Source of the DNA: Halostella pelagica
GTDB taxonomy: Archaea; Halobacteriota; Halobacteria; Halobacteriales; Natronoarchaeaceae
Length of the DNA stretch: 64,000 nucleotides
NCBI GenBank assembly: GCA_005954745.1
Contig: CP040679.1
Span: 1 to 64,000 of the forward strand
Direction: 5' to 3'
Part shown: positions 1 to 64,000 of the stretch, in pieces
Numbering within the stretch: the stretch's first letter is position 1
Layout: each line of letters starts with the position of its first letter
Notes under the pieces: generated by a model
What the model was told of the DNA's origin: nothing
Database searches by the model: none
Seen by the model: only the letters and a program-made list of their open reading frames with translations
Position numbers and translations under genes: made by a program

Positions 1-1268
1 TCGATTTCGTCCTGGAGGAGTCCCTGTTCGACGAGGAACGAACGGATGACCGCGAGGAAGTCGAACTCCGGGTCCAGCTGACGGCAAACACCTTCGCCGA
101 CTGTCCCCACTCTGATGAGCAACATTACGTCCGGTGGGATCCGAAACGGGAAATCGTGGAGCATCGACGTGAGTTCGGTCACGATAAGTCGCCACGTGAT
201 CTCCGAGCGACCCTCCAAGTTCCGGATCATGAGTTCGAGGACCTGGCGGACCTCGGCACGGTCGACCGTCGGGTCGAGGATGTCGAGAGCGATCAGCGAA
301 TCTACCAGACTGTCGGCGTCCCGACGGACGAGCGCCCGATAGAGGTTCACGATATCGTCCTGTACGGGCGGCGGTAGCCGCTCGCTCATCCCGAAATCGT
401 AGATCACGAGCCGGCCGCCGTCCGTGATAGACAGATTCCCCGGATGTGGGTCGGCATGAAACACTCCATCGACGAGCCCCATCTTCAGATAGACCGTCGC
501 GATCCGAACAGCCATCTCCGACGGAGTGACGTCAACGCCCTCGAACGCGTCCTCGTCGGCGATATCGCGACCGGTAACGTACTCCATTGCAAGTATCCGC
601 TCCGACGACAGTTCCGGGTACACGTTCGGAACGTACACCCCGTCGTCGGACAGGTTCTCCCTGATCTCGACCATCATCTCCCGCTCTCGGTCGAAATCCA
701 ACTCGTCGAAGATGATCTCCTCGAAATCGTCAGCGGCGTTTTCGATCGAGTACCGGTGACGCTCCGCCGCGAAGACGCTTACGAACGGGATCAGTCTCCG
801 TATGATCCGGAGGTCACGCTCTATCACGGATTGTAACCCGGGGCGACGGACCTTCAGCGCGACCCGCTCTCCGTCGTACCTGACGGTGTAGACGAACGCA
901 AGCGAGCCGCCAGCGACGGGGTTCAGCGTCGACAGGTCGATCTCGTCACGGAGTTCCTCCTCGACGACCGCGCGGGGGTCGCCGCCCGCGTCCTCAGGCA
1001 CTTCGTTTTGTAAGCTACCGAGCACCTCGGCGTACGTCGGCGAGACGATATCCGGCCGCGTCGAAAGAACCTGTCCGACCTTGACGAACGCCGGCCCGAG
1101 ATCGAGCATCGCGTCGCGGAGCCTTTCGGCCCGCCGGCGGTGAACGTCCGAGTCGACCTTGCGGGGAGGACCGAACAGCAGGAAACGACGGCGGTCACGG
1201 AGGAAGGTCACTGCGAACGGAAGAAATCGGATCAATACGATCAGGTATCGACGATAGAACCCGATCAT
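1..1268 (-). CDS. UbiB/ABC1 (AarF) family atypical protein kinase, 3' end cut by window edge
   Basis: The reverse strand encodes about 420 residues that run off the left edge, so the C-terminus is missing. ABC1-family motifs are visible in order: a KxGQ-type motif (FVKVGQVLSTRPDIV), the lysine strand VALKVRRPG, the acidic ELDFDRERE stretch, the catalytic loop HADPHPGN and the DFG-equivalent YDFGMSERL. This family of atypical kinases/ATPases supports isoprenoid-lipid (quinone) metabolism at the membrane. The archaeal role is not well defined. I chose the ATG at 1268 (reads MIGFYRRYLIV); an ATG at 1309 is in another frame. A TATA-like TATATA lies near 1331-1337, so a leader of some tens of nt is likely. 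It is divergent from the next gene. Confidence 0.9.
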   Translation of the reverse strand, partial: MIGFYRRYLIVLIRFLPFAVTFLRDRRRFLLFGPPRKVDSDVHRRRAERLRDAMLDLGPAFVKVGQVLSTRPDIVSPTYAEVLGSLQNEVPEDAGGDPRAVVEEELRDEIDLSTLNPVAGGSLAFVYTVRYDGERVALKVRRPGLQSVIERDLRIIRRLIPFVSVFAAERHRYSIENAADDFEEIIFDELDFDREREMMVEIRENLSDDGVYVPNVYPELSSERILAMEYVTGRDIADEDAFEGVDVTPSEMAVRIATVYLKMGLVDGVFHADPHPGNLSITDGGRLVIYDFGMSERLPPPVQDDIVNLYRALVRRDADSLVDSLIALDILDPTVDRAEVRQVLELMIRNLEGRSEITWRLIVTELTSMLHDFPFRIPPDVMLLIRVGTVGEGVCRQLDPEFDFLAVIRSFLVEQGLLQDEI

Positions 1269-1578
1269 CGCCGACAGGAGGAGAACTCGTCGCTGTAATC
1301 GCGATCCATGCTCCACTCTTCACCTGAAAACGTATATACATTATCGTGCCAGTTGTAACTCCCGTCTAGATTCGGAACGGCCACTGGAACCCGGTTTACA
1401 GGACCCATCGTTGGGTTTCAGGCCGCTTCAGCGGTGGCCCCGGAAAGCTCGCCGTCCCTACGTGCACAGTCCGGTGAGTCACTCGACCCCTTTCGAATCG
1501 GAGCCTACAGAGTACAGTGGGCCGTTGGAGTCCCAAGCGACACCGTGGTTTTTTGCCAGCGCTGTTGTACGCGTTACC
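1269..1578. other. Divergent intergenic region
   Basis: About 310 bp between divergent genes. It holds a TATA-like TATATACATTAT near 1331-1342 that would serve the leftward kinase gene. I see no coding potential and no strong operator. Confidence 0.4.
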
Positions 1579-2043
1579 ATGTCACAATCCATCGGTGAAG
1601 AACTGTCCGCCGAAGAGATAAAAGGGTTCCTGGAGGACCAGGGTTTAGGGGTGTTAGGTTTCGCAGCGGACGGCAAGGCGTACACGATCCCTATCGCGTT
1701 CGCATACGACGGTGAAACAAACCGTTGCTTCTTCCGGTTTATCATGGACAATGACAGTATGAAGCGCGAGTTCGTCGCCGAAACGAAAGTCGCAAGCCTG
1801 ACAGTGTACGAATGGAAGACCAAGAACCAATGGAAAAGCGTTGTCATGAGGGGTCCGATCCAACGGGTGGCGAACTCTGACCTTGATGAGGCGGCAACGC
1901 TGTTCTCCGCTGTCGGCGAAGAGGCTGCTCTTGAGGTGTTTAACGACCCTCTCTCCGAGTACGAGACGAGATGGTACGAGCTGAGAGGGTCGGAGTTGAC
2001 TGGACGTTGTCAGTACGTCGGTTCCCGAGAGAGTCTTGCCTGA
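1579..2043 (+). CDS. Pyridoxamine 5'-phosphate oxidase-fold (FMN-binding split barrel) protein
   Basis: A 154-residue single-domain protein beginning MSQSIGEELSAEEI. The LGVLGFAADGKAYTIPIAF segment and the later QWKSVVMRGPI strand are typical of haloarchaeal PNPOx-like flavin-binding split-barrel proteins. Members bind FMN or F420 or have lost the cofactor, and this one's substrate cannot be read from the sequence. A longer reading frame starts upstream at 1411, but its extra residues look unlike a protein and the family start is at MSQS. It is paralogous to the gene at 3343-3825, with the same WxSV..G strand and similar length. The two flank a UspA gene, which hints at a stress or redox role (inference). 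Confidence 0.88.
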   Translation: MSQSIGEELSAEEIKGFLEDQGLGVLGFAADGKAYTIPIAFAYDGETNRCFFRFIMDNDSMKREFVAETKVASLTVYEWKTKNQWKSVVMRGPIQRVANSDLDEAATLFSAVGEEAALEVFNDPLSEYETRWYELRGSELTGRCQYVGSRESLA

Positions 2044-2060
2044 TATCCCCACGCGATCTG

Positions 2061-2083
2061 CCACCGGTTACCGAACCCGGTGG
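2061..2083. other. Short GC-rich inverted repeat downstream of the PNPOx gene
   Basis: CCACCGG at 2061-2067 pairs perfectly with CCGGTGG at 2077-2083 around a 9-nt loop. It lies between the convergent ends of the PNPOx and UspA genes. It could shape the 3' ends of transcripts. No oligo-T tract follows on the plus strand, so a classical terminator is not supported. Confidence 0.35.
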
Positions 2084-2229
2084 CCGCGGATCGGTGCCGA
2101 ACTGAGAACTGGCTTCGTCTGCTCTGCCGCTACAGGCATCCTCGCGGGCATAGTTTTACGCTCTGGTTCCGATGACGGTGCGGGCCGACGCTTCGCGTCG
2201 CCGTCTCTACCGAGTTTAGAGGAGTCCGT

Positions 2230-3129
2230 TCACTGTTGACCCAACTGGCCTGCCGAGTGAGCCGAAACGGTTAGCACTGGCTTCTCCGTGATACGAACGA
2301 CGCGTTCGGTGACGCTCCCGATCAGATATCTGCCGAGACCGGTTCGGCCGTGGGTCCCCATCACGACGAGGTCAATATCGCGCTCGTCGGCGTAGTTCAA
2401 GATGGAGCGGGCTGGCGTCCCGCTGAGCACCGAGGCCTCGACTGACTGTAAGCCCGCCTCGTCGGCGCGGTCAACTACATCGTCGACGGCTCGCTTACCT
2501 GCTTCCTCCAACGCCTCGAAAACCGCGGGACTGTCGACATCACTGCCCCAGGAGGACGTGAGATCGACGACGTGAACGACGTGCAGCGTCGCATCCGTGA
2601 CCGCGGTGAGGTCGATAGCGTGGTCGGCAGCCGCATCAGCCGTGGCGCTTCCGTCTGTTGGGACGAGTACCGATTCGATGTCAGGAGGGAAAGAGTCGCC
2701 ACCGTGGACAGTAAGTACGGGCACTGGCGAGGTTCGTAGCGTCCGTGCGGTGGTACTTCCGAGGATGAGCCGGTCGAGTCCGGCGCGGCCGCGGGTCCCC
2801 ATCACGACCAGGTCAACACCGTGGTCGACGGCGTAGTCAACGATCTCTTCGTGAACCGCCTCGGTCGTTTCGATCGTACTAGTGGTCACTGCTACGTCGG
2901 CGTCGTTAGCTAAGTCTGTGATCTCAGTTAGCGCCGCCTCACCGGGTCGAGCCAATTCCCCAGTTGTATTGGCCCTGACATCGGTCGGGAGGTCACCGAG
3001 ATCGAGGACGTGGACAGCATGGATAGACGCGTCGAACCGACGTGCGAGCGCGATCGCCCCCTCAGCCGCGTTCTCTGCGGGTTCGCTCCCATCGGTCGGG
3101 ACGAGAATGGTGTCGTACATATCGATCAT
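2230..3129 (-). CDS. Tandem-domain universal stress protein (UspA family)
   Basis: A 299-residue protein with two UspA domains, roughly residues 3-142 and 150-290. Each starts with a beta-strand ending in VPTDGS and carries the nucleotide-binding signature: GTRGRAGLDRLILGS in the first and GTHGRTGLGRYLIGS in the second. Both domains are therefore predicted to bind ATP. A TTTAAC element near 3153-3158 sits about 26 nt upstream of the ATG at 3129, which supports that start over the ATG at 3120 and suggests a leaderless transcript. It is a cytoplasmic stress protein of unspecified role. Confidence 0.95.
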   Translation of the reverse strand: MIDMYDTILVPTDGSEPAENAAEGAIALARRFDASIHAVHVLDLGDLPTDVRANTTGELARPGEAALTEITDLANDADVAVTTSTIETTEAVHEEIVDYAVDHGVDLVVMGTRGRAGLDRLILGSTTARTLRTSPVPVLTVHGGDSFPPDIESVLVPTDGSATADAAADHAIDLTAVTDATLHVVHVVDLTSSWGSDVDSPAVFEALEEAGKRAVDDVVDRADEAGLQSVEASVLSGTPARSILNYADERDIDLVVMGTHGRTGLGRYLIGSVTERVVRITEKPVLTVSAHSAGQLGQQ

Positions 3130-3342
3130 TTCGGAGTACGCTCCACACCAGTGTTAAACCGACCATCGATTCTCGGATCGAGGGAACAACGGTAAACGGA
3201 GCGCTGGCTCATTCAGGGGATACGCCAGTCGGTTTTGACCGGCCGTATCACACGCTATTAGCCCTTCAAAGCAAGGAAGGGGATTTCTCCGTCACTGGGA
3301 ACCGGCGATCGATTTACGAAAGTCACGGTCGTCGGTTTACGT

Positions 3343-3825
3343 ATGACGACCAACGAGTTAGCGGAGTACGGCATGGTACATATGGACGACGATGAGATAG
3401 GGGGGTTTCTGACGAGCCAGAGTGTGGGAGTACTCTGCTTCCCAGCGGAGGAAGCACCCAGTATGCGGCCGATGTCGTACTGGTATGACGGAGAAGATAG
3501 CCTGTATTTTCTCTACGTCCTGGGATCGAACAGTCGGAAGGAATCTCTGAGTAGACGCGCGGACACTGTTCGGTTTCTCGTCTACCGGGCGGACTCGGCG
3601 TTCAAGTGGCAGAGCGTCCTCCTAACCGGTTCAATCAGCGAAGTTGCCGAGAGCGAACGCGACGCCGTATTCGACGCCGCAGAGATGAAGTGGCGACCGG
3701 AACTGTTCGAGCGGGCAAGCGAATCAGAAAACACCGGGCTATACCGGTTACAGATCGACCGACAGGACGGTATCAAACACTCTGAACTCCCGCCCGGGTT
3801 CGAAGGAGACGCCAAATCGGAGTAG
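3343..3825 (+). CDS. Pyridoxamine 5'-phosphate oxidase-fold protein (paralogue)
   Basis: A 160-residue protein with the same fold as the gene at 1579-2043: an N-terminal helix (MDDDEIGGFLTSQ), the strand SVGVLCFPAEE, MSYWYDGEDSLYFLYV, and the FKWQSVLLTGSI strand. The FMN/F420-dependent activity is not identifiable. The initiator may be the ATG at 3343 (MTTNELAEYG) or the ATG at 3373 (MVHMDDDEIG). I kept the first. Codon use matches the surrounding chromosome. Confidence 0.85.
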   Translation: MTTNELAEYGMVHMDDDEIGGFLTSQSVGVLCFPAEEAPSMRPMSYWYDGEDSLYFLYVLGSNSRKESLSRRADTVRFLVYRADSAFKWQSVLLTGSISEVAESERDAVFDAAEMKWRPELFERASESENTGLYRLQIDRQDGIKHSELPPGFEGDAKSE

Positions 3826-3843
3826 ATCGCAACCAGTGACGAG

Positions 3844-4245
3844 TTGTCGGTCACTGACTTATCTGCCACCTCCGATGATAGCTCTCTTCTCTCACCTATC
3901 GGACTCACGGCCGTCCGTCTATCTCTCGGATTCGTCGTCTTCAAGTTGTACGTAGTTCGATGGGTGCGGGGGACGCCCGCACTACCGAACCCGTTGTTCG
4001 CCGCTGCTGTGATGGCATCACTTGCCCTTCAGATCGCGGTCCTCTACACGCCGCTCAACGAGTACTTCGGGGTTGTGCCGGTCGGGATCACCGACTGGGA
4101 CAGCTAGGGATAATGATCCTCGTGGAGACGGTATTTCTCGTGTTGGTCAAAGAGGTCGTCAGGCAACACGCATCTACGACCAGCCGGGAACGCAACCGAC
4201 CCGAGCCGACGATTCCCCGGAGACGCCCCGGAATGAGGCCGCGTA
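3844..4245 (+). pseudogene. C-terminal relic of a cation-transporting P-type ATPase, frameshifted
   Basis: Two overlapping frames together encode the last membrane segments of a calcium/proton-type P-type ATPase. The first frame gives LPNPLFAAAVMASLALQIA, then YFGVVPVGITDWDS and a stop at 4105-4107. One base deeper, the continuation reads QLGIMILVETVFLVLVKEVV. Joining them with a single-base shift near 4100 restores the family's typical 'F..VPL...W...' tail. The ATPase core (DKTGT, GDGxND) is absent from the window, so this is a truncated, broken remnant. Confidence 0.7.
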
Positions 4246-4292
4246 GAGCGAGTTGCACCACAGATAAGGTCGCCGGGGGTGGTAGTGGCGGT

Positions 4293-5048
4293 ATGGATAT
4301 CGGTCTCACTGTGGGCGGTTCGCTGGAGCGGCTGACATCGACGGCCGACGGTTTCGCGTTCGCTGAACTCTCTATAGGGGAGTCCGCCTACATTCCTGAA
4401 GAGAGAGATGACGGGCAACTCCGCGACGGGTTGGCTGCGACCGACGCGGAACTGTGCGTTCACCTCCCGTTCGATCAGGTCGTCGCGACGGCCGTGCCGC
4501 AACTCAACGACGCGATCGTCGACTACCTCGCGGAGTTACTTGAATGGGCGGGTGGGGTCGACGCACAGAAGGCGGTTCTGCACGGGACAATGCGTGACCC
4601 TCACGACACCGACCAGCGACCGACCTTCGCGTCGCAACTGTCTGCGATCGCGAGTGCCGGCGACGACGCCGGCGTCGAGGTCGTCGTCGAGAACGTCGGA
4701 CACCAGGCACGCGGCCTGCCACTTTCCGTTCTCGGGGAAATTGCCCGTGACACCGGGACATCGGTCTGTTTCGACGTCGGCCACGCATACATGGAGGACG
4801 GAAACGACGGCGTCGAACGCTTTCTCGGGGAGTACGCAGATCTCGTCTCACATCTCCACGTCCACGACGTTCGAAGTCGCGGAGACACGCACATCCCGGT
4901 CGGGGCTGGCGAAGTGGACTACGGGTTCGCGTCCGATCACTTCGACGACTTCGACGGAACCGTCGCCATCGAAGTGTTCACCGACGACATTGCGTTACTG
5001 AACGACACGGCCCGCCGAGTATCCGACCATCTCGACGATGGGGCGTAG
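4293..5048 (+). CDS. Sugar phosphate isomerase/epimerase-like TIM-barrel protein
   Basis: A 251-residue protein in the xylose-isomerase-like TIM barrel (AP endonuclease family 2) superfamily. Visible signatures are the strand VEVVVENVGHQ (metal-binding Glu), VCFDVGHAYM (Asp/His), SHLHVHDVR (His-x-His) and the late strand VAIEVF with a terminal Glu. These would bind a divalent metal and act on a sugar or hydroxy-acid by isomerisation or epimerisation. The substrate is unknown. The frame is open upstream to 3960, but that stretch covers the ATPase relic, so I take the ATG at 4293 (MDIGLTVGG). Confidence 0.85.
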   Translation: MDIGLTVGGSLERLTSTADGFAFAELSIGESAYIPEERDDGQLRDGLAATDAELCVHLPFDQVVATAVPQLNDAIVDYLAELLEWAGGVDAQKAVLHGTMRDPHDTDQRPTFASQLSAIASAGDDAGVEVVVENVGHQARGLPLSVLGEIARDTGTSVCFDVGHAYMEDGNDGVERFLGEYADLVSHLHVHDVRSRGDTHIPVGAGEVDYGFASDHFDDFDGTVAIEVFTDDIALLNDTARRVSDHLDDGA

Positions 5049-5173
5049 ATGTGAAGGGGCCGGTAATTCACGGAAATCGGGTCCGCTGCCCGCTAGTTAT
5101 CTAACCCCCGGACTATTCTCTGCGGTTGGGAACCGTCTACTTCCCTCATTATATAGCGCGGACAAACGTAAGT

Positions 5174-5932
5174 ATGGCAGTAGATTTCGACGGCGAGACG
5201 GCTATCGTCACCGGGGCCGCGTCCGGTATCGGACGCGAGACCGCAAAACGGTTTGCAGCAGAAGGGGCAAACGTTGTCGTCACTGACGTTGATACTGACG
5301 GCGGGAACGAGACGGTGGACCTGATCAATGGGGACGGTGGAACCGCTACCTTCGTCGAAACCGACGTGAGCGACCCGGCGGCCGTCGAGGCGATGGTCCA
5401 GGAGACAGTCGACACCTACGGGGGATTAGACATCGCCGTCAACAACGCGGGCATCGAGGGAGAGACCGAACCCCTGGCCGACGTGTCCGTCGATGCCTGG
5501 GATAGACTGATCGATGTCAACATGAAGGGCGTCTGGCTCAGCATGAAGTACGAACTCCCGGAACTGAAGGTAGACGGCGGGGGCGTAATCGTGAACACGT
5601 CATCGATAGCTGGACTCGTCGCCGCTGGCGGGGCGCCATACGTCGCCAGCAAACACGGCGTGGTCGGCCTGACTCGCGTAGCCGCTACGCAGTATGCCGA
5701 CGCCGGCGTACGCGTAAACGCCGTCTGTCCGGGTGTTATCGACACGCCGATGGTCGACCGAGCAGGTGAAGACGACCCCGAAGCGATCGAACAGTTCGTC
5801 GGGATGCAACCGCTCGGTCGAATGGGGACTCCCGAGGAAGTGGCCAACGCCATCGCGTGGCTCTGCTCGGACGAGGCGTCGTTTATCACCGGCAATGCCT
5901 ACCCCGTCGACGGGGGTTTCACGGCACTGTGA
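5174..5932 (+). CDS. SDR family NAD(P)-dependent oxidoreductase
   Basis: A 252-residue classical short-chain dehydrogenase/reductase. It has the cofactor motif TGAASGIG near residue 12, NNAG, the catalytic Ser in VNTSSIAGL, YVASK (Tyr and Lys) and the C-terminal NAYPVDGGFTAL tail typical of glucose-1-dehydrogenase or 3-oxoacyl-reductase-like SDRs. The Asp at the end of strand 2 (VVTDVDTDG) suggests NAD rather than NADP. The ATG at 5174 is preceded by TTATATAG at 5149-5156. Substrate unknown. Confidence 0.92.
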   Translation: MAVDFDGETAIVTGAASGIGRETAKRFAAEGANVVVTDVDTDGGNETVDLINGDGGTATFVETDVSDPAAVEAMVQETVDTYGGLDIAVNNAGIEGETEPLADVSVDAWDRLIDVNMKGVWLSMKYELPELKVDGGGVIVNTSSIAGLVAAGGAPYVASKHGVVGLTRVAATQYADAGVRVNAVCPGVIDTPMVDRAGEDDPEAIEQFVGMQPLGRMGTPEEVANAIAWLCSDEASFITGNAYPVDGGFTAL

Positions 5933-6296
5933 GGGGCCGAGTTCGAGGATATCCGTCACGCTGTACCTAGATGTAGCTGGTTTGTCTCCGCCGCGTAAGT
6001 CAGTCCCTCCAGAGAACCGTCGGACAAAGACACCGGAGCGACTGACAGCCGATCCGCACGCGCAGCGGCGGTGAGGGTAGGGACAGCGTTCGCCGTCACC
6101 TCGTAGTCGTTCATCGGTCGGGGTCGTGTAGGAACGTTTCACGCCGCTGAAACGCTCTAGTTGACCGACTGATATCATCCTGTACAGACGTTGCGGCCTG
6201 TCGCCGGTCCTCCCGAGTGCACTCTACAGCGACTGCTGTCGACTCGTCGGCGAGCGAGTGCCGAAAACGACCGGTCGGTGACGTGAGTCTCCTGAC
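5933..6296. other. Intergenic stretch without recognisable gene
   Basis: About 360 bp between convergent genes. Both strands contain short open frames, but none has a recognisable protein or a plausible start signal. I see no RNA gene. Confidence 0.4.
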
Positions 6297-7214
6297 CTAC
6301 TGGACCTCGGCCCTTGCAGCGCGCCGCAGGAGTCGGACGGCGACGGTACCCAGGATGAGGTTGAACCCGGTGAGGACGGTAATCCCGGGTACGACCGTGC
6401 TCCAGAGCCCGCTGAAGGCAGTCACGTCCAGGACAGTCATCACGTCCCGGCCGAGCATGATGGCGCGGACGCTGTCGACGCCGTACGTGATCGGGTTGAC
6501 CACGGCGATAGCGTTGATCCACCCGGGGAGTACATCGAGCGGAAGGAACGCGCTCGACACGAACATCAGTGGGAAGGTGAGGAGGTTCGAGAACATGATA
6601 GTCGCTTCCTGGTCGCGAGACACCAGTGCGACGATGTTCGAGTACGCCATGAACGCGCCGCCGAAAAGCACCGTGATGAGAACGATACCCAAGATTCCAG
6701 GGATACCCGTCCGGACGTACTGACCGGTCGATGATCCCGTTTTGAGGGTCAACAGGAGATACCCCAAGAGGAGGATGATCATCGTCTGGACGACTATCCG
6801 GGCCACCTCGGACAGCAGTTTCCCGAGAAACATGGCGGACCGGTTCATCGGAGAGACGAGGACTTTCTCGAACATCCCCTCCTCCATGTCGTCGACGAGG
6901 CCGATCCCGGAGGTAGCGGCCGAGGAGAGCGTTGACATGATGATTATGGCCGGTGACAGGTACGTGACGTAGCTGATGTTGCTGTCGAACGCCTGTGAGA
7001 GCGCATCCCCGGACACAGCGCCGAAGACTTCGACGAACAGGACGAAGAAGATCACGGGCTGGACGAGCGACGTGAACACTACGTAGGGGTTCCGAACGTT
7101 CTTGACGAGCCACCGCCTGAAGCTGACACGTACGTCCGCTGTGGCGCTACGCCCCGGAGCCTTCTGTGTGGGTTCGCTCACGACCGCGCCGTCCCCGTCG
7201 AACTGACCGCTCAT
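6297..7214 (-). CDS. ABC-2 type transporter permease (DrrB-like)
   Basis: A 305-residue membrane protein with about six hydrophobic segments. Recognisable parts are the N-terminal amphipathic region followed by NPYVVFTSLVQPVIFFVLF, and the ABC-2 signature region FPLMFVSSAFLPLDVLPGW, closely matching daunorubicin-type DrrB permeases. It would form the membrane channel of an exporter. Its start overlaps the stop of the upstream ATPase gene by 4 nt, so the two are translationally coupled. The exported compound is unknown (lipid, drug or polyketide in characterised relatives). Confidence 0.93.
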   Translation of the reverse strand: MSGQFDGDGAVVSEPTQKAPGRSATADVRVSFRRWLVKNVRNPYVVFTSLVQPVIFFVLFVEVFGAVSGDALSQAFDSNISYVTYLSPAIIIMSTLSSAATSGIGLVDDMEEGMFEKVLVSPMNRSAMFLGKLLSEVARIVVQTMIILLLGYLLLTLKTGSSTGQYVRTGIPGILGIVLITVLFGGAFMAYSNIVALVSRDQEATIMFSNLLTFPLMFVSSAFLPLDVLPGWINAIAVVNPITYGVDSVRAIMLGRDVMTVLDVTAFSGLWSTVVPGITVLTGFNLILGTVAVRLLRRAARAEVQ

Positions 7215-8281
7215 TTCGTCACACCCTGCGCGGAGACCGATGCCATTCCTTCGTTCGTCGCTTCGTCGGCGGCGGCAGTCGAATCCTCGCCTGTCAGTGC
7301 AAGGAAAACGTCGTCGAGCGTGGGCGAACGGATGTCGAACCCACTGACCGAGACGCCGGCGTCGTCGAGCGCGACGAAGAGTTCGCTCGTCGCCTCGCGA
7401 GCGCGCTCGGCCCTGACGCTGAGCCCGTCATCCGTCGTCTCGATCAACGCTCCTTCGAGCGCGCCGATGCGCTGAACCGCCTGCACTGCACATTCCGTCT
7501 GCTGTTCGGTCGGGTCCGCGAGCGTGACCTCGAAGATGGCCGCACCGATCTCGGACTTGAGCGTCTCCGGAGCGCCGGTCGCGATGACCTGTCCGTCCTG
7601 AAGCAGAGACAGGCGCTCGCAGAGATGGTCCGCTTCCTCCAGATACTGCGTCGTGAGGAATACCGTCGTCCCCTGGTCGTTGATCCGTTCGAAGTAGTCC
7701 CAGAGCCGCATCCGCGCCTCCGGGTCGAGCCCAGTCGTCGGCTCGTCCAGAAAGACCACCGGCGGGCGATGTACCAGCACGGTCGCGGCGTCAAGCCGCT
7801 TTTTCATCCCGCCGGAAAACGTCTCCGACCGCGTGTCCGCCACGTCCTGCAGGTCGACGAGGTCGAGCAGTTCCTCGATCCTGTCCTCGCGCTCGCTCTC
7901 GGGAACCCCGTACAGTTTACAGGTCAACCGGAGGTTCTCTCGGGGGGTCAGTTCCCTGTCAATGCTCGTCTCCTGGGCCATGTAGCCGATGGACTCGCGC
8001 ACCGCCTGCGGATTCGCGGCCGTATCGTATCCGTTGATTCGAACCGACCCCCGGGTCGGGTGCAGGAGCGTCACGAGAGTCTTGATGGTGGTCGTCTTTC
8101 CGGCCCCGTTCGGGCCGAGAAAGCCGAAGAACTCCCCCTTCTCGACCCGGAGAGAGACGCCACGAACGGCTTCGGTCCCGTCCTCGTAGGTGACGCGTAC
8201 GTTCTGCGCATCGATCGCGAGGTCAGTTTCCGCGGAACGGTCTGTCCCTTTCTGTTGGGATCGAGTCTGTCCTTTCGTCAT
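7211..8281 (-). CDS. ABC transporter ATP-binding protein (DrrA-like)
   Basis: A 356-residue ABC ATPase. Walker A is GPNGAGKTT, the signature is TFSGGMKKRLDAA, Walker B is VVFLDEPTTGLDP and the switch region is TVFLTTQYLEEAD. The C-terminal extension of about 110 residues, ending in a DVFLALTG motif, is the usual DrrA-type tail. It energises the permease encoded immediately downstream. A bat-type regulator gene lies upstream on the same strand with a 206-bp gap. Confidence 0.95.
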   Translation of the reverse strand: MTKGQTRSQQKGTDRSAETDLAIDAQNVRVTYEDGTEAVRGVSLRVEKGEFFGFLGPNGAGKTTTIKTLVTLLHPTRGSVRINGYDTAANPQAVRESIGYMAQETSIDRELTPRENLRLTCKLYGVPESEREDRIEELLDLVDLQDVADTRSETFSGGMKKRLDAATVLVHRPPVVFLDEPTTGLDPEARMRLWDYFERINDQGTTVFLTTQYLEEADHLCERLSLLQDGQVIATGAPETLKSEIGAAIFEVTLADPTEQQTECAVQAVQRIGALEGALIETTDDGLSVRAERAREATSELFVALDDAGVSVSGFDIRSPTLDDVFLALTGEDSTAAADEATNEGMASVSAQGVTK

Positions 8282-8487
8282 ACACCAGTGTTTCGAACCG
8301 GGACCGTGTAGGCCCTTCTCGGACGAGTGAGGCCGTTTATATGAGGCCCTTAGGAGACCACGCGAATACGGGGTGATCCTGCCAGCGGTCGCAGGACCGC
8401 CAGTGTAGCAGACAGCCGAATATTGCCTTTACTTCGGGCGGCGATCGGACAGAAGAGACCGGGACCGGTTCGGCCCACACCAGCAAG

Positions 8488-9165
8488 TTACGGACGGATC
8501 GTAGTGGTGACGGTCGCCTCCACGAGAGTAGATTGTGCGCGGCGAAGTCGTTCGGAGAGCGACGACGCGGAGATATCGAGTTCGCCGGCGACATCTTCGA
8601 GTGACGCCCTCCGCGGGATGTCGAAATACCCCATCTCGTGAGCGGTCACCAGTGCCTCCCGCTGGCAGTCAGTGAGTCCTTTCCCCTCGGGTCCGGACCC
8701 GCCGGCGGGGGTAAGTCGACGCAGCGTAAACCCGCCGTTTCGCCCCCAGAACGACCGGAATTCCTCGATCGTTTCTCGGTCGGCGAACCACCCGCTCTGG
8801 ATCCACCCCTTCGGCGTGACACGGATGCGTTCGAGGTCCATGTCCGCGGTCGCCAACGCTTGCAGTTCGGAGACGTCGTCGACGTATCCGCCGAGTTGGG
8901 CCTCCATTCCGTGGGCCGGTCGGACCCGGTACCACGGCGTCTCGTCCGCCCGCTTGACCTGCACGTACTCCTCGACGAACGGAACCGACTCGAAAGCACG
9001 TTCGACCGTCTCGCGATCCCCGTCGACGACCTGTACGATGAAGGCCGCGTACCAGTCCTCGCTGGGATGAAACTCCAGTTCGAGTGTCGACTCCGAAGCT
9101 ATCGCCGCGACCTCGACGAACGGAAGGCCTTCGCAGGTGATTTCATACTCAGCGAGAAGTCCCAT
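8488..9165 (-). CDS. Bat-type (HTH_10) transcriptional regulator
   Basis: A 225-residue haloarchaeal regulator. The N-terminal ~155 residues form the bacterio-opsin-activator-like sensor region. The C-terminus carries the HTH_10 domain: LTDCQREALVTAHEMGYF, then PRRASLEDVAGELDIS and SSLSERLRRAQ as the recognition-helix region. Such proteins usually regulate neighbouring or metabolic genes. The ABC exporter operon lies just downstream on the same strand and is a plausible target (inference). Confidence 0.92.
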   Translation of the reverse strand: MGLLAEYEITCEGLPFVEVAAIASESTLELEFHPSEDWYAAFIVQVVDGDRETVERAFESVPFVEEYVQVKRADETPWYRVRPAHGMEAQLGGYVDDVSELQALATADMDLERIRVTPKGWIQSGWFADRETIEEFRSFWGRNGGFTLRRLTPAGGSGPEGKGLTDCQREALVTAHEMGYFDIPRRASLEDVAGELDISASSLSERLRRAQSTLVEATVTTTIRP

Positions 9166-9270
9166 AGGGTCGCGATATCGGCCGTCGGTACTGTGCGTTT
9201 CGATTACGTTTCAGATCGGTCCTCTGAATCGGTCTCTATTGGTGTCGTAGCTAGTGTAACAGTTCATACT

Positions 9271-9296
9271 TTGATCGCCCGATGGCAGGCGATCAA
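9271..9296. promoter_or_regulatory. Perfect 9-bp inverted repeat upstream of the bat-type regulator gene
   Basis: TTGATCGCC at 9271-9279 and GGCGATCAA at 9288-9296 are separated by 8 nt. The repeat lies about 105 nt upstream of the regulator start and 60 nt beyond the end of the small membrane protein gene. It could be an operator or an RNA hairpin. I cannot decide between them. Confidence 0.35.
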
Positions 9297-9355
9297 GCGT
9301 GCAACGACTTTCACTGACGACGATAGCTCGCGTTTCGCGCAGTACAGACGAACAG

Positions 9356-9556
9356 TTACAGATCCGCGGTACCGTCGGAGAGAGCGTACCAAGCTAGCGA
9401 TGCGAGAGTCACGAGCAATCCCCCGTACAGTAAGGTGTATGGTGTCGACGCTCTCGCTCCACCGAACGACAGTTGAACCAGTACGTCCTCTATGAGTAGA
9501 AATCCACCGATGACCGTGATGTGAAGCCCGAGCAGCATCGAGTGCGTTTTATTCAT
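9356..9556 (-). CDS. Small two-TM membrane protein
   Basis: A 66-residue protein beginning MNKTHSMLLGLHITVIGGFL. Two hydrophobic segments span roughly residues 6-30 and 40-60, separated by a short polar loop. The upstream region is AT-rich (ATATTTTTT near 9579-9590), consistent with a promoter. No function is recognisable. It resembles the many small hypothetical membrane proteins of haloarchaea. Confidence 0.65.
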   Translation of the reverse strand: MNKTHSMLLGLHITVIGGFLLIEDVLVQLSFGGARASTPYTLLYGGLLVTLASLAWYALSDGTADL

Positions 9557-9811
9557 GTGTTACAATACAGTATATTCCAACATATTTTTTCCTATAGAAG
9601 TTCGCGCAGAAACGCGCTCCGGGCGGGGGTAGTTTTTCGGTCGGCCGAGAGCGTCCCACATCGAACCCCGGGAAACGAAACAATCACAGGCGAGTCGGCA
9701 GCGGACTCGACAGATCTGCACCGCCTCCGGTGTCCGCCACTCGGCCAGGGGTTGTGAGTTTCGGGTATCGAACCAGAAGCGTAATTCCCCACGGAAAGCA
9801 ACCAGTACGTA

Positions 9812-10876
9812 ATGAAGCGACGCCGTTTTCTCACACGAACTGCCGCTCTCGTTAGCGGCGGTACCCTTGCCGGTTGTCTCAGTAGTTTCGGCTTCGAGAC
9901 GGAGTCAGCCTGGCGAGACCCACCGCTCGTCGACGACCGCCCCGACGCTGTGTACTATCCCGCGATCGTCGAGGGGATGGGAACGTACGGGATGACTGAA
10001 GTCAACGGCTACAAGTTCGCGCTGATGTACTCCTTTCCGCACCGGTTCTGGACGGTCACCCAAGGGAATCGCAATAAGGTCGTCGTCGAATCGGACGATT
10101 CGCTCCATCTCATGGCCTCCGTCTGGGACGTAGAGACTGAGACGGTCCTGCCGATCGATATGTCGCTGGAGATCCGAAACGACGACGGAGTCGTGTCCGA
10201 ACGGGCACCGTGGCCGATGCTCTCCCAGTCGATGGGCTTTCATTACGGTGATAACGTTGCGCTTCCCAGCGAAGGGGAGTACACGGCCACACTCCGCGTG
10301 AGTCCGATGCAAACAAACCGGACAGGAGCCTTCAGCGGGAGGTTTTCGGAGTTACAAACGGCAGAGATCCCCTTCGAGTTCGACACGGACGAAGCGTACG
10401 GTCTCGACATCGATCGGCTAGAGGACCGACGCGGACAACGGGGCGCTGTCGAACCCGTGATGGACGAGATGCCCGTGGCAACTGCGCCAGCGAAAGCGGA
10501 CTTACCCGGCCGAATACTCGGCGAAGCAACGTCCGGAGACGCCGTGTTCGTCGTCTCCGTACTGGAGGATGCCGCACGCTTCGGCGGTGAGAGCCAGTCG
10601 TACTTGGCCGTCTCACCCCGGACGCCGTACAATCGTATCACGCTTCCGTTGATGTCGGTGTCCGCGGCGCTTACTCGAAACGGCGAGACAGTGTACGAAG
10701 GGCCGTTAGGGAGCGCGTTGGACCCGGAACTCGGCTATCATTACGGAACTGCTGTCGATGAGACCGGACCGGGCGATACGCTTACGATCACAGTCGATGC
10801 GCCGCCGCAGGTCTCACGCCACGACGGGTACGAAACTGCGTTTCTCGATATGCCGCCGATGGAGATACAGTTATAG
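9812..10876 (+). CDS. Tat-exported lipoprotein with two P19/Tp34-like (DUF7350-like) domains
   Basis: A 354-residue protein. The signal MKRRRFLTRTAALVSGG ends in the lipobox LAGC with Cys22 as lipid anchor. The first half contains WPMLSQSMGFHYGDNVALP followed by GEYTATLRVSP, strongly reminiscent of the P19/Tp34 iron-transport proteins, whose metal-binding His sits in a HYG motif before a 'GKYTLTYTI..P' strand. A second HYG occurs at residues 310-312 followed by DTLTITVDAPPQ, which suggests a duplicated domain. I infer periplasm-side iron or copper handling. The stop codon lies inside a MITE-like element. Confidence 0.75.
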   Translation: MKRRRFLTRTAALVSGGTLAGCLSSFGFETESAWRDPPLVDDRPDAVYYPAIVEGMGTYGMTEVNGYKFALMYSFPHRFWTVTQGNRNKVVVESDDSLHLMASVWDVETETVLPIDMSLEIRNDDGVVSERAPWPMLSQSMGFHYGDNVALPSEGEYTATLRVSPMQTNRTGAFSGRFSELQTAEIPFEFDTDEAYGLDIDRLEDRRGQRGAVEPVMDEMPVATAPAKADLPGRILGEATSGDAVFVVSVLEDAARFGGESQSYLAVSPRTPYNRITLPLMSVSAALTRNGETVYEGPLGSALDPELGYHYGTAVDETGPGDTLTITVDAPPQVSRHDGYETAFLDMPPMEIQL

Positions 10877-10957
10877 TAGCCACTGACAGTCATTGCGCAC
10901 CCGATCGCACGACTGCTGCGGGATCGGTGTGTAAATCGTTTCAGTTGTTACTACATA
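10872..10957. mobile_element. MITE-like palindromic element, copy 1
   Basis: An 86-bp imperfect palindrome starting TATAGTAGCCACTGACAG and ending near GTTGTTACTACATA. The internal arms GATCGCACGAC and GCGGGATCGG mirror one another. It matches the elements at 57799-57882 and 61077-61160 in length, ends and internal sequence. It has no coding capacity. The left end overlaps the stop codon of the P19-like gene. Confidence 0.75.
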
Positions 10958-11005
10958 GCGTCTGCGCTCTGTCGACTCCTGCATTGAAATCGTCCACGGT
11001 ACCGA

Positions 11006-12442
11006 TCAACCGAGGTACGGCGGCGTCGCGGACGGAAGAGAAACTATCCAGAGGCTGAGGACCGTGTAACCGATCATGACAGCCACGAAGGGGTACTGAC
11101 TGCGGATCGCTTGTAACCGGCTGGGGAAGAGGTCGTATGCGGTCACGTGTGCGACGAAGATCGCAAGTAGATGACCGAGGAGGATAAACGCGATGTCGAG
11201 TCCGCCGAACCAGTCGGGGAGCGTCAACACGAGCGGATTCGCCGGCGGTGAGAACGGCGCGGTTAAAGCGGTGGTCAACGAGGGACTCATCGAGACGAAG
11301 AACCCGGCGTAGTGGGCGAGATGATAGCCCGCGGCGATCGCGAGCAACGGCGGGGCGAAGCGGAGTGCGAGCGACTGCGGTGTTACGTACGTCGCGATCG
11401 TTCGTCGAGTCAGTTTCGCACCTATCCAGTATGCGCCGGCAAACACCCCGTAGCCGCCGAGAAGGAGGCTACCGTACACCAGCAGCGGTGGAACACCGAA
11501 CCCGACGACGCTCTCGACGAACTGTGCGCCGGCCGTTGTTGTGACGAAGCCGCTGAAAGTGAGTTCCCAGATGAGCGCGATTACGAAGGCGACATCGGCG
11601 AATCCCTCAACTGGTTCCGATTCGACGAGGCCGCTCCCCGGAAGTGCAACCGAGACACCGGTACTGTCTCGCGTGACGGGGGACACGGATCCGTAGAATC
11701 GGAACAGCACAGAGACGGGGTCGGCGTTATGGAACCACGTGTCGGGCGTGAACAGAACTGCACCGGTGATGGTGATGATCGAATAGCCGACGACAACACT
11801 CGCGAGTACGGCCGGGCGCGTCGTGATGGCTGTGACGAGTTCGATCCACACGAGCACGAAAAGCCCGAACACCGCCGGCCACCGCCCCGCGCGGGACGGG
11901 TACGAAACGTAGCCGGTGGGGAGATACTCGGTGAGCGTGCGCCACGGGTTTAGCACACGCCAGACGTTCCCAACGAGATACGAGACCATCGTCAACCCGG
12001 CCCGGACGCCGACGAACGTGACCAAAATAGCGAAACTGACCGTGGGGATCTGCGGCCCGGTAACGCCGGTGTAAACGACGACAACAAGACCAACAACACC
12101 GAGAGCGCGCACCGCGGCTACGGCACTCCGCCGGACGCTGTCGGGGAGTGATCGGTTTCGCTGCCAGTCGTGAATCTCTCGAATGAAGCCCCGATCCGTG
12201 ACGAAACTAGCCAGCAGCGCAGAGGCACCGATCACGGCACCCCCAGTGCTGAGATACAGCCACTGCGGAACGCGCATCGACTCGCGCGACGCGTCTGAGA
12301 GGCCGGATGCAGCATTACTCGCGGCAACCGTATCAGTGACGAATAGAAACGCTGCCGCGACGATGCAGGCCTGAATGAATCGCCAGACAAGCCCGCGTCG
12401 GGGTACTCCCCTGTTCGAATCCATTATCGAAACTACTGGCAT
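11006..12442 (-). CDS. Polytopic membrane protein of unknown function
   Basis: A 478-residue protein with about twelve hydrophobic segments. Notable stretches are YLVGNVWRVLNPWRTL near residue 160 and LPDWFGGLDIAFILLGHLLA near the end, with several membrane-embedded His residues (AGYHLAHYAGF, LLGHLLA, FVAHVTAY). I do not recognise a named family. Membrane His residues could bind heme or metal, and the convergent P19-like lipoprotein makes an iron connection tempting but unproven. Either of two starts (12442 or 12424) is possible. Confidence 0.8.
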   Translation of the reverse strand: MPVVSIMDSNRGVPRRGLVWRFIQACIVAAAFLFVTDTVAASNAASGLSDASRESMRVPQWLYLSTGGAVIGASALLASFVTDRGFIREIHDWQRNRSLPDSVRRSAVAAVRALGVVGLVVVVYTGVTGPQIPTVSFAILVTFVGVRAGLTMVSYLVGNVWRVLNPWRTLTEYLPTGYVSYPSRAGRWPAVFGLFVLVWIELVTAITTRPAVLASVVVGYSIITITGAVLFTPDTWFHNADPVSVLFRFYGSVSPVTRDSTGVSVALPGSGLVESEPVEGFADVAFVIALIWELTFSGFVTTTAGAQFVESVVGFGVPPLLVYGSLLLGGYGVFAGAYWIGAKLTRRTIATYVTPQSLALRFAPPLLAIAAGYHLAHYAGFFVSMSPSLTTALTAPFSPPANPLVLTLPDWFGGLDIAFILLGHLLAIFVAHVTAYDLFPSRLQAIRSQYPFVAVMIGYTVLSLWIVSLPSATPPYLG

Positions 12443-12591
12443 GACAATATTGTAAGTGTCGAACCCGTCGCCACTGGGCGGATCAACGACTTCGAAGTTA
12501 CATCGAGAACAGGTAGCAGACGGCTAGCGGTGAGTTCGCGACAAACGACACTGATCGAAAGCGTTTCTTCGTCGCCTCGGCAGGAACGCGT

Positions 12592-13584
12592 ATGGAACGG
12601 ATCTCGCTGACCAATGCCGCTTTCGAGGGGGATAACAACGCCTACCTCTTTGCGGACGGCCCTGAGACGGTGCTGGTCGATACCGGCGACGGGGCGGCGA
12701 CGACTCGGGAGCAGTTAGAGAGTGCGCTCGCCGACCACGGTGTCGGGTTCGCCGATGTCGACAGCATCTTTCTCACCCACTGGCACGGCGACCACACGGG
12801 CCTGGCTGGTCCGATCCAGGCCGAAAGCGGCGCAGACGTGTACGTCCACGCCCGCGACGCCCCACTTGTCGAGGGCGACGAGGACGCCTGGTCGGCAATG
12901 CACGACGACCAGAACGCGTACTTCGATCAGTGGGGAATGCCCGACGACAAACAGCGCGCCCTCCGCGAGCGGATGGCTGGTTCGGGTCCCGGCGACGTGG
13001 CCCCGGAGGTAACGACGTTCGAGGACGGCGATACGTTCTCGTTCGACGGATACGAACTCCGCGTCGTCCACACGTCCGGCCACGCCGACGGTCTCTGTAT
13101 CTTCGAAACGGAACGGGATGGTCGACTCGAAGTGTTCTCCGGCGACGCTCTCCTGCCCCAGTACACGCCGAACGTCGGAGGCGCGGACGTCCGGGTCGAG
13201 CGTCCGCTGGAGAAATACCTTCGCGCGCTCCGGCACATCGCCGACGCCGACTACGACCGCGCGTGGCCGGGTCACCGCGACCCTATCGACGACCCGACTG
13301 CCCGCGCCGAGTCGATCATACACCACCACGAGGAACGCGCGTGGAACGTGCTCGACGCGCTCCGGCGGAAGGGTCCGTGCGACACCTGGACGGTGAGCGA
13401 CGACCTGTTCGGTGACTTAGAGGGGATCCACATTCTGCACGGCCCCGGGGAGTCGTACGCGCATTTGGAACACCTGGAGCGGGCGGATGCGGTCGTTCGG
13501 ACTGGGACCGAATATCGACTGGCAGACGGAATTAGCGAGCAGGTAGAGGAAGCGGACGAGGAGCGGTGGGAACTGGCGTACTGA
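12592..13584 (+). CDS. MBL-fold metallo-hydrolase
   Basis: A 330-residue metallo-beta-lactamase-fold enzyme. The HxHxDH motif reads THWHGDHTG (His63, His65, Asp67, His68). Further metal ligands are in HTSGHADG, FSGDALL and PGHRDPI. A C-terminal region of about 80 residues (residues 245-325) looks like a winged helix, as in LACTB2-like hydrolases. Likely a di-zinc cytoplasmic hydrolase of an unknown ester or nucleic acid substrate. It stands alone and starts at the ATG at 12592 (MERISLTNAAF). Confidence 0.93.
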   Translation: MERISLTNAAFEGDNNAYLFADGPETVLVDTGDGAATTREQLESALADHGVGFADVDSIFLTHWHGDHTGLAGPIQAESGADVYVHARDAPLVEGDEDAWSAMHDDQNAYFDQWGMPDDKQRALRERMAGSGPGDVAPEVTTFEDGDTFSFDGYELRVVHTSGHADGLCIFETERDGRLEVFSGDALLPQYTPNVGGADVRVERPLEKYLRALRHIADADYDRAWPGHRDPIDDPTARAESIIHHHEERAWNVLDALRRKGPCDTWTVSDDLFGDLEGIHILHGPGESYAHLEHLERADAVVRTGTEYRLADGISEQVEEADEERWELAY

Positions 13585-13752
13585 CTCGCCTGCTTTCGGT
13601 CCCAGCTAACGGCGACGGTGAGCGTCGGCGTGAGCCAGGCGGACACCGACGTTGAAACCCCCGTTCTTTCGATCTCTAAACGGGACGCAGTACGTGATGG
13701 AGCGCGACGTTACCGAACTCACACCGTTGCTTTCTTTACTGCCGGAGGAATC

Positions 13753-13768
13753 TTTTGGCCTGCCTAAA
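13753..13768. promoter_or_regulatory. Second (imperfect) DtxR-type iron box
   Basis: TTTTGGCCTGCCTAAA differs at one position from the TTTAGG-N4-CCTAAA palindrome repeated at the other siderophore promoters. It lies 20 bp upstream of the perfect box at 13788-13801, similar to the paired boxes at 22889 and 22923. Confidence 0.55.
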
Positions 13769-13787
13769 TCAAAACAATTTTGTATAT

Positions 13788-13801
13788 TTAGGTCAGCCTA
13801 A
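13788..13801. promoter_or_regulatory. DtxR-type iron box overlapping the start of the siderophore-binding protein gene
   Basis: TTAGGTCAGCCTAA is a TTAGG-N4-CCTAA palindrome, the same half-sites as the bacterial DtxR/IdeR box. It follows the TATA-like TATATTTA at 13782-13789 and ends 5 nt before the ATG at 13807. A bound repressor would cover the transcription start. It predicts iron repression of the binding protein and the downstream aldo/keto reductase. Confidence 0.8.
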
Positions 13802-13806
13802 AAATC

Positions 13807-14946
13807 ATGGGTCGAGATTCCATAGGATCGACGACACCGACGCGGCGAGACTGCCTCAAATACACAGGAACAGCCGTCGGCGGCGGTTTGCTCGCCGGGT
13901 GTACAAGCACCGGTAGCTCCCAATCGGCAGAGGCGGACGACGACTCGTCGTATTCTGTCACGATAGAGCCGACCGGTGAAGTGACGTTCAACTCGGTTCC
14001 TGAGACGTGGGTCGCTGAGAACGCGAGTTGGGCCGACATGGGCGTTGCTCTCGGGATGGACAAGCCCAGTGCTGTCGTTCTCACGGACGAGTACCGAACC
14101 TGGCACTACGATGATATCCCGGGACTTTCGACGAGCAAGGACGACATGGTTTCTCTCTGGCAAGACGGGGTCGACAACGAACTCTTCATAGAGCTAGACG
14201 CCGGGGTCCACTTCATCGATCCGAATTACATGATCAACCTCATCCCGAACTGGGAGGAATCCGACGTCGAAGAGGTGAGCGAGCAGGTCGCTCCGTTCTG
14301 CGGCAATACGAGCTTCTCTACCTATCCCTGGCACGAGGACTATCCGTATTACGACCTGTACGAAGCCACCGAGAAGGTCGCAGAGGTATTCCAGCGAACG
14401 GATCGATATGAGGCGCTCGAAGACCTCCATAGCGAATTTCTCGACCGGGTTCAACAGCGGCTCCCGCCGGAGAGCGAACGACCAGAGATCGCGCTCCTCT
14501 CCCCGGCCTCCAGGGAACCAGAGAAGTTCTATCTGTATCGGCTCGGCGACAGAACCGCGTACAAGCACTGGCACGATCTCGGTATAAGCGACGCTCTCGA
14601 CGATACAGATATACCGAGCTTTACCTCCGATCGCGGCACGATCGATTACGAGCCGCTGTTAGAGTACGATCCGGAGATACTGATGTTCTACACCGACAAA
14701 CACTGGACGCGTTCGGACTTCCAGGACACGTTCCACACGTTTTTGGAGGATCACAGCGCGGCCAGTCGACTCACCGCGGTCCAGAACGGCGATGTGTATC
14801 CGGCCGGAGGGATGTATCAAGGGCCGATCATCAATCTCTCGAAGACCGAGCGCGCTGCGAAGCAACTGTTCCCCGACGAGTTTTCGCGGGACGAACAGCT
14901 CTACGACCGGCAACGCATCGCGGATATTCGAAGCGGAGATATCTAA
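13807..14946 (+). CDS. Iron-siderophore ABC transporter substrate-binding lipoprotein (FepB/BtuF-type)
   Basis: A 379-residue Tat lipoprotein: twin arginine at residues 13-14, hydrophobic stretch, lipobox LLAGC with Cys32. The mature part has the two-lobe periplasmic-binding-protein pattern of FepB/FhuD types, with ALGMDKPSAVVLTDEY near the first lobe and YEPLLEYDPEILMFY in the second. It would capture a ferric siderophore outside the membrane. No permease or ATPase gene is adjacent, so the membrane part must be encoded elsewhere. The start at 13807 is supported by a TATA element and an iron box directly upstream. The next gene begins after a 1-nt gap. Confidence 0.9.
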   Translation: MGRDSIGSTTPTRRDCLKYTGTAVGGGLLAGCTSTGSSQSAEADDDSSYSVTIEPTGEVTFNSVPETWVAENASWADMGVALGMDKPSAVVLTDEYRTWHYDDIPGLSTSKDDMVSLWQDGVDNELFIELDAGVHFIDPNYMINLIPNWEESDVEEVSEQVAPFCGNTSFSTYPWHEDYPYYDLYEATEKVAEVFQRTDRYEALEDLHSEFLDRVQQRLPPESERPEIALLSPASREPEKFYLYRLGDRTAYKHWHDLGISDALDDTDIPSFTSDRGTIDYEPLLEYDPEILMFYTDKHWTRSDFQDTFHTFLEDHSAASRLTAVQNGDVYPAGGMYQGPIINLSKTERAAKQLFPDEFSRDEQLYDRQRIADIRSGDI

Positions 14947-14947
14947 T

Positions 14948-15913
14948 ATGGAGTACACCTCGCTCGGAGATACCGGGCTTTCGGTGAGCCGGATCTGTCT
15001 TGGGTGTCTCGGGTTCGGCGACGGCAAGGAGTGGATGCTCGACGCTGACGAGAGCCAGGCGCTCATCGACAGGGCGATCGATCTCGGGATCAACTTCTTC
15101 GACACTGCGAACGTCTACTCTGACGGCCGGAGCGAGGAGATATTGGGCGAGGCGATCAGCGGCTACAACCGCGATAGCCTCGTGCTCGCGACGAAAGTGT
15201 TCGGCGAGATGGACGAGTCGAACCCGAACGCCTGCGGGCTCTCTCGAAAAGCCATCGAACAGGAACTCGAACACAGTTTGGAGCGGCTCGGCGTCGACAC
15301 TATCGACCTGTACCAGACCCACCGCTGGGACGACGAGACGCCGGTCGAGGAGACGCTCCGAACGCTTGACGACGCCGTCCGTCGCGGGTCCGTCCGGTAC
15401 GTCGGCGCTAGCACGACGCTTGCCTACCAACTCGCAGAAGCCCGTCGGGTGAGCGATGACCGCAGGCTTCAGCCGTTCGTCTCGATGCAGAACCATTACA
15501 ACCTGCTGTATCGGGAAGAGGAGCGGGAGATGCTCCCCTACTGTCGCGAGAACGGCGTGGGAGTACTGCCGTGGAGCCCGCTAGCGAAGGGATATCTCGC
15601 ACGACCGCACGAGGCGTTGGACGACACCGCGAGAGGGAAGCGCAACGATTACACGGACCTGTACCCGTACCTCGAGGGCAACGGACGCGAAATCAACGAA
15701 CGGGTCGAAGAGGTGGCGGCCGAGAAGGGCGTGACGATGGCACAGATCGCACTCGCGTGGCTACTGGAGAAAGACGTCGTCGACGCGCCGGTCGTCGGCA
15801 TCACCAGCGTCGAGCACTTAGAGGAGGCCGTCGACGCCGTGGATATCTCGCTCTCGGACTCGCAGGTCGAGTACCTCGAAGAACCGTACGAATCGGTCCG
15901 GCACACGCTCTGA
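14948..15913 (+). CDS. Aldo/keto reductase, co-transcribed with the siderophore-binding protein
   Basis: A 321-residue AKR TIM barrel. The catalytic tetrad is visible: Asp in FDTANVYSDG with the Tyr six residues later, Lys in LATKVFGE and His in LYQTHRWDD. The C-terminal phosphate-binding loop is in VVGITSVEHLEEA. AKRs reduce carbonyl compounds with NADPH. The gene starts one base after the stop of the siderophore-binding protein, so it shares the iron-boxed promoter. A role in siderophore maturation or release is possible but inferred only from context. Confidence 0.92.
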   Translation: MEYTSLGDTGLSVSRICLGCLGFGDGKEWMLDADESQALIDRAIDLGINFFDTANVYSDGRSEEILGEAISGYNRDSLVLATKVFGEMDESNPNACGLSRKAIEQELEHSLERLGVDTIDLYQTHRWDDETPVEETLRTLDDAVRRGSVRYVGASTTLAYQLAEARRVSDDRRLQPFVSMQNHYNLLYREEEREMLPYCRENGVGVLPWSPLAKGYLARPHEALDDTARGKRNDYTDLYPYLEGNGREINERVEEVAAEKGVTMAQIALAWLLEKDVVDAPVVGITSVEHLEEAVDAVDISLSDSQVEYLEEPYESVRHTL

Positions 15914-15979
15914 CGCCGAACCGGGGACTGTCTTTTACACCCAGTCAGAGACACAGGATCCGGAGACCCCGCAGTCGTG

Positions 15980-17470
15980 TCAGTCGTCCGGGGTCGGACG
16001 CTCGGGACGACCCGACTCCGCCACCGCTCCGCCAGGTGCGTCTCGAACGAACGCCGCCGGCGAGAAGTCCTGATAAACCGTGTCTTCGTCGACCGGATAC
16101 GGCGAGTCCTCCAGTATCTGGTTCAGGATGACGGCGTTTCGGTGCGTGCCGAGGCCGAGGTCGGGCGTTCCGACCCCGTGGGTGTGGATCTCGGCGTTCT
16201 GGACGAACACGTCTCCGTCGAGATCTGTGTCGAGCGCGTACTCCCGGGTTATCTCCAGTCGGCCGCGGTCGTCGCGTTCGATGTCGTCTTCGATACCCGA
16301 GAGAAAGGCCGGTGTCGGCCGGTGATACCCCGTCCCGAGAACGACGGCGGACGACTCGAAACTGAAGACGGTCTCCTCCTGCCACTGCCGGCAGTCGATC
16401 CGATACCGGCCGCCGTCGGTCCGTTCGATTCCTTCAACTTCGGTCATGGCGATCAGGCTCACGTCGGGGTCGGTAGTTCCGATCGAGTGCTCGTACAGCG
16501 TGTCGTAGATCGCGTCGCTCGTATCGGGGTCGATCCCCCTGTACAGCAGGTCCTGCTCCGGGAGCAGGTCGTCGCGGACAGGCTGTGGAAGGTCGTACAC
16601 GTAGTCGACGTACTCCGGCGTGAAGTGCTGGAGCCCCAGCTTGGAGTACTCCATCGGGAAGAACCCGTCCGAGCGCGTCACCCAGTTGAGGCGGTAGTCC
16701 GCCTCGGGCTGGCGTTCGAGCAGGTCCTGAAACACCTCGGCCGCGCTCTGCCCGGATCCGACCACCGCGATTGAATCGGCCGCCAGTACAGCCTCCCGGT
16801 TGAACCGATAGCTGGCGGTGTGGAACACCTCGTCGTCCGGGAAGTCCCGAAACTCCTCGGGGACGTAAGGTCTGGATCCGACACCGACGACCAGGTCCCG
16901 CGCGAGATACGTGAACCGATCCCCGCCGTCGGTTCCGGCCGTCGCGTCGCTCGCTTGTTCGTCGCTGTCGCCGGGGCGGACCGCGGTCACTCGGAAGTTC
17001 GCAGTCGGGTGGTCGACGGGTTCGACGGAGACCACGCGGCGCGAAAAGCGGGTGATATCGAGCCGTTCGGCCACCCACCGGCAGTACTCGTCGTACTCCC
17101 GGCGAGGGATCTGGAACGTCTCGTAGAAGTAGAACTCGTAGATCCGGTCCGTCTCGCGAAGGTAGTTCAGGTAACTGTAGGGGTTGGTCGGATCTGCGAG
17201 GGTCACAACGTCCGCGAGGAACGGGACTTCCAGCGTCGTTCCTTCGATGAGCATCCCCTCGTGCCAGGAGAACTCGGACCGCTGTTCGAGCACGACAGCG
17301 TCGAGGTCGATATCGTCGCTACCGTCCACGAGCGCACCGAATCCGAGATTGAACGGCCCGAGACCGATCCCGACAACGTCGTGGACCGACTCGGGTTCGG
17401 GGTTCCGTCCCGCGGCGGCGTCTGTCGCGTCCCGTTCGCCGGTCGGGAACTCGTCAGGGTCGTCCGTCAC
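15980..17470 (-). CDS. Siderophore diamine N-monooxygenase (IucD/RhbE family)
   Basis: A 496-residue flavin N-hydroxylase of the lysine/ornithine monooxygenase family. The FAD motif is VVGIGLGPFNLGF, the NADPH motif is VVGSGQSAAEVF, and the C-terminal LGTGYHRPTPAFL matches the family's ATGY motif. It would N-hydroxylate a diamine (here expected 1,3-diaminopropane) before acetylation. I chose the GTG at 17470, whose GTGA overlaps the stop of the upstream acetylase gene. The frame is open to an ATG at 17542, which would overlap the upstream gene far more. It is the last gene of a five-gene overlapping operon. Confidence 0.92.
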   Translation of the reverse strand: MTDDPDEFPTGERDATDAAAGRNPEPESVHDVVGIGLGPFNLGFGALVDGSDDIDLDAVVLEQRSEFSWHEGMLIEGTTLEVPFLADVVTLADPTNPYSYLNYLRETDRIYEFYFYETFQIPRREYDEYCRWVAERLDITRFSRRVVSVEPVDHPTANFRVTAVRPGDSDEQASDATAGTDGGDRFTYLARDLVVGVGSRPYVPEEFRDFPDDEVFHTASYRFNREAVLAADSIAVVGSGQSAAEVFQDLLERQPEADYRLNWVTRSDGFFPMEYSKLGLQHFTPEYVDYVYDLPQPVRDDLLPEQDLLYRGIDPDTSDAIYDTLYEHSIGTTDPDVSLIAMTEVEGIERTDGGRYRIDCRQWQEETVFSFESSAVVLGTGYHRPTPAFLSGIEDDIERDDRGRLEITREYALDTDLDGDVFVQNAEIHTHGVGTPDLGLGTHRNAVILNQILEDSPYPVDEDTVYQDFSPAAFVRDAPGGAVAESGRPERPTPDD

Positions 17471-18099
17471 GAGTCGGTCACCTCGGTCGCGTCGGTAGTC
17501 CGTCCGGGCGCGTACGCCCGCTCGAATCGCTCGCGCTCGCACACCATCAGCGCCGCCTCCTTCCCCTCTGCGGGGAAGTAGAACGTGTCGCGGCGCTCGA
17601 AGCCGGCCGACTGGAAGGTCGCGAGCGCAGCGTCGTTACGCACGTCTGGCTCCGCGACGACGCGGTCGGTCTCGTCGTGACGGAACGCCATATCGACGAT
17701 CCCCCGGAGGAGAGCGCTGGCATAGCCGTTCCCGAGATACTCGTCCGGGCCGATCAGCAAGTGGATCCCCTGGTCGCTTTCACTGGCCTCGTACTGGTCC
17801 GCGAGCGGGTCGTCTGCCGGCCAGTAGCGTTCCCAGTAACTCATCGGGACGCCGTCGAGGCGGCCGACGTAGGGGGTCATGTGCTCGTCCGCCAACTTCT
17901 CTACGAGCGTCCGCCGAAACACCGGGAGCGGAGCGGCGAGTTCCCAGTATGGCTGCACGTGGTCTCTTCCGAGCCACGCGTGTAGCCGTTCTAGGTCCGG
18001 GCCAATCTCGACGGGCCGGAACGAGACTGTCCGGTCGATGCTCTCGACGCGGCGTCTGTACGAGCAGTCGGCGGCAACGATGCTGAGCGCGTCAGTCAT
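17467..18099 (-). CDS. Siderophore acetyltransferase, GNAT family (IucB/RhbD type)
   Basis: A 210-residue GNAT protein. The acetyl-CoA loop is YLGNGYASALLRG and the C-terminal FQSAGFERRDTFYFP strand is typical. The N-terminal LHAWLGRDHVQPYWEL matches the IucB/RhbD-type hydroxylamine acetylases. It would acetylate N-hydroxy-1,3-diaminopropane to form the hydroxamate. It overlaps the NIS synthetase gene upstream and the hydroxylase gene downstream by 4 nt each. Confidence 0.9.
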   Translation of the reverse strand: MTDALSIVAADCSYRRRVESIDRTVSFRPVEIGPDLERLHAWLGRDHVQPYWELAAPLPVFRRTLVEKLADEHMTPYVGRLDGVPMSYWERYWPADDPLADQYEASESDQGIHLLIGPDEYLGNGYASALLRGIVDMAFRHDETDRVVAEPDVRNDAALATFQSAGFERRDTFYFPAEGKEAALMVCERERFERAYAPGRTTDATEVTDS

Positions 18100-19883
18100 G
18101 TTCTGGTCACTATCGGGTTCTCGATCTCGACGTAGACGGACTGGTTCTCGAGCGATCCCTCCAGTTCGTCTAACCCCTCGAAACGGGTCAGAAGGTTCCC
18201 CTTACAGGGGATTCGCTCGTCTGTCAGGAGAGCAGAGACGAGCTCCGAGGCGGGCGGTTCGAACTCCCGAAGCGCTTCGAGTTCCGACCGGAGATCGGCG
18301 AGGAGCGCCGACTCGTCGGCGAGCCCGGCAACGCCCAGCGCGTTCACGACCCCGAAGGCGTTGTTACAGACGGTGTAGTACCGGAGTCGCTCGTCGGCGA
18401 CGGGATCGGGACAGATCGTGTCCGCCCGCTCGCCGACACCGGGGAGCCACTCGTCGACCGCATCGTAGCGCGACTCAGGGAAGTAGTAGCCCTGGTTGTC
18501 GCGGTAGTACCCCTCGGCGGGCCAGCCATGGTCGTCGAGTCCCACGAGCGTGTTCTGCTGGTGGGCCTCGACGCCGACGCCGAGTTCGAAGTACGTCCAC
18601 AGAACCGGCCGGAGCGTGACGGCGAGGTACTCGCGGAACCACTCGCGGGCGACCTCGTTCTCGGGGCGGTCTCTCTGCTGTGCGAGATTCCGGACGACGC
18701 GGGCGAGTCGGGACGGACCGTCGACCCCGTCCTGACAGAGCGCGACGACCGGTGAGACGTTCTCGGCGTCCGCGCCGCGGAAGGGGTTCTCGCGGAGGAC
18801 CGTCTCGAACCCGGACTCCGGACCGTCACCGATGTCCACAGTCAGTGCGGCCGGATCCTCGACGATGCTGAACCGGGGGAACTCCCCGCGCAATCGGTCC
18901 CCGAACTCCGTCCCGAGCAACTCCGAGACGGCGACGCCGCGGGCTAGCTCCGGGCGCTTGTTCGTCCGCTCGGCGTTCGTGATTTCGACGGCGAGCGACC
19001 CCTTGACCATGAACGGGGCGTCCGGGCTCCACAGCGTGCGGACGGACGATGTCGGATAGAACGTCGGGCCGAACGCGCCGAGGTCGATCAGGTCGCCTCG
19101 CGCCAGCGCCGCAGCGACGTGGTCCTGTGAACTCAGATAGTCGGCCTGCCACGGATGGGTCGGAACGAGAACCTTACCGTCGTCGATAGCCGCTGCGGCG
19201 TCCGCTGGACAGTCCCCTGCCAGCGTCTCCGAAACCCACTCGGCTGCAGTACCGTCACGGGCCGACCAGTCCGAAACCACGTCCGGCTCCGCCGCGAAGT
19301 ACCGCAGTTGGAACTCGCCGCGGAGCTCCGGAGCGTACGTCGGCGCGTCGTGCGGGGTCACGCCTTCGCGACTCTTCGGCGTCGGATGGAGGAGATGGCC
19401 GTACAGTAGCGACTGTTCGGCGTCGCGAAACGTCGTCTCGGTGCCGTACAGTCCGTCGGTGTCGTCGCGCTGTCGGACGAACCGTTCGATCGCCGCGCGA
19501 GACGCCAGGACGCGACGGAAGAGGTCCGTCCCGGCCGAGACGGGCATACCGGTCGCCGACAGCGCGAGTTCGCGGCGCGCGAGTGCGGCGAGCGTCCCGG
19601 CGTCTATCTCCACGACGCCCCCGTCGCCGCAGTGGGTGTACCCTGGGAGGTCGAACAGATGCCGCCCCGTGGCTGACTCGTACCGAAGCGGGACGTACGC
19701 CGTCGTCCACTGCCGTTCGAAGAGGATCCGGACGACGCGACCGTCGGCGTCGACCGCCGTCTCGGCCGCAGAGACTATCTCGCCGTCGCCGGTCTCCCTG
19801 AGATAACAGTTGAGGAACGCGTGGAATGTGGCCGACTCCGCGTGCTCGTCGGGCGTCGAACAGCCCGCACCCACGGTCGTCAT
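18096..19883 (-). CDS. IucA/IucC family NIS siderophore synthetase (RhbC-like)
   Basis: A 595-residue ATP-dependent synthetase for NRPS-independent siderophores. Family motifs are THPWQADYL, SSVRTLWSPDAPFMVKGS, ITNAERTNKR and GVEAHQQNTLVGLDDHG. It joins citrate or a citryl intermediate to the hydroxamate amine through an acyl-adenylate. Position third in the operon matches rhbC of the rhizobactin 1021 cluster. It overlaps its neighbours by 4 nt on both sides. A second synthetase at 25817-27718 would complete the symmetric product. Confidence 0.95.
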   Translation of the reverse strand: MTTVGAGCSTPDEHAESATFHAFLNCYLRETGDGEIVSAAETAVDADGRVVRILFERQWTTAYVPLRYESATGRHLFDLPGYTHCGDGGVVEIDAGTLAALARRELALSATGMPVSAGTDLFRRVLASRAAIERFVRQRDDTDGLYGTETTFRDAEQSLLYGHLLHPTPKSREGVTPHDAPTYAPELRGEFQLRYFAAEPDVVSDWSARDGTAAEWVSETLAGDCPADAAAAIDDGKVLVPTHPWQADYLSSQDHVAAALARGDLIDLGAFGPTFYPTSSVRTLWSPDAPFMVKGSLAVEITNAERTNKRPELARGVAVSELLGTEFGDRLRGEFPRFSIVEDPAALTVDIGDGPESGFETVLRENPFRGADAENVSPVVALCQDGVDGPSRLARVVRNLAQQRDRPENEVAREWFREYLAVTLRPVLWTYFELGVGVEAHQQNTLVGLDDHGWPAEGYYRDNQGYYFPESRYDAVDEWLPGVGERADTICPDPVADERLRYYTVCNNAFGVVNALGVAGLADESALLADLRSELEALREFEPPASELVSALLTDERIPCKGNLLTRFEGLDELEGSLENQSVYVEIENPIVTRT

Positions 19884-21478
19884 TGGTCCACCTCCCGAAC
19901 CGCGGCATCATCGACTCGCGTGCTGTCCGTCGACGAATCCGCTCGTTCCGACTCGCCGGCCTCGACGGCCGCGGCTAGCTGCTTCCCCTCCTTGAGAAGT
20001 TTCTGGATGTCCGCTTCCGTCGTGCGTGGATTCAACAACGTGAGCTTGAGATGCGTCCGCCCGTCGACCGCGGTCCGTGCGACGACAGCCTCGCCCGCGT
20101 CGAACATTGATTCGCGGATCTCGGCGTTCACGCGGTCGGACCACTCCTCCGCGGACAGATCAGGATGTTGCCGTTCGGGTTTGTATCTGAACGTGACCAC
20201 GTTAAGCGTCGGGTCGCAAGCGAGTTCGTAGGCGGGAGCGGCGCGGACCATCTCGGCCGCCCGGTCCGCGGTTTCCAGGGTCCGGTGGACGAGTGCCGCC
20301 ATTCCCTTGCGGCCGAGCGTACGGAAGGCGACGTACGGTTTGAGCGCGTCGAAGCGTCGCGTCGTCAGGACGGACTTCTCGACGCGGTGAGGAACGTCGT
20401 CGTCCTCCGGATTGAGGTACGCCGCGTTGCGCGACATCAGGTCGAAGTCGCCGCCGTCCCCAAGCAGGAACGCGCCGCAGGAGATCGGTTGGAAGAACAG
20501 TTTATGGAAGTCGACGGCAAGCGAGTCGGCCTGTTCGATGCCGGCGATCGACTCCCGATGGTCGTCGCTGACGGCGACCGCACCGCCGTAAGCCGCGTCA
20601 ACGTGGTACCAGAGGTCGTGTTCGGCGGCGATGTCCGCGAGTTCCGCGAGCGGGTCGATGCTTCCGAAGTCCGTCGTCCCAGCGGTGCAAAACAGGGCGA
20701 ACGGACGTTTCCCGTCGGATTCCAGCCGCTGTATCGTCGATCGCAGCGACCGAGTGTCCATCCTGTACTCGTCGTCGCTCGGGACGGTGACCACAGCGTC
20801 CTCCCCCAGTCCGAGCTCCGCTGCCGCCTGGGCCGCGGTGAAGTGGGCCTGGTCGGAACAGAGCACGCGCATGTCGGCCGCCTCGGGGGGGAGCCCGCAC
20901 TCCCGAACCGAACGGTCGAGACGGTCGGCGACGTACCGGTCGCGGGCGAGCAACAGGCCCTGATAGTTCGACTGTGTGCCACCGGTCGTGACGACCCCGT
21001 CAGCGTCCTTTCCGAGGTCGAACAGGTCTGTGAGGTCGTCGATCAACCGCTCTTCGACCACCGTCGCGGCCGGGGCCTGGTCGAAGGAGTCCATCGACTG
21101 GTTGATAGCCGTGAGCATCGCCTCTGCGACCAGTCCAGGGATCATCGGCGGGCACTGGAGATGCGCCACACAGGCCTCGTCGTTCGGATAAACGGAGTTT
21201 TCAAGAACCCCCTCGGTGACCTCTTCGAGAACCTCAAGTAACGGGGACCCCGAGTCGGGTATCGTGTCGCAGTCCAGACTCGAACGGAGCGCCTCGTACT
21301 GACGACCTGAGTACGGACGGTCAGTGTCGCCGACGGCGTCTGCAACCGCATCGGTCGTCCACTGCATCGCGTCGAGATACTTCCTGTTCCCCGTCGGACT
21401 GCCGAGGAAGAGCCCGTCCGCGAGTGTTCGCCCGTCCGGATGCCCGCCGTCTCCGTCGAGCGACTTCCGAGACTTCAT
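19880..21478 (-). CDS. L-2,4-diaminobutyrate decarboxylase (PLP; RhbB/Ddc type)
   Basis: A 532-residue group II PLP decarboxylase. It shows TTGGTQSNYQGLLLARDRY, HVDAAYGGAVAVSD and the Schiff-base lysine in AVDFHKLFFQPISC. It would convert L-2,4-diaminobutyrate to 1,3-diaminopropane, the diamine of schizokinen- and rhizobactin-type siderophores. The start overlaps the stop of the aminotransferase gene by 4 nt (ATGA). Glutamate- or aromatic-type decarboxylation is less likely given the adjacent aminotransferase. Confidence 0.93.
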   Translation of the reverse strand: MKSRKSLDGDGGHPDGRTLADGLFLGSPTGNRKYLDAMQWTTDAVADAVGDTDRPYSGRQYEALRSSLDCDTIPDSGSPLLEVLEEVTEGVLENSVYPNDEACVAHLQCPPMIPGLVAEAMLTAINQSMDSFDQAPAATVVEERLIDDLTDLFDLGKDADGVVTTGGTQSNYQGLLLARDRYVADRLDRSVRECGLPPEAADMRVLCSDQAHFTAAQAAAELGLGEDAVVTVPSDDEYRMDTRSLRSTIQRLESDGKRPFALFCTAGTTDFGSIDPLAELADIAAEHDLWYHVDAAYGGAVAVSDDHRESIAGIEQADSLAVDFHKLFFQPISCGAFLLGDGGDFDLMSRNAAYLNPEDDDVPHRVEKSVLTTRRFDALKPYVAFRTLGRKGMAALVHRTLETADRAAEMVRAAPAYELACDPTLNVVTFRYKPERQHPDLSAEEWSDRVNAEIRESMFDAGEAVVARTAVDGRTHLKLTLLNPRTTEADIQKLLKEGKQLAAAVEAGESERADSSTDSTRVDDAAVREVDQ

Positions 21479-22827
21479 TCCGAAACCGCCCTCCGGTTCG
21501 ACACCGTCGATTCGACAGCTTCGGTGAAACGAGCCGCGATCTCGTCGATCTGCCGGGCGGAGACGACAAGCGGCGGCAGGAACCGCGCGACCGCGGAATC
21601 GCGCCCCCCTGTCTCGATGATCAGGCCGCGGTCGAAACAGGCCGACGACACGGCCGATGCGAGGTCGCCGTCGGGCGGCGGAACCTCGCCATCGACGACG
21701 GCCTCGGGATCAACGAACTCGACTCCGAGCATCAGCCCTCGGCCCCGTACGTCGCCGACGGCGTCAAACCGGTCGGCCAGCGTTTCGAGGGGCCGCCTGA
21801 GTCGCGCGCCCATCTCGGCCGCATGCTCGTCGAGGTTTTCCTCCATGATGTGACGCATCGTAACGCGGCCGGCCGCCATCGCGAGTTGATGGCCGCGGAA
21901 CGTCCCGGCGTGGGCGCCGGGTTCCCACTCGTCGAGGGATTCGTCGTAGACGACGACTGCGAGCGGAAGCCCGCCCCCGACGGCCTTCGAGCAGGTGATA
22001 ACGTCCGGAACGATGTCGGCGCGTTCGAACGCCCACGTCTCGCCGGTCCTCCCCATACCGGTCTGGATCTCGTCGACGATCAACGGGACATCCGCCTCGC
22101 GGGTGAGCCGTCTCACCTCCCGGACCCAGTCGTCCGGCGCGGGATTGACGCCGCCCTCGCCCTGAACGAGTTCGAGGATCATCCCTGCCGGATCGGTGAC
22201 GCCGCTCTCGCTGTCGTTGATCACTCGATCAACGAAGTGGCTAATCGATTCGTGGTCGCCGTCGGGCCCGAACGGGTGCCGGTAGCGGTCCGGATACGGG
22301 AGATGATGGACGTCACTCATCAGTCCCGGGACCGCTTCTTTCGCGTCCGTATCGCCCATGAGACTGAGAGATCCGCTGGTCATGCCGTGATAGCCGCCCT
22401 GGAACCCGAGGACGGAGCGGTTTCCGGTAGCGGTTTTGACGAGTTTGAGCGCCGCTTCCACAGCGTCGGTACCCGCCGGAGAACAGAACTGGACCTTCGC
22501 GCTTTCGGTGAATTCCTCGGGGAGGCTCTCGAACAGCGTGTCCACGAACGCCTCCTTCTCGGGCGTCGTGATGTCGAGGGTGTGAAGCGGCCGCTCCTCC
22601 TCGAGGAGTCGCTCAAGTTCGCGCGTCACCTTCGGGTGGTTGTGCCCGAGAGCGAGCGTGCCCGCACCGGCAAGGCAGTCGAGATACTCGTTTCCGTCAG
22701 CGTCCACGATTTCCAGGCCCCGCGCGCGAGAGATCGCGAACGGTAACGACCGAGGATACGTTCGGGCGCTCGATTCGCGGTTGCTCTGACTCTCACGCAG
22801 TCGGGCGTTCGACTGTTCGGTTCTCAT
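21475..22827 (-). CDS. Diaminobutyrate-2-oxoglutarate aminotransferase (RhbA/Dat type)
   Basis: A 450-residue class III PLP aminotransferase. It contains GLEIVDADGNEYLDCLAGAG, PLIVDEIQTGMGRTG and the PLP lysine in TCSKAVGGGLP. It would make L-2,4-diaminobutyrate from aspartate semialdehyde and glutamate, the first step of the diamine branch. First gene of the five-gene operon, with two DtxR-type boxes at 22889-22902 and 22923-22936 upstream of its ATG. Confidence 0.94.
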   Translation of the reverse strand: MRTEQSNARLRESQSNRESSARTYPRSLPFAISRARGLEIVDADGNEYLDCLAGAGTLALGHNHPKVTRELERLLEEERPLHTLDITTPEKEAFVDTLFESLPEEFTESAKVQFCSPAGTDAVEAALKLVKTATGNRSVLGFQGGYHGMTSGSLSLMGDTDAKEAVPGLMSDVHHLPYPDRYRHPFGPDGDHESISHFVDRVINDSESGVTDPAGMILELVQGEGGVNPAPDDWVREVRRLTREADVPLIVDEIQTGMGRTGETWAFERADIVPDVITCSKAVGGGLPLAVVVYDESLDEWEPGAHAGTFRGHQLAMAAGRVTMRHIMEENLDEHAAEMGARLRRPLETLADRFDAVGDVRGRGLMLGVEFVDPEAVVDGEVPPPDGDLASAVSSACFDRGLIIETGGRDSAVARFLPPLVVSARQIDEIAARFTEAVESTVSNRRAVSE

Positions 22828-22888
22828 TGCTCACCCTCCGCTGTATCGCTGGTGTGTCCGGAACGAATCTGTGTCAGTAGCACATTTT

Positions 22889-22902
22889 TTAGGTTGACCT
22901 AA
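22889..22902. promoter_or_regulatory. DtxR-type iron box of the rhbABCDE-like operon
   Basis: TTAGGTTGACCTAA, a perfect TTAGG-N4-CCTAA palindrome flanked by A/T tracts, 62 bp upstream of the aminotransferase ATG on the leftward promoter. Confidence 0.8.
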
Positions 22903-22922
22903 AACTTGAAAAGCGTGTTGGA

Positions 22923-22936
22923 TTAGGTCAGCCAAA
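22923..22936. promoter_or_regulatory. Second DtxR-type iron box of the rhbABCDE-like operon
   Basis: TTAGGTCAGCCAAA matches the box seen at 13788 except for one base in the right half-site. It lies 34 bp (about three helical turns) centre to centre from the perfect box at 22889-22902. Confidence 0.65.
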
Positions 22937-23005
22937 AAGACGGCGCGGTTAGCTCTGGTCCGACCCCACTGTCTCGATATCCCCGGAAACGGTAGGTGGG
23001 TGCCC

Positions 23006-24235
23006 TCAGCCGCTGGTTACGCTCGGGATCTCGTCGTAGGTAGTGTAGAGACAGCCTATGACCACCACGGCGGCGGAGATGGGGACGAGTGCCGTGAGCC
23101 GATACAGCGACGGGAACCCGATCGCGTTTCCGAGCGGGAGCGACACGAGCAACCCGACCGTCGCGCCCAGATCGCCCAGCGCATTGTACGTCCCCGTCGC
23201 ACTCCCCATTTCGGCGCTCGCGGTTAGGTCGCCAAGCAGCGAGACGAGCGGACCGCCCACGCCGCCTTGCCCGGCACCCAAAAGCAGGACAGACGCGAGG
23301 AGTATCGGGAACGTCGTCCCGATCGCCAGCAGTACCATTCCGGCCGACAGGCAGACGAAACAGGTGAGGATCACGGGAACGCGGCGACCCATGATGTCGC
23401 TCGCTTTTCCGCCAGCCACCGAGAAGACTGAGCCTGTGAGGACGCTAGCACCGATGAGTACGCCGGAGGTACCCTGTGCACCGACCGCGACACTACCTGC
23501 CTCGACGGTGTCGAGGAACGACACGAGCGTCGCGAACACGACGCCGTTGTAAGTGAAAAGCAGGGCGAAGTTCGCCCCGCCGGTGATCAGCGCTGGCGAA
23601 CTGAGATCGATGTTACGGAGGGCAACGCCGCCGGTGCCGTCTACCGCGTGGGTCTCGGGGATGGCGACGTAGGTGACGAGACAGGCCAGCACGGAGAGAC
23701 CGGTCGCGACGGCGAACGCGGCGCTGGCTCCGTACACCTCGCCGACTATCCCGCCCAGAGACATCCCCGCGGGAAACCCCAACGACGTGCCGCCGCGGAC
23801 GATACTCATCGTCCGGCCCCTTGACTCGGGGTCACAGACGTCAGCCGCGATCGTGTACGCGGTCGCGAGCACGAAGGCGCTCCCGAGGCCCCACAGTACA
23901 CGCGCGCCGAGGAACCACACGGCAGGCATGGAACTGCGCAAAGCGAGCAGATAGCCCGCGGTCGCCACCGTTTCGAGGATCACGCCGGCGACGAACGGCG
24001 TTCGCGTCCCGACGCGATCGACGACGGCCCCGACCGGGGCGTTCGCCAGCAGCCTGACGATGCGGTTCGCGCTCAAGATCACGCCGACGACGACCGGAGC
24101 GATACCGACGACCGCCCCGAGGTTCGGGAGTATCGGGAAGACGACACCGCCGCCGAACCCCAGGAAAAACGTGCTGACGAGGACCGCTACGACGGCGTGA
24201 GGGAGCCCGAACACGCCGAGTCGCCGCGTCGCCAT
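23006..24235 (-). CDS. MFS transporter, probable siderophore exporter
   Basis: A 409-residue protein with twelve predicted membrane segments. The MFS loop 2-3 motif is NAPVGAVVDRVGTRTP and a second half-motif is GGKASDIMGRRVP. The start codon overlaps the stop of the glutamine-synthetase-like gene (TAATG), so both are on one iron-boxed transcript. By context it would export the completed siderophore, or an intermediate. Export is inferred from position and family, since importers of similar fold exist. Confidence 0.88.
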   Translation of the reverse strand: MATRRLGVFGLPHAVVAVLVSTFFLGFGGGVVFPILPNLGAVVGIAPVVVGVILSANRIVRLLANAPVGAVVDRVGTRTPFVAGVILETVATAGYLLALRSSMPAVWFLGARVLWGLGSAFVLATAYTIAADVCDPESRGRTMSIVRGGTSLGFPAGMSLGGIVGEVYGASAAFAVATGLSVLACLVTYVAIPETHAVDGTGGVALRNIDLSSPALITGGANFALLFTYNGVVFATLVSFLDTVEAGSVAVGAQGTSGVLIGASVLTGSVFSVAGGKASDIMGRRVPVILTCFVCLSAGMVLLAIGTTFPILLASVLLLGAGQGGVGGPLVSLLGDLTASAEMGSATGTYNALGDLGATVGLLVSLPLGNAIGFPSLYRLTALVPISAAVVVIGCLYTTYDEIPSVTSG

Positions 24236-25575
24236 TAGTAGACACTCCGGAGTCGCTCGCGCTCCCAGGAGACCGCGCTATCGGTGAACTGCTCCCAGTG
24301 GCTCCGTTTGACGTCGAGATAGGTCTCGAACAGTGTCGCACCCAGCGTCTCACGCATGACTGGGTCGTCCTCGAACGCGTCGAGTGCCTCGCCCAGCGTC
24401 CGGGGGAGCCGTGTCACGTCGTGTGCGTCGCGCTCTGCCGCCGTGAGCGTCGCCGGGTCGACGGAGACGGACTCGGGCACGTCGAGTCCGCGTTCGATGC
24501 CGTCGTAGCCCGCGGCCAGGAGACCCAGCAGAGCGAGGTACGGGTTAGCCGTGCAATCAGCCGCCCGGAACTCGATCCGGGTCGCGGCCGCCGGGTCGGA
24601 CTGTCCGACCGCCGGCACTCGAACCAGGGCTTCGCGGTTCCCCCGTCCCCAGCAGCGAAACGCCGTCGCGCCGAGTTGCGGACGTAGTCGAGTGTAGGAG
24701 TTCGCTGTCGGCGCGGTCAGCGCGACGAGCGCGTCTGCATGCGCTAAAACGCCCCCGATGAACTGTCGACCCGTCTGACTCACCCCGCCGCGATCGGCGT
24801 CGTAGAACCGGTTCGTGTCGTCCCACAGCGACAGGTGGATGTGACACCCGTTCGTCGAGTGTTCGAACGGCTTCGGCAGAAACGTCGCGTTGTACCCGTG
24901 GTCGTGTGCGACGCTGTTGACCGTCTCCCGGAAGAGGACGTGCTCGTCGGCCGCCTGTACACCCGGAGCGTGGCCGGTTACGATCTCGTGTTTCCCGGCC
25001 GCGTACTCCGGGTAGTACTTCTCCACCGGGATGTCCTGGGCCTTCAGCGCGTCCGTCATTGCCAGGATCGTCGCGTGGGTCTCCCGCGTGCTCTCAGTGA
25101 CGTAGGCTCCGCGCTCGTCGACCCTGCTAACGGACCCGTCGTCGGCGCTCTCGAAGAGATGGAACTCGCTTTCGAAAGCCACCTCGGGAGCGAGTCCCGC
25201 GTCCCGTAGATCGTCCACGAATGACTGCAACGAAGACCGCGGGTCGACAGCCCACGGCTCCCCGTCGACCGTTTCGACATCACAGAGCATCGCACCGGTA
25301 CGCTCTGCGTAAGGCAGCGCCCGGAACGTCTCCGGGTCTGGACAGAGCCTGACCTCGCCGGCGGCGTCGAACCGGCCGTTCTTGTCTCGGACCCCGAGAG
25401 CGTTGTACGTCTGGACGAGTTGTGAGAGCATCACGCCATCCGCGACGGCCGACTGGACCTTCGACGCGTCGACTGCATGGGTCCGTACGGCCCCGCTCTG
25501 GGTCGCGAACAACAGCCGCACGAGATCACAGTTGCCGTCTCGACATCGTTCGACCACCGTTTGTTCCTTTGGCAT
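24235..25575 (-). CDS. Glutamine-synthetase-family ligase in the siderophore regulon
   Basis: A 446-residue GlnA-like protein with a beta-grasp N-terminus (residues 1-100) and the catalytic barrel: [12 protein letters not shown], the [10 protein letters not shown] metal region, [36 protein letters not shown] and [11 protein letters not shown]. It resembles the gamma-glutamyl-polyamine ligase (PuuA-like) branch more than assimilatory GlnA, since the usual tyrosine adenylylation and full feedback motifs are not evident. A DtxR-type box lies 26 nt upstream of the ATG. It may gamma-glutamylate the diamine or a siderophore intermediate (inference). Confidence 0.9.
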
Positions 25576-25600
25576 CGATGATTCCGTACCACCAGTTATT

Positions 25601-25614
25601 TTAGGTACACCTAA
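25601..25614. promoter_or_regulatory. DtxR-type iron box upstream of the GlnA-like/MFS operon
   Basis: TTAGGTACACCTAA, a perfect palindrome, ends 26 bp upstream of the leftward ATG at 25575. The position overlaps where the TATA/BRE or start of a leaderless transcript should lie. Confidence 0.8.
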
Positions 25615-25727
25615 AAATTAACGGAGCGTGGGTCGGCACCCGAACAGAACCATTGGCCTGGGAGGATATCGGCAGCCGATAGCCCAACCTGTAGGTCCGA
25701 CAAATGAACGGAAACGTTTATAAATTT

Positions 25728-25741
25728 TTAGGCTAGCCTAA
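25728..25741. promoter_or_regulatory. DtxR-type iron box upstream of the second NIS synthetase
   Basis: TTAGGCTAGCCTAA is a perfect palindrome directly downstream of the TATA-like TTTATAAA at 25717-25724. The box ends 4 nt before an ATG at 25746 that opens a 24-codon leader frame. Repressor binding would block the start site. Confidence 0.82.
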
Positions 25742-25745
25742 AAGT

Positions 25746-25820
25746 ATGCGTAGACGGGCCGACCCATCGATCAGACAGAGGCGGAACCGAGACCCCCTAA
25801 GCAGGGAGGAACAGCTATGA
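25746..25820 (+). CDS. Putative 24-codon Arg-rich leader ORF overlapping the NIS synthetase start
   Basis: An ATG 25 nt downstream of the TATA centre, the position of a leaderless start, opens a 24-residue frame beginning MRRRADPSIRQRRNRDPL. Eight of its 24 residues are Arg. Its stop TGA (25818-25820) overlaps the synthetase ATG (25817) in the string CTATGA. A Shine-Dalgarno-like GGAGGA lies 7 nt before that ATG, inside the leader. This arrangement would couple synthetase translation to the leader. It may instead be an untranslated leader. Confidence 0.5.
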   Translation: MRRRADPSIRQRRNRDPLSREEQL

Positions 25821-27718
25821 ACGGCGTCGAGGCGCTCGAATCGACTCTCCGGGAGGACGTCTGGACAACAGTCAACCGAGAGCTGTTCCGTAAGGTCCTC
25901 GCGGAGTTCATGTACGAAGAGATCATCACGCCCGCGCCGATGGCGACCATTCGAGAGCCCGCCTCCGGAAACACCGGAGGCAACGGAGACGGCGACGAGA
26001 CGTGGACGCGATACACGCTCTCTCTGACCGACGGCGTCGAGTATCGCTTCGACGCACAGGAGCGCCCGCTCGACAGCTATCGGATCAGGCCCGGCTCGAT
26101 AGAGCGCAGGGAACGCGGGAGCGAGTGGCAGTCGGCGACCGATCCCCTCTCTTTCATCCTCGACGCACGCGACTACATCGGGATCGATCCATCCACGGCG
26201 GCACACCTCGTCCGGGAGTACAACAACACACTGGTAGCGGACGCGCACATCCGAGCGAGGAAGGCCGACCGGACAGAGAACTCACTGCTGGACCTGCCGT
26301 ACGCCGAAATCGAGGGAGAGATGGAGGGCCACCCGTGGTTCACGTACAACAAGGGGCGCGTCGGCTTCGGGTATGACGACTATCTCAAATACGCGCCCGA
26401 GTCCAAACAGCGCCAGCGCCTCTCGTGGATCGCCGCGAGCCGAGACCGAGCGACGTTCACCGGGGTCGACGGCCTCGATCACGCTGGGCTCATCGACGAC
26501 GAACTCGGATCCATGGCCGACGAATTCCGGGCGACGTTGGCCGAGGACGGACTCGATCCGGCGAACTACTACTTACTGCCGGTCCACGACTGGCAGTGGT
26601 CGGATAGCATCGTCCAGTTGTTCGCAGACGACATCGCCACCGACGCTATCGTACCGCTCGGCGAGGGGTCCGATGAATACTTGCCACAGCAGTCGATACG
26701 GACGTTTTCGAACGTTTCAGCGCCGGAAAAGCGTCACGTCAAACTCCCCATTCGAGTGTTGAACACGAACGTGTATCGCGGGATACTCGGTGAGCAGGCG
26801 GAGGCCGCTCCCCGCGTTACCGAGTTCATCAAGTCTGTGCGGGACGGCGATTCGTTCCTGCGGGACGAACGCCGCCTGATCCTGCCCGGCGAGGTAGCGA
26901 GCGTCAACTACGAACACCCCAAGTTCTCACAGTTCGAGGAGGCACCGTATCAGTTTCACGAACTGCTGGGTTGCGTCTGGCGGGAGAGCGTTCACTCGCT
27001 GATCGACGACGGGGAGCGACCGCTCACACTCGCGGCGCTCCTGCACGAGGACTTCGACGGGACGCCGGTGGTCACGACGTTAGCCGACCGCTCGGGGGTG
27101 ACGCTGGAGGCGTGGCTCGACGAGTTGTTCGAAGTTCTGCTGGAACCGCTACTGCACTTTCTCTACAAGTACGGAACTGTGTTCATGCCACACGGTACGA
27201 ACGTCGTGTTAGTCCTCGAAGACGGAGTCCCCTCTCGCATCGCAGTAAAGGACTTCGTCGACGAGGTCGCGATCACGGACCGGGAACTCCCCGAATTGGA
27301 CGACGTACTTCCGACCGACCTTCGCGAGGACGAACGGTACAAACACCATATACTACACCAGGTCGCGCCGGAACCGCTGTGCCAGCACATCTTCGGGACG
27401 CTGTTTGTCGGCGTGTTTCGGTACGTTTCGGACCTGCTGGCTCGCCATCACGACTACGACGAACGGACGTTCTGGGAACAGGTCAGGGAAGCAGTCGACA
27501 GCTATCAGGCGCGGTTTCCGGAACTCGACGACCGCTTCGAGCTATTCGACCTCACCAGACCTCGGTTCACGAAACACTGCCTGAACCGCAACAGGATCGT
27601 CGACTACGGCTACGGTGACTTCAGCACTCGGCCGAAGGTAAAGGGTCACGGCACCGTCTCGAATCCCCTGGCCGGAACGGACGCCGAGAGGCGAGGCAGC
27701 TTCGGCCGTCCTCGGTGA
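25817..27718 (+). CDS. IucA/IucC family NIS siderophore synthetase (second, RhbF/IucC-like)
   Basis: A 633-residue NIS synthetase. Family signatures are LLPVHDWQWSDSIVQLFA, RTFSNVSAPEKRHVKLPI, LNTNVYRGILG and the nucleotide-binding FMPHGTNVVLVLEDG near residue 455. The N-terminal half carries about 30 extra residues (GNTGGNGDGDE) compared with common members. With the synthetase at 18096-19883 it would add the second hydroxamate arm to citrate. It is divergent from the GlnA-like gene and has its own iron box. The ATG at 25817 is preceded by GGAGGA, unusual among the leaderless genes here. Confidence 0.95.
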   Translation: MNGVEALESTLREDVWTTVNRELFRKVLAEFMYEEIITPAPMATIREPASGNTGGNGDGDETWTRYTLSLTDGVEYRFDAQERPLDSYRIRPGSIERRERGSEWQSATDPLSFILDARDYIGIDPSTAAHLVREYNNTLVADAHIRARKADRTENSLLDLPYAEIEGEMEGHPWFTYNKGRVGFGYDDYLKYAPESKQRQRLSWIAASRDRATFTGVDGLDHAGLIDDELGSMADEFRATLAEDGLDPANYYLLPVHDWQWSDSIVQLFADDIATDAIVPLGEGSDEYLPQQSIRTFSNVSAPEKRHVKLPIRVLNTNVYRGILGEQAEAAPRVTEFIKSVRDGDSFLRDERRLILPGEVASVNYEHPKFSQFEEAPYQFHELLGCVWRESVHSLIDDGERPLTLAALLHEDFDGTPVVTTLADRSGVTLEAWLDELFEVLLEPLLHFLYKYGTVFMPHGTNVVLVLEDGVPSRIAVKDFVDEVAITDRELPELDDVLPTDLREDERYKHHILHQVAPEPLCQHIFGTLFVGVFRYVSDLLARHHDYDERTFWEQVREAVDSYQARFPELDDRFELFDLTRPRFTKHCLNRNRIVDYGYGDFSTRPKVKGHGTVSNPLAGTDAERRGSFGRPR

Positions 27719-29092
27719 GTATTGTCCACGCTCGCAAAGCCCGTTCCTGTGGACGACCGTGAGGACGCACACATCGTGAAGTACGATGTCAGCCGTCAGC
27801 CGCTTCTCCGTCTCAGACGCATGGCCGAACAGGTCTGGCATCTGCAGGCTTTCACCCTGACATGCAACGAGATGGGGGAAATGGTTTTGCCCAACAAAAG
27901 CCGCTGACAGCCGTTTACTGGCCGGTACGGGACAGGCGACTTAGTTTACTGATCGAGGACAGTATGTATCTACAGCGTGCGGTGAACTGACCGTCGAAGG
28001 TAACCCGGAAGTGACGCGACAGTGTGGTTTACCGATAGACAACTAGTTCGCCGAATGTAATGTATGTTAATAAAAATAGCCAGTGCAGCCACCTAGACAG
28101 AATATAAATTATAATATAGGTGACCTTTATCATAGATATTCTTATATTTGTATATCCGGTTCATCACACTGGACAGAGGGAGTTCACACTCGAATCATGA
28201 GACTGTACGAAGGTAGCTTAAAGAGCGGTGATTAACTAATCCAGTGTATCGAACGGTTTTACTTACTTCAGTTGGGCTGTAGTGCCATCTATTGTTGAAA
28301 ACCGTATCCTGTCAGCATTGGTGAACGAGGAAGATAGATCAGAGCCGTCAGCAGAACAGTGGGAAAGTATAATATATACATAATACAATAGAACCTGTTA
28401 TCACAGTTGGTATTGCTGAGCCTGTTCGACGTTTGAGTACGGATCAGATTCATTCGGATCTTGGTGTACAGTTGATACCGTCCGGGAGCGTACTCAGAGA
28501 ATTCTCCCTTACAGCCGTATGGTTGTAATGCTCTCTCAGTGGAAACACCGACCGAGATGGCCACCAATTACAACAATATCACTGTAAGAAAACGGGTACG
28601 CCCCCGGTAACGGAAGAATGTAACACTCCATTAGGACTGTGAAGAACTATTACAGCGGTATATCCGTAAAGCAATGAGCAGGCCAGAGAGACAGTTGAGT
28701 TACTGGTTCGTGCCACATTGACCGCTCGACAGTTTCGCTTTACAGCAGTAGGACTGTCTCCAGTGTTTCTCCCTCAACATGCGCCGGGAAACCTGAATTA
28801 TCTGGAACTGGTACGCCCACGCTCGAAGGAGTGCTGTTTTCTAATACCAAACGATTGTGCGATATATTGTGAACTATTTAATTGAAAGTCGATATGTCGT
28901 GACAGATCGAAATACGAGGGAAAACCGAATAGATGAGCGCACGTATAGCCTGATAGAAGCAGAGTAGGGACCTGCAGTACTAGTCTATAGGGAATAGCTT
29001 TGGTGCAACGTTACGGGTTTCGGACTTAAATACGGCAGAGAAGAAATATAATTATCGACGAAGATCGTTTGGCATCACGAAACGCCGACAGG
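27719..29092. other. AT-rich gene desert of about 1.37 kb
   Basis: No convincing gene on either strand. From about 28040 the sequence is clearly AT-richer than its surroundings (for example TATAAATTATAATATAGG near 28094). A 92-codon frame at 28289-28567 (minus) has haphazard composition and no recognisable domain. I see no tRNA, CRISPR or tandem array. It separates the siderophore and ring-catabolism loci and could be decayed sequence or a regulatory/ncRNA region. Confidence 0.5.
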
Positions 29093-29863
29093 TTACGACT
29101 GAGAGTGTTTGATTGTCAGTTGTAGCTCATTGGCCTTCTCTAGGAGTAGCTGAGCGATCTCTTCTGCACGTTGTTCATCGTTGATACGGTTTGCCGGTCC
29201 GGCAACGCTCATCGCCCCGAGAGGTTGCCCGCTTTCGTACTGTATTGGAACGCCGATAGCGTACAACCCTTTGAGATGTTCGTCCTTGTCGACTGCGTAA
29301 CCCCTGTCACGGATCGCTTGTAGCTCAATTTCGAGAGCCTCCGTGGACGTTATCGTGTTCTCAGTCTTGCCGGGTAAACCGTGCTTGTCGACGATTTCCG
29401 CCACCCGCGCGTCCGGAGCGTACGCGAGGAACGCCTTACCAGCAGTCACGTGGTTGAGATGAACCCGGTTCCCGATCCGCGTTCGGGTCTCCACTGCTTG
29501 TCTACCGGACTCACGAATGAGGAAGACACCGAGTCCGTGTTCTTCGACCATATACTGGCACAGTTCTCCGGTTTCTTCGGCCACTTCTCGGGTTTTCTGC
29601 CGAATCAGTTGATATCCGATCTGACGCTGGCGCGCGTATTCGCCGTGGTCAAGGAAACCCAAACCCACGTAATAGTCGTCCCCTTCATGAACGACGTATC
29701 CGTGCTGTTCTAACGAAGTGAGGTGGTTGTAAACCGTACTCTTGGTCACCTCGAGTTCGTTGGCCAATTCGGTGACACCCGCCCCGTCGAACTGTTGGAG
29801 AGTCTCCAGTAACGTTGCCATCCGCCCGATCGATTTTACGGGTGTATCCGTGTGGTCTGCCAT
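29093..29863 (-). CDS. IclR family transcriptional regulator
   Basis: A 256-residue IclR protein. The winged helix spans residues 8-70, with recognition helix VTKSTVYNHLTSLEQHGYV. The effector domain follows, with typical HLNHVTAGKAFLAYAP and GLYAIGVPIQYESG and an MSVAGPANRI stretch. IclR proteins commonly control aromatic and organic-acid catabolic genes. It heads the ring-catabolism locus and is divergent from the importer ATPase gene, with a 12-bp palindrome in between at 30096-30107. Confidence 0.94.
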   Translation of the reverse strand: MADHTDTPVKSIGRMATLLETLQQFDGAGVTELANELEVTKSTVYNHLTSLEQHGYVVHEGDDYYVGLGFLDHGEYARQRQIGYQLIRQKTREVAEETGELCQYMVEEHGLGVFLIRESGRQAVETRTRIGNRVHLNHVTAGKAFLAYAPDARVAEIVDKHGLPGKTENTITSTEALEIELQAIRDRGYAVDKDEHLKGLYAIGVPIQYESGQPLGAMSVAGPANRINDEQRAEEIAQLLLEKANELQLTIKHSQS

Positions 29864-30095
29864 ATCAACAGATCGTATTTACCCACCTTTATTGTTTTGT
29901 ATTACTAAACACGTGGTGCGTTATGAATTAGCATGGTCCGGCGAGGCAAAACGCGGTCTTCTGGAGAAAAGGAGATACAGTCGAGTACCGCCGTTACGTC
30001 CAGACACCCGCTTATACCACCACGGCAGGAACGCTGACGGAAAGCCACAACGACTGCCCCAGCTGACGCTCGGATCTGAGTGTCCATGAGGACTA

Positions 30096-30107
30096 AATAC
30101 TAGTATT
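30096..30107. promoter_or_regulatory. 12-bp palindrome overlapping the TATA region of the importer ATPase gene
   Basis: AATACTAGTATT is a perfect palindrome centred 25 nt upstream of the ATG at 30127 and overlaps the TATA-like CTAAATAC. The position suits a repressor operator. The divergent IclR regulator is the obvious candidate ligand, by inference. Confidence 0.5.
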
Positions 30108-30126
30108 CCATTGACCGTGACAGAGG

Positions 30127-30882
30127 ATGATCGAGACTGACTCGGCGCGAAAGGTGTACAATGAAGATGTCGTGGCAGTAGGTGACGTGTCCCTTACTGT
30201 CGAAGAGGGGGACTTCGTGAGCGTGTTGGGGCCCTCAGGTTGCGGCAAAAGCACGCTCCTGTTCATGCTGGGTGGCTTTATCGAACCCACGTCCGGCACG
30301 ATCACAGTAAACGGGGAACAAGTTACGGAACCCGACCCTTCCCGCGGAATGGTGTTCCAAGAGAGCGTGCTGTTCCCCTGGATGACGATCAAGGAAAACA
30401 TCACGTGGGGCATGAAGGTACTCGGGGTCGACGAAGACGAGCGAGATCGAACCGCCGAAGAGTACATCGAGATGATCGGGCTGGACGGATTCCAGGACGC
30501 CTATCCGAACTCGCTTTCGGGCGGCATGAAACAGCGAGCCGCGATGGCACGCGTTCTGGCCGTTAACCCGGCCGTCCTGTTGATGGACGAACCGTTCGGT
30601 GCGCTCGATGCACAGACGCGTGAGAAAATGCAGCACGAACTGCTCGACATCTGGAGTCAGACCGGGCAGACTTGCGTTTTCGTTACGCACAGCATCGACG
30701 AGGCGCTCTACCTCTCGGATAAGGTGGTCGTCCTCGGTTCACGGCCCAGCAGCGTGGAAGCGGTTATCGACGTGGGCGAGCATTTCGACCGACCCCGGGC
30801 CCCTGAGGTCAGAGAGTCCGAGACGTTCACGGACCTCCGCCAGCAGATCTGGGACATGATCGAAGACGAAGTGACTGTTTGA
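30127..30882 (+). CDS. ABC transporter ATP-binding protein (SsuB/TauB type)
   Basis: A 251-residue ATPase: Walker A GPSGCGKST, Q-loop GMVFQESVLFPW, signature NSLSGGMKQRAAMARVL, Walker B VLLMDEPFGALD and switch VTHSIDEALYLSD. The 'FPW' after the Q-loop and the short C-terminus are typical of nitrate/sulfonate/taurine-type (NitT/TauT) importers. It would pair with the two permeases at 33128-34764 and the binding protein at 40784-41794, which are scattered across the locus. Confidence 0.94.
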   Translation: MIETDSARKVYNEDVVAVGDVSLTVEEGDFVSVLGPSGCGKSTLLFMLGGFIEPTSGTITVNGEQVTEPDPSRGMVFQESVLFPWMTIKENITWGMKVLGVDEDERDRTAEEYIEMIGLDGFQDAYPNSLSGGMKQRAAMARVLAVNPAVLLMDEPFGALDAQTREKMQHELLDIWSQTGQTCVFVTHSIDEALYLSDKVVVLGSRPSSVEAVIDVGEHFDRPRAPEVRESETFTDLRQQIWDMIEDEVTV

Positions 30883-30951
30883 ATTACGGTTAGCTCACGG
30901 CGCAGTTCGGCCGAAAACAAGCGGCAATTCAGTTGGATGGACTCAGCGCGG

Positions 30952-31533
30952 TTACTCTTCTTTGAGCTCTTCTGAGTCGTGCCAGACGTTCCAGGTTTCG
31001 GGTTCGGTTGGCCAACGGCGAGCAGGGCGGCCGCCCTCTTCGGGAGCGTCCTCCATGTTCGCGGTCAGTTCGATGGGGTATCCATCGGGGTCCGGGAAGT
31101 ACAGGTAAAAGTTGTTCCCGGGGCCGTGTCGACCCGTCCCGCGGTAGACGGGGTGGTCTTGCTCTTGCAGACCGTCTTTGGCCGCTTCGAGCGCTTCGAA
31201 GTCAGGGACCTCGAACGCGATGTGGTAGATCGGACCGGTGGTCGGCAGCATCGGCGGCCCGTCTTCGGGGAGATCCTCGGCGAAGTCGTGAAGGTCGAGG
31301 TCGCGTTCCCCGCGCTCCTCCAGCGCTTCGAGTTCGGCGTCCGACATCTGCGTGATGTTCATTTCGTGATGCTGAGACTCCGCCGCGACGTTCGGCGTCC
31401 TGAGGAACGCAACGCGGTCTCCGATGCGGTCCGAAACCTCCATGTTGAGGACGTTTCGGTAGAACGCAACGGACTCCTCGATGTCTCGTACTTTAATGGC
31501 AACGTGGTCTAAACCCATGTTCTCAACGACCAT
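30952..31533 (-). CDS. VOC family protein, type I extradiol-dioxygenase-like
   Basis: A 193-residue glyoxalase/bleomycin-resistance/dioxygenase-fold protein with two beta-alpha-beta modules. The metal triad pattern is His in LDHVAIKV, His in IYHIAFEV and Glu in YPIELTAN. The middle insertion (residues 50-95) is acidic. Members with this triad include catechol extradiol dioxygenases and isomerases. The ATG at 31533 (MVVENMGLDH) is 30 nt downstream of a reverse-strand ATAAATATT near 31557-31565, so I prefer it over the longer open frame to 31668. Context suggests cleavage or isomerisation in ring catabolism. Confidence 0.85.
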   Translation of the reverse strand: MVVENMGLDHVAIKVRDIEESVAFYRNVLNMEVSDRIGDRVAFLRTPNVAAESQHHEMNITQMSDAELEALEERGERDLDLHDFAEDLPEDGPPMLPTTGPIYHIAFEVPDFEALEAAKDGLQEQDHPVYRGTGRHGPGNNFYLYFPDPDGYPIELTANMEDAPEEGGRPARRWPTEPETWNVWHDSEELKEE

Positions 31534-31747
31534 ACGATTCTCAGGTTCACTTCCACCAATATTTATCTTGTGGTCCTGACTTCCGTTTTGGTCCGGGCCG
31601 CGCACGTGAGAGTGAATGCTCGACCACGACGAGAGTGAATCGTTGGAACAGTATTTGACCGATCGCAACAGTCAGCACTTGTATTCCGGGATACATCCAT
31701 AGACTATATGATACGTTCCGTAACAACTTTTAGCGCGCTCTCTGTCT

Positions 31748-32821
31748 ATGCCAATGCGCATGGAAGAAGCAGGCCTACTAGTACCTCTGTTCCGGAGACA
31801 GATGGAGCATTGTCAGGTGAACGAATCGGAGACTGTCGCGCTCGTCACAGACGCGAAGAGTCGACGCGAATACATCGGGGCCAGTTTCGCGGCGGCCGAA
31901 GACCTCGGTGCCGACGTGTTCGAAGTGAAACTCCCCGAATACGGCCGGAACTCGGTCGGCCCGGAGATCTCGGAAGGACAGGGCGGGACGCTCCGTCTTC
32001 CGGAGGGACCCGTCGAAGCGTGCAAGAACGCGGATATGGTGTTCGACTTCACGCTCGAAGGGTTCATTCACGTCCCCGAGCGCGGTGAAATCCGCGACGC
32101 CGGTACCCGGATCCTCCGTGTCGGCGCACGAGAACCGTTCTATCTGCGTCGTCTCATGCCGTGGACCGAAGAGGAGGCACAGGAAGTCAAAGAGCGAGTA
32201 CAGAAACACAGCGAACTCCTCGCCAACAGCGACGAAATGCGGATCACGTCGGAGTACGGGACCGACCTCACGATGGAAGTCGAGTCCGATACCGCGTTCG
32301 ATTCCTATGGCTTCGTCGACACGCCCGGCAAATGGGACGTGTGGGGCCAGAACATGGTCTCGAACTACCCCTCCAACGTCGAAGGGAAGATCGTGATCGC
32401 CCCCGGCGACTACAACGTAGTGCCGTTTGCGGACTACGTCGACTCCGCCGTCGAATGCGTCGTCGAGGACAATTATATCGTCGAGATCAACGGCGAAGGC
32501 GGGGACGCTGAACTGATGCGCGGCCACATGGAGAGCTTCGACAATCCCGACGTGTTCGCGACGAGCCACTTCGGATGGGGACTGAACCCCAACGGCGAGT
32601 TCTACAACATGGCCATCCACGACCGGAAGCCCGACGAAACCGGAGTCAGCGCGAGCGAGGGCCGCGTCTGGTCGGGGAACATGCTGTGGAGCACTGGCCC
32701 GAACACGCACGTCGACCGATACGCGCCGTGTCACTACGACATCGCACAGAAGAACTGTTCCGTCTTCGTCGACGGGACGAAGGTAGTCGACGAAGGTGAC
32801 GTCGTCGAAGACGTCGTCTAA
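31748..32821 (+). CDS. NicX-like (2,5-dihydroxypyridine 5,6-dioxygenase / M29-fold) ring-cleavage enzyme
   Basis: A 357-residue protein resembling NicX of nicotinate degradation along its whole length from memory: TRILRVGAREPFYLRRLMP, GFVDTPGKWDVW, SHFGWGLNP, GNMLWSTGPNTH and CHYDIAQKNCSVFVDG. His274, His329 and Asp331 occupy the spacing of the iron ligands reported for NicX (two His and one Asp, the latter two in HxD). NicX opens a dihydroxypyridine ring using oxygen without the 2-His-1-Glu VOC fold. The true substrate may differ. Starts at 31748, 31754 or 31760 are possible. A TTTTAG element near 31727-31732 favours the later two. Confidence 0.82.
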   Translation: MPMRMEEAGLLVPLFRRQMEHCQVNESETVALVTDAKSRREYIGASFAAAEDLGADVFEVKLPEYGRNSVGPEISEGQGGTLRLPEGPVEACKNADMVFDFTLEGFIHVPERGEIRDAGTRILRVGAREPFYLRRLMPWTEEEAQEVKERVQKHSELLANSDEMRITSEYGTDLTMEVESDTAFDSYGFVDTPGKWDVWGQNMVSNYPSNVEGKIVIAPGDYNVVPFADYVDSAVECVVEDNYIVEINGEGGDAELMRGHMESFDNPDVFATSHFGWGLNPNGEFYNMAIHDRKPDETGVSASEGRVWSGNMLWSTGPNTHVDRYAPCHYDIAQKNCSVFVDGTKVVDEGDVVEDVV

Positions 32822-33127
32822 CGACGCCGAATTCGGCCGAAGCGAAGTCTCTCTACGACCCGAAGTGTGAACTCCTTTTTTCGCAACTGCCGCTACGGAG
32901 TGGGTGAACTGAGTTCTCATTGCACAGAGAGCATGTAGCGTCTCGCTGTCTCGGTGAGACGGCAGGAGTCCCGTCGTGACCGGATCAGTCTTGAAATGTC
33001 TCAGTGCCGTCCGGAGAAGTGTATTCACGGCGCAAAACGATGGCAGCGCGGATAGGTATCGTTCGGTATGTGGACCAGAAGAAAGAAGAAGAAAGGAAGA
33101 CCGCCAGTTGCTCGCGCCTGAGAGCGA

Positions 33128-33955
33128 TTACATCTCGATGCTAACGTCACCGGCCCAGAAGAGAACCCGTTCTCTGAGCCGTGCGAGAGCCTGGTCGAAG
33201 AGGATGCCGATCAAGGAGATGAGAACGACGCCAGCGAACACTGTCTCGTACGCGAACGAGCCCTGAGCGCGGATGATGATGTATCCGATACCCTCACTGG
33301 AAGCGACGAGTTCGGTAACGACAGTGACGATGAGCGCGATCGGCATCGCCATTCGTACGCCCGAGAAGATGTACGGGAGACTCGCAGGGAGAACGATGTT
33401 CCGGAAGATCTGTAGGCGGGACGCTCCGAAGTTTTTGCCGGACCAGATGTGGAGTTTGTTCACTCCCTGAACACCGTAGTACGCGCCGAGGAGGATGGGG
33501 ATGAGCGATTCGATGAAGATAATCACGAGTTTCGGTGCGTGACCAAGCCCCATGATAGAGAGCAACAGCGGATAGAACGCGATACGGGGAATCGGGTAGA
33601 GGGTGCTGATTAGCGGGTCCAGCACGAATTCGACGCGTTCGTCAGAGCCCATCCACAGGCCCAGCGGAATGCCGACGACGAGTGCGGCAGAGAACCCGAC
33701 CAGCACCCGGTACAGGGTCGCGAAGATGTCCGAGTACGCCGTGCCCTCCGTGACGAGCATGGAGTACAGTTCGAGGACGACAACTTCCACGTGCGGGATG
33801 AGCGGCGGTCCGTAGGCCGGATTCATGAACGTCGCTGCCAGCTCCCAGGCGACCAACAGCGCTACCAGCGAGACGTATCCGATCGGCGCTGTCGTGTCTT
33901 CGGCCCATTCGTTCAGACTGTTGAACCAGTTCCGGGTACTGGATCCGACGCTCAT
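33128..33955 (-). CDS. ABC transporter permease (SsuC/TauC type)
   Basis: A 275-residue inner-membrane permease with about six membrane segments. The EAA loop reads GKNFGASRLQIFRNIVLPA and is followed by SLPYIFSGVRMAMPIALIV, typical of NitT/TauT importers. The start overlaps the stop of a second permease gene by 4 nt. The two probably form a heterodimeric channel for the substrate of the ring-catabolism locus. Confidence 0.93.
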   Translation of the reverse strand: MSVGSSTRNWFNSLNEWAEDTTAPIGYVSLVALLVAWELAATFMNPAYGPPLIPHVEVVVLELYSMLVTEGTAYSDIFATLYRVLVGFSAALVVGIPLGLWMGSDERVEFVLDPLISTLYPIPRIAFYPLLLSIMGLGHAPKLVIIFIESLIPILLGAYYGVQGVNKLHIWSGKNFGASRLQIFRNIVLPASLPYIFSGVRMAMPIALIVTVVTELVASSEGIGYIIIRAQGSFAYETVFAGVVLISLIGILFDQALARLRERVLFWAGDVSIEM

Positions 33956-34764
33956 GCGTCATCACCCCCCTGCCACTGAAGCAGTCGACCCCGGATCAAT
34001 AGCAGCAGGCGGTCGTGGATGACGCCGAACAGCGCGATCATCGTGATGGCGCTGAACATGAGCTCGAAGTTACTGAACTGTCTCGCCTGGAGCGCCATCT
34101 GTCCGAGACCCAACTCCGACTGGATGAGTTCCGCGGAGAACACCACGATGAACGAGAGCGCGAGCCCCACGCGGAGTCCGGAGAGGATCTGCGGGAGGCT
34201 GTCCGGGATGACGACTTCCGAGAGTATCTGGAATCGGGACGCGTTGAAGTTCTGGGCCGACCAGACGTGTAACTCGGGCACCCCTCGCACGCCGTCGAAC
34301 GTGTGGATGTACACCGGGTAGAACGCGGCCAGGAACACGACGATGGCCTTCGACATGAAGCCGATACCGAAGATGATCACGAATATCGGGTAGAGCGCGA
34401 TCTTGGGGATCGGGTAGGTCGCCGAGACGAGCGGGTCGAAGAGCCGGCCGAAAATCGGGGTTCGGCCGGTGATGACGCCGAGGACGATGCCGAGTGCAGC
34501 GCCACCGAAGAAGCCGGTGTAGACGAGCTGGAGCGTGGCCCAGGCGTTTTTCACCAGCGTCCCCTCTTCCATCATCTCGATCAGGTTACTGAGGATCGTT
34601 GTCGGAGCGGGTAGGTACGGCGGTAACGCCCCGAGAAGCCCAGTTACTTGCCAGATGGCCAGTAGGGCGAGCACCGGGGAACTACGGACGAGCATCCCCC
34701 CAGCCGATCGTGCCACGTTCTCGACGGAGCCGAATCCGCCCTCGGTCGTTGATTCAGTACTCAT
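33952..34764 (-). CDS. ABC transporter permease (SsuC/TauC type), second subunit
   Basis: A 270-residue permease paralogous to its neighbour. The EAA-type loop is AQNFNASRFQILSEVVIPD followed by SLPQILSGLRVGLALSFIV. About six membrane segments are evident. I use the ATG at 34764 (MSTESTTEGGFG). The frame stays open to 34812, but the 16 extra residues look like non-coding sequence. Divergent from the TPP-enzyme gene. Its 4-nt overlap with the downstream permease shows co-translation. Confidence 0.92.
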   Translation of the reverse strand: MSTESTTEGGFGSVENVARSAGGMLVRSSPVLALLAIWQVTGLLGALPPYLPAPTTILSNLIEMMEEGTLVKNAWATLQLVYTGFFGGAALGIVLGVITGRTPIFGRLFDPLVSATYPIPKIALYPIFVIIFGIGFMSKAIVVFLAAFYPVYIHTFDGVRGVPELHVWSAQNFNASRFQILSEVVIPDSLPQILSGLRVGLALSFIVVFSAELIQSELGLGQMALQARQFSNFELMFSAITMIALFGVIHDRLLLLIRGRLLQWQGGDDA

Positions 34765-34951
34765 GGAATTTTCCGGTGTACACACCACGGTTGTCTGTAC
34801 GGTCGAGTCCATTCATCATTCGTGCTATCAAGAGTGACGACAAGCACAAAAAGTGTATCTGTTGATTCCGGTAATTGTTCCGCCGTCATATTCCCCGAGA
34901 AACTCGATCTGAGAGTAAGTTTTATCCTCGCACCTGAACGAGTAGTGGGTG

Positions 34952-36613
34952 ATGACAAAAGGAGGAGACTCCGTAGCCCGTGTGCTCGCGGAGAACGGTA
35001 TTTCGGAGACGTACGTACTACTCGGCAACCAGACCGTCGACATCGCCGACGGCCTTCACGAACGTGACGTAGATGTGATATCCGCACGTCACGAGTACAA
35101 CGCAGCCGTTATGGCCGACACCAGAGGTCGGCTCACGGGAGAGCCCGGCGTCGCGATCACGGTTGCAGGCCCCGGGGGTACAAATGCGCTGACCGGTGTC
35201 GCTCAGGCCTATACGGCCGCCTCACCGATGGTCTTCATCAGTGCAGTACTACCCGAAGACGCCCCGACTGAGTCCCTTCACGGCGTCGACGACCAACATT
35301 TCCTCAGGAAAGCGTTCGAGCCGGCAACCAAGTGGAGCACGCAGGTCCACGACCCCGAGCGCGTCCCGGAAGCACTGAACCGGGCGTTCGACATCGCAAC
35401 GACCGGTCGCCCCGGACCGGTCTTCGTCGGTATCGACGAAGAGATCCTCACCGAATCCGTCGATATTCCGGAGTCGGCGTTCGACTGGACGCATATCTCC
35501 GAGACGCCGCCCGCGGCTGACGCGGTCGTCGATGCGCTCGAACCTATCGAACAGGCGGAGAAGCGCGTTCTCTATCCCGGAAAAGGCGTCCTGCGTGCGT
35601 TCGCAACCGATGAACTAGTCGCGGTCGCCGACGCGCTTGACTGCCCGGTCGTCTGCCCACGGCACTACCCCGACTCGTTCCCGAACGACCACGAGGCGTT
35701 CGCCGGCACGGTCGGGATGTCCGACCATCCCGCGGCAGTCACGGCCCTCGCTGACGCGGATGCCGTCCTCTCGGTGGGAGTGCGACCGAGTTCCCACGAA
35801 GCGGCGGTGCTCGACGACCGGACGGGGAGCGACGTCGATATCGTCTACTTCGACTCCGGCAACGTCGAGTTCCCCCAGTCGAACGCGGCCGCGTTCGTAA
35901 ACGGCGACCTCGAAACTGTGCTCGGTGCAGCCGCAGACGTCCTCGACGAGACTGCGGGCAACACTGACCCCTCGTACCGGGACGCGGTCCGGGCCGAGAA
36001 AACGAGAGTCAGCGAGGAACTGGATGACTACTTAGAGGCAGTCCGGGACCAGACGCCGATCCACCCGCTCGTCATTATGGCCGAGTTGCGGGCGGTTGCG
36101 GACGACGACGTCATCGTGACCGGAGACGCAGGTGCTGCAGGTGGCGCTTGGCCGAACGACGCGTTCGAGTACCGCGCGACGAACTCGTTCCAGCATTCGC
36201 GACTCTACGACTCGATGGGGTTCCCTGTGCCGGCGGGGAACGCCGCGAAACTCGTTGCCCCTGACCGCCAGGTGGTGAATCTGATCGGCGACGGTGGCTT
36301 CCTGATGTGCAACATGGAGTTGGCGACGGCAGTCTCCACGGACACCGATGCGGTCACTATCGTCATGAACGACGCCAAGTACGGCATGATCTGGAACTAC
36401 CAGCGGTCCGACGACCACGCCGAGATCGCGACTGATATCCCCCAGGCGGATATCGCAGCGATGGCCGAGTCGTTCGGCGTTCGAGGAGTGACGGTCGAGG
36501 ACCCCGAAGAGGTTCGTCCCGCGCTCGAAACGGCGCTCGGTGCAGATGAGCACGTCGTACTCGACGTGCATATCGACCCGACGGCGGAGTACGTGTCCCG
36601 GAAGATCTGGTAG
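34952..36613 (+). CDS. Thiamine-diphosphate-dependent enzyme (acetolactate-synthase/benzoylformate-decarboxylase-like)
   Basis: A 553-residue three-domain TPP enzyme. The catalytic Glu is in SARHEYNAAVMAD (residue 48), the central domain includes FPNDHEAFAGTVG, and the C-terminal TPP motif is IGDGGFLMCNMELATA with the NDAKYG end. A TTTTAT box at 34918-34923 sits about 30 nt before the ATG at 34952, which suits a leaderless message. No ilvN-type small subunit is adjacent, so biosynthetic acetolactate synthesis is unlikely. A 2-oxoacid decarboxylase or carboligase in ring catabolism is more plausible. Confidence 0.9.
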   Translation: MTKGGDSVARVLAENGISETYVLLGNQTVDIADGLHERDVDVISARHEYNAAVMADTRGRLTGEPGVAITVAGPGGTNALTGVAQAYTAASPMVFISAVLPEDAPTESLHGVDDQHFLRKAFEPATKWSTQVHDPERVPEALNRAFDIATTGRPGPVFVGIDEEILTESVDIPESAFDWTHISETPPAADAVVDALEPIEQAEKRVLYPGKGVLRAFATDELVAVADALDCPVVCPRHYPDSFPNDHEAFAGTVGMSDHPAAVTALADADAVLSVGVRPSSHEAAVLDDRTGSDVDIVYFDSGNVEFPQSNAAAFVNGDLETVLGAAADVLDETAGNTDPSYRDAVRAEKTRVSEELDDYLEAVRDQTPIHPLVIMAELRAVADDDVIVTGDAGAAGGAWPNDAFEYRATNSFQHSRLYDSMGFPVPAGNAAKLVAPDRQVVNLIGDGGFLMCNMELATAVSTDTDAVTIVMNDAKYGMIWNYQRSDDHAEIATDIPQADIAAMAESFGVRGVTVEDPEEVRPALETALGADEHVVLDVHIDPTAEYVSRKIW

Positions 36614-36699
36614 GGGACGTGTCCAGCAACATCAGGTAGATCCGGTTGCGAATTGCGCAAGAATCTTTACCCCAGCACAGAGTCGAACTACGTGTTGCC

Positions 36700-37584
36700 A
36701 TGCCAGTAATGGAACCGACTCCGTCCGACATAGACTTGCGCGCGATCAATTACGAAGCGGACGACGGACGCCAGTTCGACGGCTTCGAAATGACGAGCGG
36801 GGAGACGACTTTCAACGGCGAAGAGACCTGCGTCGTTTTCCTGCACGGCCTCCGTGGGTTCGCGCTCGGTGCAGGCATCTCCCCGGTCGCGTACCCCCTC
36901 GCCCGCGCCGGCATCAGGTGCCTGTCGATCAACAAGCGAAACAGCGGGAAAGGCTACGAGAAATCGGATTTCGCTGAGATCGACCGTGATATCGCTGGAG
37001 CCGTCGACTGGGCGACCGAACAGGGCGCGAGCGAAATCGTCATCTGGGGCCGAAGCCTCGGCGCGACGGAAGCGGCGTACTTCCAGGGAAAGCGTAACCA
37101 CCCGGATGTCGACGCAGTCGTACTCGCCGCTCCGTTCGCCGACATCCGAGAGCGGTCGACGCGGAGTTACTTCGAAGCGGTGTCCGATGACCCGGACGCG
37201 GCGTACGAGGACTTCGTCGACGAGGCGCGAGAACTGGTGGACGCCGGACGGGAAAACGAGATCGTTGCGTTGCCGCGTCCAGTGGGTGACGGCATCGAGT
37301 ACATCCCGATGACTGCGGAATCGTTCCTCTCGTACCGGTCGCCGGAGAGCAAGTGCGCGACGATAGACTGGACGCCCGATATCGAGATCCCGATTCTGCT
37401 CGTCCCCCATTCGTCGGACCGAAACGTCACCCCGGCCGAGGCAGAGGAGATAGCGGAGACGGCGACAGCGAGTCCCCTCGTGGAAGTCGAGCCCATCGCT
37501 GCGGACCACTTCTTCACTGGGAGCGAGGGGACTGTCGCCGAGATCACAGCCGAGTTCATCGAACGTGCGCGAGGAGCCGAATAA
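36700..37584 (+). CDS. Alpha/beta hydrolase
   Basis: A 294-residue alpha/beta-fold hydrolase. The oxyanion region is CVVFLHGLRG, the nucleophile elbow is IWGRSLGATEAA (GxSxG), the acid is probably Asp in HSSDRNVTP and the His is in AADHFFTGSEG. The elbow and the absence of a lid suggest a peptidase/esterase-type member rather than a classical BphD. In this locus it could hydrolyse a ring-cleavage product or an amide (inference). The ATG at 36700 is supported by AATCTTTAC 30 nt upstream. Confidence 0.9.
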   Translation: MPVMEPTPSDIDLRAINYEADDGRQFDGFEMTSGETTFNGEETCVVFLHGLRGFALGAGISPVAYPLARAGIRCLSINKRNSGKGYEKSDFAEIDRDIAGAVDWATEQGASEIVIWGRSLGATEAAYFQGKRNHPDVDAVVLAAPFADIRERSTRSYFEAVSDDPDAAYEDFVDEARELVDAGRENEIVALPRPVGDGIEYIPMTAESFLSYRSPESKCATIDWTPDIEIPILLVPHSSDRNVTPAEAEEIAETATASPLVEVEPIAADHFFTGSEGTVAEITAEFIERARGAE

Positions 37585-37616
37585 AAGAGTCGCCCAGTGA
37601 AACGAGTCGCTCGTCT

Positions 37617-38078
37617 CTAGTGAAACAGCGGGTCGTCGTCGTGGTCGTCGACCGGGCCGAGCGGCGTTTCCAGAAGTTCGGAGAACAGGTCCATCTCCGC
37701 CTGGCTCAACGCGACGAGTTCGGCGACGCCCAGGCGGCACGAATATCCGAGCTTGTGAGAGCTAACTTCGAGTCGGGGACCGTCGTCGGTTTCGACCACG
37801 GCCAGTTGAATCGTCGTGTACTCGTTGCCGACCTGCAGAGCTTCGTCGGTTCGGACCGGATTCCGGCCGGGCGTGTGTTCACACCCGGTCAGTTCGGTGA
37901 AGAACTCGTCGTCCTGCCAGGTGAGGCTCTCGAGCGCGAGAGCGTCCAGTCTGGTCGCGCCGTCGTCAGATTCGAGGGACAACCGCTCGCCGGTCGCCGT
38001 GAGTTCACGTCGGACGGAGACCACGGAGTCGTCCGACCGCAATGAGAGAGTCGAGTCGTCCGCGTTCTCCGGGGTCAT
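37617..38078 (-). CDS. Unknown 153-aa protein coupled to the Rieske dioxygenase
   Basis: An acidic 153-residue protein beginning MTPENADDSTLSLRSDDS and ending in DDHDDDPLFH. Its start overlaps the stop of the dioxygenase beta subunit by 4 nt, so it is the third gene of that operon. It contains only two Cys (TGCEHTP, GYSCRLG) and no ferredoxin or flavodoxin motif. A beta-rich fold is suggested by strands such as YTTIQLAVVE and PRLEVSSHKL. It may be an accessory or assembly protein, but the family is not recognised. Confidence 0.75.
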   Translation of the reverse strand: MTPENADDSTLSLRSDDSVVSVRRELTATGERLSLESDDGATRLDALALESLTWQDDEFFTELTGCEHTPGRNPVRTDEALQVGNEYTTIQLAVVETDDGPRLEVSSHKLGYSCRLGVAELVALSQAEMDLFSELLETPLGPVDDHDDDPLFH

Positions 38079-38590
38079 AGGATTATCGAGAGGGTGTTCG
38101 TCGGGATGATCGTGTGGTCGAGCAACACGAGTCGTTCGGCGATTTTGAACCCGTCGTCGGTTCGTCGGAGCGTATCGTGCCGCTCCATCGAAAGCAGGTC
38201 TGCTTCCGTCTCATCCCCCTGCTGGCGGAAGATGAGGAGGTTGTTCTTGAGTTCGACCTCCGTGCCGTCGTCATCGACGATACGGACGTTACTCACGTTC
38301 CGGCGGGTTCGAGACGGCGGGTCTTCGGACCATGCGAAATCGCTGCTCATCCGTTCGGTTCGAACCTTCAGCGTCCCCCAGTCTTCTTTCATGTGGAACG
38401 AGGAGTCGCTGAACTCCGTGTCACTCGACCGTTCGCGCGTGGTTCGGATCGGGACCCGGTAATCGATGTCCTCGGTCACGAGGTCGTGCCAGTCGGACAG
38501 TTGCCGGTTGTCCAGCAGCTCCGCCGTGTGATAGAGGAACGCTTCGCATTCGTGTCGGAGTTCGTGGCTCGAAGTCGTCTCTCCCTGCAT
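38075..38590 (-). CDS. Aromatic-ring-hydroxylating dioxygenase beta subunit
   Basis: A 171-residue NTF2-like small subunit of ring-hydroxylating dioxygenases: CEAFLYHTAELLDNRQLSDW near the N-terminus, LVTEDIDYRVPIRTTRER, the RTRRNVSNVRI strand and a C-terminal RLVLLDHTIIPTNTLSIIL tail as in BphE/BenB-type subunits. The gene begins immediately after the alpha-subunit stop. It stabilises the alpha3beta3 oxygenase. Confidence 0.92.
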   Translation of the reverse strand: MQGETTSSHELRHECEAFLYHTAELLDNRQLSDWHDLVTEDIDYRVPIRTTRERSSDTEFSDSSFHMKEDWGTLKVRTERMSSDFAWSEDPPSRTRRNVSNVRIVDDDGTEVELKNNLLIFRQQGDETEADLLSMERHDTLRRTDDGFKIAERLVLLDHTIIPTNTLSIIL

Positions 38591-39964
38591 CTACGTCCCT
38601 CCGTTGTCCGTCATGGTCTCGTACCAGGTCCGGTAGAAGTCCAGTTGGTTCTCGTCGGTCATGCCACCTTCGCGGTAAGCGGTCCCGGGGCCGACCCAAT
38701 CGTCGACGACGGTCGCTGCGGCGTTGTCGCCCGAACCCATCGTGAACTTCGTGTGAACGTCGTTTTTCCGGGCGAAGACGCTGCCCGCGGCATCGTCGAT
38801 GCCGTACCAGATGCCGACGTCGTCGACCTCGAAGTTACCGGCCGGGCTGAAACTCGACATCCCGACCTCGTAGGCGCGCTCTTTGTACTCGTCCGAGGCG
38901 TGCTTCGGGGCGAAGATCCAGTTCACGACTTCCATCTTCCCGGCACCCCTCGGCTCCCACTTCCGCAGTAGGAACGTCCCGACGGACTCCTTTTCGGGGT
39001 CGTCCCGGCCGCCGAGGAAGATGAACGAGAGGTTCGGGAACATCGTTCCGAGCGTCACGCCCGACTTGCGAGCGACCTCGTGTTGTTCCTCGGTGAGAGC
39101 GTCGTGATTGAACGTCTCGACGACTTCCGGCGGGTGTCCCCAGTAGCTCGGTTCGTCGGACTCGATCTGGTAGAAACTGAACGCGTGGCCGTCGCAATCC
39201 GCGATGCCGTACAGTTCGCTTTCCTTCTCGCCCGTCGCCGTATCGCTCCCGACGCCGGCTTCGATAGCCGACTTATGCCCCATCGGGATGTGATAGTTGT
39301 CGCCGTAGAAGTTCTCGGTCGGGGTCTTCCAGTCGTTCTCCACTTCCCATCGGTGGGGGTCCCCAATCACCTCCATATCGATGAGATCGAAGTACATGTC
39401 CAGGAACCACGTCGCGCCGCCGAGGTGCTCTTCGAGCGACGGGGCTTCGGGTGCGATACACGCGAACACGAGACCCTTGTAATCGTCGACGTGGGGGGCC
39501 TGGTGGAGCCCGTGGTCGTCCGCATCGAGATGGTCGAAGCCCGCGGATTTCTGCGGTACGCCCACGAGGTCGCCGGAGTTGTCGTACGTCCACCCGTGGT
39601 ACGGACACCGGAAGTGAGAGGTGTTGCCTTTTTCGGCGCGACAGACGTTCGCTCCGCGGTGCCGACAGCTATTGAAAAGGACGCGGAACTCGCCGTCCTC
39701 GTCCCGGACGAAGATAAACGGGTCCTCGCCGATCGTTCGTTGCCTGTAATCACCGGGTTCGGGGACTTCGGATTCGTGACCGATGTAAACCCAGGTCTGT
39801 CCGAAGATCCGGTCCAGTTCCTCCTCGTACACGGCGTCGTTATTCAGGATCTCCATGGGGACTTCGCCCACGTCGAGGGAGTCGCCCATGTCATCCAGAA
39901 TCCGCTGAACCCGGTTGAAACCGGATTCCATACTCGAATCTGGTTCGTCAGCTCCTTGTGACAT
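38591..39964 (-). CDS. Rieske non-heme iron aromatic-ring dioxygenase alpha subunit
   Basis: A 457-residue large subunit. The Rieske [2Fe-2S] cluster ligands are Cys100 and His102 (SCRHRGANVC) and Cys120 and His123 (CPYHGW). The mononuclear iron site is in YGDNYHIPMGH (Asp222 bridging, His225, His230). It catalyses cis-dihydroxylation of an aromatic ring using O2 and electrons from a ferredoxin. No dedicated ferredoxin or reductase gene is in the locus. First gene of a three-gene operon with the beta subunit and a 153-aa protein. A reverse-strand AATTTAAG element lies near 39995-40003. Confidence 0.95.
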   Translation of the reverse strand: MSQGADEPDSSMESGFNRVQRILDDMGDSLDVGEVPMEILNNDAVYEEELDRIFGQTWVYIGHESEVPEPGDYRQRTIGEDPFIFVRDEDGEFRVLFNSCRHRGANVCRAEKGNTSHFRCPYHGWTYDNSGDLVGVPQKSAGFDHLDADDHGLHQAPHVDDYKGLVFACIAPEAPSLEEHLGGATWFLDMYFDLIDMEVIGDPHRWEVENDWKTPTENFYGDNYHIPMGHKSAIEAGVGSDTATGEKESELYGIADCDGHAFSFYQIESDEPSYWGHPPEVVETFNHDALTEEQHEVARKSGVTLGTMFPNLSFIFLGGRDDPEKESVGTFLLRKWEPRGAGKMEVVNWIFAPKHASDEYKERAYEVGMSSFSPAGNFEVDDVGIWYGIDDAAGSVFARKNDVHTKFTMGSGDNAAATVVDDWVGPGTAYREGGMTDENQLDFYRTWYETMTDNGGT

Positions 39965-40043
39965 CGTGTTTTGACAGAGTGACCCGCTTGCGCTTAAATT
40001 TTGTCCTCAGTCAGTATCTCTCGCACGTCGCGTAACGGACGGA

Positions 40044-40780
40044 TGAATCAGTTTTATCGGCGTCAAAGCGTCGGTCGGGACTGGACCCCGAGTGAATCAT
40101 CTCCCCACAACGGTTATGTATAGAGAGGAAGTCCTTCCGCGTGGACTGATGGTTGCTACTGCCACACACTACGGGCTGAACGTATCAGATATGGACGACG
40201 CACTCGCGTTCTATCGCGATCTGCTCGGTCTGGAGGTCGACCGCGAGTTCCCGGTCAGTGAGGTGCAAGGTGACATCGTCGGCGTCGACGGTGTCGAAGG
40301 GGACATCACGTTCCTCGATGCCGGAGGGTTCTCGATCGAGTTGATCGCCTACGATGCGCCGGCCAACGACAACGTACACGATTCTGCGGACGGTCACGAT
40401 GTCGGCGTTGGGCACGTTTGCCTCGAAGTCGACGACGTCTGGGCGCTCTACGAGGATCTGCAGTCCGAGGCTGAGTTCGTCAATGAACCGAAAACCGTCG
40501 GAAACGGGGCACAGATAACGTACATGCGCGACCCGGACGGCAATTACGTCGAGTTGATGGAGCCACCGGCGGAGTGATGCAGTCCGATAGAGCCCCCGAA
40601 GATGTCGGCATCCGAAACGACGAATAGCGTCACGGAGTTACGACTGACTGTGTGAGATTCAACGGCGCAACGGATTTTTCCCCACTGTTGTCGGGTGAAT
40701 CATTCGTCGTTTTTTAATTCCGCCTTCGATGATCCCGGATTTCACCAACATCTTTATACGCCCCTGTCGTAATTGATTCA
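40044..40780. promoter_or_regulatory. Cluster of four TGAATCA motifs at ring-catabolism promoters
   Basis: TGAATCA occurs at 40044-40050, 40093-40099 and 40696-40702, and as its complement TGATTCA at 40774-40780. The copies flank the promoters of the Rieske operon, the small VOC gene and the binding-protein gene. A 7-mer should appear far less often by chance. They are candidate regulator half-sites. Confidence 0.3.
40149..40577 (+). CDS. VOC family protein (glyoxalase/methylmalonyl-CoA-epimerase-like)
   Basis: A 142-residue single VOC protein. Metal ligand positions are His in THYGLNVSDMDD, Glu in FSIELIAYD, His in GVGHVCLEVDD and Glu in NYVELMEPP, giving the 2-His-2-Glu pattern of glyoxalase-like enzymes. 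I chose the ATG at 40149 (MVATATHYG), which lies about 28 nt downstream of TTATGTATAG. It could isomerise or cleave a pathway intermediate. Confidence 0.88.
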   Translation: MVATATHYGLNVSDMDDALAFYRDLLGLEVDREFPVSEVQGDIVGVDGVEGDITFLDAGGFSIELIAYDAPANDNVHDSADGHDVGVGHVCLEVDDVWALYEDLQSEAEFVNEPKTVGNGAQITYMRDPDGNYVELMEPPAE

Positions 40781-40783
40781 TTC

Positions 40784-41794
40784 ATGCTTGAGGGAGATAC
40801 TCATGCAGACAGGCGGAGCGTATTGAAAGCAACCGGTAGCGCAATGGCTGTCGGTGGCCTGGCCGGCTGTCTCAGCAGCATCACCGGGAACGAATCATCC
40901 ACGCCGTCGATCACCCTGGGTCACGGTATCGCGTCCGAGGAGCCGCTGTGGCTCATGGACGCGAAATCGGATATCCTCAACCACTGGGGCGACGCGTACG
41001 AAGCCGAGTTCAAAGCCTTCCCAGCGAACAACCAGCGGCTCCAGGCGTTCCAGGCGGGTGAACTGCAAGCGGGTACGTCAGCAGCGGTCACCGCGATATT
41101 CTCGACGGCCAACGACCTCCCGTTGAGTGTCGTTTCGAACATCGCTCAGGAGCGGCGCGACGCGTTCCACGAGAAGTTCCTCGTTCGGCCCGATTCGGAT
41201 ATGAACGGCCTCAACAAGGAATCGCTCGAAGGGAAGAAGATCGGCATCTGTGCGTTCAAGTCGTGGTGTGACCTGTGGGCACAGGCGGCAGTGCGGAAGG
41301 TCGGCCTCGAACCCGGAGAAGACGTGGAACTGGTGAAGACCCCGTTCCCGACGATGGGTGAAGCGGTAAGCGATGGCCAGGTCGACACCGCGATGTTCCC
41401 GCCCGTCTTCGAGCGGATGGCGAAGGGGAAACACGACCTGAAGGGAATATTCAACGTCATCGATACGACCGGATGGGAACACGACCTGATGGAACTCTGG
41501 TTCTCGGACAAGTTCATCAACGAGAACACCGACGCTCTCGAGAAGTTCCTCGAGGACTACTCGACTGCAGTCGACTACTACAGCGAAAACAAAGAGGAGG
41601 CCAAAACGGCGATCCACGACGCCGGCTTCGTCGAGACGCCAAAGGATACGTACCTCGATCTCCCCAGTTACGAACACAGCGTGCAACCGATGACGGAGAG
41701 CCTGAAGCGGATCAACGATCTCACCGCCGAAATCGGGTGGATAGACGAACCTGTGGACATCAGCAACATCTACAACCTCGATCACCTCCCCTGA
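40784..41794 (+). CDS. SsuA/THI5-like ABC transporter substrate-binding lipoprotein
   Basis: A 336-residue Tat lipoprotein: Arg10-Arg11, hydrophobic stretch and lipobox GLAGC with Cys29. The mature domain is NMT1/SsuA-like: LGHGIASEEPLWLMDA, the GELQAGTSAAVTAIF loop, and GKKIGICAFKSWCDLWAQAA as the anion-binding segment. TTTATA at 40753-40758 is 29 nt before the ATG. It would deliver an organic acid to the SsuBC-like transporter encoded at 30127 and 33128-34764. Confidence 0.92.
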   Translation: MLEGDTHADRRSVLKATGSAMAVGGLAGCLSSITGNESSTPSITLGHGIASEEPLWLMDAKSDILNHWGDAYEAEFKAFPANNQRLQAFQAGELQAGTSAAVTAIFSTANDLPLSVVSNIAQERRDAFHEKFLVRPDSDMNGLNKESLEGKKIGICAFKSWCDLWAQAAVRKVGLEPGEDVELVKTPFPTMGEAVSDGQVDTAMFPPVFERMAKGKHDLKGIFNVIDTTGWEHDLMELWFSDKFINENTDALEKFLEDYSTAVDYYSENKEEAKTAIHDAGFVETPKDTYLDLPSYEHSVQPMTESLKRINDLTAEIGWIDEPVDISNIYNLDHLP

Positions 41795-41939
41795 CCGACG
41801 AGAAACGGCCGCAGCGCGATGGCAGCAAACACCTCTGGGCCAGTAGCCACCCTGTTCTCCCCCATTATAAACCGATTGTCCCGGACGGTCACCTGTACCC
41901 GAATAGACTTATGCATGGGGTCACCCATTGTGGTGTGTA

Positions 41940-42758
41940 ATGACCTGGCTCGACGAACAAGTAGTACTGATAACCGGCGGAGGATCCGGGCTCGGACGTG
42001 CCGTCGTTGATCGGTTCCTCGACGAAGGCGCCAAAGTGGCGGTCCTCGACGTGGACGAAGACGGTCTCGATGCCCTCGAAGCGGAGCGCGACGACGTAGT
42101 GACCGTCCACGGGGACGTGACCTCACTCGAAGACAACGAGCGTGCTGTTACGGCGGCTGTCGACGCGTTCGGTCGTCTCGACGTCTTCGTCGGGAACGCC
42201 GGCGTTTTCGACGACAACGTCTCGCTCCCCGAACTGGACGTTGACGACGTCGAGGAGAGCTTCGGCGAACTCTTCGAAGTCAACGTGCTCGGCTACATCC
42301 TGGGGGCGCGTGCAGCGCTTCCAGAGCTCGCGAAGACCGACGGCCAGATGGTGTTTACCGCATCACAGGCGAGTTTCCATCCCGACGGCGGCGGCATCCT
42401 CTACGTCCCGTCGAAACACGCCATCGCAGGGATCGTCAAACAGCTCGCGTTCGAACTCGCACCGACGGTCCGCGTCAACGCCGTCGCTCCCGGCTACGTT
42501 CCAACGGACCTCAGCGCGACCGATGCGATGGGCGGCGAGCAAGCGATCGTAGCGCCCGAGGAGTTCGACAGCTCCAACCATCCACTCGACTTCGTCCCGA
42601 CGCCCGAAGACTACACAGGCGCATACGTTCTGCTCGCCTCGCCGGAGAACTCGCGGCCGATGACGGGAACCATCATCCGCGCCGACCTGGGACGGTCCGT
42701 TCACGGAATCACGTCCGTTGCCGGACGCGCAGCCGAGTTCGTCGCGGACGGGCTCTAG
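41940..42758 (+). CDS. cis-Dihydrodiol dehydrogenase, BphB/HcaB-like SDR
   Basis: A 272-residue SDR that follows cis-2,3-dihydrodiol dehydrogenases (BphB, HcaB) along its length: VVLITGGGSGLGRAVVDRF, AKVAVLDVDEDGLDALE, VNVLGYILGARAALP, the active-site YVPSKHAIAGIV, LAFELAPTVRVNAVAPG and the tail YTGAYVLLAS with MTGTIIRADLG. It would oxidise the cis-diol made by the Rieske dioxygenase to a catechol with NAD+ (Asp after strand 2). The ATG at 41940 fits the ~5-residue lead typical of the family. Confidence 0.88.
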   Translation: MTWLDEQVVLITGGGSGLGRAVVDRFLDEGAKVAVLDVDEDGLDALEAERDDVVTVHGDVTSLEDNERAVTAAVDAFGRLDVFVGNAGVFDDNVSLPELDVDDVEESFGELFEVNVLGYILGARAALPELAKTDGQMVFTASQASFHPDGGGILYVPSKHAIAGIVKQLAFELAPTVRVNAVAPGYVPTDLSATDAMGGEQAIVAPEEFDSSNHPLDFVPTPEDYTGAYVLLASPENSRPMTGTIIRADLGRSVHGITSVAGRAAEFVADGL

Positions 42759-42871
42759 GGGAACTCGGGAAAGCCGCAGCGATAGACGGGTTCTGCCACT
42801 CTGGGTGGGAACGGGACGGGAACTTCGCCGCTCCCCAATGATTTTTGGCCCCGTGTTTCGACTATCCCGGT

Positions 42872-43699
42872 ATGACGTTCACAGTCGGTCTTATCGGGTG
42901 TGGAACCATCGGTCAAGAAATCGCTCGTGCATTCGCCAACGGGACAATAGACGCTGACCTCGCGCGTATCTACGACCGGAACCCGGAGAAACGCCAGGCC
43001 GTCGTCGACTCGTTCGAGGAACGAGACCAGCCGACGGCTGTCGATGAAATCACGGCGCTTTCCCGTGACGTCGATCTCGTCGTCGAAGCCGCCGGTCAAT
43101 CCGCAGTTGCAGACGTTACCGTCCCGAGCCTCGAAGCGGGATGTGACGTACTGCTGTTAAGTGCCGGTGCGCTCGCAGACGCCGACCTTCGGCGTCAGAT
43201 CCTCCGTGCTGCCGACGAACAGGACCGGATCGTTCACGTCCCGTCCGGAGCCATCGCGGGTCTCGACGCGGTGAAGGCCGCTTCTCTGACCGGCGACCTC
43301 GAGGCGGTGTCACTCACGACGACGAAGAATCCGGCAGGGCTGGAAGGCGCACCGTACCTCCTTGAGAACGACATCGACGTTCAGGACTTCGAGACGGCAA
43401 CGACGGTCTTCGAGGGGCCGGCAACCGAAGCGGCGTCGGCGTTCCCCTCGAACATCAACGTCGCAATGGCGCTAAGTTTGGCGGGGATCGGTCCGGACGA
43501 AACCACGGTGCAGATCGTCGCTGACCCGGCGGAGGAGAACAACGTCCACCAGATAGAGGCGACCGGCGAGATGGGTTCCATCGAGACGACCGTTCGGAAC
43601 GTGCCCTCCCCGACGAACCCGAAAACGAGCTATCTCGCGGCGATTTCCGCTATCGAGAAGCTCCGTGGACTGAGCGCTACGCTGCGCGTCGGGACCTGA
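42872..43699 (+). CDS. L-aspartate dehydrogenase-like (NadX-type) oxidoreductase
   Basis: A 275-residue protein: Rossmann motif VGLIGCGTIGQEIARAF, DLVVEAAGQSAV, IVHVPSGAIAGLDAVKAA, the TTTKNPAGLEGAPYL segment and FPSNINVAMALSLAGIG, all typical of the aspartate dehydrogenase (DUF108) family. It interconverts aspartate and iminoaspartate/oxaloacetate plus ammonia. Location between a cis-diol dehydrogenase and a DMT transporter suggests catabolic use rather than NAD biosynthesis, because no nadA or nadC is adjacent. The start at 42872 (MTFTVGLIG) is clear. Confidence 0.88.
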   Translation: MTFTVGLIGCGTIGQEIARAFANGTIDADLARIYDRNPEKRQAVVDSFEERDQPTAVDEITALSRDVDLVVEAAGQSAVADVTVPSLEAGCDVLLLSAGALADADLRRQILRAADEQDRIVHVPSGAIAGLDAVKAASLTGDLEAVSLTTTKNPAGLEGAPYLLENDIDVQDFETATTVFEGPATEAASAFPSNINVAMALSLAGIGPDETTVQIVADPAEENNVHQIEATGEMGSIETTVRNVPSPTNPKTSYLAAISAIEKLRGLSATLRVGT

Positions 43700-43705
43700 T
43701 GACGG

Positions 43706-44578
43706 ATGGAGACGCTCCTCCCCATCTTCCTTGCGCTTCTCACTGCGTTCGCCTTCGCTGTCTCGACGGTTCTGGTGAGGGTCGGCGTGAAAAATTCCAG
43801 CCCGCTGGTCGCACTCGTCGTGACGATGGCCGTCAACGTCGTCGTCCTCTGGATACTGAGTGCCATCCAGTACGAGGTCATCGTCGACCTCTGGGCCTGG
43901 AGATGGTTCATCCTCGCAGGGGTGTTCGCCCCCGCGCTCGGCCGCCTCGCCAACTACGTCGGTATCCAGCGGGTCGGTGTGAACCTCGTCTCGCCGATCA
44001 GCAACATGAACCCGCTTGTCTCCGTCGTCCTCGCCATCGTTTTGCTGGGTGAACGTCTGTCGTTCGCTGGCTACAGCGGGGTACTGCTCGCCGTCGTCGG
44101 TGGCGTTTTACTCGCCACTGTCAAGGGAGACAGTGACTTCCAGATCCGTCGCATCGACCTCCTCTACCCCGTTTTCGGGGCGGTCACGTACGGTACAGTC
44201 CAGATCTTCCGAAAGCTCGGTACCGGTCTCGTCGCCGCACCGACTATCGGAGCCGCGGTGAATCTGACCACGTCCTTCGTAATCGTAGTAGTCGGACTGG
44301 CCCTGACCGGTCGGTTGCGTACGCTCACCGCACCCCGTCAGGAACTGGTGACCTTCGGTGCCGCCGGCGTCGTCTCCAGTATCGGCCTCGCATCGCTGTA
44401 TGCGGCGATCAGCCTCGGGAAGGTTACGATCGTAACACCGATCTTCAACGCGTCACCCCTGTTCGTCCTGCTGTTGACGGGGCTATTCGTTCGGAGCGAC
44501 GAAGTGTTCAGCAAGCGAGTGTTCGTCGGGACTGCAACCGTCGTCGCCGGCGTCGTTCTGTTGGCCACCTCGACGTGA
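43706..44578 (+). CDS. EamA/DMT family transporter
   Basis: A 290-residue membrane protein with ten predicted segments in two EamA repeats, the first including LVSPISNMNPLVSVVLAIVL and the second VTIVTPIFNASPLFVLLLTG. It begins 6 nt after the aspartate dehydrogenase stop, so it is probably co-transcribed. Likely an exporter or importer of an amino acid or metabolite. Substrate unknown. Confidence 0.9.
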   Translation: METLLPIFLALLTAFAFAVSTVLVRVGVKNSSPLVALVVTMAVNVVVLWILSAIQYEVIVDLWAWRWFILAGVFAPALGRLANYVGIQRVGVNLVSPISNMNPLVSVVLAIVLLGERLSFAGYSGVLLAVVGGVLLATVKGDSDFQIRRIDLLYPVFGAVTYGTVQIFRKLGTGLVAAPTIGAAVNLTTSFVIVVVGLALTGRLRTLTAPRQELVTFGAAGVVSSIGLASLYAAISLGKVTIVTPIFNASPLFVLLLTGLFVRSDEVFSKRVFVGTATVVAGVVLLATST

Positions 44579-44696
44579 ACCGTCCGGAGAGATACGGTGT
44601 TTCATGAAGCGTGCGGTGAGATACGGTGTTTCACCACGGTTCGCGCGTTCGGTCGACACAAACACTTTTCTCCGTATATTCGTACTACTACCAACG

Positions 44697-45122
44697 ATGG
44701 CAGTACTCGTAGCTGTAAACGACACGGAAGGAGCGGATCGAGTAATCACCGTCGCGAAGGATCTGGCGGATACTCACGACGAGGAGCTGGTCGCACTCCA
44801 CGTCATCACAGAAGAGTCCTACGAGCGGCGTGCAGAGAACGCGGACGACTACTTCCGCGACGACGCCACCCACGACGCGAAACAGGTGGCTGATCGGCTC
44901 GTGGGAGACGCGCTCGAACGCGCGGACGATGTCACAGTCGCTGGTCGTGTCGGAACGCCCGCGTCCGCGATTCTCGAAGCGGCCCAGTCGAGGGACGTCT
45001 CCTACGTCGTTGTCGGGTCGCGAAAACGATCACCAGTCGGGAAGGCTCTACTCGGCAGTACGACGCAGTCCATCCTGTTGCACGCGGATATGCCCGTGGT
45101 CGCAGTCCCCGACGAATCCTAG
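44697..45122 (+). CDS. Universal stress protein (UspA), single domain
   Basis: A 141-residue UspA domain: MAVLVAVNDTEGADRV at the N-terminus and the nucleotide-binding GSRKRSPVGKALLGSTTQ near the C-terminus, followed by VVAVP. I start at the ATG at 44697, just downstream of TATATT at 44675-44680. The open frame upstream to 44604 is not protein-like. It probably binds ATP. It sits between two DMT transporters, of which the second is on the opposite strand. Confidence 0.92.
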   Translation: MAVLVAVNDTEGADRVITVAKDLADTHDEELVALHVITEESYERRAENADDYFRDDATHDAKQVADRLVGDALERADDVTVAGRVGTPASAILEAAQSRDVSYVVVGSRKRSPVGKALLGSTTQSILLHADMPVVAVPDES

Positions 45123-45145
45123 CGTCGAAACACAGACGCTGTGGC

Positions 45146-46033
45146 TCAGCCGTCAGTTAAGACGGACTGTAAGACGATACCAACGCCGATAGCGGCACCG
45201 CCCAGCATCTTCGGAACGGTCAACACTTCGTCGAGGAGGGCGACGGACAGGAGCGTCGAGACGAGCGGGATCACGAGCAAGCGGAGCGCGGCAACGGGCG
45301 CAGTTGCCTGTTCGAGGCCTGCGTTGAGAAGCAGTAACCCCCCACCAGTCACGACGATAGCCAGATAACACAGTACGAGTACGGACGACAGACTCGGAGT
45401 CGGCCGAACGGATTCCTCGCTCGTGAGGAAGAATACGACCAGCGGCGGGATCGAGAGGAAGTGAGCGAAGAAAGTCACGGAAAGATAGTCGAGGTCAAAG
45501 CGCCCGTTCCAGTATCGAGTCAACAACAGATAACTCATGAACGACAGCGACCCGGCGAGTGCGAGTAGGTCACCGACGAAAGTCGGCGAACTGAAGAGGT
45601 CGATGATACGTCCGTTGCCAACGATAACGTAGACGCCGGTGAGTGCGAGAGTCAACCCGATACCGTCGGCGAGGCGAAGGCGAGTTGCCAGGAGAAGTGG
45701 GGCAACGACAGAGACGAAAATCGGATACGTCGAAATTATGAACGAGACGTTCACCGGTGTAGAGTGCTGAACCGCGACGGTCTGCAAGAGATAGAACAAC
45801 GCGACGCTCGTCCACCCGAGAACCGTGAGCGGTAGGAGATGTGCCCTCTCGACTATGAACGGTTCGCGGCCGTAGATCACGGCCAAAACCCCGCCGAGGA
45901 ATAGCGTTCCCAGAACGACCCGAAAGAGGACGACCTCCGCTGGTGTGAACGGACCCAGCAGCACCTGGAGCGACGGGTACGCCGTCCCCCACAAAACACC
46001 CGCTACGATCGGGTAATACTGCCGATAGGACAT
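45146..46033 (-). CDS. EamA/DMT family transporter
   Basis: A 295-residue ten-segment DMT protein (VLWGTAYPSLQVLLGPF in the first segment, FISTYPIFVSVVAPLLLA ending the first repeat, and APVAALRLLVIPLVSTLLS in the second repeat). I use the ATG at 46033 (MSYRQYYPIV), because a reverse-strand TTTAAG element lies about 27 nt upstream at 46060-46065. The frame extends to 46108 but lacks family similarity there. Substrate unknown. Confidence 0.9.
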   Translation of the reverse strand: MSYRQYYPIVAGVLWGTAYPSLQVLLGPFTPAEVVLFRVVLGTLFLGGVLAVIYGREPFIVERAHLLPLTVLGWTSVALFYLLQTVAVQHSTPVNVSFIISTYPIFVSVVAPLLLATRLRLADGIGLTLALTGVYVIVGNGRIIDLFSSPTFVGDLLALAGSLSFMSYLLLTRYWNGRFDLDYLSVTFFAHFLSIPPLVVFFLTSEESVRPTPSLSSVLVLCYLAIVVTGGGLLLLNAGLEQATAPVAALRLLVIPLVSTLLSVALLDEVLTVPKMLGGAAIGVGIVLQSVLTDG

Positions 46034-46142
46034 CTCGATACCGCGTTTCTGAACGCGAGTACTTAAATCCCTTTCGCTTAAAATGCACAGAGAACAGATG
46101 ACTGACAAAACGTTTTTGTAGCAGCATACGTCAGAGATAGAT

Positions 46143-46349
46143 ATGGCTACTGGAGAGACTGCATTCCCTGAATGTTGCGGCTTCTGCCCACATCGGCAGA
46201 AGTTCTCGGCCGGCTGTGACCACGACCTCCGTCAGTCGCTCGTTTCCGAACTGGCGACGGAATCCGAGCAGACCTGCCCAGTATTCAACGACTGGCGGAC
46301 CCAGGAGATGAAGCGTCTCGCTGACAACCTCCCGTCGTCTATCGAGTAA
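46143..46349 (+). CDS. Small Cys-rich protein, possible zinc binder
   Basis: A 68-residue protein starting MATGETAFPECCGFCPHRQ. Five Cys are present: two adjacent (Cys11-Cys12), Cys15, Cys25 in SAGCDHDLR and Cys45 in TCPVF. Together with His17 and His27 they could bind zinc or an Fe-S centre. No family is recognised. The composition is protein-like and the start is well placed after a TATA-like region near 46111-46118 (TTTTTGTA). Confidence 0.65.
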   Translation: MATGETAFPECCGFCPHRQKFSAGCDHDLRQSLVSELATESEQTCPVFNDWRTQEMKRLADNLPSSIE

Positions 46350-46628
46350 GGACATCAGCAGTACGGCGATTTGATCGAGGTACAACGGATATAAGATATG
46401 TATCGTTCGCCGCTTCGGTGGGCTTCCATCCCCGGTTACGTGGATGTTCACGCAGAAACTCGCACATAGACAGCCGTTTTCGTCCAATGTCCGCAGTCGC
46501 CGGTCAACGTTCCTCTTCTCGAACAGCCTCACCGGACCAGTGCTGTACATCTCGCTGATACCCGGAGGTTCCGTAGATGCCTTTCGAATATAGAAGGAAT
46601 TATCAGATCTTCTCTCCGTCTTCGACCT

Positions 46629-46790
46629 ATGGTAGTACCAGCCCACCTCGGATTCGCTCACCCCAACCTGCTGTGGATAGTTGGAGCCGGGATTCTCGCA
46701 TTCGCGGCCGGACTCGGGGTCAACCTGTATAGATCGAACTCCAATAGTAGTCCTCCTGACCCTGCTGCCAGCGACGAGGAAGCGAAGTGA
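46629..46790 (+). CDS. Small single-TM protein (53 aa)
   Basis: A short frame encodes MVVPAHLGFAHPNLLWIVGA followed by a continuing hydrophobic segment (ILAFAAGLGVNLY) and a polar tail ending DEEAK. The layout is one membrane helix (residues about 14-37) with a cytosolic acidic tail. The start ATG at 46629 lies about 25 nt after an AT-rich AATTATC. Haloarchaeal genomes encode many similar micro-membrane proteins. No function can be assigned. Confidence 0.65.
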   Translation: MVVPAHLGFAHPNLLWIVGAGILAFAAGLGVNLYRSNSNSSPPDPAASDEEAK

Positions 46791-47205
46791 AAGCCGAGAG
46801 CTGTTAATTGTATATAGCAATATTTGGTTTACAGGGGGTCCCCAGCCGTAGAAGGAGACAGTACTTTTGGCTACAGTATTGAAGCGTGGAATCCCGCAAT
46901 TGGGGCACGCAGAACAGTTCTCGACGCAGTTTCTCGTCGTTAAGCCCATCCCCTCCGATACAAGTACTGAAACACCGAAAGCGAGTATCTAACTCCGGGT
47001 ATTAGCATAGCGTTCACTCGTTGTCCGGGGGGTTCGCCACTGGTCAGATGAGCTATGAGTTCTCCCCGTGGGCTCTGTTGAAACCCTGGTACAGAACGTG
47101 TAGTCACGACACCGTCGGGCGCTGACTGCGTTAAAGAGAGCGCCCGGATTCAGGGTACGGTGCCAGTTCCAGAACGTTCTTGCTGCTGCCAACGAACCGA
47201 CAGGT
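46791..47205. other. Intergenic stretch without recognisable gene
   Basis: About 415 bp. It contains GGGCTCTGTTGAAACCCTGG at 47069-47088, which reminds me of the ends of some haloarchaeal insertion sequences. No second end or transposase is visible. Nothing else is recognised. Confidence 0.35.
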
Positions 47206-47871
47206 ATGCGCCGCCGCGCATTCCTCGCGTCCGCCCTGACCGCCGCCTCCACCATCGTTGCGGGGTGTAGCTCCACCGAATCGCGAACCGAATACACGGA
47301 CCCGACGGTAAAGGCCGACGACAATCCTCGGGATAACGCGAAGTATCTCGAATTTCGCGGAAACGACGTGGATCTCGCCACCGTGGGTGTCGACCCCAGG
47401 TTTGCACCTTTGCCGAGCACTCTCCGCACGACGATTTCGCACCGTGAGGACACCAAACTGCAGTCGTTCACACAACGGTTCATGGCACCGGACGGTGGCG
47501 AGACCCCACCGCAGGTTTCTCTCCGAGGGCCGTTCATGGGTGACCACAGCCCCCACCCAACCGTGTCACTGTTCCGGGACGGGATGGCTGCGGTCGTCAA
47601 AGTCCACCGGTTCGGTGAACTTGCCGATGAGACCGCATTCATCGACCTCTCAGTCACCCAATGGCCGGAATCAGCCCGCCAACTCGTCGTTGAGAATACC
47701 GTCGAACTCACGGAACCAGGGCTAACTGACCGAACATACGTCCTCGACGGTCAACTCGAATTCGAGTTCACCGCCGAGACCGGAGCCGGCGAGCGGACCG
47801 CTGATACTACCGATTCGGTGGAGGAAGGCCGTCGAGCACGGGTATCGGGGGTCTCCGTTAATACCATATGA
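47206..47871 (+). CDS. Tat-exported lipoprotein of unknown function
   Basis: A 221-residue protein with signal MRRRAFLASALTAASTIVAG and lipobox VAGC (Cys21). The mature part has no recognised domain: it contains DNAKYLEFRGNDVDL, HPTVSLFRDGMAAVVKVHRF and a beta-rich TYVLDGQLEFEFTAE strand. Probably anchored outside the membrane. It stands alone, between non-coding stretches, just before the lower-GC island. Confidence 0.8.
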   Translation: MRRRAFLASALTAASTIVAGCSSTESRTEYTDPTVKADDNPRDNAKYLEFRGNDVDLATVGVDPRFAPLPSTLRTTISHREDTKLQSFTQRFMAPDGGETPPQVSLRGPFMGDHSPHPTVSLFRDGMAAVVKVHRFGELADETAFIDLSVTQWPESARQLVVENTVELTEPGLTDRTYVLDGQLEFEFTAETGAGERTADTTDSVEEGRRARVSGVSVNTI

Positions 47872-48601
47872 CTGCCGTGGAACGAGAGTAGCCTCCGAGT
47901 CCCAACGTCACCGACGAACGAACGGCATTTGATCGATTCGGGTCATGTAGACATCGCTTCGTCCTGCGAGACTCGTACGTGTAGTGGTGCTTGCAGGAGA
48001 GGTGGCATCGAACAAAGCGGTGTCAAGAGAGCCTCACCATGGGTTTAGCTCACCAACGGCTACAGATTAGGCAACACTCCGCCGGCGATACAGATTGTTC
48101 AGCACCCATATACATTCGGACTGACAAGTGTGTCGAGCGACTTCCGGTTCGATCAATTCAATGGCTAAGTCGCTGAGCGGGGCCAGAAGTGTCGAATGGC
48201 GTGTCCCCGGCGCTGGCCCGGGAGTAACGTCATTTCCGCTGAGTTTGCGCTTGGCGGCTTCCCCGACAGCGTCGCCCCACGGAATTCTACTGCTGTTTTC
48301 TGGGCTAAACGTGAGTGGAGTAGTTGCCGCTCATTTTCGACCGAAACCGCAAGAGGGCGCAGGAATTATCTCGTTTAGGAGAAAGCATAAATCCCATAGT
48401 GCGATATAGAATACAGACCATCGCCGGTCAGAGATTCGGAATGCTCTCAGCTACAAATCGGTTTCATATCAAGGAGAATAGAAATGAAGTCGGTGGCGAG
48501 ATGTCAGGTGCAGAGGTTCGGAGAGTACACGCGTGCAAATGAACAATTAAATAATACTTCCATGGTGTTCTAAGTGGCCCCAGGTACCTATCTGGTCAAG
48601 A
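47872..48601. other. 730-bp non-coding stretch at the left edge of the accessory island
   Basis: No open frame with convincing protein composition. The sequence becomes AT-richer from about 48360. I see no tRNA or obvious attachment site. It marks the transition into the low-GC island. Confidence 0.4.
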
Positions 48602-50203
48602 ATGACGCGAATTCTAGATAATCTGAATCGAGCGAGGAATGATCCAGAGAGCGACTATCACCTCGTCATTTCTCTCCGAGACCTACTTTCTCAGGTCCGC
48701 TCAGGCTCTATCGCATCACGATCGGTTCTGGAAGAGCGCCTCGGCGACCCGGATGCCAGCCCGCTACTCGAAGCCGTCTACTACCACGCGTATTGGGAAC
48801 TCGCGGATGAAGACCCTTACACCGAAGGTGCACAGCCTGCGCTCCAAAGCTATCAAGAGGCGTTTGAAGCTGCTACGGAAAACGAGTGGTCTGGAGTCGC
48901 TGTATTCTGTGTCTCCGAACTCATCACGCTATATGGGGAGCTAAATCATGAGGAAGAGCTTGGATTGTGGCTTGAGACAGGAGTTTCCGTACTAGAAACC
49001 GAATACGGTGATCAAGAAGCGCACTTAGGTAATGTCGGCAGGCTTCTCGATACCATTCAACGACATCGGCATGTTGCCCCGAGACCGGTTCTCCAGCGTG
49101 CCATCGACTATCTTCAGGAGCGGGTGGAGTATGCTCGGCAGCGGAATGCGTATTGGAATGAGCGCGGGTTCCTTGACGATCTCATTGATTTGAAAGCTTA
49201 TCTTGGTGAGGATACGAGCGCGGAAAAGGCGGCTATCGCTGATTCGTTTGAGGCTGAAGCTGAGAAGAAGGGGGAACGGAGCAGCATGGTTCGTGCATCA
49301 GTTTTGTCTACCGCTATCGAGCGTTGCGAGGAGTTTGTTGATCAGAGACGGGTTGCGGAGTGGAAACGTGAAATCCGGGAGGCGAACCGAACTGCCTTCC
49401 AAGATGAGATGACCGAAATCTCGCATCAACCCGACGAAGAAGCCACCGAGGAGCTCGAAGACGCGATTGAGTCACTGGTCGAAACGTACGAAGATTGGAT
49501 TGACCAGTTCGACCCATCGTCAGCGTTCAAACTCCTCCTCGCTCAGAGGACATTTGTTCCCGATTTGGAGACATCCCGCGAAATAGCGGAAGGGTCGATT
49601 GTTAGTGAAATCATCACACGCACTACGATTTCACCAGAAGGCGATACTGTTGCAGTTCGTGACCCGAACGACGATCTAGACCAGCGCCCAGCCAATTATG
49701 GGCCGATGGCTCAGTTCTCCGATAGACTCCTCAGTAGTCTCTTGTATCGACTGATTTCGCGTGGAATCCTCGTGGAGCATCATTTTTACCGGCTGATTTG
49801 GGATGCCCACTGGCTGACCATCGATGACCAAGCATTCCTAACAGATCTCGTTATTGCATTCTTCTCTAACCGGTATGCAGAGGCACTGCATATCGGTGTT
49901 GCCCGACTTGAAGGCGTGACTGCGAGAACACTCGAACACCAAGGTGTTCCGATAACGAAGTTTGAATCCAGAGAAAGTGAGCAGCGTTCCCTGGGTGGGT
50001 TACTTCGTCAGATGCGTGGCACCGTTGATGAAAACGTCATCTCGTATCTCAACTACCGGTACGTGGACCCAGCTGGGCTGAATCTCCGGAACCGTGTCTC
50101 ACATGGTCAACTCCGCTATGGCGTGGCCGGATTCCACCACACCGCTCTCTGCTTATTCGACATCTTCCGGACAATCAGTGAAATAGAGACCGCCTATCCG
50201 TAG
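48602..50203 (+). CDS. DUF4209-like protein with a C-terminal HEPN-type RNxxxH motif
   Basis: A 533-residue mostly helical protein. The N-terminal 250 residues look like a helical-repeat region (LEAVYYHAYWELADEDPYTEG). The C-terminal domain contains GVPITKFESRESEQRSLGGLL, PAGLNLRNRVSHGQLRYG and a final helix. The NLRNRVSHG segment (Arg496, His501) fits the R-x4-H signature of HEPN domains, which often form RNase active sites in toxin and defence proteins. DUF4209 proteins share this ending. Function unproven. GC content is lower than in the core genes. Confidence 0.8.
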   Translation: MTRILDNLNRARNDPESDYHLVISLRDLLSQVRSGSIASRSVLEERLGDPDASPLLEAVYYHAYWELADEDPYTEGAQPALQSYQEAFEAATENEWSGVAVFCVSELITLYGELNHEEELGLWLETGVSVLETEYGDQEAHLGNVGRLLDTIQRHRHVAPRPVLQRAIDYLQERVEYARQRNAYWNERGFLDDLIDLKAYLGEDTSAEKAAIADSFEAEAEKKGERSSMVRASVLSTAIERCEEFVDQRRVAEWKREIREANRTAFQDEMTEISHQPDEEATEELEDAIESLVETYEDWIDQFDPSSAFKLLLAQRTFVPDLETSREIAEGSIVSEIITRTTISPEGDTVAVRDPNDDLDQRPANYGPMAQFSDRLLSSLLYRLISRGILVEHHFYRLIWDAHWLTIDDQAFLTDLVIAFFSNRYAEALHIGVARLEGVTARTLEHQGVPITKFESRESEQRSLGGLLRQMRGTVDENVISYLNYRYVDPAGLNLRNRVSHGQLRYGVAGFHHTALCLFDIFRTISEIETAYP

Positions 50204-50406
50204 TTGCCAATACGGTTTCTTTATTCAGAATGAGAGATGAAACAGCCGGTCAGTACATCTGCCTACCTAGCAACCCTGTCTGGTGAAGAAATATCGACCA
50301 ATAGGATTTCAACGGGTTCACTGGTTCAATATTTCGCCGCCATTTTATGTTAAATTTTCGTTATTCTGAAGAGAAGCTTCAAGACGGGTGAGGAAAAGCC
50401 CCATAC

Positions 50407-50706
50407 GTGAGCGAATTTTCGAACTGGCGTGATGGTGATTTACTGAATTGGCGTGATGAGGAAGTACTCTATGAATATCATGTGAGGAAAGGCTGGAGTC
50501 CTGAGAAGATCGCCAAAGAAGCAGATGTTCCAGAAGCACTGGTCAAGGACTATCTGGAAAGTCGTGATTTGCTAAATGCCGAACTAGAACAGCCACAGCA
50601 CACTTGTCCGGATTGTGGAGAACAATTCGAGTCCGTAGACAACTGGGCAGACCATCACCAATCCGAACACTATAATTGGGAAGTTCATCGGTCTGAACGC
50701 TTCTAA
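50407..50706 (+). CDS. Small C2H2-type zinc-finger protein
   Basis: A 99-residue protein starting with GTG at 50407 (SEFSNWRDGDLLNWRD). The N-terminal half includes an HTH-like stretch, WSPEKIAKEADVPEALVKD. A classical C2H2 finger follows: CPDCGEQFESVDNWADHHQ with a second His at SEH. Likely a DNA- or RNA-binding regulator. It sits between the DUF4209-like gene and the propeller gene, in the same direction. Confidence 0.8.
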   Translation: MSEFSNWRDGDLLNWRDEEVLYEYHVRKGWSPEKIAKEADVPEALVKDYLESRDLLNAELEQPQHTCPDCGEQFESVDNWADHHQSEHYNWEVHRSERF

Positions 50707-50907
50707 CAACTGTCTACAATGGTCTACGTACATACGAGGGAGACCTATCGGATGCTCCGAGAGAGATCAGTTGAGAGCCTCATCAGCTAACAAGATTAGC
50801 GAGGCATCCAGTAAGTATATGGCCAGGTTCACCAATTTATCAGCGAATGTGAGGGTTGCGTGCAATATTGGGGTTTAAGAGGCCTGGCTGAATTGATCGG
50901 GCAGGCC

Positions 50908-52650
50908 ATGAATTCATCTCCGCTCACCCGGCGGACTTTTCTGAACTCTGTTGGCGTACTTACAGGTGGCACGCTACTTTTAGACTCTACTCAGGCGCAA
51001 GCTGCCACTGCAGTAAATCGGGCTGGATTAACCAGCACAGCAGCAGAGAATGCTTGGCCCGAATTCCAAGGAGGGCCAAAGAACATCGGCGCGAACACCG
51101 AATCGACACCACTCAAAGACCCGGTCGAAGTAAAATGGAAGGGTGCAACATCGGGAGCAATTACGACCGCGATCGCCGTCCAAGACGGCACATTATACGT
51201 CGGAAGTTATGACGGTAACCTCTACGCCTTCGACACGGAGACCGGTGAAGAAGAGTGGCGACATGAAGTAGCCGGACGTGCCACTGGTGGTGTTTCAGTT
51301 CACGGTACACAAGTCTACGTTGGCGATGATCAAGGGAAATTGTACGCCCTTACCACCGACGGTGCAGTCAAGTGGACATACCAGAGCCCCGATGACAGCA
51401 TCAGTGCTTCAATCACCACCACCTCCGAGTATATCACATTCATCGGCTCCGTTGACAGCGGCATTCATTCGCATTTCCACGCCCTCAATCACGATGGCGA
51501 GGAGATTTTCACTACTAACGGCACCGGCTTCTCGGACTATGATTCTTGGACGTTCCACTCTGTGCCACCGACAATCGATGGCGACCTTGCCTACATCCCG
51601 ACTGGATCGGGAATCGTCGAGCTAGATATCGAGAACCAGGAAATCAACTGGACTGGCGCATACGCCAACACCGCTCCAAGCCTTGTGAACCGTTCTCTCG
51701 TCGCAGCCTCCTATGGTGACATCTCCTCATCAAACACCTCGAATGGAGGTTCGAACTGGAGCACGGGCATCCCTGATGAAGAAATCTATTTCGCGCATGG
51801 AGATTCGCCAGCAGTCGTCGATAGAACCGTCATCACCGCAGTTGGCAGTCGAGATAACGACAAGGGATACGTCTACGGTCATGACCTCGTCACCGGTGAC
51901 AGACAGTGGGAGACAAAGATCCAAACCGATCTTTCATCCGCTCCAGTAACGGATGGTACATACGCCTATATCGGCGATCATTCCGGGACTATTCACGCTC
52001 TGTCCGTAGAATCGGGCAGCAAGGCTTGGACAGTCGAGGCAGGCAACGGCGTCTACAGCCAACTCGCAATTGTCAATGGCGTACTCTACGTTGGAGACCG
52101 TGATGGATACGTCTATGCGATTCATAACGCCCCTCCGAACGACCCCCCAGAACCACGGTTCGAAATTGCCCCATCAGAACCCCAAGTCGGAGAATTGGTG
52201 CAATTCGATGCAAGCGCCAGCACGGATGACAAAACAATCGAGACATACGAGTGGCACTTCGACGGTAACAACGTCGCCGATGCAACAGGTTCGCTAGTAG
52301 AGCGACAATTCTCTGTATCCGGAGAACACACAATCAAACTAGTCGTCGAAGATGACGATGGGGCGACGAAACCGCTAACGAAAACCGTAACAGTTCGAGA
52401 GCGGACATCTACTTCAACGTCTACATCCAGTAGAACAACCTCAGACAGTACTACGACGTCAACAGAGATCTCTACTACTGGCCCAACGGGAGAACAGTCG
52501 GCCTCCGAAGCAGGATTGTTTTCCGCTGGCCGGGGCTTCCTCACATCAGGTGACGGCTTGCTAATTAACAAACTCTCGGCGTGGATGCTCTCAGTCATTG
52601 GCTTTAGCGTGTCTCTCGCCGGTGTCGTCTACACTATGCTCAAAGAATAG
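50908..52650 (+). CDS. Tat-exported PQQ-like beta-propeller protein with PKD domain and C-terminal membrane anchor
   Basis: A 580-residue surface protein. Twin arginine in LTRRTFLNSVGVLTGG, then PQQ-type blades marked by repeated LYVGSYDGNLYAFDTETGEE, VYVGDDQGKLYALT and LYVGDRDGYVYAI. A PKD domain follows (PEPRFEIAPSEPQ ... YEWHFDG ... FSVSGEHTIKLVVEDDDG), then a Ser/Thr-rich linker (RTSTSTSTSSRTTSDSTTTS) and a C-terminal helix (WMLSVIGFSVSLAGVVYTML). Probably a ligand- or partner-binding exoprotein. The next gene begins 2 nt after the stop. Confidence 0.88.
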   Translation: MNSSPLTRRTFLNSVGVLTGGTLLLDSTQAQAATAVNRAGLTSTAAENAWPEFQGGPKNIGANTESTPLKDPVEVKWKGATSGAITTAIAVQDGTLYVGSYDGNLYAFDTETGEEEWRHEVAGRATGGVSVHGTQVYVGDDQGKLYALTTDGAVKWTYQSPDDSISASITTTSEYITFIGSVDSGIHSHFHALNHDGEEIFTTNGTGFSDYDSWTFHSVPPTIDGDLAYIPTGSGIVELDIENQEINWTGAYANTAPSLVNRSLVAASYGDISSSNTSNGGSNWSTGIPDEEIYFAHGDSPAVVDRTVITAVGSRDNDKGYVYGHDLVTGDRQWETKIQTDLSSAPVTDGTYAYIGDHSGTIHALSVESGSKAWTVEAGNGVYSQLAIVNGVLYVGDRDGYVYAIHNAPPNDPPEPRFEIAPSEPQVGELVQFDASASTDDKTIETYEWHFDGNNVADATGSLVERQFSVSGEHTIKLVVEDDDGATKPLTKTVTVRERTSTSTSTSSRTTSDSTTTSTEISTTGPTGEQSASEAGLFSAGRGFLTSGDGLLINKLSAWMLSVIGFSVSLAGVVYTMLKE

Positions 52651-52652
52651 CG

Positions 52653-53483
52653 ATGCCACGAGAATCACCCTCTACGGAAGATACCGGTGCTAACCCAAAT
52701 GCTGTAGCAGCTAGTAATGACTTCCAGAAGGAAACTGAGGATAAGTCTAGGGAGAGTTCCGATTCAGAAGCGTCAATCAGTGGAAGTCGGGATTCAACAG
52801 AGTGGATTGGAGGAGACGCCGAAAATCAGACTAAGTGGGTTCTGCCGTGGAGTCTTGGTTCAGGCTTGCCGTTTCTGTTGGTAGGCATCAGTGTTCTTGC
52901 AGTGGATACTGCTGTCCCAACACCACTGGGTTATCTCTCGGTATCACTCGGCGCTCTCGTCTGGATCGGAGGTCTAGTGACCCATCTCTCCGCTCCACCG
53001 AATCCACAAACATACGACGACGAAGCTATCGTCTCGATGACGACACCAACTCGTCGTATCGCCGCGGCGAAAAATATCATCGGGCTGGTCCTCATAGTCA
53101 TCGGTGCAATCCTCCTCATTGATATCACAATCCCGCTGGCCTATCCACTGATCTCGTTATTAGCAGGAATTTACGTCTACTCCAGCGGCATTTTCGAATT
53201 CTGGGTGAATTCCTTGACGCGGTATTTCCTCACGAATCGACGATTCGTCAAACGGTACCAACTATTGAGCGTCCGGTCAAAGTCCATCCCAATTGCTCGA
53301 ATCCAAGCGACCGAAGAAAACCGGACGATGTTCGAGCGTTTGTTCGGCATCGGCCATGTCGCAGTGGAATCTGCCGGAGATTCAAGCACGTCACGAATCG
53401 TTGCTCGTGCAATTGAACACCCACGAGCTTTAGCTGAAGCGCTCCAGTCACAAATCCAGAATGGACGGGAAGAAAGACTCTAA
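52653..53483 (+). CDS. Membrane protein with C-terminal bacterial PH-like (bPH2) domain
   Basis: A 276-residue protein: an acidic disordered N-terminus (residues 1-60), two pairs of hydrophobic segments (residues 65-110 and 135-180), and a bPH2-type domain (YFLTNRRFVKRYQLLSVRSK, PIARIQATEENRTMFERLFG, GHVAVESAG). The pattern matches YdbS/YdbT-type PH membrane proteins. It begins 2 nt after the propeller protein gene, so the two are probably co-transcribed and act at the same membrane. Confidence 0.85.
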   Translation: MPRESPSTEDTGANPNAVAASNDFQKETEDKSRESSDSEASISGSRDSTEWIGGDAENQTKWVLPWSLGSGLPFLLVGISVLAVDTAVPTPLGYLSVSLGALVWIGGLVTHLSAPPNPQTYDDEAIVSMTTPTRRIAAAKNIIGLVLIVIGAILLIDITIPLAYPLISLLAGIYVYSSGIFEFWVNSLTRYFLTNRRFVKRYQLLSVRSKSIPIARIQATEENRTMFERLFGIGHVAVESAGDSSTSRIVARAIEHPRALAEALQSQIQNGREERL

Positions 53484-53548
53484 TATCTAATCTGGGCCTC
53501 CTGTATCTCTTGATTCATAACCCCCTGCCTCCTTCTTAGCCGTGAATA

Positions 53549-53587
53549 TCTGGGTTTCGTCACAGTGTATTACTGGTGCCCGTCGCG
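53549..53587. repeat. Imperfect 39-bp repeat, copy A
   Basis: It begins TCTGGGTTTCGTCACAGTGT and ends GGTGCCCGTCGCG. By my count it matches copy C at 57305-57343 at 32 of 39 positions. Copy B at 53659-53690 shares the GGGTTTCGTCA core. Confidence 0.6.
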
Positions 53588-53658
53588 CCCGCTTACTGTT
53601 ACTGGCCACGAATCACCAGATAACGGCGGTTTCTGTTGCGCTTGCTGCAGTAGTCTGT

Positions 53659-53690
53659 GTATGGGTTTCGTCATGCGGTGTGACGAACGC
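53659..53690. repeat. Imperfect repeat, copy B
   Basis: Contains ATGGGTTTCGTCATGCGG followed by TGTGACGAACGC. It shares the GGGTTTCGTCA core and a downstream TGACGA with copies A and C, and lies 111 bp from copy A (a multiple of three). Confidence 0.5.
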
Positions 53691-53943
53691 ATCTAGACCG
53701 ATACGTTACGAGAAACCATCTGCCGAATTCTGGTTCAGTGTGGATGGTTGCGCCCCAACGGAAGACGCTCTATACGGTTTGTAGTGGCCGAGACTGTGGT
53801 GATTTGATCGTTGATTCCTACATCAGTAGATCAGCATAGGACGTCTCCCTTGGTTTGCATACTAATGAAGTTTCAAAAAGAATTGGGCAGTGAGAGACAG
53901 AAATACCAAAGCAACGAATAAGTAAGTAAATACAAGTCCTTGG

Positions 53944-55242
53944 TTGTCAATTACTCGACTCGTGGAGGATTTAGAACCGCGACTAGAAGAGTTCAGAAAT
54001 GCGATACACGGTTTGTCCACGGATGCTGCGCATCCGAAAACAGCATTCGAACTACTGGGTATGGGGCGGTACGAAGACGCCTGGCAGTCTTACCTTCGGT
54101 ACTTTCTAGCCCCAGACCAACCACATCAATTCGAGGGTGAGTTTCTGCATCGGTTCTTCGACCTTCTTGAGAGCAACGAGCTGATCTCATTTTCACCTCC
54201 GGAGACGGGTCTCCGTCCGGACCAGGGTGTCGAGGTCACAGCGGAGCGTCAATCTTCAGACGACAACCGCCCCGATCTCATCATTACGAGTGGCTCAGAA
54301 TGGTTTCTCTGCATCGAGTTGAAAGTACATGCCTCTGAAGGACGGGGAGAACAGCCCCAGACCACACGATATGCGAACGACGAAAACATAGTTCCGAATG
54401 GGGTCTCGGCCTACGAGGACGGGGACTTCATCTACATTAAACCAACAGAAGCTGTGCCTTCGGCCTCAACAACGTTTTCCGACCTTGCTTGGCGAGAAGT
54501 TCAATCAGTCGTTCAGAGCACTCTTGCACATTCGACGGGACACATCCCGGCGCGGTCGATCGCACAACTCTCAGACTTCTCAACACTCATCGATTCACAG
54601 CTAGCCATGACCGAGATAGACGAAGATACACGACAGCGAAAGGACCTCTACTTCGAGTACCGCGACGAAATCATGGAGGCGCGAGACGCCATCAAACCGT
54701 TTGTGAAGACCATCCTTCAACAGAATTGGGGACAAGCACTGGAGGACTCTTACCAGCCAAGCAACGCCAACGAGATGGAGTGGCAGTACGACGCGATCGG
54801 TCATGGGTACGGCCAGGTCCGTGCGCCCCGATGGGAATCGGCCAAAACCGGTCCAGAGAAACTCGACATACACTGGGAACACAAACCGACCGAGGATCAC
54901 TTCTCAAAGGGGCAGTTTCGGTTCATCCTTGAACTAGAGGAGCCAGACCGCTCGACAATTAGCGATAGTAGCGGTGAACGGTACCACCAGTTCCGAGAGG
55001 ATGTCCTTGACCGAGTTGAGAACTCAGTTCAGTCAGTCGATGATTCCCGGTGGGAAGAATCAGATATCAGCCCAGGCCGGTCACAGAAGAAGTTAGCTCG
55101 ATTCGTGTACGAGTATCACCCCGGTGACGAGGACGGATACTACCAGAGCCTCCAGTTCGCATTAGAGGACTCCGAGCCGGTCACTCGTCTCGTGACCGCG
55201 ATTCTGGAGACGCAAGACTACACACGATACTCAAGGGAGTAA
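53944..55242 (+). CDS. PD-(D/E)XK nuclease family protein (PDDEXK_4-like)
   Basis: A 432-residue protein. The nuclease core reads Asp111 in NRPDLIITS, then Glu125-x-Lys127 in FLCIELKVHA, followed by GEQPQTTRYAND with the conserved Gln and Tyr. The N-terminal WQSYLRYFLAPDQPHQF resembles the 'D-P-x-G-x-G' leader region of PD-(D/E)XK_4 proteins often found in defence islands. The only in-frame start giving the whole domain is the TTG at 53944. Codon use is lower in GC than core genes. Substrate unknown. Confidence 0.82.
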   Translation: MSITRLVEDLEPRLEEFRNAIHGLSTDAAHPKTAFELLGMGRYEDAWQSYLRYFLAPDQPHQFEGEFLHRFFDLLESNELISFSPPETGLRPDQGVEVTAERQSSDDNRPDLIITSGSEWFLCIELKVHASEGRGEQPQTTRYANDENIVPNGVSAYEDGDFIYIKPTEAVPSASTTFSDLAWREVQSVVQSTLAHSTGHIPARSIAQLSDFSTLIDSQLAMTEIDEDTRQRKDLYFEYRDEIMEARDAIKPFVKTILQQNWGQALEDSYQPSNANEMEWQYDAIGHGYGQVRAPRWESAKTGPEKLDIHWEHKPTEDHFSKGQFRFILELEEPDRSTISDSSGERYHQFREDVLDRVENSVQSVDDSRWEESDISPGRSQKKLARFVYEYHPGDEDGYYQSLQFALEDSEPVTRLVTAILETQDYTRYSRE

Positions 55243-55456
55243 GCAACAACGGCCACCGCTGAAGAATCTGGGGGCCTCCTTTCTATTACACTGACGCTGG
55301 TCGGTTCGGAGGGTGGGGGAGTATTTCGATCGTCGATAACTATACTTTCTTGTTTATGGGGGCCTCTGGCAGTAGCTCTTAGTGGTGTTCCTCGCAGTGA
55401 TTCGAAACTTGTCGTCACTCTCATTAAAGTCGCCTAAGTAACAGTATGTTAGCTGA

Positions 55457-55993
55457 ATGCCTCAGACTGAAAACCTCTCTCATCCTTCGGTTGAAATCAG
55501 ACTCCCGCTCAATAGCGCCAGTCAAACCTATGTAATTCCTGTGGAAACGACATTGTTTTTCTGGGGTGCTATCGCGCCCGGAACACGCGACAGACTTGCC
55601 CCAGTTGATACACAACGGGGGCACTACCAGATGGCTACTGGGAAACGTATCTATGACCAGATCTCGTGGTCCCTCTCTATTGATGACGAGAGCATCCCGC
55701 TCATGTCAGACTTCACGTATCGGAACTCGGGCTATCAAGGATTAGCGTGGTGGGTTGCCCATGACGCGGTTACGTTACCTACTGTTGTTGACGTGCACTT
55801 CCAGGTGACTGGCGAGCGACCTACAGTCGGCGGAGAGCCACTTGTACTCTGGAGTGAAACCGGAACGCGAATTCCATGGGATGAATCAATCGAAAGTACG
55901 ATTCAATTACGATCTGCAGACAATCCTGACCGAGACTTTTCTACTCACCGCGAACAACTCTGGGGCAAGCATCAGGTGTACGAGCCGTGTTAA
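55457..55993 (+). CDS. Unknown 178-aa protein in the accessory island
   Basis: A protein of 178 residues starting MPQTENLSHPSVEIRLPL. It is beta-rich and Trp-rich (LFFWGAIAPGTRDRLAPVD, GLAWWVAHDAVTLPTVVDV, LWGKHQVYEPC) and contains one His-rich turn. No family is recognised and no signal peptide is seen. It lies between the two nuclease-like genes in the same direction. Confidence 0.68.
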   Translation: MPQTENLSHPSVEIRLPLNSASQTYVIPVETTLFFWGAIAPGTRDRLAPVDTQRGHYQMATGKRIYDQISWSLSIDDESIPLMSDFTYRNSGYQGLAWWVAHDAVTLPTVVDVHFQVTGERPTVGGEPLVLWSETGTRIPWDESIESTIQLRSADNPDRDFSTHREQLWGKHQVYEPC

Positions 55994-56048
55994 GCAATGC
56001 CTCGATATCGTCTGTATCTAAAATCACAGTTACGAACTTTAATATACA

Positions 56049-56070
56049 TACTTATAAATACATATAAGTA
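56049..56070. promoter_or_regulatory. AT-rich inverted repeat upstream of the double-nuclease gene
   Basis: TACTTAT at 56049-56055 and ATAAGTA at 56064-56070 are perfect complements around an 8-nt spacer. The repeat lies 30-50 bp before the ATG at 56100 in a very AT-rich stretch. Candidate operator and TATA region. Confidence 0.45.
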
Positions 56071-56099
56071 CCCGGATATATAAAGTAATTGTAACAGGG

Positions 56100-57116
56100 A
56101 TGGATGCTGAATCAGAACTCCTCAAGGACTATCGCAGGCAGAGTGGCCGCGAATATCAAACAGAGGTTGTCGTTGGGAATTTTCTCTTTCAGCAAAGTGA
56201 TTTAGTCCCCGATGCAGCAGCAGGAGCATCTGCAGGGGCAATTGATGCACTTCATACACCCATTAATGAGAACTGCGAACAGTTGGTTGAGGCGAAAACC
56301 TCTATTGGATTTCGTGGTTTAGGCCAACTTCTCCTCTATACCTACTTCCGGCGGCGAGACCGTGAAATTGTCCGAGAGAAGTACTCTCAGACAGATGGAT
56401 GGGAAACGGAGGCGTCCGTTGGCGGTTTTGAACACCATGTGATACGACGTGGGGGACAGTTCCATGCGAGGCCCGCTATTGATGACGTCGAACAAGTGCT
56501 ACTTGTTCCTGAGATTCCAGTAGCTGATACTCTGCGGCTTTCAGCATACACCAATTTGGGAGTGACCATTGAATACCAATCCAATGGGGGCTATAGAACC
56601 CTAGATGGGACCGTATTCGAAACTAAACCCGGTACTGACCGGCGATTGACCACAGACTGGCTCAACAAGAACTCCAGAGATTCCCTGGGGAGTGCAACTG
56701 AGGAAGCCCTCTTAGAGGATGCCATAGAGTTATTCGGTGATACGCAGGTGTTTCGAGAAGTCCCGATTGGTACACATCTGTATTCCGGAGAACAAACACC
56801 GCTTCGGGCCGATGCAGTCATTCGTTTCGGTAATTATTGGTTTGTTGCTGAGGTCAAGAACACCTCGAATGACCGAGCGCGAACTGAGTTTCAACGGAGT
56901 GTTGGTCAATCTGTAGGATATGCCAATTTGTTCGCGCGCGAGTGGGGAATTCCGCCTACTCAAGTCGCTCCAGTGGTCATACAAGACCCACTTGCGCTTG
57001 CGGGTGGAATTTATCGGGAGGATCGATACGGGGAGGACTATCAAGCGATGCGTGGTGACGCACTTTCGGCAGCACGGAGACCGATAGTGCTCGGTCCACC
57101 ACAGAGATACCAATAG
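56100..57116 (+). CDS. Protein with two PD-(D/E)XK-like nuclease domains
   Basis: A 338-residue protein. The N-terminal half has Asp49 in GAIDALHTP, Glu64-x-Lys66 in QLVEAKTSIG and Gln76 in GLGQLLLYTYF. The C-terminal half has Glu220 (FREVPIG), Asp238 in RADAVIRFG, Glu251-x-Lys253 in WFVAEVKNTS and Gln270 in SVGQSVGYANLF. Both sets follow the D...ExK...Q order of PD-(D/E)XK folds, an unusual tandem. It may cut or bind nucleic acid. I know no characterised homologue. AT-rich promoter directly upstream. Confidence 0.75.
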   Translation: MDAESELLKDYRRQSGREYQTEVVVGNFLFQQSDLVPDAAAGASAGAIDALHTPINENCEQLVEAKTSIGFRGLGQLLLYTYFRRRDREIVREKYSQTDGWETEASVGGFEHHVIRRGGQFHARPAIDDVEQVLLVPEIPVADTLRLSAYTNLGVTIEYQSNGGYRTLDGTVFETKPGTDRRLTTDWLNKNSRDSLGSATEEALLEDAIELFGDTQVFREVPIGTHLYSGEQTPLRADAVIRFGNYWFVAEVKNTSNDRARTEFQRSVGQSVGYANLFAREWGIPPTQVAPVVIQDPLALAGGIYREDRYGEDYQAMRGDALSAARRPIVLGPPQRYQ

Positions 57117-57304
57117 ACCATTCAATCTCAGATAGACTCAGCAACGGAGTTGCTACTGGCATGGTCAAACGTGTGTTAGTGGATCAGATAAGTTGGCCGT
57201 TCTTCTAGAGTGACCGCCGTGGAAGGGACGTTTATCAACGGAGATGTTCCGACGACAGTATTCCTGAATTTCTGCCGTGAGCTCCCCCCTCACAACTCCT
57301 TGTA

Positions 57305-57343
57305 TCCGGGTTTCGTCATAGGGTATGACGAGTGCCCGTCGGG
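57305..57343. repeat. Imperfect 39-bp repeat, copy C
   Basis: It begins TCCGGGTTTCGTCATAGGGT and ends AGTGCCCGTCGGG. It contains the palindromic core TCGTCATAGGGTATGACGA and matches copy A (53549-53587) at 32 of 39 positions. On the reverse strand it reads RALVIPYDETRI. Confidence 0.6.
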
Positions 57344-57465
57344 TCATAGGACCCAACGACTGGCTGGCCAAGCTTGGAACGATAGAGCGGGTGGCCGAGA
57401 ACTGGATTCTGGCGGCATTACGATCGGTTTCGGAAATTCGGAAATACCACACTTCCATTTATTGC

Positions 57466-57790
57466 CCCATGGATGTCACAATCGGTACGCTCGTACTCAC
57501 CAGTTACTTCGACCTGCACAAGTATATCGAAAGCACGTCAAATCGAGTAGAGAAGACACGTGAACGTGAAGTAAAAGAACCGCAGCCCGAGATTCTTCGA
57601 GGTCGTCGCAGTCGTGACATCTTCCCCGACGTAAACGGCGGGGTTGTAGTACCTGTTCCGAAGATAAACCGCTTGATCGGCCTGTGGCCGCTCTCGATCT
57701 CCTACCGCTGTCCGTATTCTGTGAGAAATGCGCTGCCGGTGTTGGTCAGAAACAACGAGTACTGCCGGATGTCATCGTGTTCGGAGTGTT
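57466..57790 (-). pseudogene. Degraded C-terminal fragment of a haloarchaeal IS transposase (IS4-like DDE)
   Basis: The reverse strand encodes broken pieces of a DDE transposase: EHDDIRQYSLFLTN, EYGQR-stop-EIESGHRPIKRF, then in another frame TTSKNLGLRFFYF and LLYSI-stop-RAFDILVQVEVTGEY. From memory intact haloarchaeal transposases read RWEIE..YK.IKRF and SIWRAVDLLVQVELTGEYE there, so both stops replace Trp. The fragment ends at a MITE-like element. The DDE N-terminal part is absent. Confidence 0.65.
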
Positions 57791-57798
57791 CCTTCTGC

Positions 57799-57882
57799 TA
57801 TAGTAGCCACTGAAAGTCATTGCACACCAGATCGCACGGCAGCGATACAATCTGCGTGTGAATCGTTTCAGAGACTACTATA
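57799..57882. mobile_element. MITE-like palindromic element, copy 2
   Basis: An 84-bp imperfect palindrome starting TATAGTAGCCACTGAAAGTC and ending CAGAGACTACTATA. It is nearly identical in its left half to the copy at 10872-10957 and abuts the transposase relic. Confidence 0.78.
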
Positions 57883-57995
57883 GTGGTCTCGCATGAACAG
57901 CTACGAAGGAACGCAGTCGATTGGACACGGACACCCGCTCGCAGTTAACCGATTCGACTAAACGGAGACTTCGAAATACGTGATGACTCGCGTGT

Positions 57996-58190
57996 TCAGC
58001 GCCAGGGGTCAACTTCATCGAACAGGTCGTTCACGTGACGTTCGGTCTCGTCGCGGATTCGGCCGACCTCAGCAGCCGACTTTCCGTCCGGATCGTCGAG
58101 ATCCCAATCGCGGTTCTCGCCTGCCCATCCCGCGGGACTCATGCCGCATATCTGATTCTCGGCGGGGTCGACATGGCATTGTGCTCCCAC
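57996..58190 (-). pseudogene. C-terminal relic of a low-molecular-weight phosphatase/arsenate reductase
   Basis: A 64-codon fragment containing DWDLDDPDGKSAAEVGRIRD and ERHVNDLFDEVDPW, the typical end of the LMW-phosphatase/ArsC family. The N-terminal CX5R phosphate loop is missing. An in-frame stop lies just upstream of the first codons, so this is a truncated gene. The preceding residues (HVDPAENQICG) may also derive from the parent. Confidence 0.6.
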
Positions 58191-58263
58191 GACCTATGAG
58201 TCAAGCACAACTAATCAAGTACAGAAGCGAGATCAGACGACTGAGTTCACCACTACTTCGACC

Positions 58264-59628
58264 ATGAGTCAGGACCAAGTCACGGTTGAGACGGATGAAT
58301 CGGGACCGTTAGACACATTCCGGCAGTTCTTCGCGCTAGAGCGGGACGTACTGGTACTATCGCTGGCGATGTTTGCGTTCAGTCTCGGTTTCCAGATGAC
58401 CAGCCGGTTCCTTCCTGAGTATATGGTCGCGCTCGGAGCCTCAGGGTTCGTCGTTGGCCTTTTCGGGACTGTCGGTAACATTATCTCGGCCGTGTTCCCG
58501 TATCCGGGCGGCGCTATCTCGGACCGGATCGGCTCGCGCTATGCACTGACCCTGTTCGGATTGATTTCGACACTCGGGTTCGGAGTTTGGTTGGTCGCGC
58601 CGTCCCTCGGGGTGATCACTGTTGCAGGCGTGACGATCCCATCCTGGATCTGGATCTTCGTCGGCCTGTTGCTCGCGCAGGGGTGGAAGTCGTTCGGACT
58701 CGGGGCGACGTTCGCAGTCGTCAAGCAGGCGACCGACCCTTCGCGGTTGGCCGCTGGCTTCGCGAGCACCGAGACGTTTCGCCGGACGGCGTTTCTCATC
58801 GGGCCGGTACTTGCTGCCGTCCTCATCGGCTTTCATCCAGACTTCTCGGTGAGCTTCCAGTACGTCCTCGCCGTCGCCGTCGTCTTCGGGATCATCGGGA
58901 CGGTCGCTCAACACGTCCTCTACGACGCCGGTGAGGACTCAATTGGTGACTCCTTCGAGGGGATCGACCAGATCCGACGCGATCTGCGGAATATGCCCGA
59001 CCCGCTCCGACCGCTGTTGGTCGGCGACACGCTCGTCCGGTTCGCCAACGGAATGGTGTACGTCTTCTTCGTGCTGGTGATCACACAGTTTTACCGAGTG
59101 GGCTTCGAGACGACTGTCTCGTTGGCTGGCTTCTCGTATGCGATCGATCTCTCGCCGGAGGCGTTCTTCGGCTACCTGCTTGGCATCGAGATGTTGATCG
59201 CCCTCATCTCGATGGCACCAGCGGCGAAAGTCGCCGAGCGGATCGGTCTCAAGCCTGTGGTCGCGTTGGGATTCGCCGTTTACGCGCTGTTCCCTGTTGT
59301 CCTTATCGGCGGACCAGAAGTCCTCAGTTCAGTGCTACCGCTCCAGTGGGCGATGGTACTCATCTTCGCGTTCTCGGGGCTTCGGTTCGCAGGGCTCCCC
59401 TCTCACAAGGCGCTGATCGTCGGCCCCGCTGAGCAGGGGGCTGGCGGGCGCGTCACGGGAACGTACTACCTCCTGCGAAACACGATCGTTATCCCGAGTG
59501 CTGCACTCGGTGGCTATCTGTGGGAGTTCGTGAGCCCAGAAATCGCGTTCACCATTGCAGCCGGGATCGGTGTCGTCGGGACCGGGTATTTTCTGCTGTT
59601 CGGCGAGGAGTTCGAGGCTTATGTATGA
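58264..59628 (+). CDS. Major facilitator superfamily transporter
   Basis: A 454-residue protein with about twelve membrane segments. It shows the first-half motif PGGAISDRIGSRYAL and the second-half GLPSHKALIVGPAEQGAGG loop. The central cytoplasmic loop (residues 225-250) is acidic. Substrate unknown. The broken LMW-phosphatase relic next to it is on the other strand. Confidence 0.9.
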   Translation: MSQDQVTVETDESGPLDTFRQFFALERDVLVLSLAMFAFSLGFQMTSRFLPEYMVALGASGFVVGLFGTVGNIISAVFPYPGGAISDRIGSRYALTLFGLISTLGFGVWLVAPSLGVITVAGVTIPSWIWIFVGLLLAQGWKSFGLGATFAVVKQATDPSRLAAGFASTETFRRTAFLIGPVLAAVLIGFHPDFSVSFQYVLAVAVVFGIIGTVAQHVLYDAGEDSIGDSFEGIDQIRRDLRNMPDPLRPLLVGDTLVRFANGMVYVFFVLVITQFYRVGFETTVSLAGFSYAIDLSPEAFFGYLLGIEMLIALISMAPAAKVAERIGLKPVVALGFAVYALFPVVLIGGPEVLSSVLPLQWAMVLIFAFSGLRFAGLPSHKALIVGPAEQGAGGRVTGTYYLLRNTIVIPSAALGGYLWEFVSPEIAFTIAAGIGVVGTGYFLLFGEEFEAYV

Positions 59629-59770
59629 GCTAGTGAGACCCTAGTGACGTTCTCGATATCACTTGGCGCGGCGAGTGGGATCGTCGGGATTTGATTCCCT
59701 CGAAAAGGATAGCACCGCCCCTGTACCAAGAACATTATGTTTTAACAACCAGACGTACCTACGTAAATAT

Positions 59771-59995
59771 ATGGACGAACTACTCGATGTCTTGGACCTC
59801 CTCGGAGAGTTTGGACTCGAAGGAGTAATGACCTGGGTGCTCCGAATTATCGGTGTACTCGCCATTCTCGGCGGAGTCAGTGTCTGGCTGTTCACCGACC
59901 TCTCCCACATTATACCAGTTATTCTCATCGCTGGGGGACTCCTCCTCGTTGCCATCCCCGGCCTCCTCTTCGAATTCATTGAACTCGCCGGATAA
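59771..59995 (+). CDS. Small two-TM membrane protein (74 aa)
   Basis: A 74-residue protein starting MDELLDVLDLLGEFGLEG. Two hydrophobic segments follow: LRIIGVLAILGGVSVWLF and VILIAGGLLLVAIPGLLFEF. The ATG at 59771 is preceded by CGTAAATAT. It is a typical haloarchaeal micro-membrane protein without a recognised role. Confidence 0.72.
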   Translation: MDELLDVLDLLGEFGLEGVMTWVLRIIGVLAILGGVSVWLFTDLSHIIPVILIAGGLLLVAIPGLLFEFIELAG

Positions 59996-60325
59996 CCTCT
60001 TCATCCAGGGCAGGACATCAGTGACCGCGACGTCCCCAACACCCCCTAATCACGGTGTCGTCGGCCACGAGGTCACGCGCTTACGTTTCGTCGGAGGCCG
60101 TTGGACGCGATAGCCATGCGTACGGTTGCCTCGTTCGACCGAACCGAGGCGATTCATCCGAACGCGTACCACAGTATGCTCGAAGCGGTCGGCCGTCGAC
60201 CACGCGAACACCGTTTTGTCGACTCGGTCGGTAACATCAGTGTTACTTCATTACACCGGCGTCAGCGAGCGTTTATGCGTCCCGTACCCCTACCGATGGG
60301 TGCACACAACCGTTCCCCAATCACC
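59996..60325. other. Intergenic stretch without recognisable gene
   Basis: About 330 bp. The downstream LUD-gene frame is open to 60101, but the residues there lack similarity to LUD proteins. Nothing else is recognised. Confidence 0.4.
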
Positions 60326-60979
60326 ATGTCGCAGAAATCAGATTACGTAGACGAGACCGAAATCGACGCATCGCTCGACGACCTTCCCGACGACGACACC
60401 ATCGACGAGACGGTAGCGAATCTCGAGGCCAACGGTTTCGAAGTCGTTGTGGTCGATAGCCCCGAGGCCGCCCTCGAAACCATCCAGTCGCACATTCCGC
60501 CGGCTGCCTCCGTCATGAACGGCCACTCGACGACTCTAGAGGAGGTCGGGTTCATCGAGTACCTGAGCGAGGGGGACCACGAATGGGAGAGCCTCCCGGA
60601 CCAGATCTGGAGCATCGACGACGACGACGAGCGACAGACCGCTCGCCGTGAGTCCCAGACGGCCGATTACTTCCTCGGTGGTATCAACGCGATCGCACGG
60701 ACCGGTGAACTGGTTGCAGCCGACCGCTCGGGGAGCCGTATCGGTGCCTATCCCTTTGCTGCTAGCAACGTCGTCATCGTCAGCGGCGTGAATAAGATCG
60801 TTGACGACCTAAACGCTGCACTGGACCGGCTCGAATCGGTCGCCTATCCGCTGGAGAACGAGCGCGCAAAGGACGCCTACGGCGTCGAGAGCGCTGTCGC
60901 CAAACAGCTGATCTTCCGGCAGGAACTCGAAGAGGGACGGACGACCGTCGTCCTCGTCCGTGAACAGCTGGGTTACTGA
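60326..60979 (+). CDS. LUD-domain protein (LutC/YkgG-like)
   Basis: A 217-residue LUD (lactate-utilisation) domain protein. It shows VANLEANGFEVVVVDSPEAA, PPAASVMNGHSTTLEEVGF, the DYFLGGINAIARTGELVAAD region with the conserved Asn and the VVIVSGVNKIVDDLNAALDR helix. No LutA or LutB gene is adjacent, so an independent role is likely. The ATG at 60326 (MSQKSDYVDE) gives the family length. Confidence 0.88.
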   Translation: MSQKSDYVDETEIDASLDDLPDDDTIDETVANLEANGFEVVVVDSPEAALETIQSHIPPAASVMNGHSTTLEEVGFIEYLSEGDHEWESLPDQIWSIDDDDERQTARRESQTADYFLGGINAIARTGELVAADRSGSRIGAYPFAASNVVIVSGVNKIVDDLNAALDRLESVAYPLENERAKDAYGVESAVAKQLIFRQELEEGRTTVVLVREQLGY

Positions 60980-61408
60980 TACGTCCCGCTGTAACCTCCG
61001 AGACAGACCGCCGAATCAGCACTGCGATAGGAAATCTCGTATCGTAGACGGCCGCGAGATGGCCCAACACGATAGCGATAGTAGCGCTTGTAAGTCATCA
61101 CACACTCGGTCGCACAACTGCGTGCGATCGGCTGTGCAAACAGTTGCAAGCGCTACTATAATTTCCAAAACACGCCGTCGATCTTTCTGTATCCATACGT
61201 TCGTTCCTCGATACGGGAATTGCCGGCTCCGCTTTTTTAAACTGTAGGGTCGAGCGAACGCTCGGCTTGAAACCCCGTAGTGGGATTCCCGAATCGACCA
61301 GTACAGATCGTCAGTTGAACGTCACAGAGGTTTAGTAGAATTCCTCGCCCTTTTACTCGATCCATAGTCGTGTGAATGTTTTTAGTGCAGCCGCATCACG
61401 GGAAGATC
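60980..61408. other. Intergenic stretch containing a MITE-like element
   Basis: About 430 bp. Apart from the palindromic element at 61077-61160 it has no recognised gene. Confidence 0.4.
61077..61160. mobile_element. MITE-like palindromic element, copy 3
   Basis: Perfect 13-bp terminal inverted repeats, ATAGTAGCGCTTG at 61078-61090 and CAAGCGCTACTAT at 61147-61159, enclose a palindromic core (TCGGTCGCACAACTGCGTGCG). It is more diverged from copies 1 and 2 than they are from each other. Confidence 0.78.
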
Positions 61409-62185
61409 ATGGATGCTGTCACTGCAAAACAAGAGGTATTTAAACAGACTTCCGGACGCGACCTTTTTGCAAACGTGTTTCTACCGTCTACCGACGACTG
61501 GAGACGGACAGTCATCATCCACGTCCATGGCGGCGTCTGGAACCGTGGTGACCGGTCGTTCTTTGATGACCGATGCCGTGCTCTCGCCGAGCAGGCCTTT
61601 CCAGCATTAACGATCGACTATCGGCTTTCCGGTGAAGCGACGTATCCAGCTGCGTTAAACGACATCAAAAGTGCAGTCCGATGGGTTCGGTCTGAGCAGC
61701 CGTTCGATATCTCACCCCACCAAATCGTCCTCTGTGGGCATTCGGCTGGAGCCCACCTCGCTGCCTTGACTGCGGCAACTGCGAGGAGCGGACCGACACC
61801 CAATGACGAATACGAAGACACTGCGACGACGGTTGACGGACTCATCGGCTTCGATGGTCCCTACGACTGTCTCGGCGCGGAGGAAGACGGTGAAACGGCT
61901 GACTTCCTCGGAGGGTCACCGACAGAGGTTCCTGAGCGATACCGTGAAGCGTCACCGCGAGAGCGCGTCACGTCCGCGCACCCGCCGACACTACTGTATC
62001 ACGCCGAAGACGACGAGTGGCTCACGATGCGCGAAACGCGGGCGTACCGGGACGTCCTCAATATTGCTGGTGTGGATGTCGAACTGTACACACCCCCAGG
62101 TGACCACTTCTTTTTCACCGAGGAGCCATGGTTCGAGCGAACCGTGAATCAAACTGTGGACTTCATAGATCGAGTTGAGTCCTGA
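61409..62185 (+). CDS. Alpha/beta hydrolase, esterase/lipase (BD-FAE-like)
   Basis: A 258-residue HGG-type esterase. The oxyanion motif is IIHVHGGVWNRGD, the nucleophile elbow LCGHSAGAHLAALTA, the acid Asp in LLYHAEDDEWLTM and the His in PPGDHFFFTEEP. The fold resembles BD-FAE/kynurenine-formamidase-like hydrolases. Substrate unknown. The ATG at 61409 (MDAVTAKQEV) is preferred; an in-frame ATG at 61376 would add eleven residues. Confidence 0.9.
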   Translation: MDAVTAKQEVFKQTSGRDLFANVFLPSTDDWRRTVIIHVHGGVWNRGDRSFFDDRCRALAEQAFPALTIDYRLSGEATYPAALNDIKSAVRWVRSEQPFDISPHQIVLCGHSAGAHLAALTAATARSGPTPNDEYEDTATTVDGLIGFDGPYDCLGAEEDGETADFLGGSPTEVPERYREASPRERVTSAHPPTLLYHAEDDEWLTMRETRAYRDVLNIAGVDVELYTPPGDHFFFTEEPWFERTVNQTVDFIDRVES

Positions 62186-62521
62186 TACGCACACACTGAA
62201 CGTCTGATCTGCTCTTCTCGGCCTGAAAACAACACCATGTGAAGAGATACACAACACCCGTTCTGCTTCGTGAGATATCACCGACAATTGCCGGAGACTC
62301 GATTTCTCGAACGGTGATTCACTAGCTGGGATCAGCAACTCCTCTCGGCCTCGGACCCGCTCAACCAACTTTCCTTTCAGATGCTGTCTCGCCGTCGTTT
62401 GAGTACCCAGAGATCCCCGGCTGTAGCCGAACCGATTTGTGGGCTAGGGACACGAAAACGCCTTCAGGCGGTACGTAGCGAAAGAAACACCGGTACCGTT
62501 CTGCCTCTATCGAGACTATTT
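62186..62521. other. Intergenic stretch between convergent genes
   Basis: About 335 bp. No gene, repeat or RNA structure is recognised. Confidence 0.4.
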
Positions 62522-64000
62522 TCAGCGGAGGTATCGGTCTCGAACCACGAGGAGAGATGGTAACACCGTGACACAGCTAACGAAGGCAAAGATGATACTC
62601 AACCCAGTCACGAGGCCGAATCGGTGAAGCGGGGGGGAGAGTGCGAGTGCGAGGACGCCAAATCCCGCTGCCGTCGTCGCTGCACTCCCGAGTAGCGCAC
62701 CGCCAGTCCCAGTAACTGCAGCGACAAGCGACTCGTCAAGCGACGCTTGGCGCTTCCGCTCGTCGACAAATCGTTCCCCGAGGTGGATGCTGTAGTCGAC
62801 GCCGAGTCCGATCGCCAAACTGGTGATGACGACGGTCTCGCTGTTGAACGGGATGTCGAGTAGCGCCATGGTGCCGAGCAACCACGCGAGCGCGAGGAGG
62901 ACGGGGATAAGTACCACGACCGCGAGCCCCGGCGCTCGGTACCGCCACCAGTATAGGCCAAGAAGGAATGTCAAGATGACACCCAGCGTCACGGCAAACC
63001 CTTCGACGAGCGTCTCGAACAGGGCACTTTGGACGACAGCGGTAACGACCGGCCCACCTGTCGCAACAGTTGTCACCGGTGCGTTCGCTTCGATACCTGT
63101 CGCGACCTGCCGCACGTCGCTGGCAATCGATTGGGCGGCCGCGTCGGTCTGAACACCGACGATCAACCTGGCTGTCGCATACGACCCGTTCTCAGTTCGA
63201 TAGAGGACTGTTGACGCCTGACCGGGAGCGGCGGAGTACACGAGATCGTAGACTTGCGCGACGTCTTTGTCCGGGAGGCCATCACCATCCAAGTCTCGCG
63301 CGTTAATCGCGTTGGCGACGGTCTGATTCTCGGCCGCGACAGACCGGAGGACAGTGGCCGGACTCTCGACGGCGGCCGTGCCGTCCGAGTGCGTGGCGAT
63401 CGTTCCATCCCGGCTTGTATACTGCGAGGTATCGTCGGTCGCAGTGAGCAGTGCCGGCGCGGTCACGTTCCCGCGGATCAGTATCTGGGTCTCCGATCCC
63501 TGCCCGCGCTGACGGAAGTTGTCGCTCAGGTACCCGAGGTTCTCTCGAACGTCGTACTCGGCTGGCGCGAACGGTTCCGGAAGCGACTCCATCCACTCTG
63601 GAGCGTCCTCCGGCAGGAAGTCCGCCTGGTTAAACTCCGTATCCAAGCCAGTCGCACCGTAGGCACCTGCAGAAGCCACCACCAGTGAGACGACGAGAAC
63701 GGCGATCGGTGCCCGTCGTGAGAGGGCCGCAGTACCCGAGAGCACACGGCGAATCGGCCCTGAACCGACCCCGAACGCCGGCTGCTGGCGGTCACGCCCG
63801 AGTCGAGCGAGGAGTTGTTCGACTTCGAGTTTGACGGCTGGAACGAGTGCTACGAAGACGACGAACATCGCGACGATACCGGCCGCACTCAGGAGCGCGA
63901 AGTCCTGTATCGATCCGAGTGGGCTAGCGTAGTTCGAGAAGAATCCAATGCCGGTCGAGAACGCAGCAGCGGCCAGCGCAACGACAACACCGGCGATTCC
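62522..64000 (-). CDS. RND superfamily (MMPL-type) transporter, 5' end beyond window
   Basis: At least 490 residues on the reverse strand, entering from the right edge. Visible parts are GIGFFSNYASPLGSIQDFAL and VVFVALVPAVKLEVEQLLA (end of the first membrane bundle), the extracellular region starting YGATGLDTEFNQADFLPEDA, and the second bundle with FNSETVVITSLAIGLGVDYS, IHLGERFVDER and TVLPSLLVV near the end. These are MMPL/SecDF-like RND signatures. It likely exports a lipid or hydrophobic compound using the ion gradient. The N-terminus is outside the window. Confidence 0.93.
   Translation of the reverse strand, partial: GIAGVVVALAAAAFSTGIGFFSNYASPLGSIQDFALLSAAGIVAMFVVFVALVPAVKLEVEQLLARLGRDRQQPAFGVGSGPIRRVLSGTAALSRRAPIAVLVVSLVVASAGAYGATGLDTEFNQADFLPEDAPEWMESLPEPFAPAEYDVRENLGYLSDNFRQRGQGSETQILIRGNVTAPALLTATDDTSQYTSRDGTIATHSDGTAAVESPATVLRSVAAENQTVANAINARDLDGDGLPDKDVAQVYDLVYSAAPGQASTVLYRTENGSYATARLIVGVQTDAAAQSIASDVRQVATGIEANAPVTTVATGGPVVTAVVQSALFETLVEGFAVTLGVILTFLLGLYWWRYRAPGLAVVVLIPVLLALAWLLGTMALLDIPFNSETVVITSLAIGLGVDYSIHLGERFVDERKRQASLDESLVAAVTGTGGALLGSAATTAAGFGVLALALSPPLHRFGLVTGLSIIFAFVSCVTVLPSLLVVRDRYLR

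Follow-up and report, generated by a model that had tools for sequence, protein, structure and literature searches.

We have identified a glutamine synthetase (GS)-like gene, here designated GGS, that lies within an iron-box-bearing siderophore cluster of Halostella pelagica, in a stretch of 64,000 nucleotides that we call the window. The amine specificity of its product and its association with siderophore genes are well supported; candidate substrates and products are put forward conditionally. We lean slightly towards the reading that GGS is a glutamate gamma-carboxyl:amine ligase of the GS fold that is dedicated to siderophore synthesis and feeds a type C NIS synthetase. An iron-switched ligase alongside such a synthetase suggests that glutamate is joined to an amine in the making or tailoring of an undescribed iron-scavenging molecule. 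A search of the open-access literature found neither a description of a GS-like ligase within a NIS cluster nor a siderophore structure published for archaea of this lineage. Of haloarchaeal NIS clusters, the one studied to date, in Haloferax volcanii, has been read as schizokinen (PMC7407949). Our comparisons reveal a second haloarchaeal cluster type, in which a glutamyl ligase is dedicated to the pathway and hydroxamate enzymes are often absent, and thus the schizokinen reading cannot be applied to several genera. A further suggestion from them, open to testing in a tractable organism, is that GlnA-2, published as an enzyme of polyamine catabolism, is a member of a lineage that is regulated by iron and associated with siderophores.

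The window contains all six enzymes of a schizokinen/rhizobactin-type pathway, namely DAT, DDC, type A and type C synthetases, N-hydroxylase and acetyltransferase (Table 1). A schizokinen-type cluster has no further ligase, and the window departs from this pattern by the addition of GGS. Canonical haloarchaeal clusters (loci L060-L072) keep the order DAT-DDC-IucA-like-GNAT-hydroxylase-type C in one run, and all 13 examined are free of the ligase. The initial annotation had held that the classical pathway needs no such enzyme, and these 13 clusters, together with that of H. volcanii (PMC7407949), bear it out. The same six enzyme types make up the H. volcanii cluster (HVO_B0041-B0046, PMC7407949); the window differs from it in the divergent orientation and separate clade of its type C synthetase, and in having a ligase and an MFS exporter besides.

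Table 1. Features of the siderophore region of the window, in order of position
Feature	Position	Strand	Basis or remark
Iron box ahead of siderophore-binding protein gene	13788-13801		Perfect palindrome
Siderophore-binding protein candidate	13807-14946	+	Peripla_BP_2; own iron box
Diamine N-monooxygenase	15980-17542	-	Lys_Orn_oxgnase
Siderophore-type GNAT acetyltransferase	17467-18099	-	Acetyltransf_8
IucA-like type A NIS synthetase	18096-19883	-	Pfam; nearest solved structure IucA
DDC, L-2,4-diaminobutyrate decarboxylase	19880-21478	-	NF052646 429 bits, below cut-off of 900; Pyridoxal_deC
DAT, diaminobutyrate-2-oxoglutarate transaminase	21475-22827	-	NCBIfam TIGR00709, PRK06938
Iron box ahead of DAT	22889-22902		Perfect palindrome
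MFS exporter candidate	23006-24235	-	Pfam MFS_1; start overlaps ligase stop
GGS, GS-like gamma-glutamyl-amine ligase, NF045547 member	24235-25575	-	NCBIfam score; Pfam Gln-synt_C and Gln-synt_N_2; tree
Iron box of ligase-exporter unit, TTAGGNNNNCCTAA	25601-25614		-39 to -26 from ligase ATG
Iron box of divergent NIS synthetase, TTAGGNNNNCCTAA	25728-25741		89 bases ahead of synthetase ATG
Type C-like NIS synthetase (DesD/DfoC/AlcC/IucC kin), constant GGS partner	25817-27718	+	Pfam IucA_IucC and FhuF; own clade (100/99)

Two other features of this genome were recorded. An aldo-keto reductase (AKR) gene at 14942-15913 comes after the siderophore-binding protein gene; this PBP-AKR pair is conserved in loci L167 and L214, and another AKR gene lies close to a chromosomal iron box (L180). 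An unlinked third NIS synthetase is encoded at L170:9189-11276 (G000:C1) and shares ~40% identity with the third synthetase encoded by genome G171.

GGS encodes a protein of 446 amino acids with both the N- and C-terminal GS domains (Pfam). It scored 724.9 bits over its whole length against the NCBIfam model for gamma-glutamylputrescine synthetase (NF045547, GGputSyn; cut-off 650) and 274.4 bits against the GlnA model (TIGR00653; cut-off 429). RefSeq labels relatives of the gene as glnA2, gamma-glutamylputrescine synthetase. With residues numbered according to Table 2 of PMC8394153, those that bind metal, ATP and glutamate are retained (E135, E137, E190, E197, H245, R296, R314, R319, E335 and R337), and the GS residues D50, S53, Y179, N264, G265 and E327, which include those for ammonia (D50 and E327, with Y179, N264 and G265 around them), are replaced by S51, L53, A157, S240, T241 and G302, respectively. 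The residue check by raw numbering excludes L051_10, L042_9 and L044_11, in which the numbering is shifted. Twenty positions distinguish the subclade of the window protein from a 13-row non-siderophore haloarchaeal clade, and the 19 positions that the published table lists for the active site include five of these (S51, A157, T241, G302 and R337; hypergeometric p ~0.0008). Such differences are consistent with another amine substrate, without naming which.

These data also bear on the notion that GGS is an assimilatory or stand-by glutamine synthetase that was captured by the iron regulon. The GS domains are what would be expected from it, but the score falls below the GlnA cut-off, D50 and E327 of the ammonia site are gone (here S51 and G302), the protein sits in a clade apart from GlnA, and a single ordinary GlnA is encoded elsewhere in the genome, on C1. 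Assimilatory GlnA identity is ruled out by score, residues and tree, and we rate capture of such an enzyme as close to negligible. Grouping with assimilatory GlnA, which the initial annotation had named as one result that would speak against its proposal, was thus not what we found.

In a tree of 72 rows, a 26-row clade (100/99) contains every NIS-linked member, 22 including L168, and the window protein falls in a 15-row subclade (100/100), nearly all members of which lie in NIS siderophore loci. Trees and E-values are based on sampled genomes, and the tree was built before the pairs of G349 and G371 described below turned up, so that both stand outside it. The siderophore-associated ligase clade occurs in 19 of 292 haloarchaeal genomes; IucA/C is encoded in all 19, as compared with 77 of the 292 overall (Fisher p ~2e-12, with genomes counted as independent and relatedness left uncorrected), and in none of nine genomes with other NF045547-like members. 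The co-occurrence with NIS genes that had been proposed as a check was therefore found. Bacterial relatives in siderophore loci are not indicated: tblastn of window proteins against 80 relatives detected no NIS neighbors other than in haloarchaea.

The characterized enzyme nearest to these proteins is GlnA-2 of Haloferax mediterranei (HFX_1688), a dodecamer whose recombinant form showed only glutamate-putrescine ligase activity and no GS activity; its gene is flanked by MATE and ABC transporter genes near glnA-3 (PMC8394153). In the same work, its promoter reporter showed activity in every medium tried, and growth of the mutant on putrescine was altered, as would fit a role in catabolism or detoxification; both results count against the favored reading of GGS. 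We placed GlnA-2 by synteny and published residues via Haloferax mucosum, and orthology on this basis is probable. Of the 19 residues given for GlnA-2 in the published table, 18 are matched by the first H. mucosum copy (L051:8895-10232), and the remaining one looks like an off-by-one in that table; the order MATE-glnA-transporter-glnA is that of H. mediterranei, and the copy falls in the subclade of the window protein (100/100) with an iron box at -36. Because the presumed GlnA-2 ortholog shares its subclade, the window protein can credibly be assigned ligase activity. Through the H. mucosum copy, GlnA-2 and GGS have in common this subclade and the replaced ammonia-site residues. They differ in that GlnA-2 has been described as nitrogen-catabolic, whereas GGS has a type C NIS synthetase gene on one side and DAT on the other and is coupled to an MFS gene. 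The text of PMC8394153 makes no mention of siderophores or iron, and our data suggest that the published catabolic role deserves a second look.

The 241-bp gap between GGS and the divergent iucA/iucC gene (25817, + strand) holds two separate perfect TTAGGNNNNCCTAA palindromes. Four boxes were observed in the 64-kb window as compared with 0.01 expected from shuffles, and 14 in the 3.94-Mb genome as compared with two for a reversed control pattern; elsewhere in the genome, boxes sit ahead of FecCD and Peripla_BP_2 genes, among others. The two boxes in the gap, the enrichment in window and genome, and the nature of the box targets point to apparent control of ligase and exporter as one unit by an iron box. 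The GGS stop codon overlaps the MFS start codon by one base (TAATG), and the MFS gene is kept beside GGS in L035, L164 and L167. The initial annotation had placed a GlnA-family ligase within the iron regulon, with an iron box and an overlapping start in common with the exporter gene. The open reading frame and a perfect box at its promoter agree with this; the overlap is real, being that of the ligase stop with the exporter start, and the common box is the one ahead of the apparent ligase-exporter unit, the synthetase having a separate box. With positions measured from homologous starts rather than gene-caller starts, a perfect box lies 27-39 bases ahead of the start codon in 15/15 subclade members. 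Two more members of the wider ligase clade have one at -47 and -51, and it is absent in 16/16 relatives from other haloarchaeal clades. The lack of a perfect box at the ligases of G349 and G371 counts against the favored reading of GGS. We take the palindromic promoter box as the mark of probable membership of GGS in a DtxR-type iron regulon, with repression by iron as the predicted outcome.

The most persistent neighbor of GGS is the type C synthetase, which is encoded near it in nearly all ligase-bearing subclade loci and mostly divergently. The IucC1 proteins encoded divergently from GGS form a single 14-row clade (100/99), separate from the type C proteins of canonical clusters, and the nearest solved kin of the window's type C protein in the PDB are DesD, DfoC and AlcC. 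In Halocatena marina, only synthetase and MFS accompany the ligase at the locus. In G349 and G371 the synthetase-ligase pair stands alone, with a complete canonical cluster elsewhere in the genome. The nearest relative of the window, G300 (84%), keeps synthetase, ligase and MFS beside a broken DAT remnant; its local DAT-to-hydroxylase block is lost, and a DAT-to-hydroxylase operon lies on another contig, with no type C gene in the stretch examined. The synthetase-ligase partnership outlasts all other cluster genes.

Two loci deserve separate mention. The pathway of G300 appears to be split over two places (L167 with L215). In G382, a 5'-truncated ligase gene (L214:8473-10011) lies by a fragment of an IucA-like synthetase gene, with PBP and AKR genes alongside, and the whole looks like a decayed form of the cluster.

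Type C enzymes of the DesD/AlcC kind form a bond between an amine and the carboxylate that an N-acylated diamine carries, and their substrates are N-succinyl-diamines. We know of no characterized type C synthetase of the DesD/DfoC/AlcC group that works with a GS-like ligase. The mechanism that we propose builds on what can be read from the genes, namely the family, the retained catalytic residues and the lost ammonia site, the iron box and the synthetase partnership; from these we infer in which order the steps run, what is finally made and how it is exported. As in GS, ATP would activate glutamate to gamma-glutamyl phosphate, from which the acyl group would pass to a primary amine larger than ammonia, which in the window would be diaminopropane or diaminobutyrate. 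At low iron, a DtxR-type repressor would leave the box overlying the promoter, and ligase and exporter would then be co-produced with the divergent type C synthetase. This synthetase could use the gamma-glutamyl amide as an amine arm on a citryl intermediate or as an N-succinyl-diamine-like substrate, as a gamma-glutamyl-diamine would offer the carboxylate and amine that type C enzymes need. The product would presumably exit through the MFS protein.

The main rival to a role in siderophore synthesis is overflow capping, in which the ligase would cap surplus diaminopropane, diaminobutyrate or putrescine on induction of the pathway and the MFS protein would expel the capped amine, as a safety valve. 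PuuA of E. coli and the gamma-glutamylpolyamine synthetases of Streptomyces (GlnA2/GlnA3) cap amines in this manner, and the presumed chemistry, transfer of the glutamate gamma-carboxyl onto an amine with ATP, is that of GGS. Streptomyces GlnA2 has been reported to aid survival at toxic polyamine levels (PMC8998196), the presumed GlnA-2 ortholog acts on putrescine and its mutant grows differently on it, and the H. mucosum copy resides in a locus without a NIS synthetase. However, the 13 canonical clusters make the same diamines without such a gene, and the pairs of G349 and G371 have no diamine-making gene alongside, the constant neighbor being the condensing enzyme. GGS is 27% identical to PuuA and has an iron box at its promoter, and neither the window region nor any GGS locus examined contains a relative of the catabolic partners PuuB, PuuC or PuuD, the PuuE matches in NIS loci being the DAT gene. 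We accord diamine capping an appreciable but minor chance.

Seven genomes with the ligase in a NIS locus (G171, G184, G105, G168, G082, G083 and G114; G184 is Haloarcula salina) have no Lys_Orn_oxgnase match genome-wide and no siderophore-type GNAT, an absence that is strong but not absolute in that they are rated 99% complete and some are draft assemblies. Schizokinen could therefore not be made there by the known route. In G082, G083 and G114 there is in addition no diaminobutyrate decarboxylase (best matches ~1e-12, short and distant), so that gamma-glutamyl-diaminopropane cannot be the general product, and diaminobutyrate would be the obvious alternative amine. As general rules, two suggestions of the initial annotation are thus unsupported: gamma-glutamylation of 1,3-diaminopropane, given the three genomes without the decarboxylase, and protection of an intermediate, if this is taken to be a hydroxamate, given the seven without the hydroxylase.

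On the protecting-group reading, one amine of the diamine would be gamma-glutamylated for clean hydroxylation and acetylation of the other, with the glutamyl group later removed. It would accord with an amidase gene beside or near the ligase in L040, L041, L052, L058 and L166 of the wider clade, mostly with a second GNAT. No amidase or PuuD-type hydrolase is encoded in the window or the subclade loci, however, and canonical clusters work without the ligase; together with the seven genomes that have no N-hydroxylase, this makes a temporary protecting group improbable. Glutamine synthetases accept hydroxylamine, and glutamate might instead be joined directly to the hydroxylamine of N-hydroxy-diaminopropane, in place of acetyl, to give a gamma-glutamyl hydroxamate. 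The window and G056 do combine hydroxylase and ligase, but the window retains its acetyltransferase and most subclade ligase loci have no hydroxylase, and we consider this route very improbable.

A new product is the best reading for the ligase-bearing loci. Tentatively, we see it as a real though lesser possibility that in haloarchaea such as Haloarcula salina, with the ligase in the NIS cluster and a genome free of N-hydroxylase, gamma-glutamyl-diamine or gamma-glutamyl-diaminobutyrate serves the type C synthetase as substrate for a hydroxamate-free, glutamate-containing class of siderophores, and that the organism of the window makes a mixed or additional product.

Haloarchaeal NIS clusters, mostly from Haloarcula (L034, L036, L037, L033, L043, L045 and L046), have neither N-hydroxylase nor siderophore GNAT genome-wide and probably make non-hydroxamate siderophores; several of these loci encode an ABC exporter and one more NIS synthetase, the third. 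RraA-like genes lie beside the ligase lineage in L033 (6037-6708), L034, L036, L037, L042, L044, L047 and L051, and HpcH/HpaI genes in L039, L040, L041, L052 and L166, with neither RraA-like nor HpcH aldolase-family genes in the 13 ligase-free NIS loci. These recurrent aldolase-family genes may serve like SbnG in providing citrate or an analogue. A cassette of GNAT, amidase, ligase, MOSC and HpcH aldolase genes, whole or partial, recurs in the wider ligase clade (L040, L041, L052, L058 and L166). Lastly, a polysaccharide-deacetylase-family gene adjoins the MATE exporter gene in NIS loci with and without the ligase (L042:13898-14737, L044, L051, L067 and L068).
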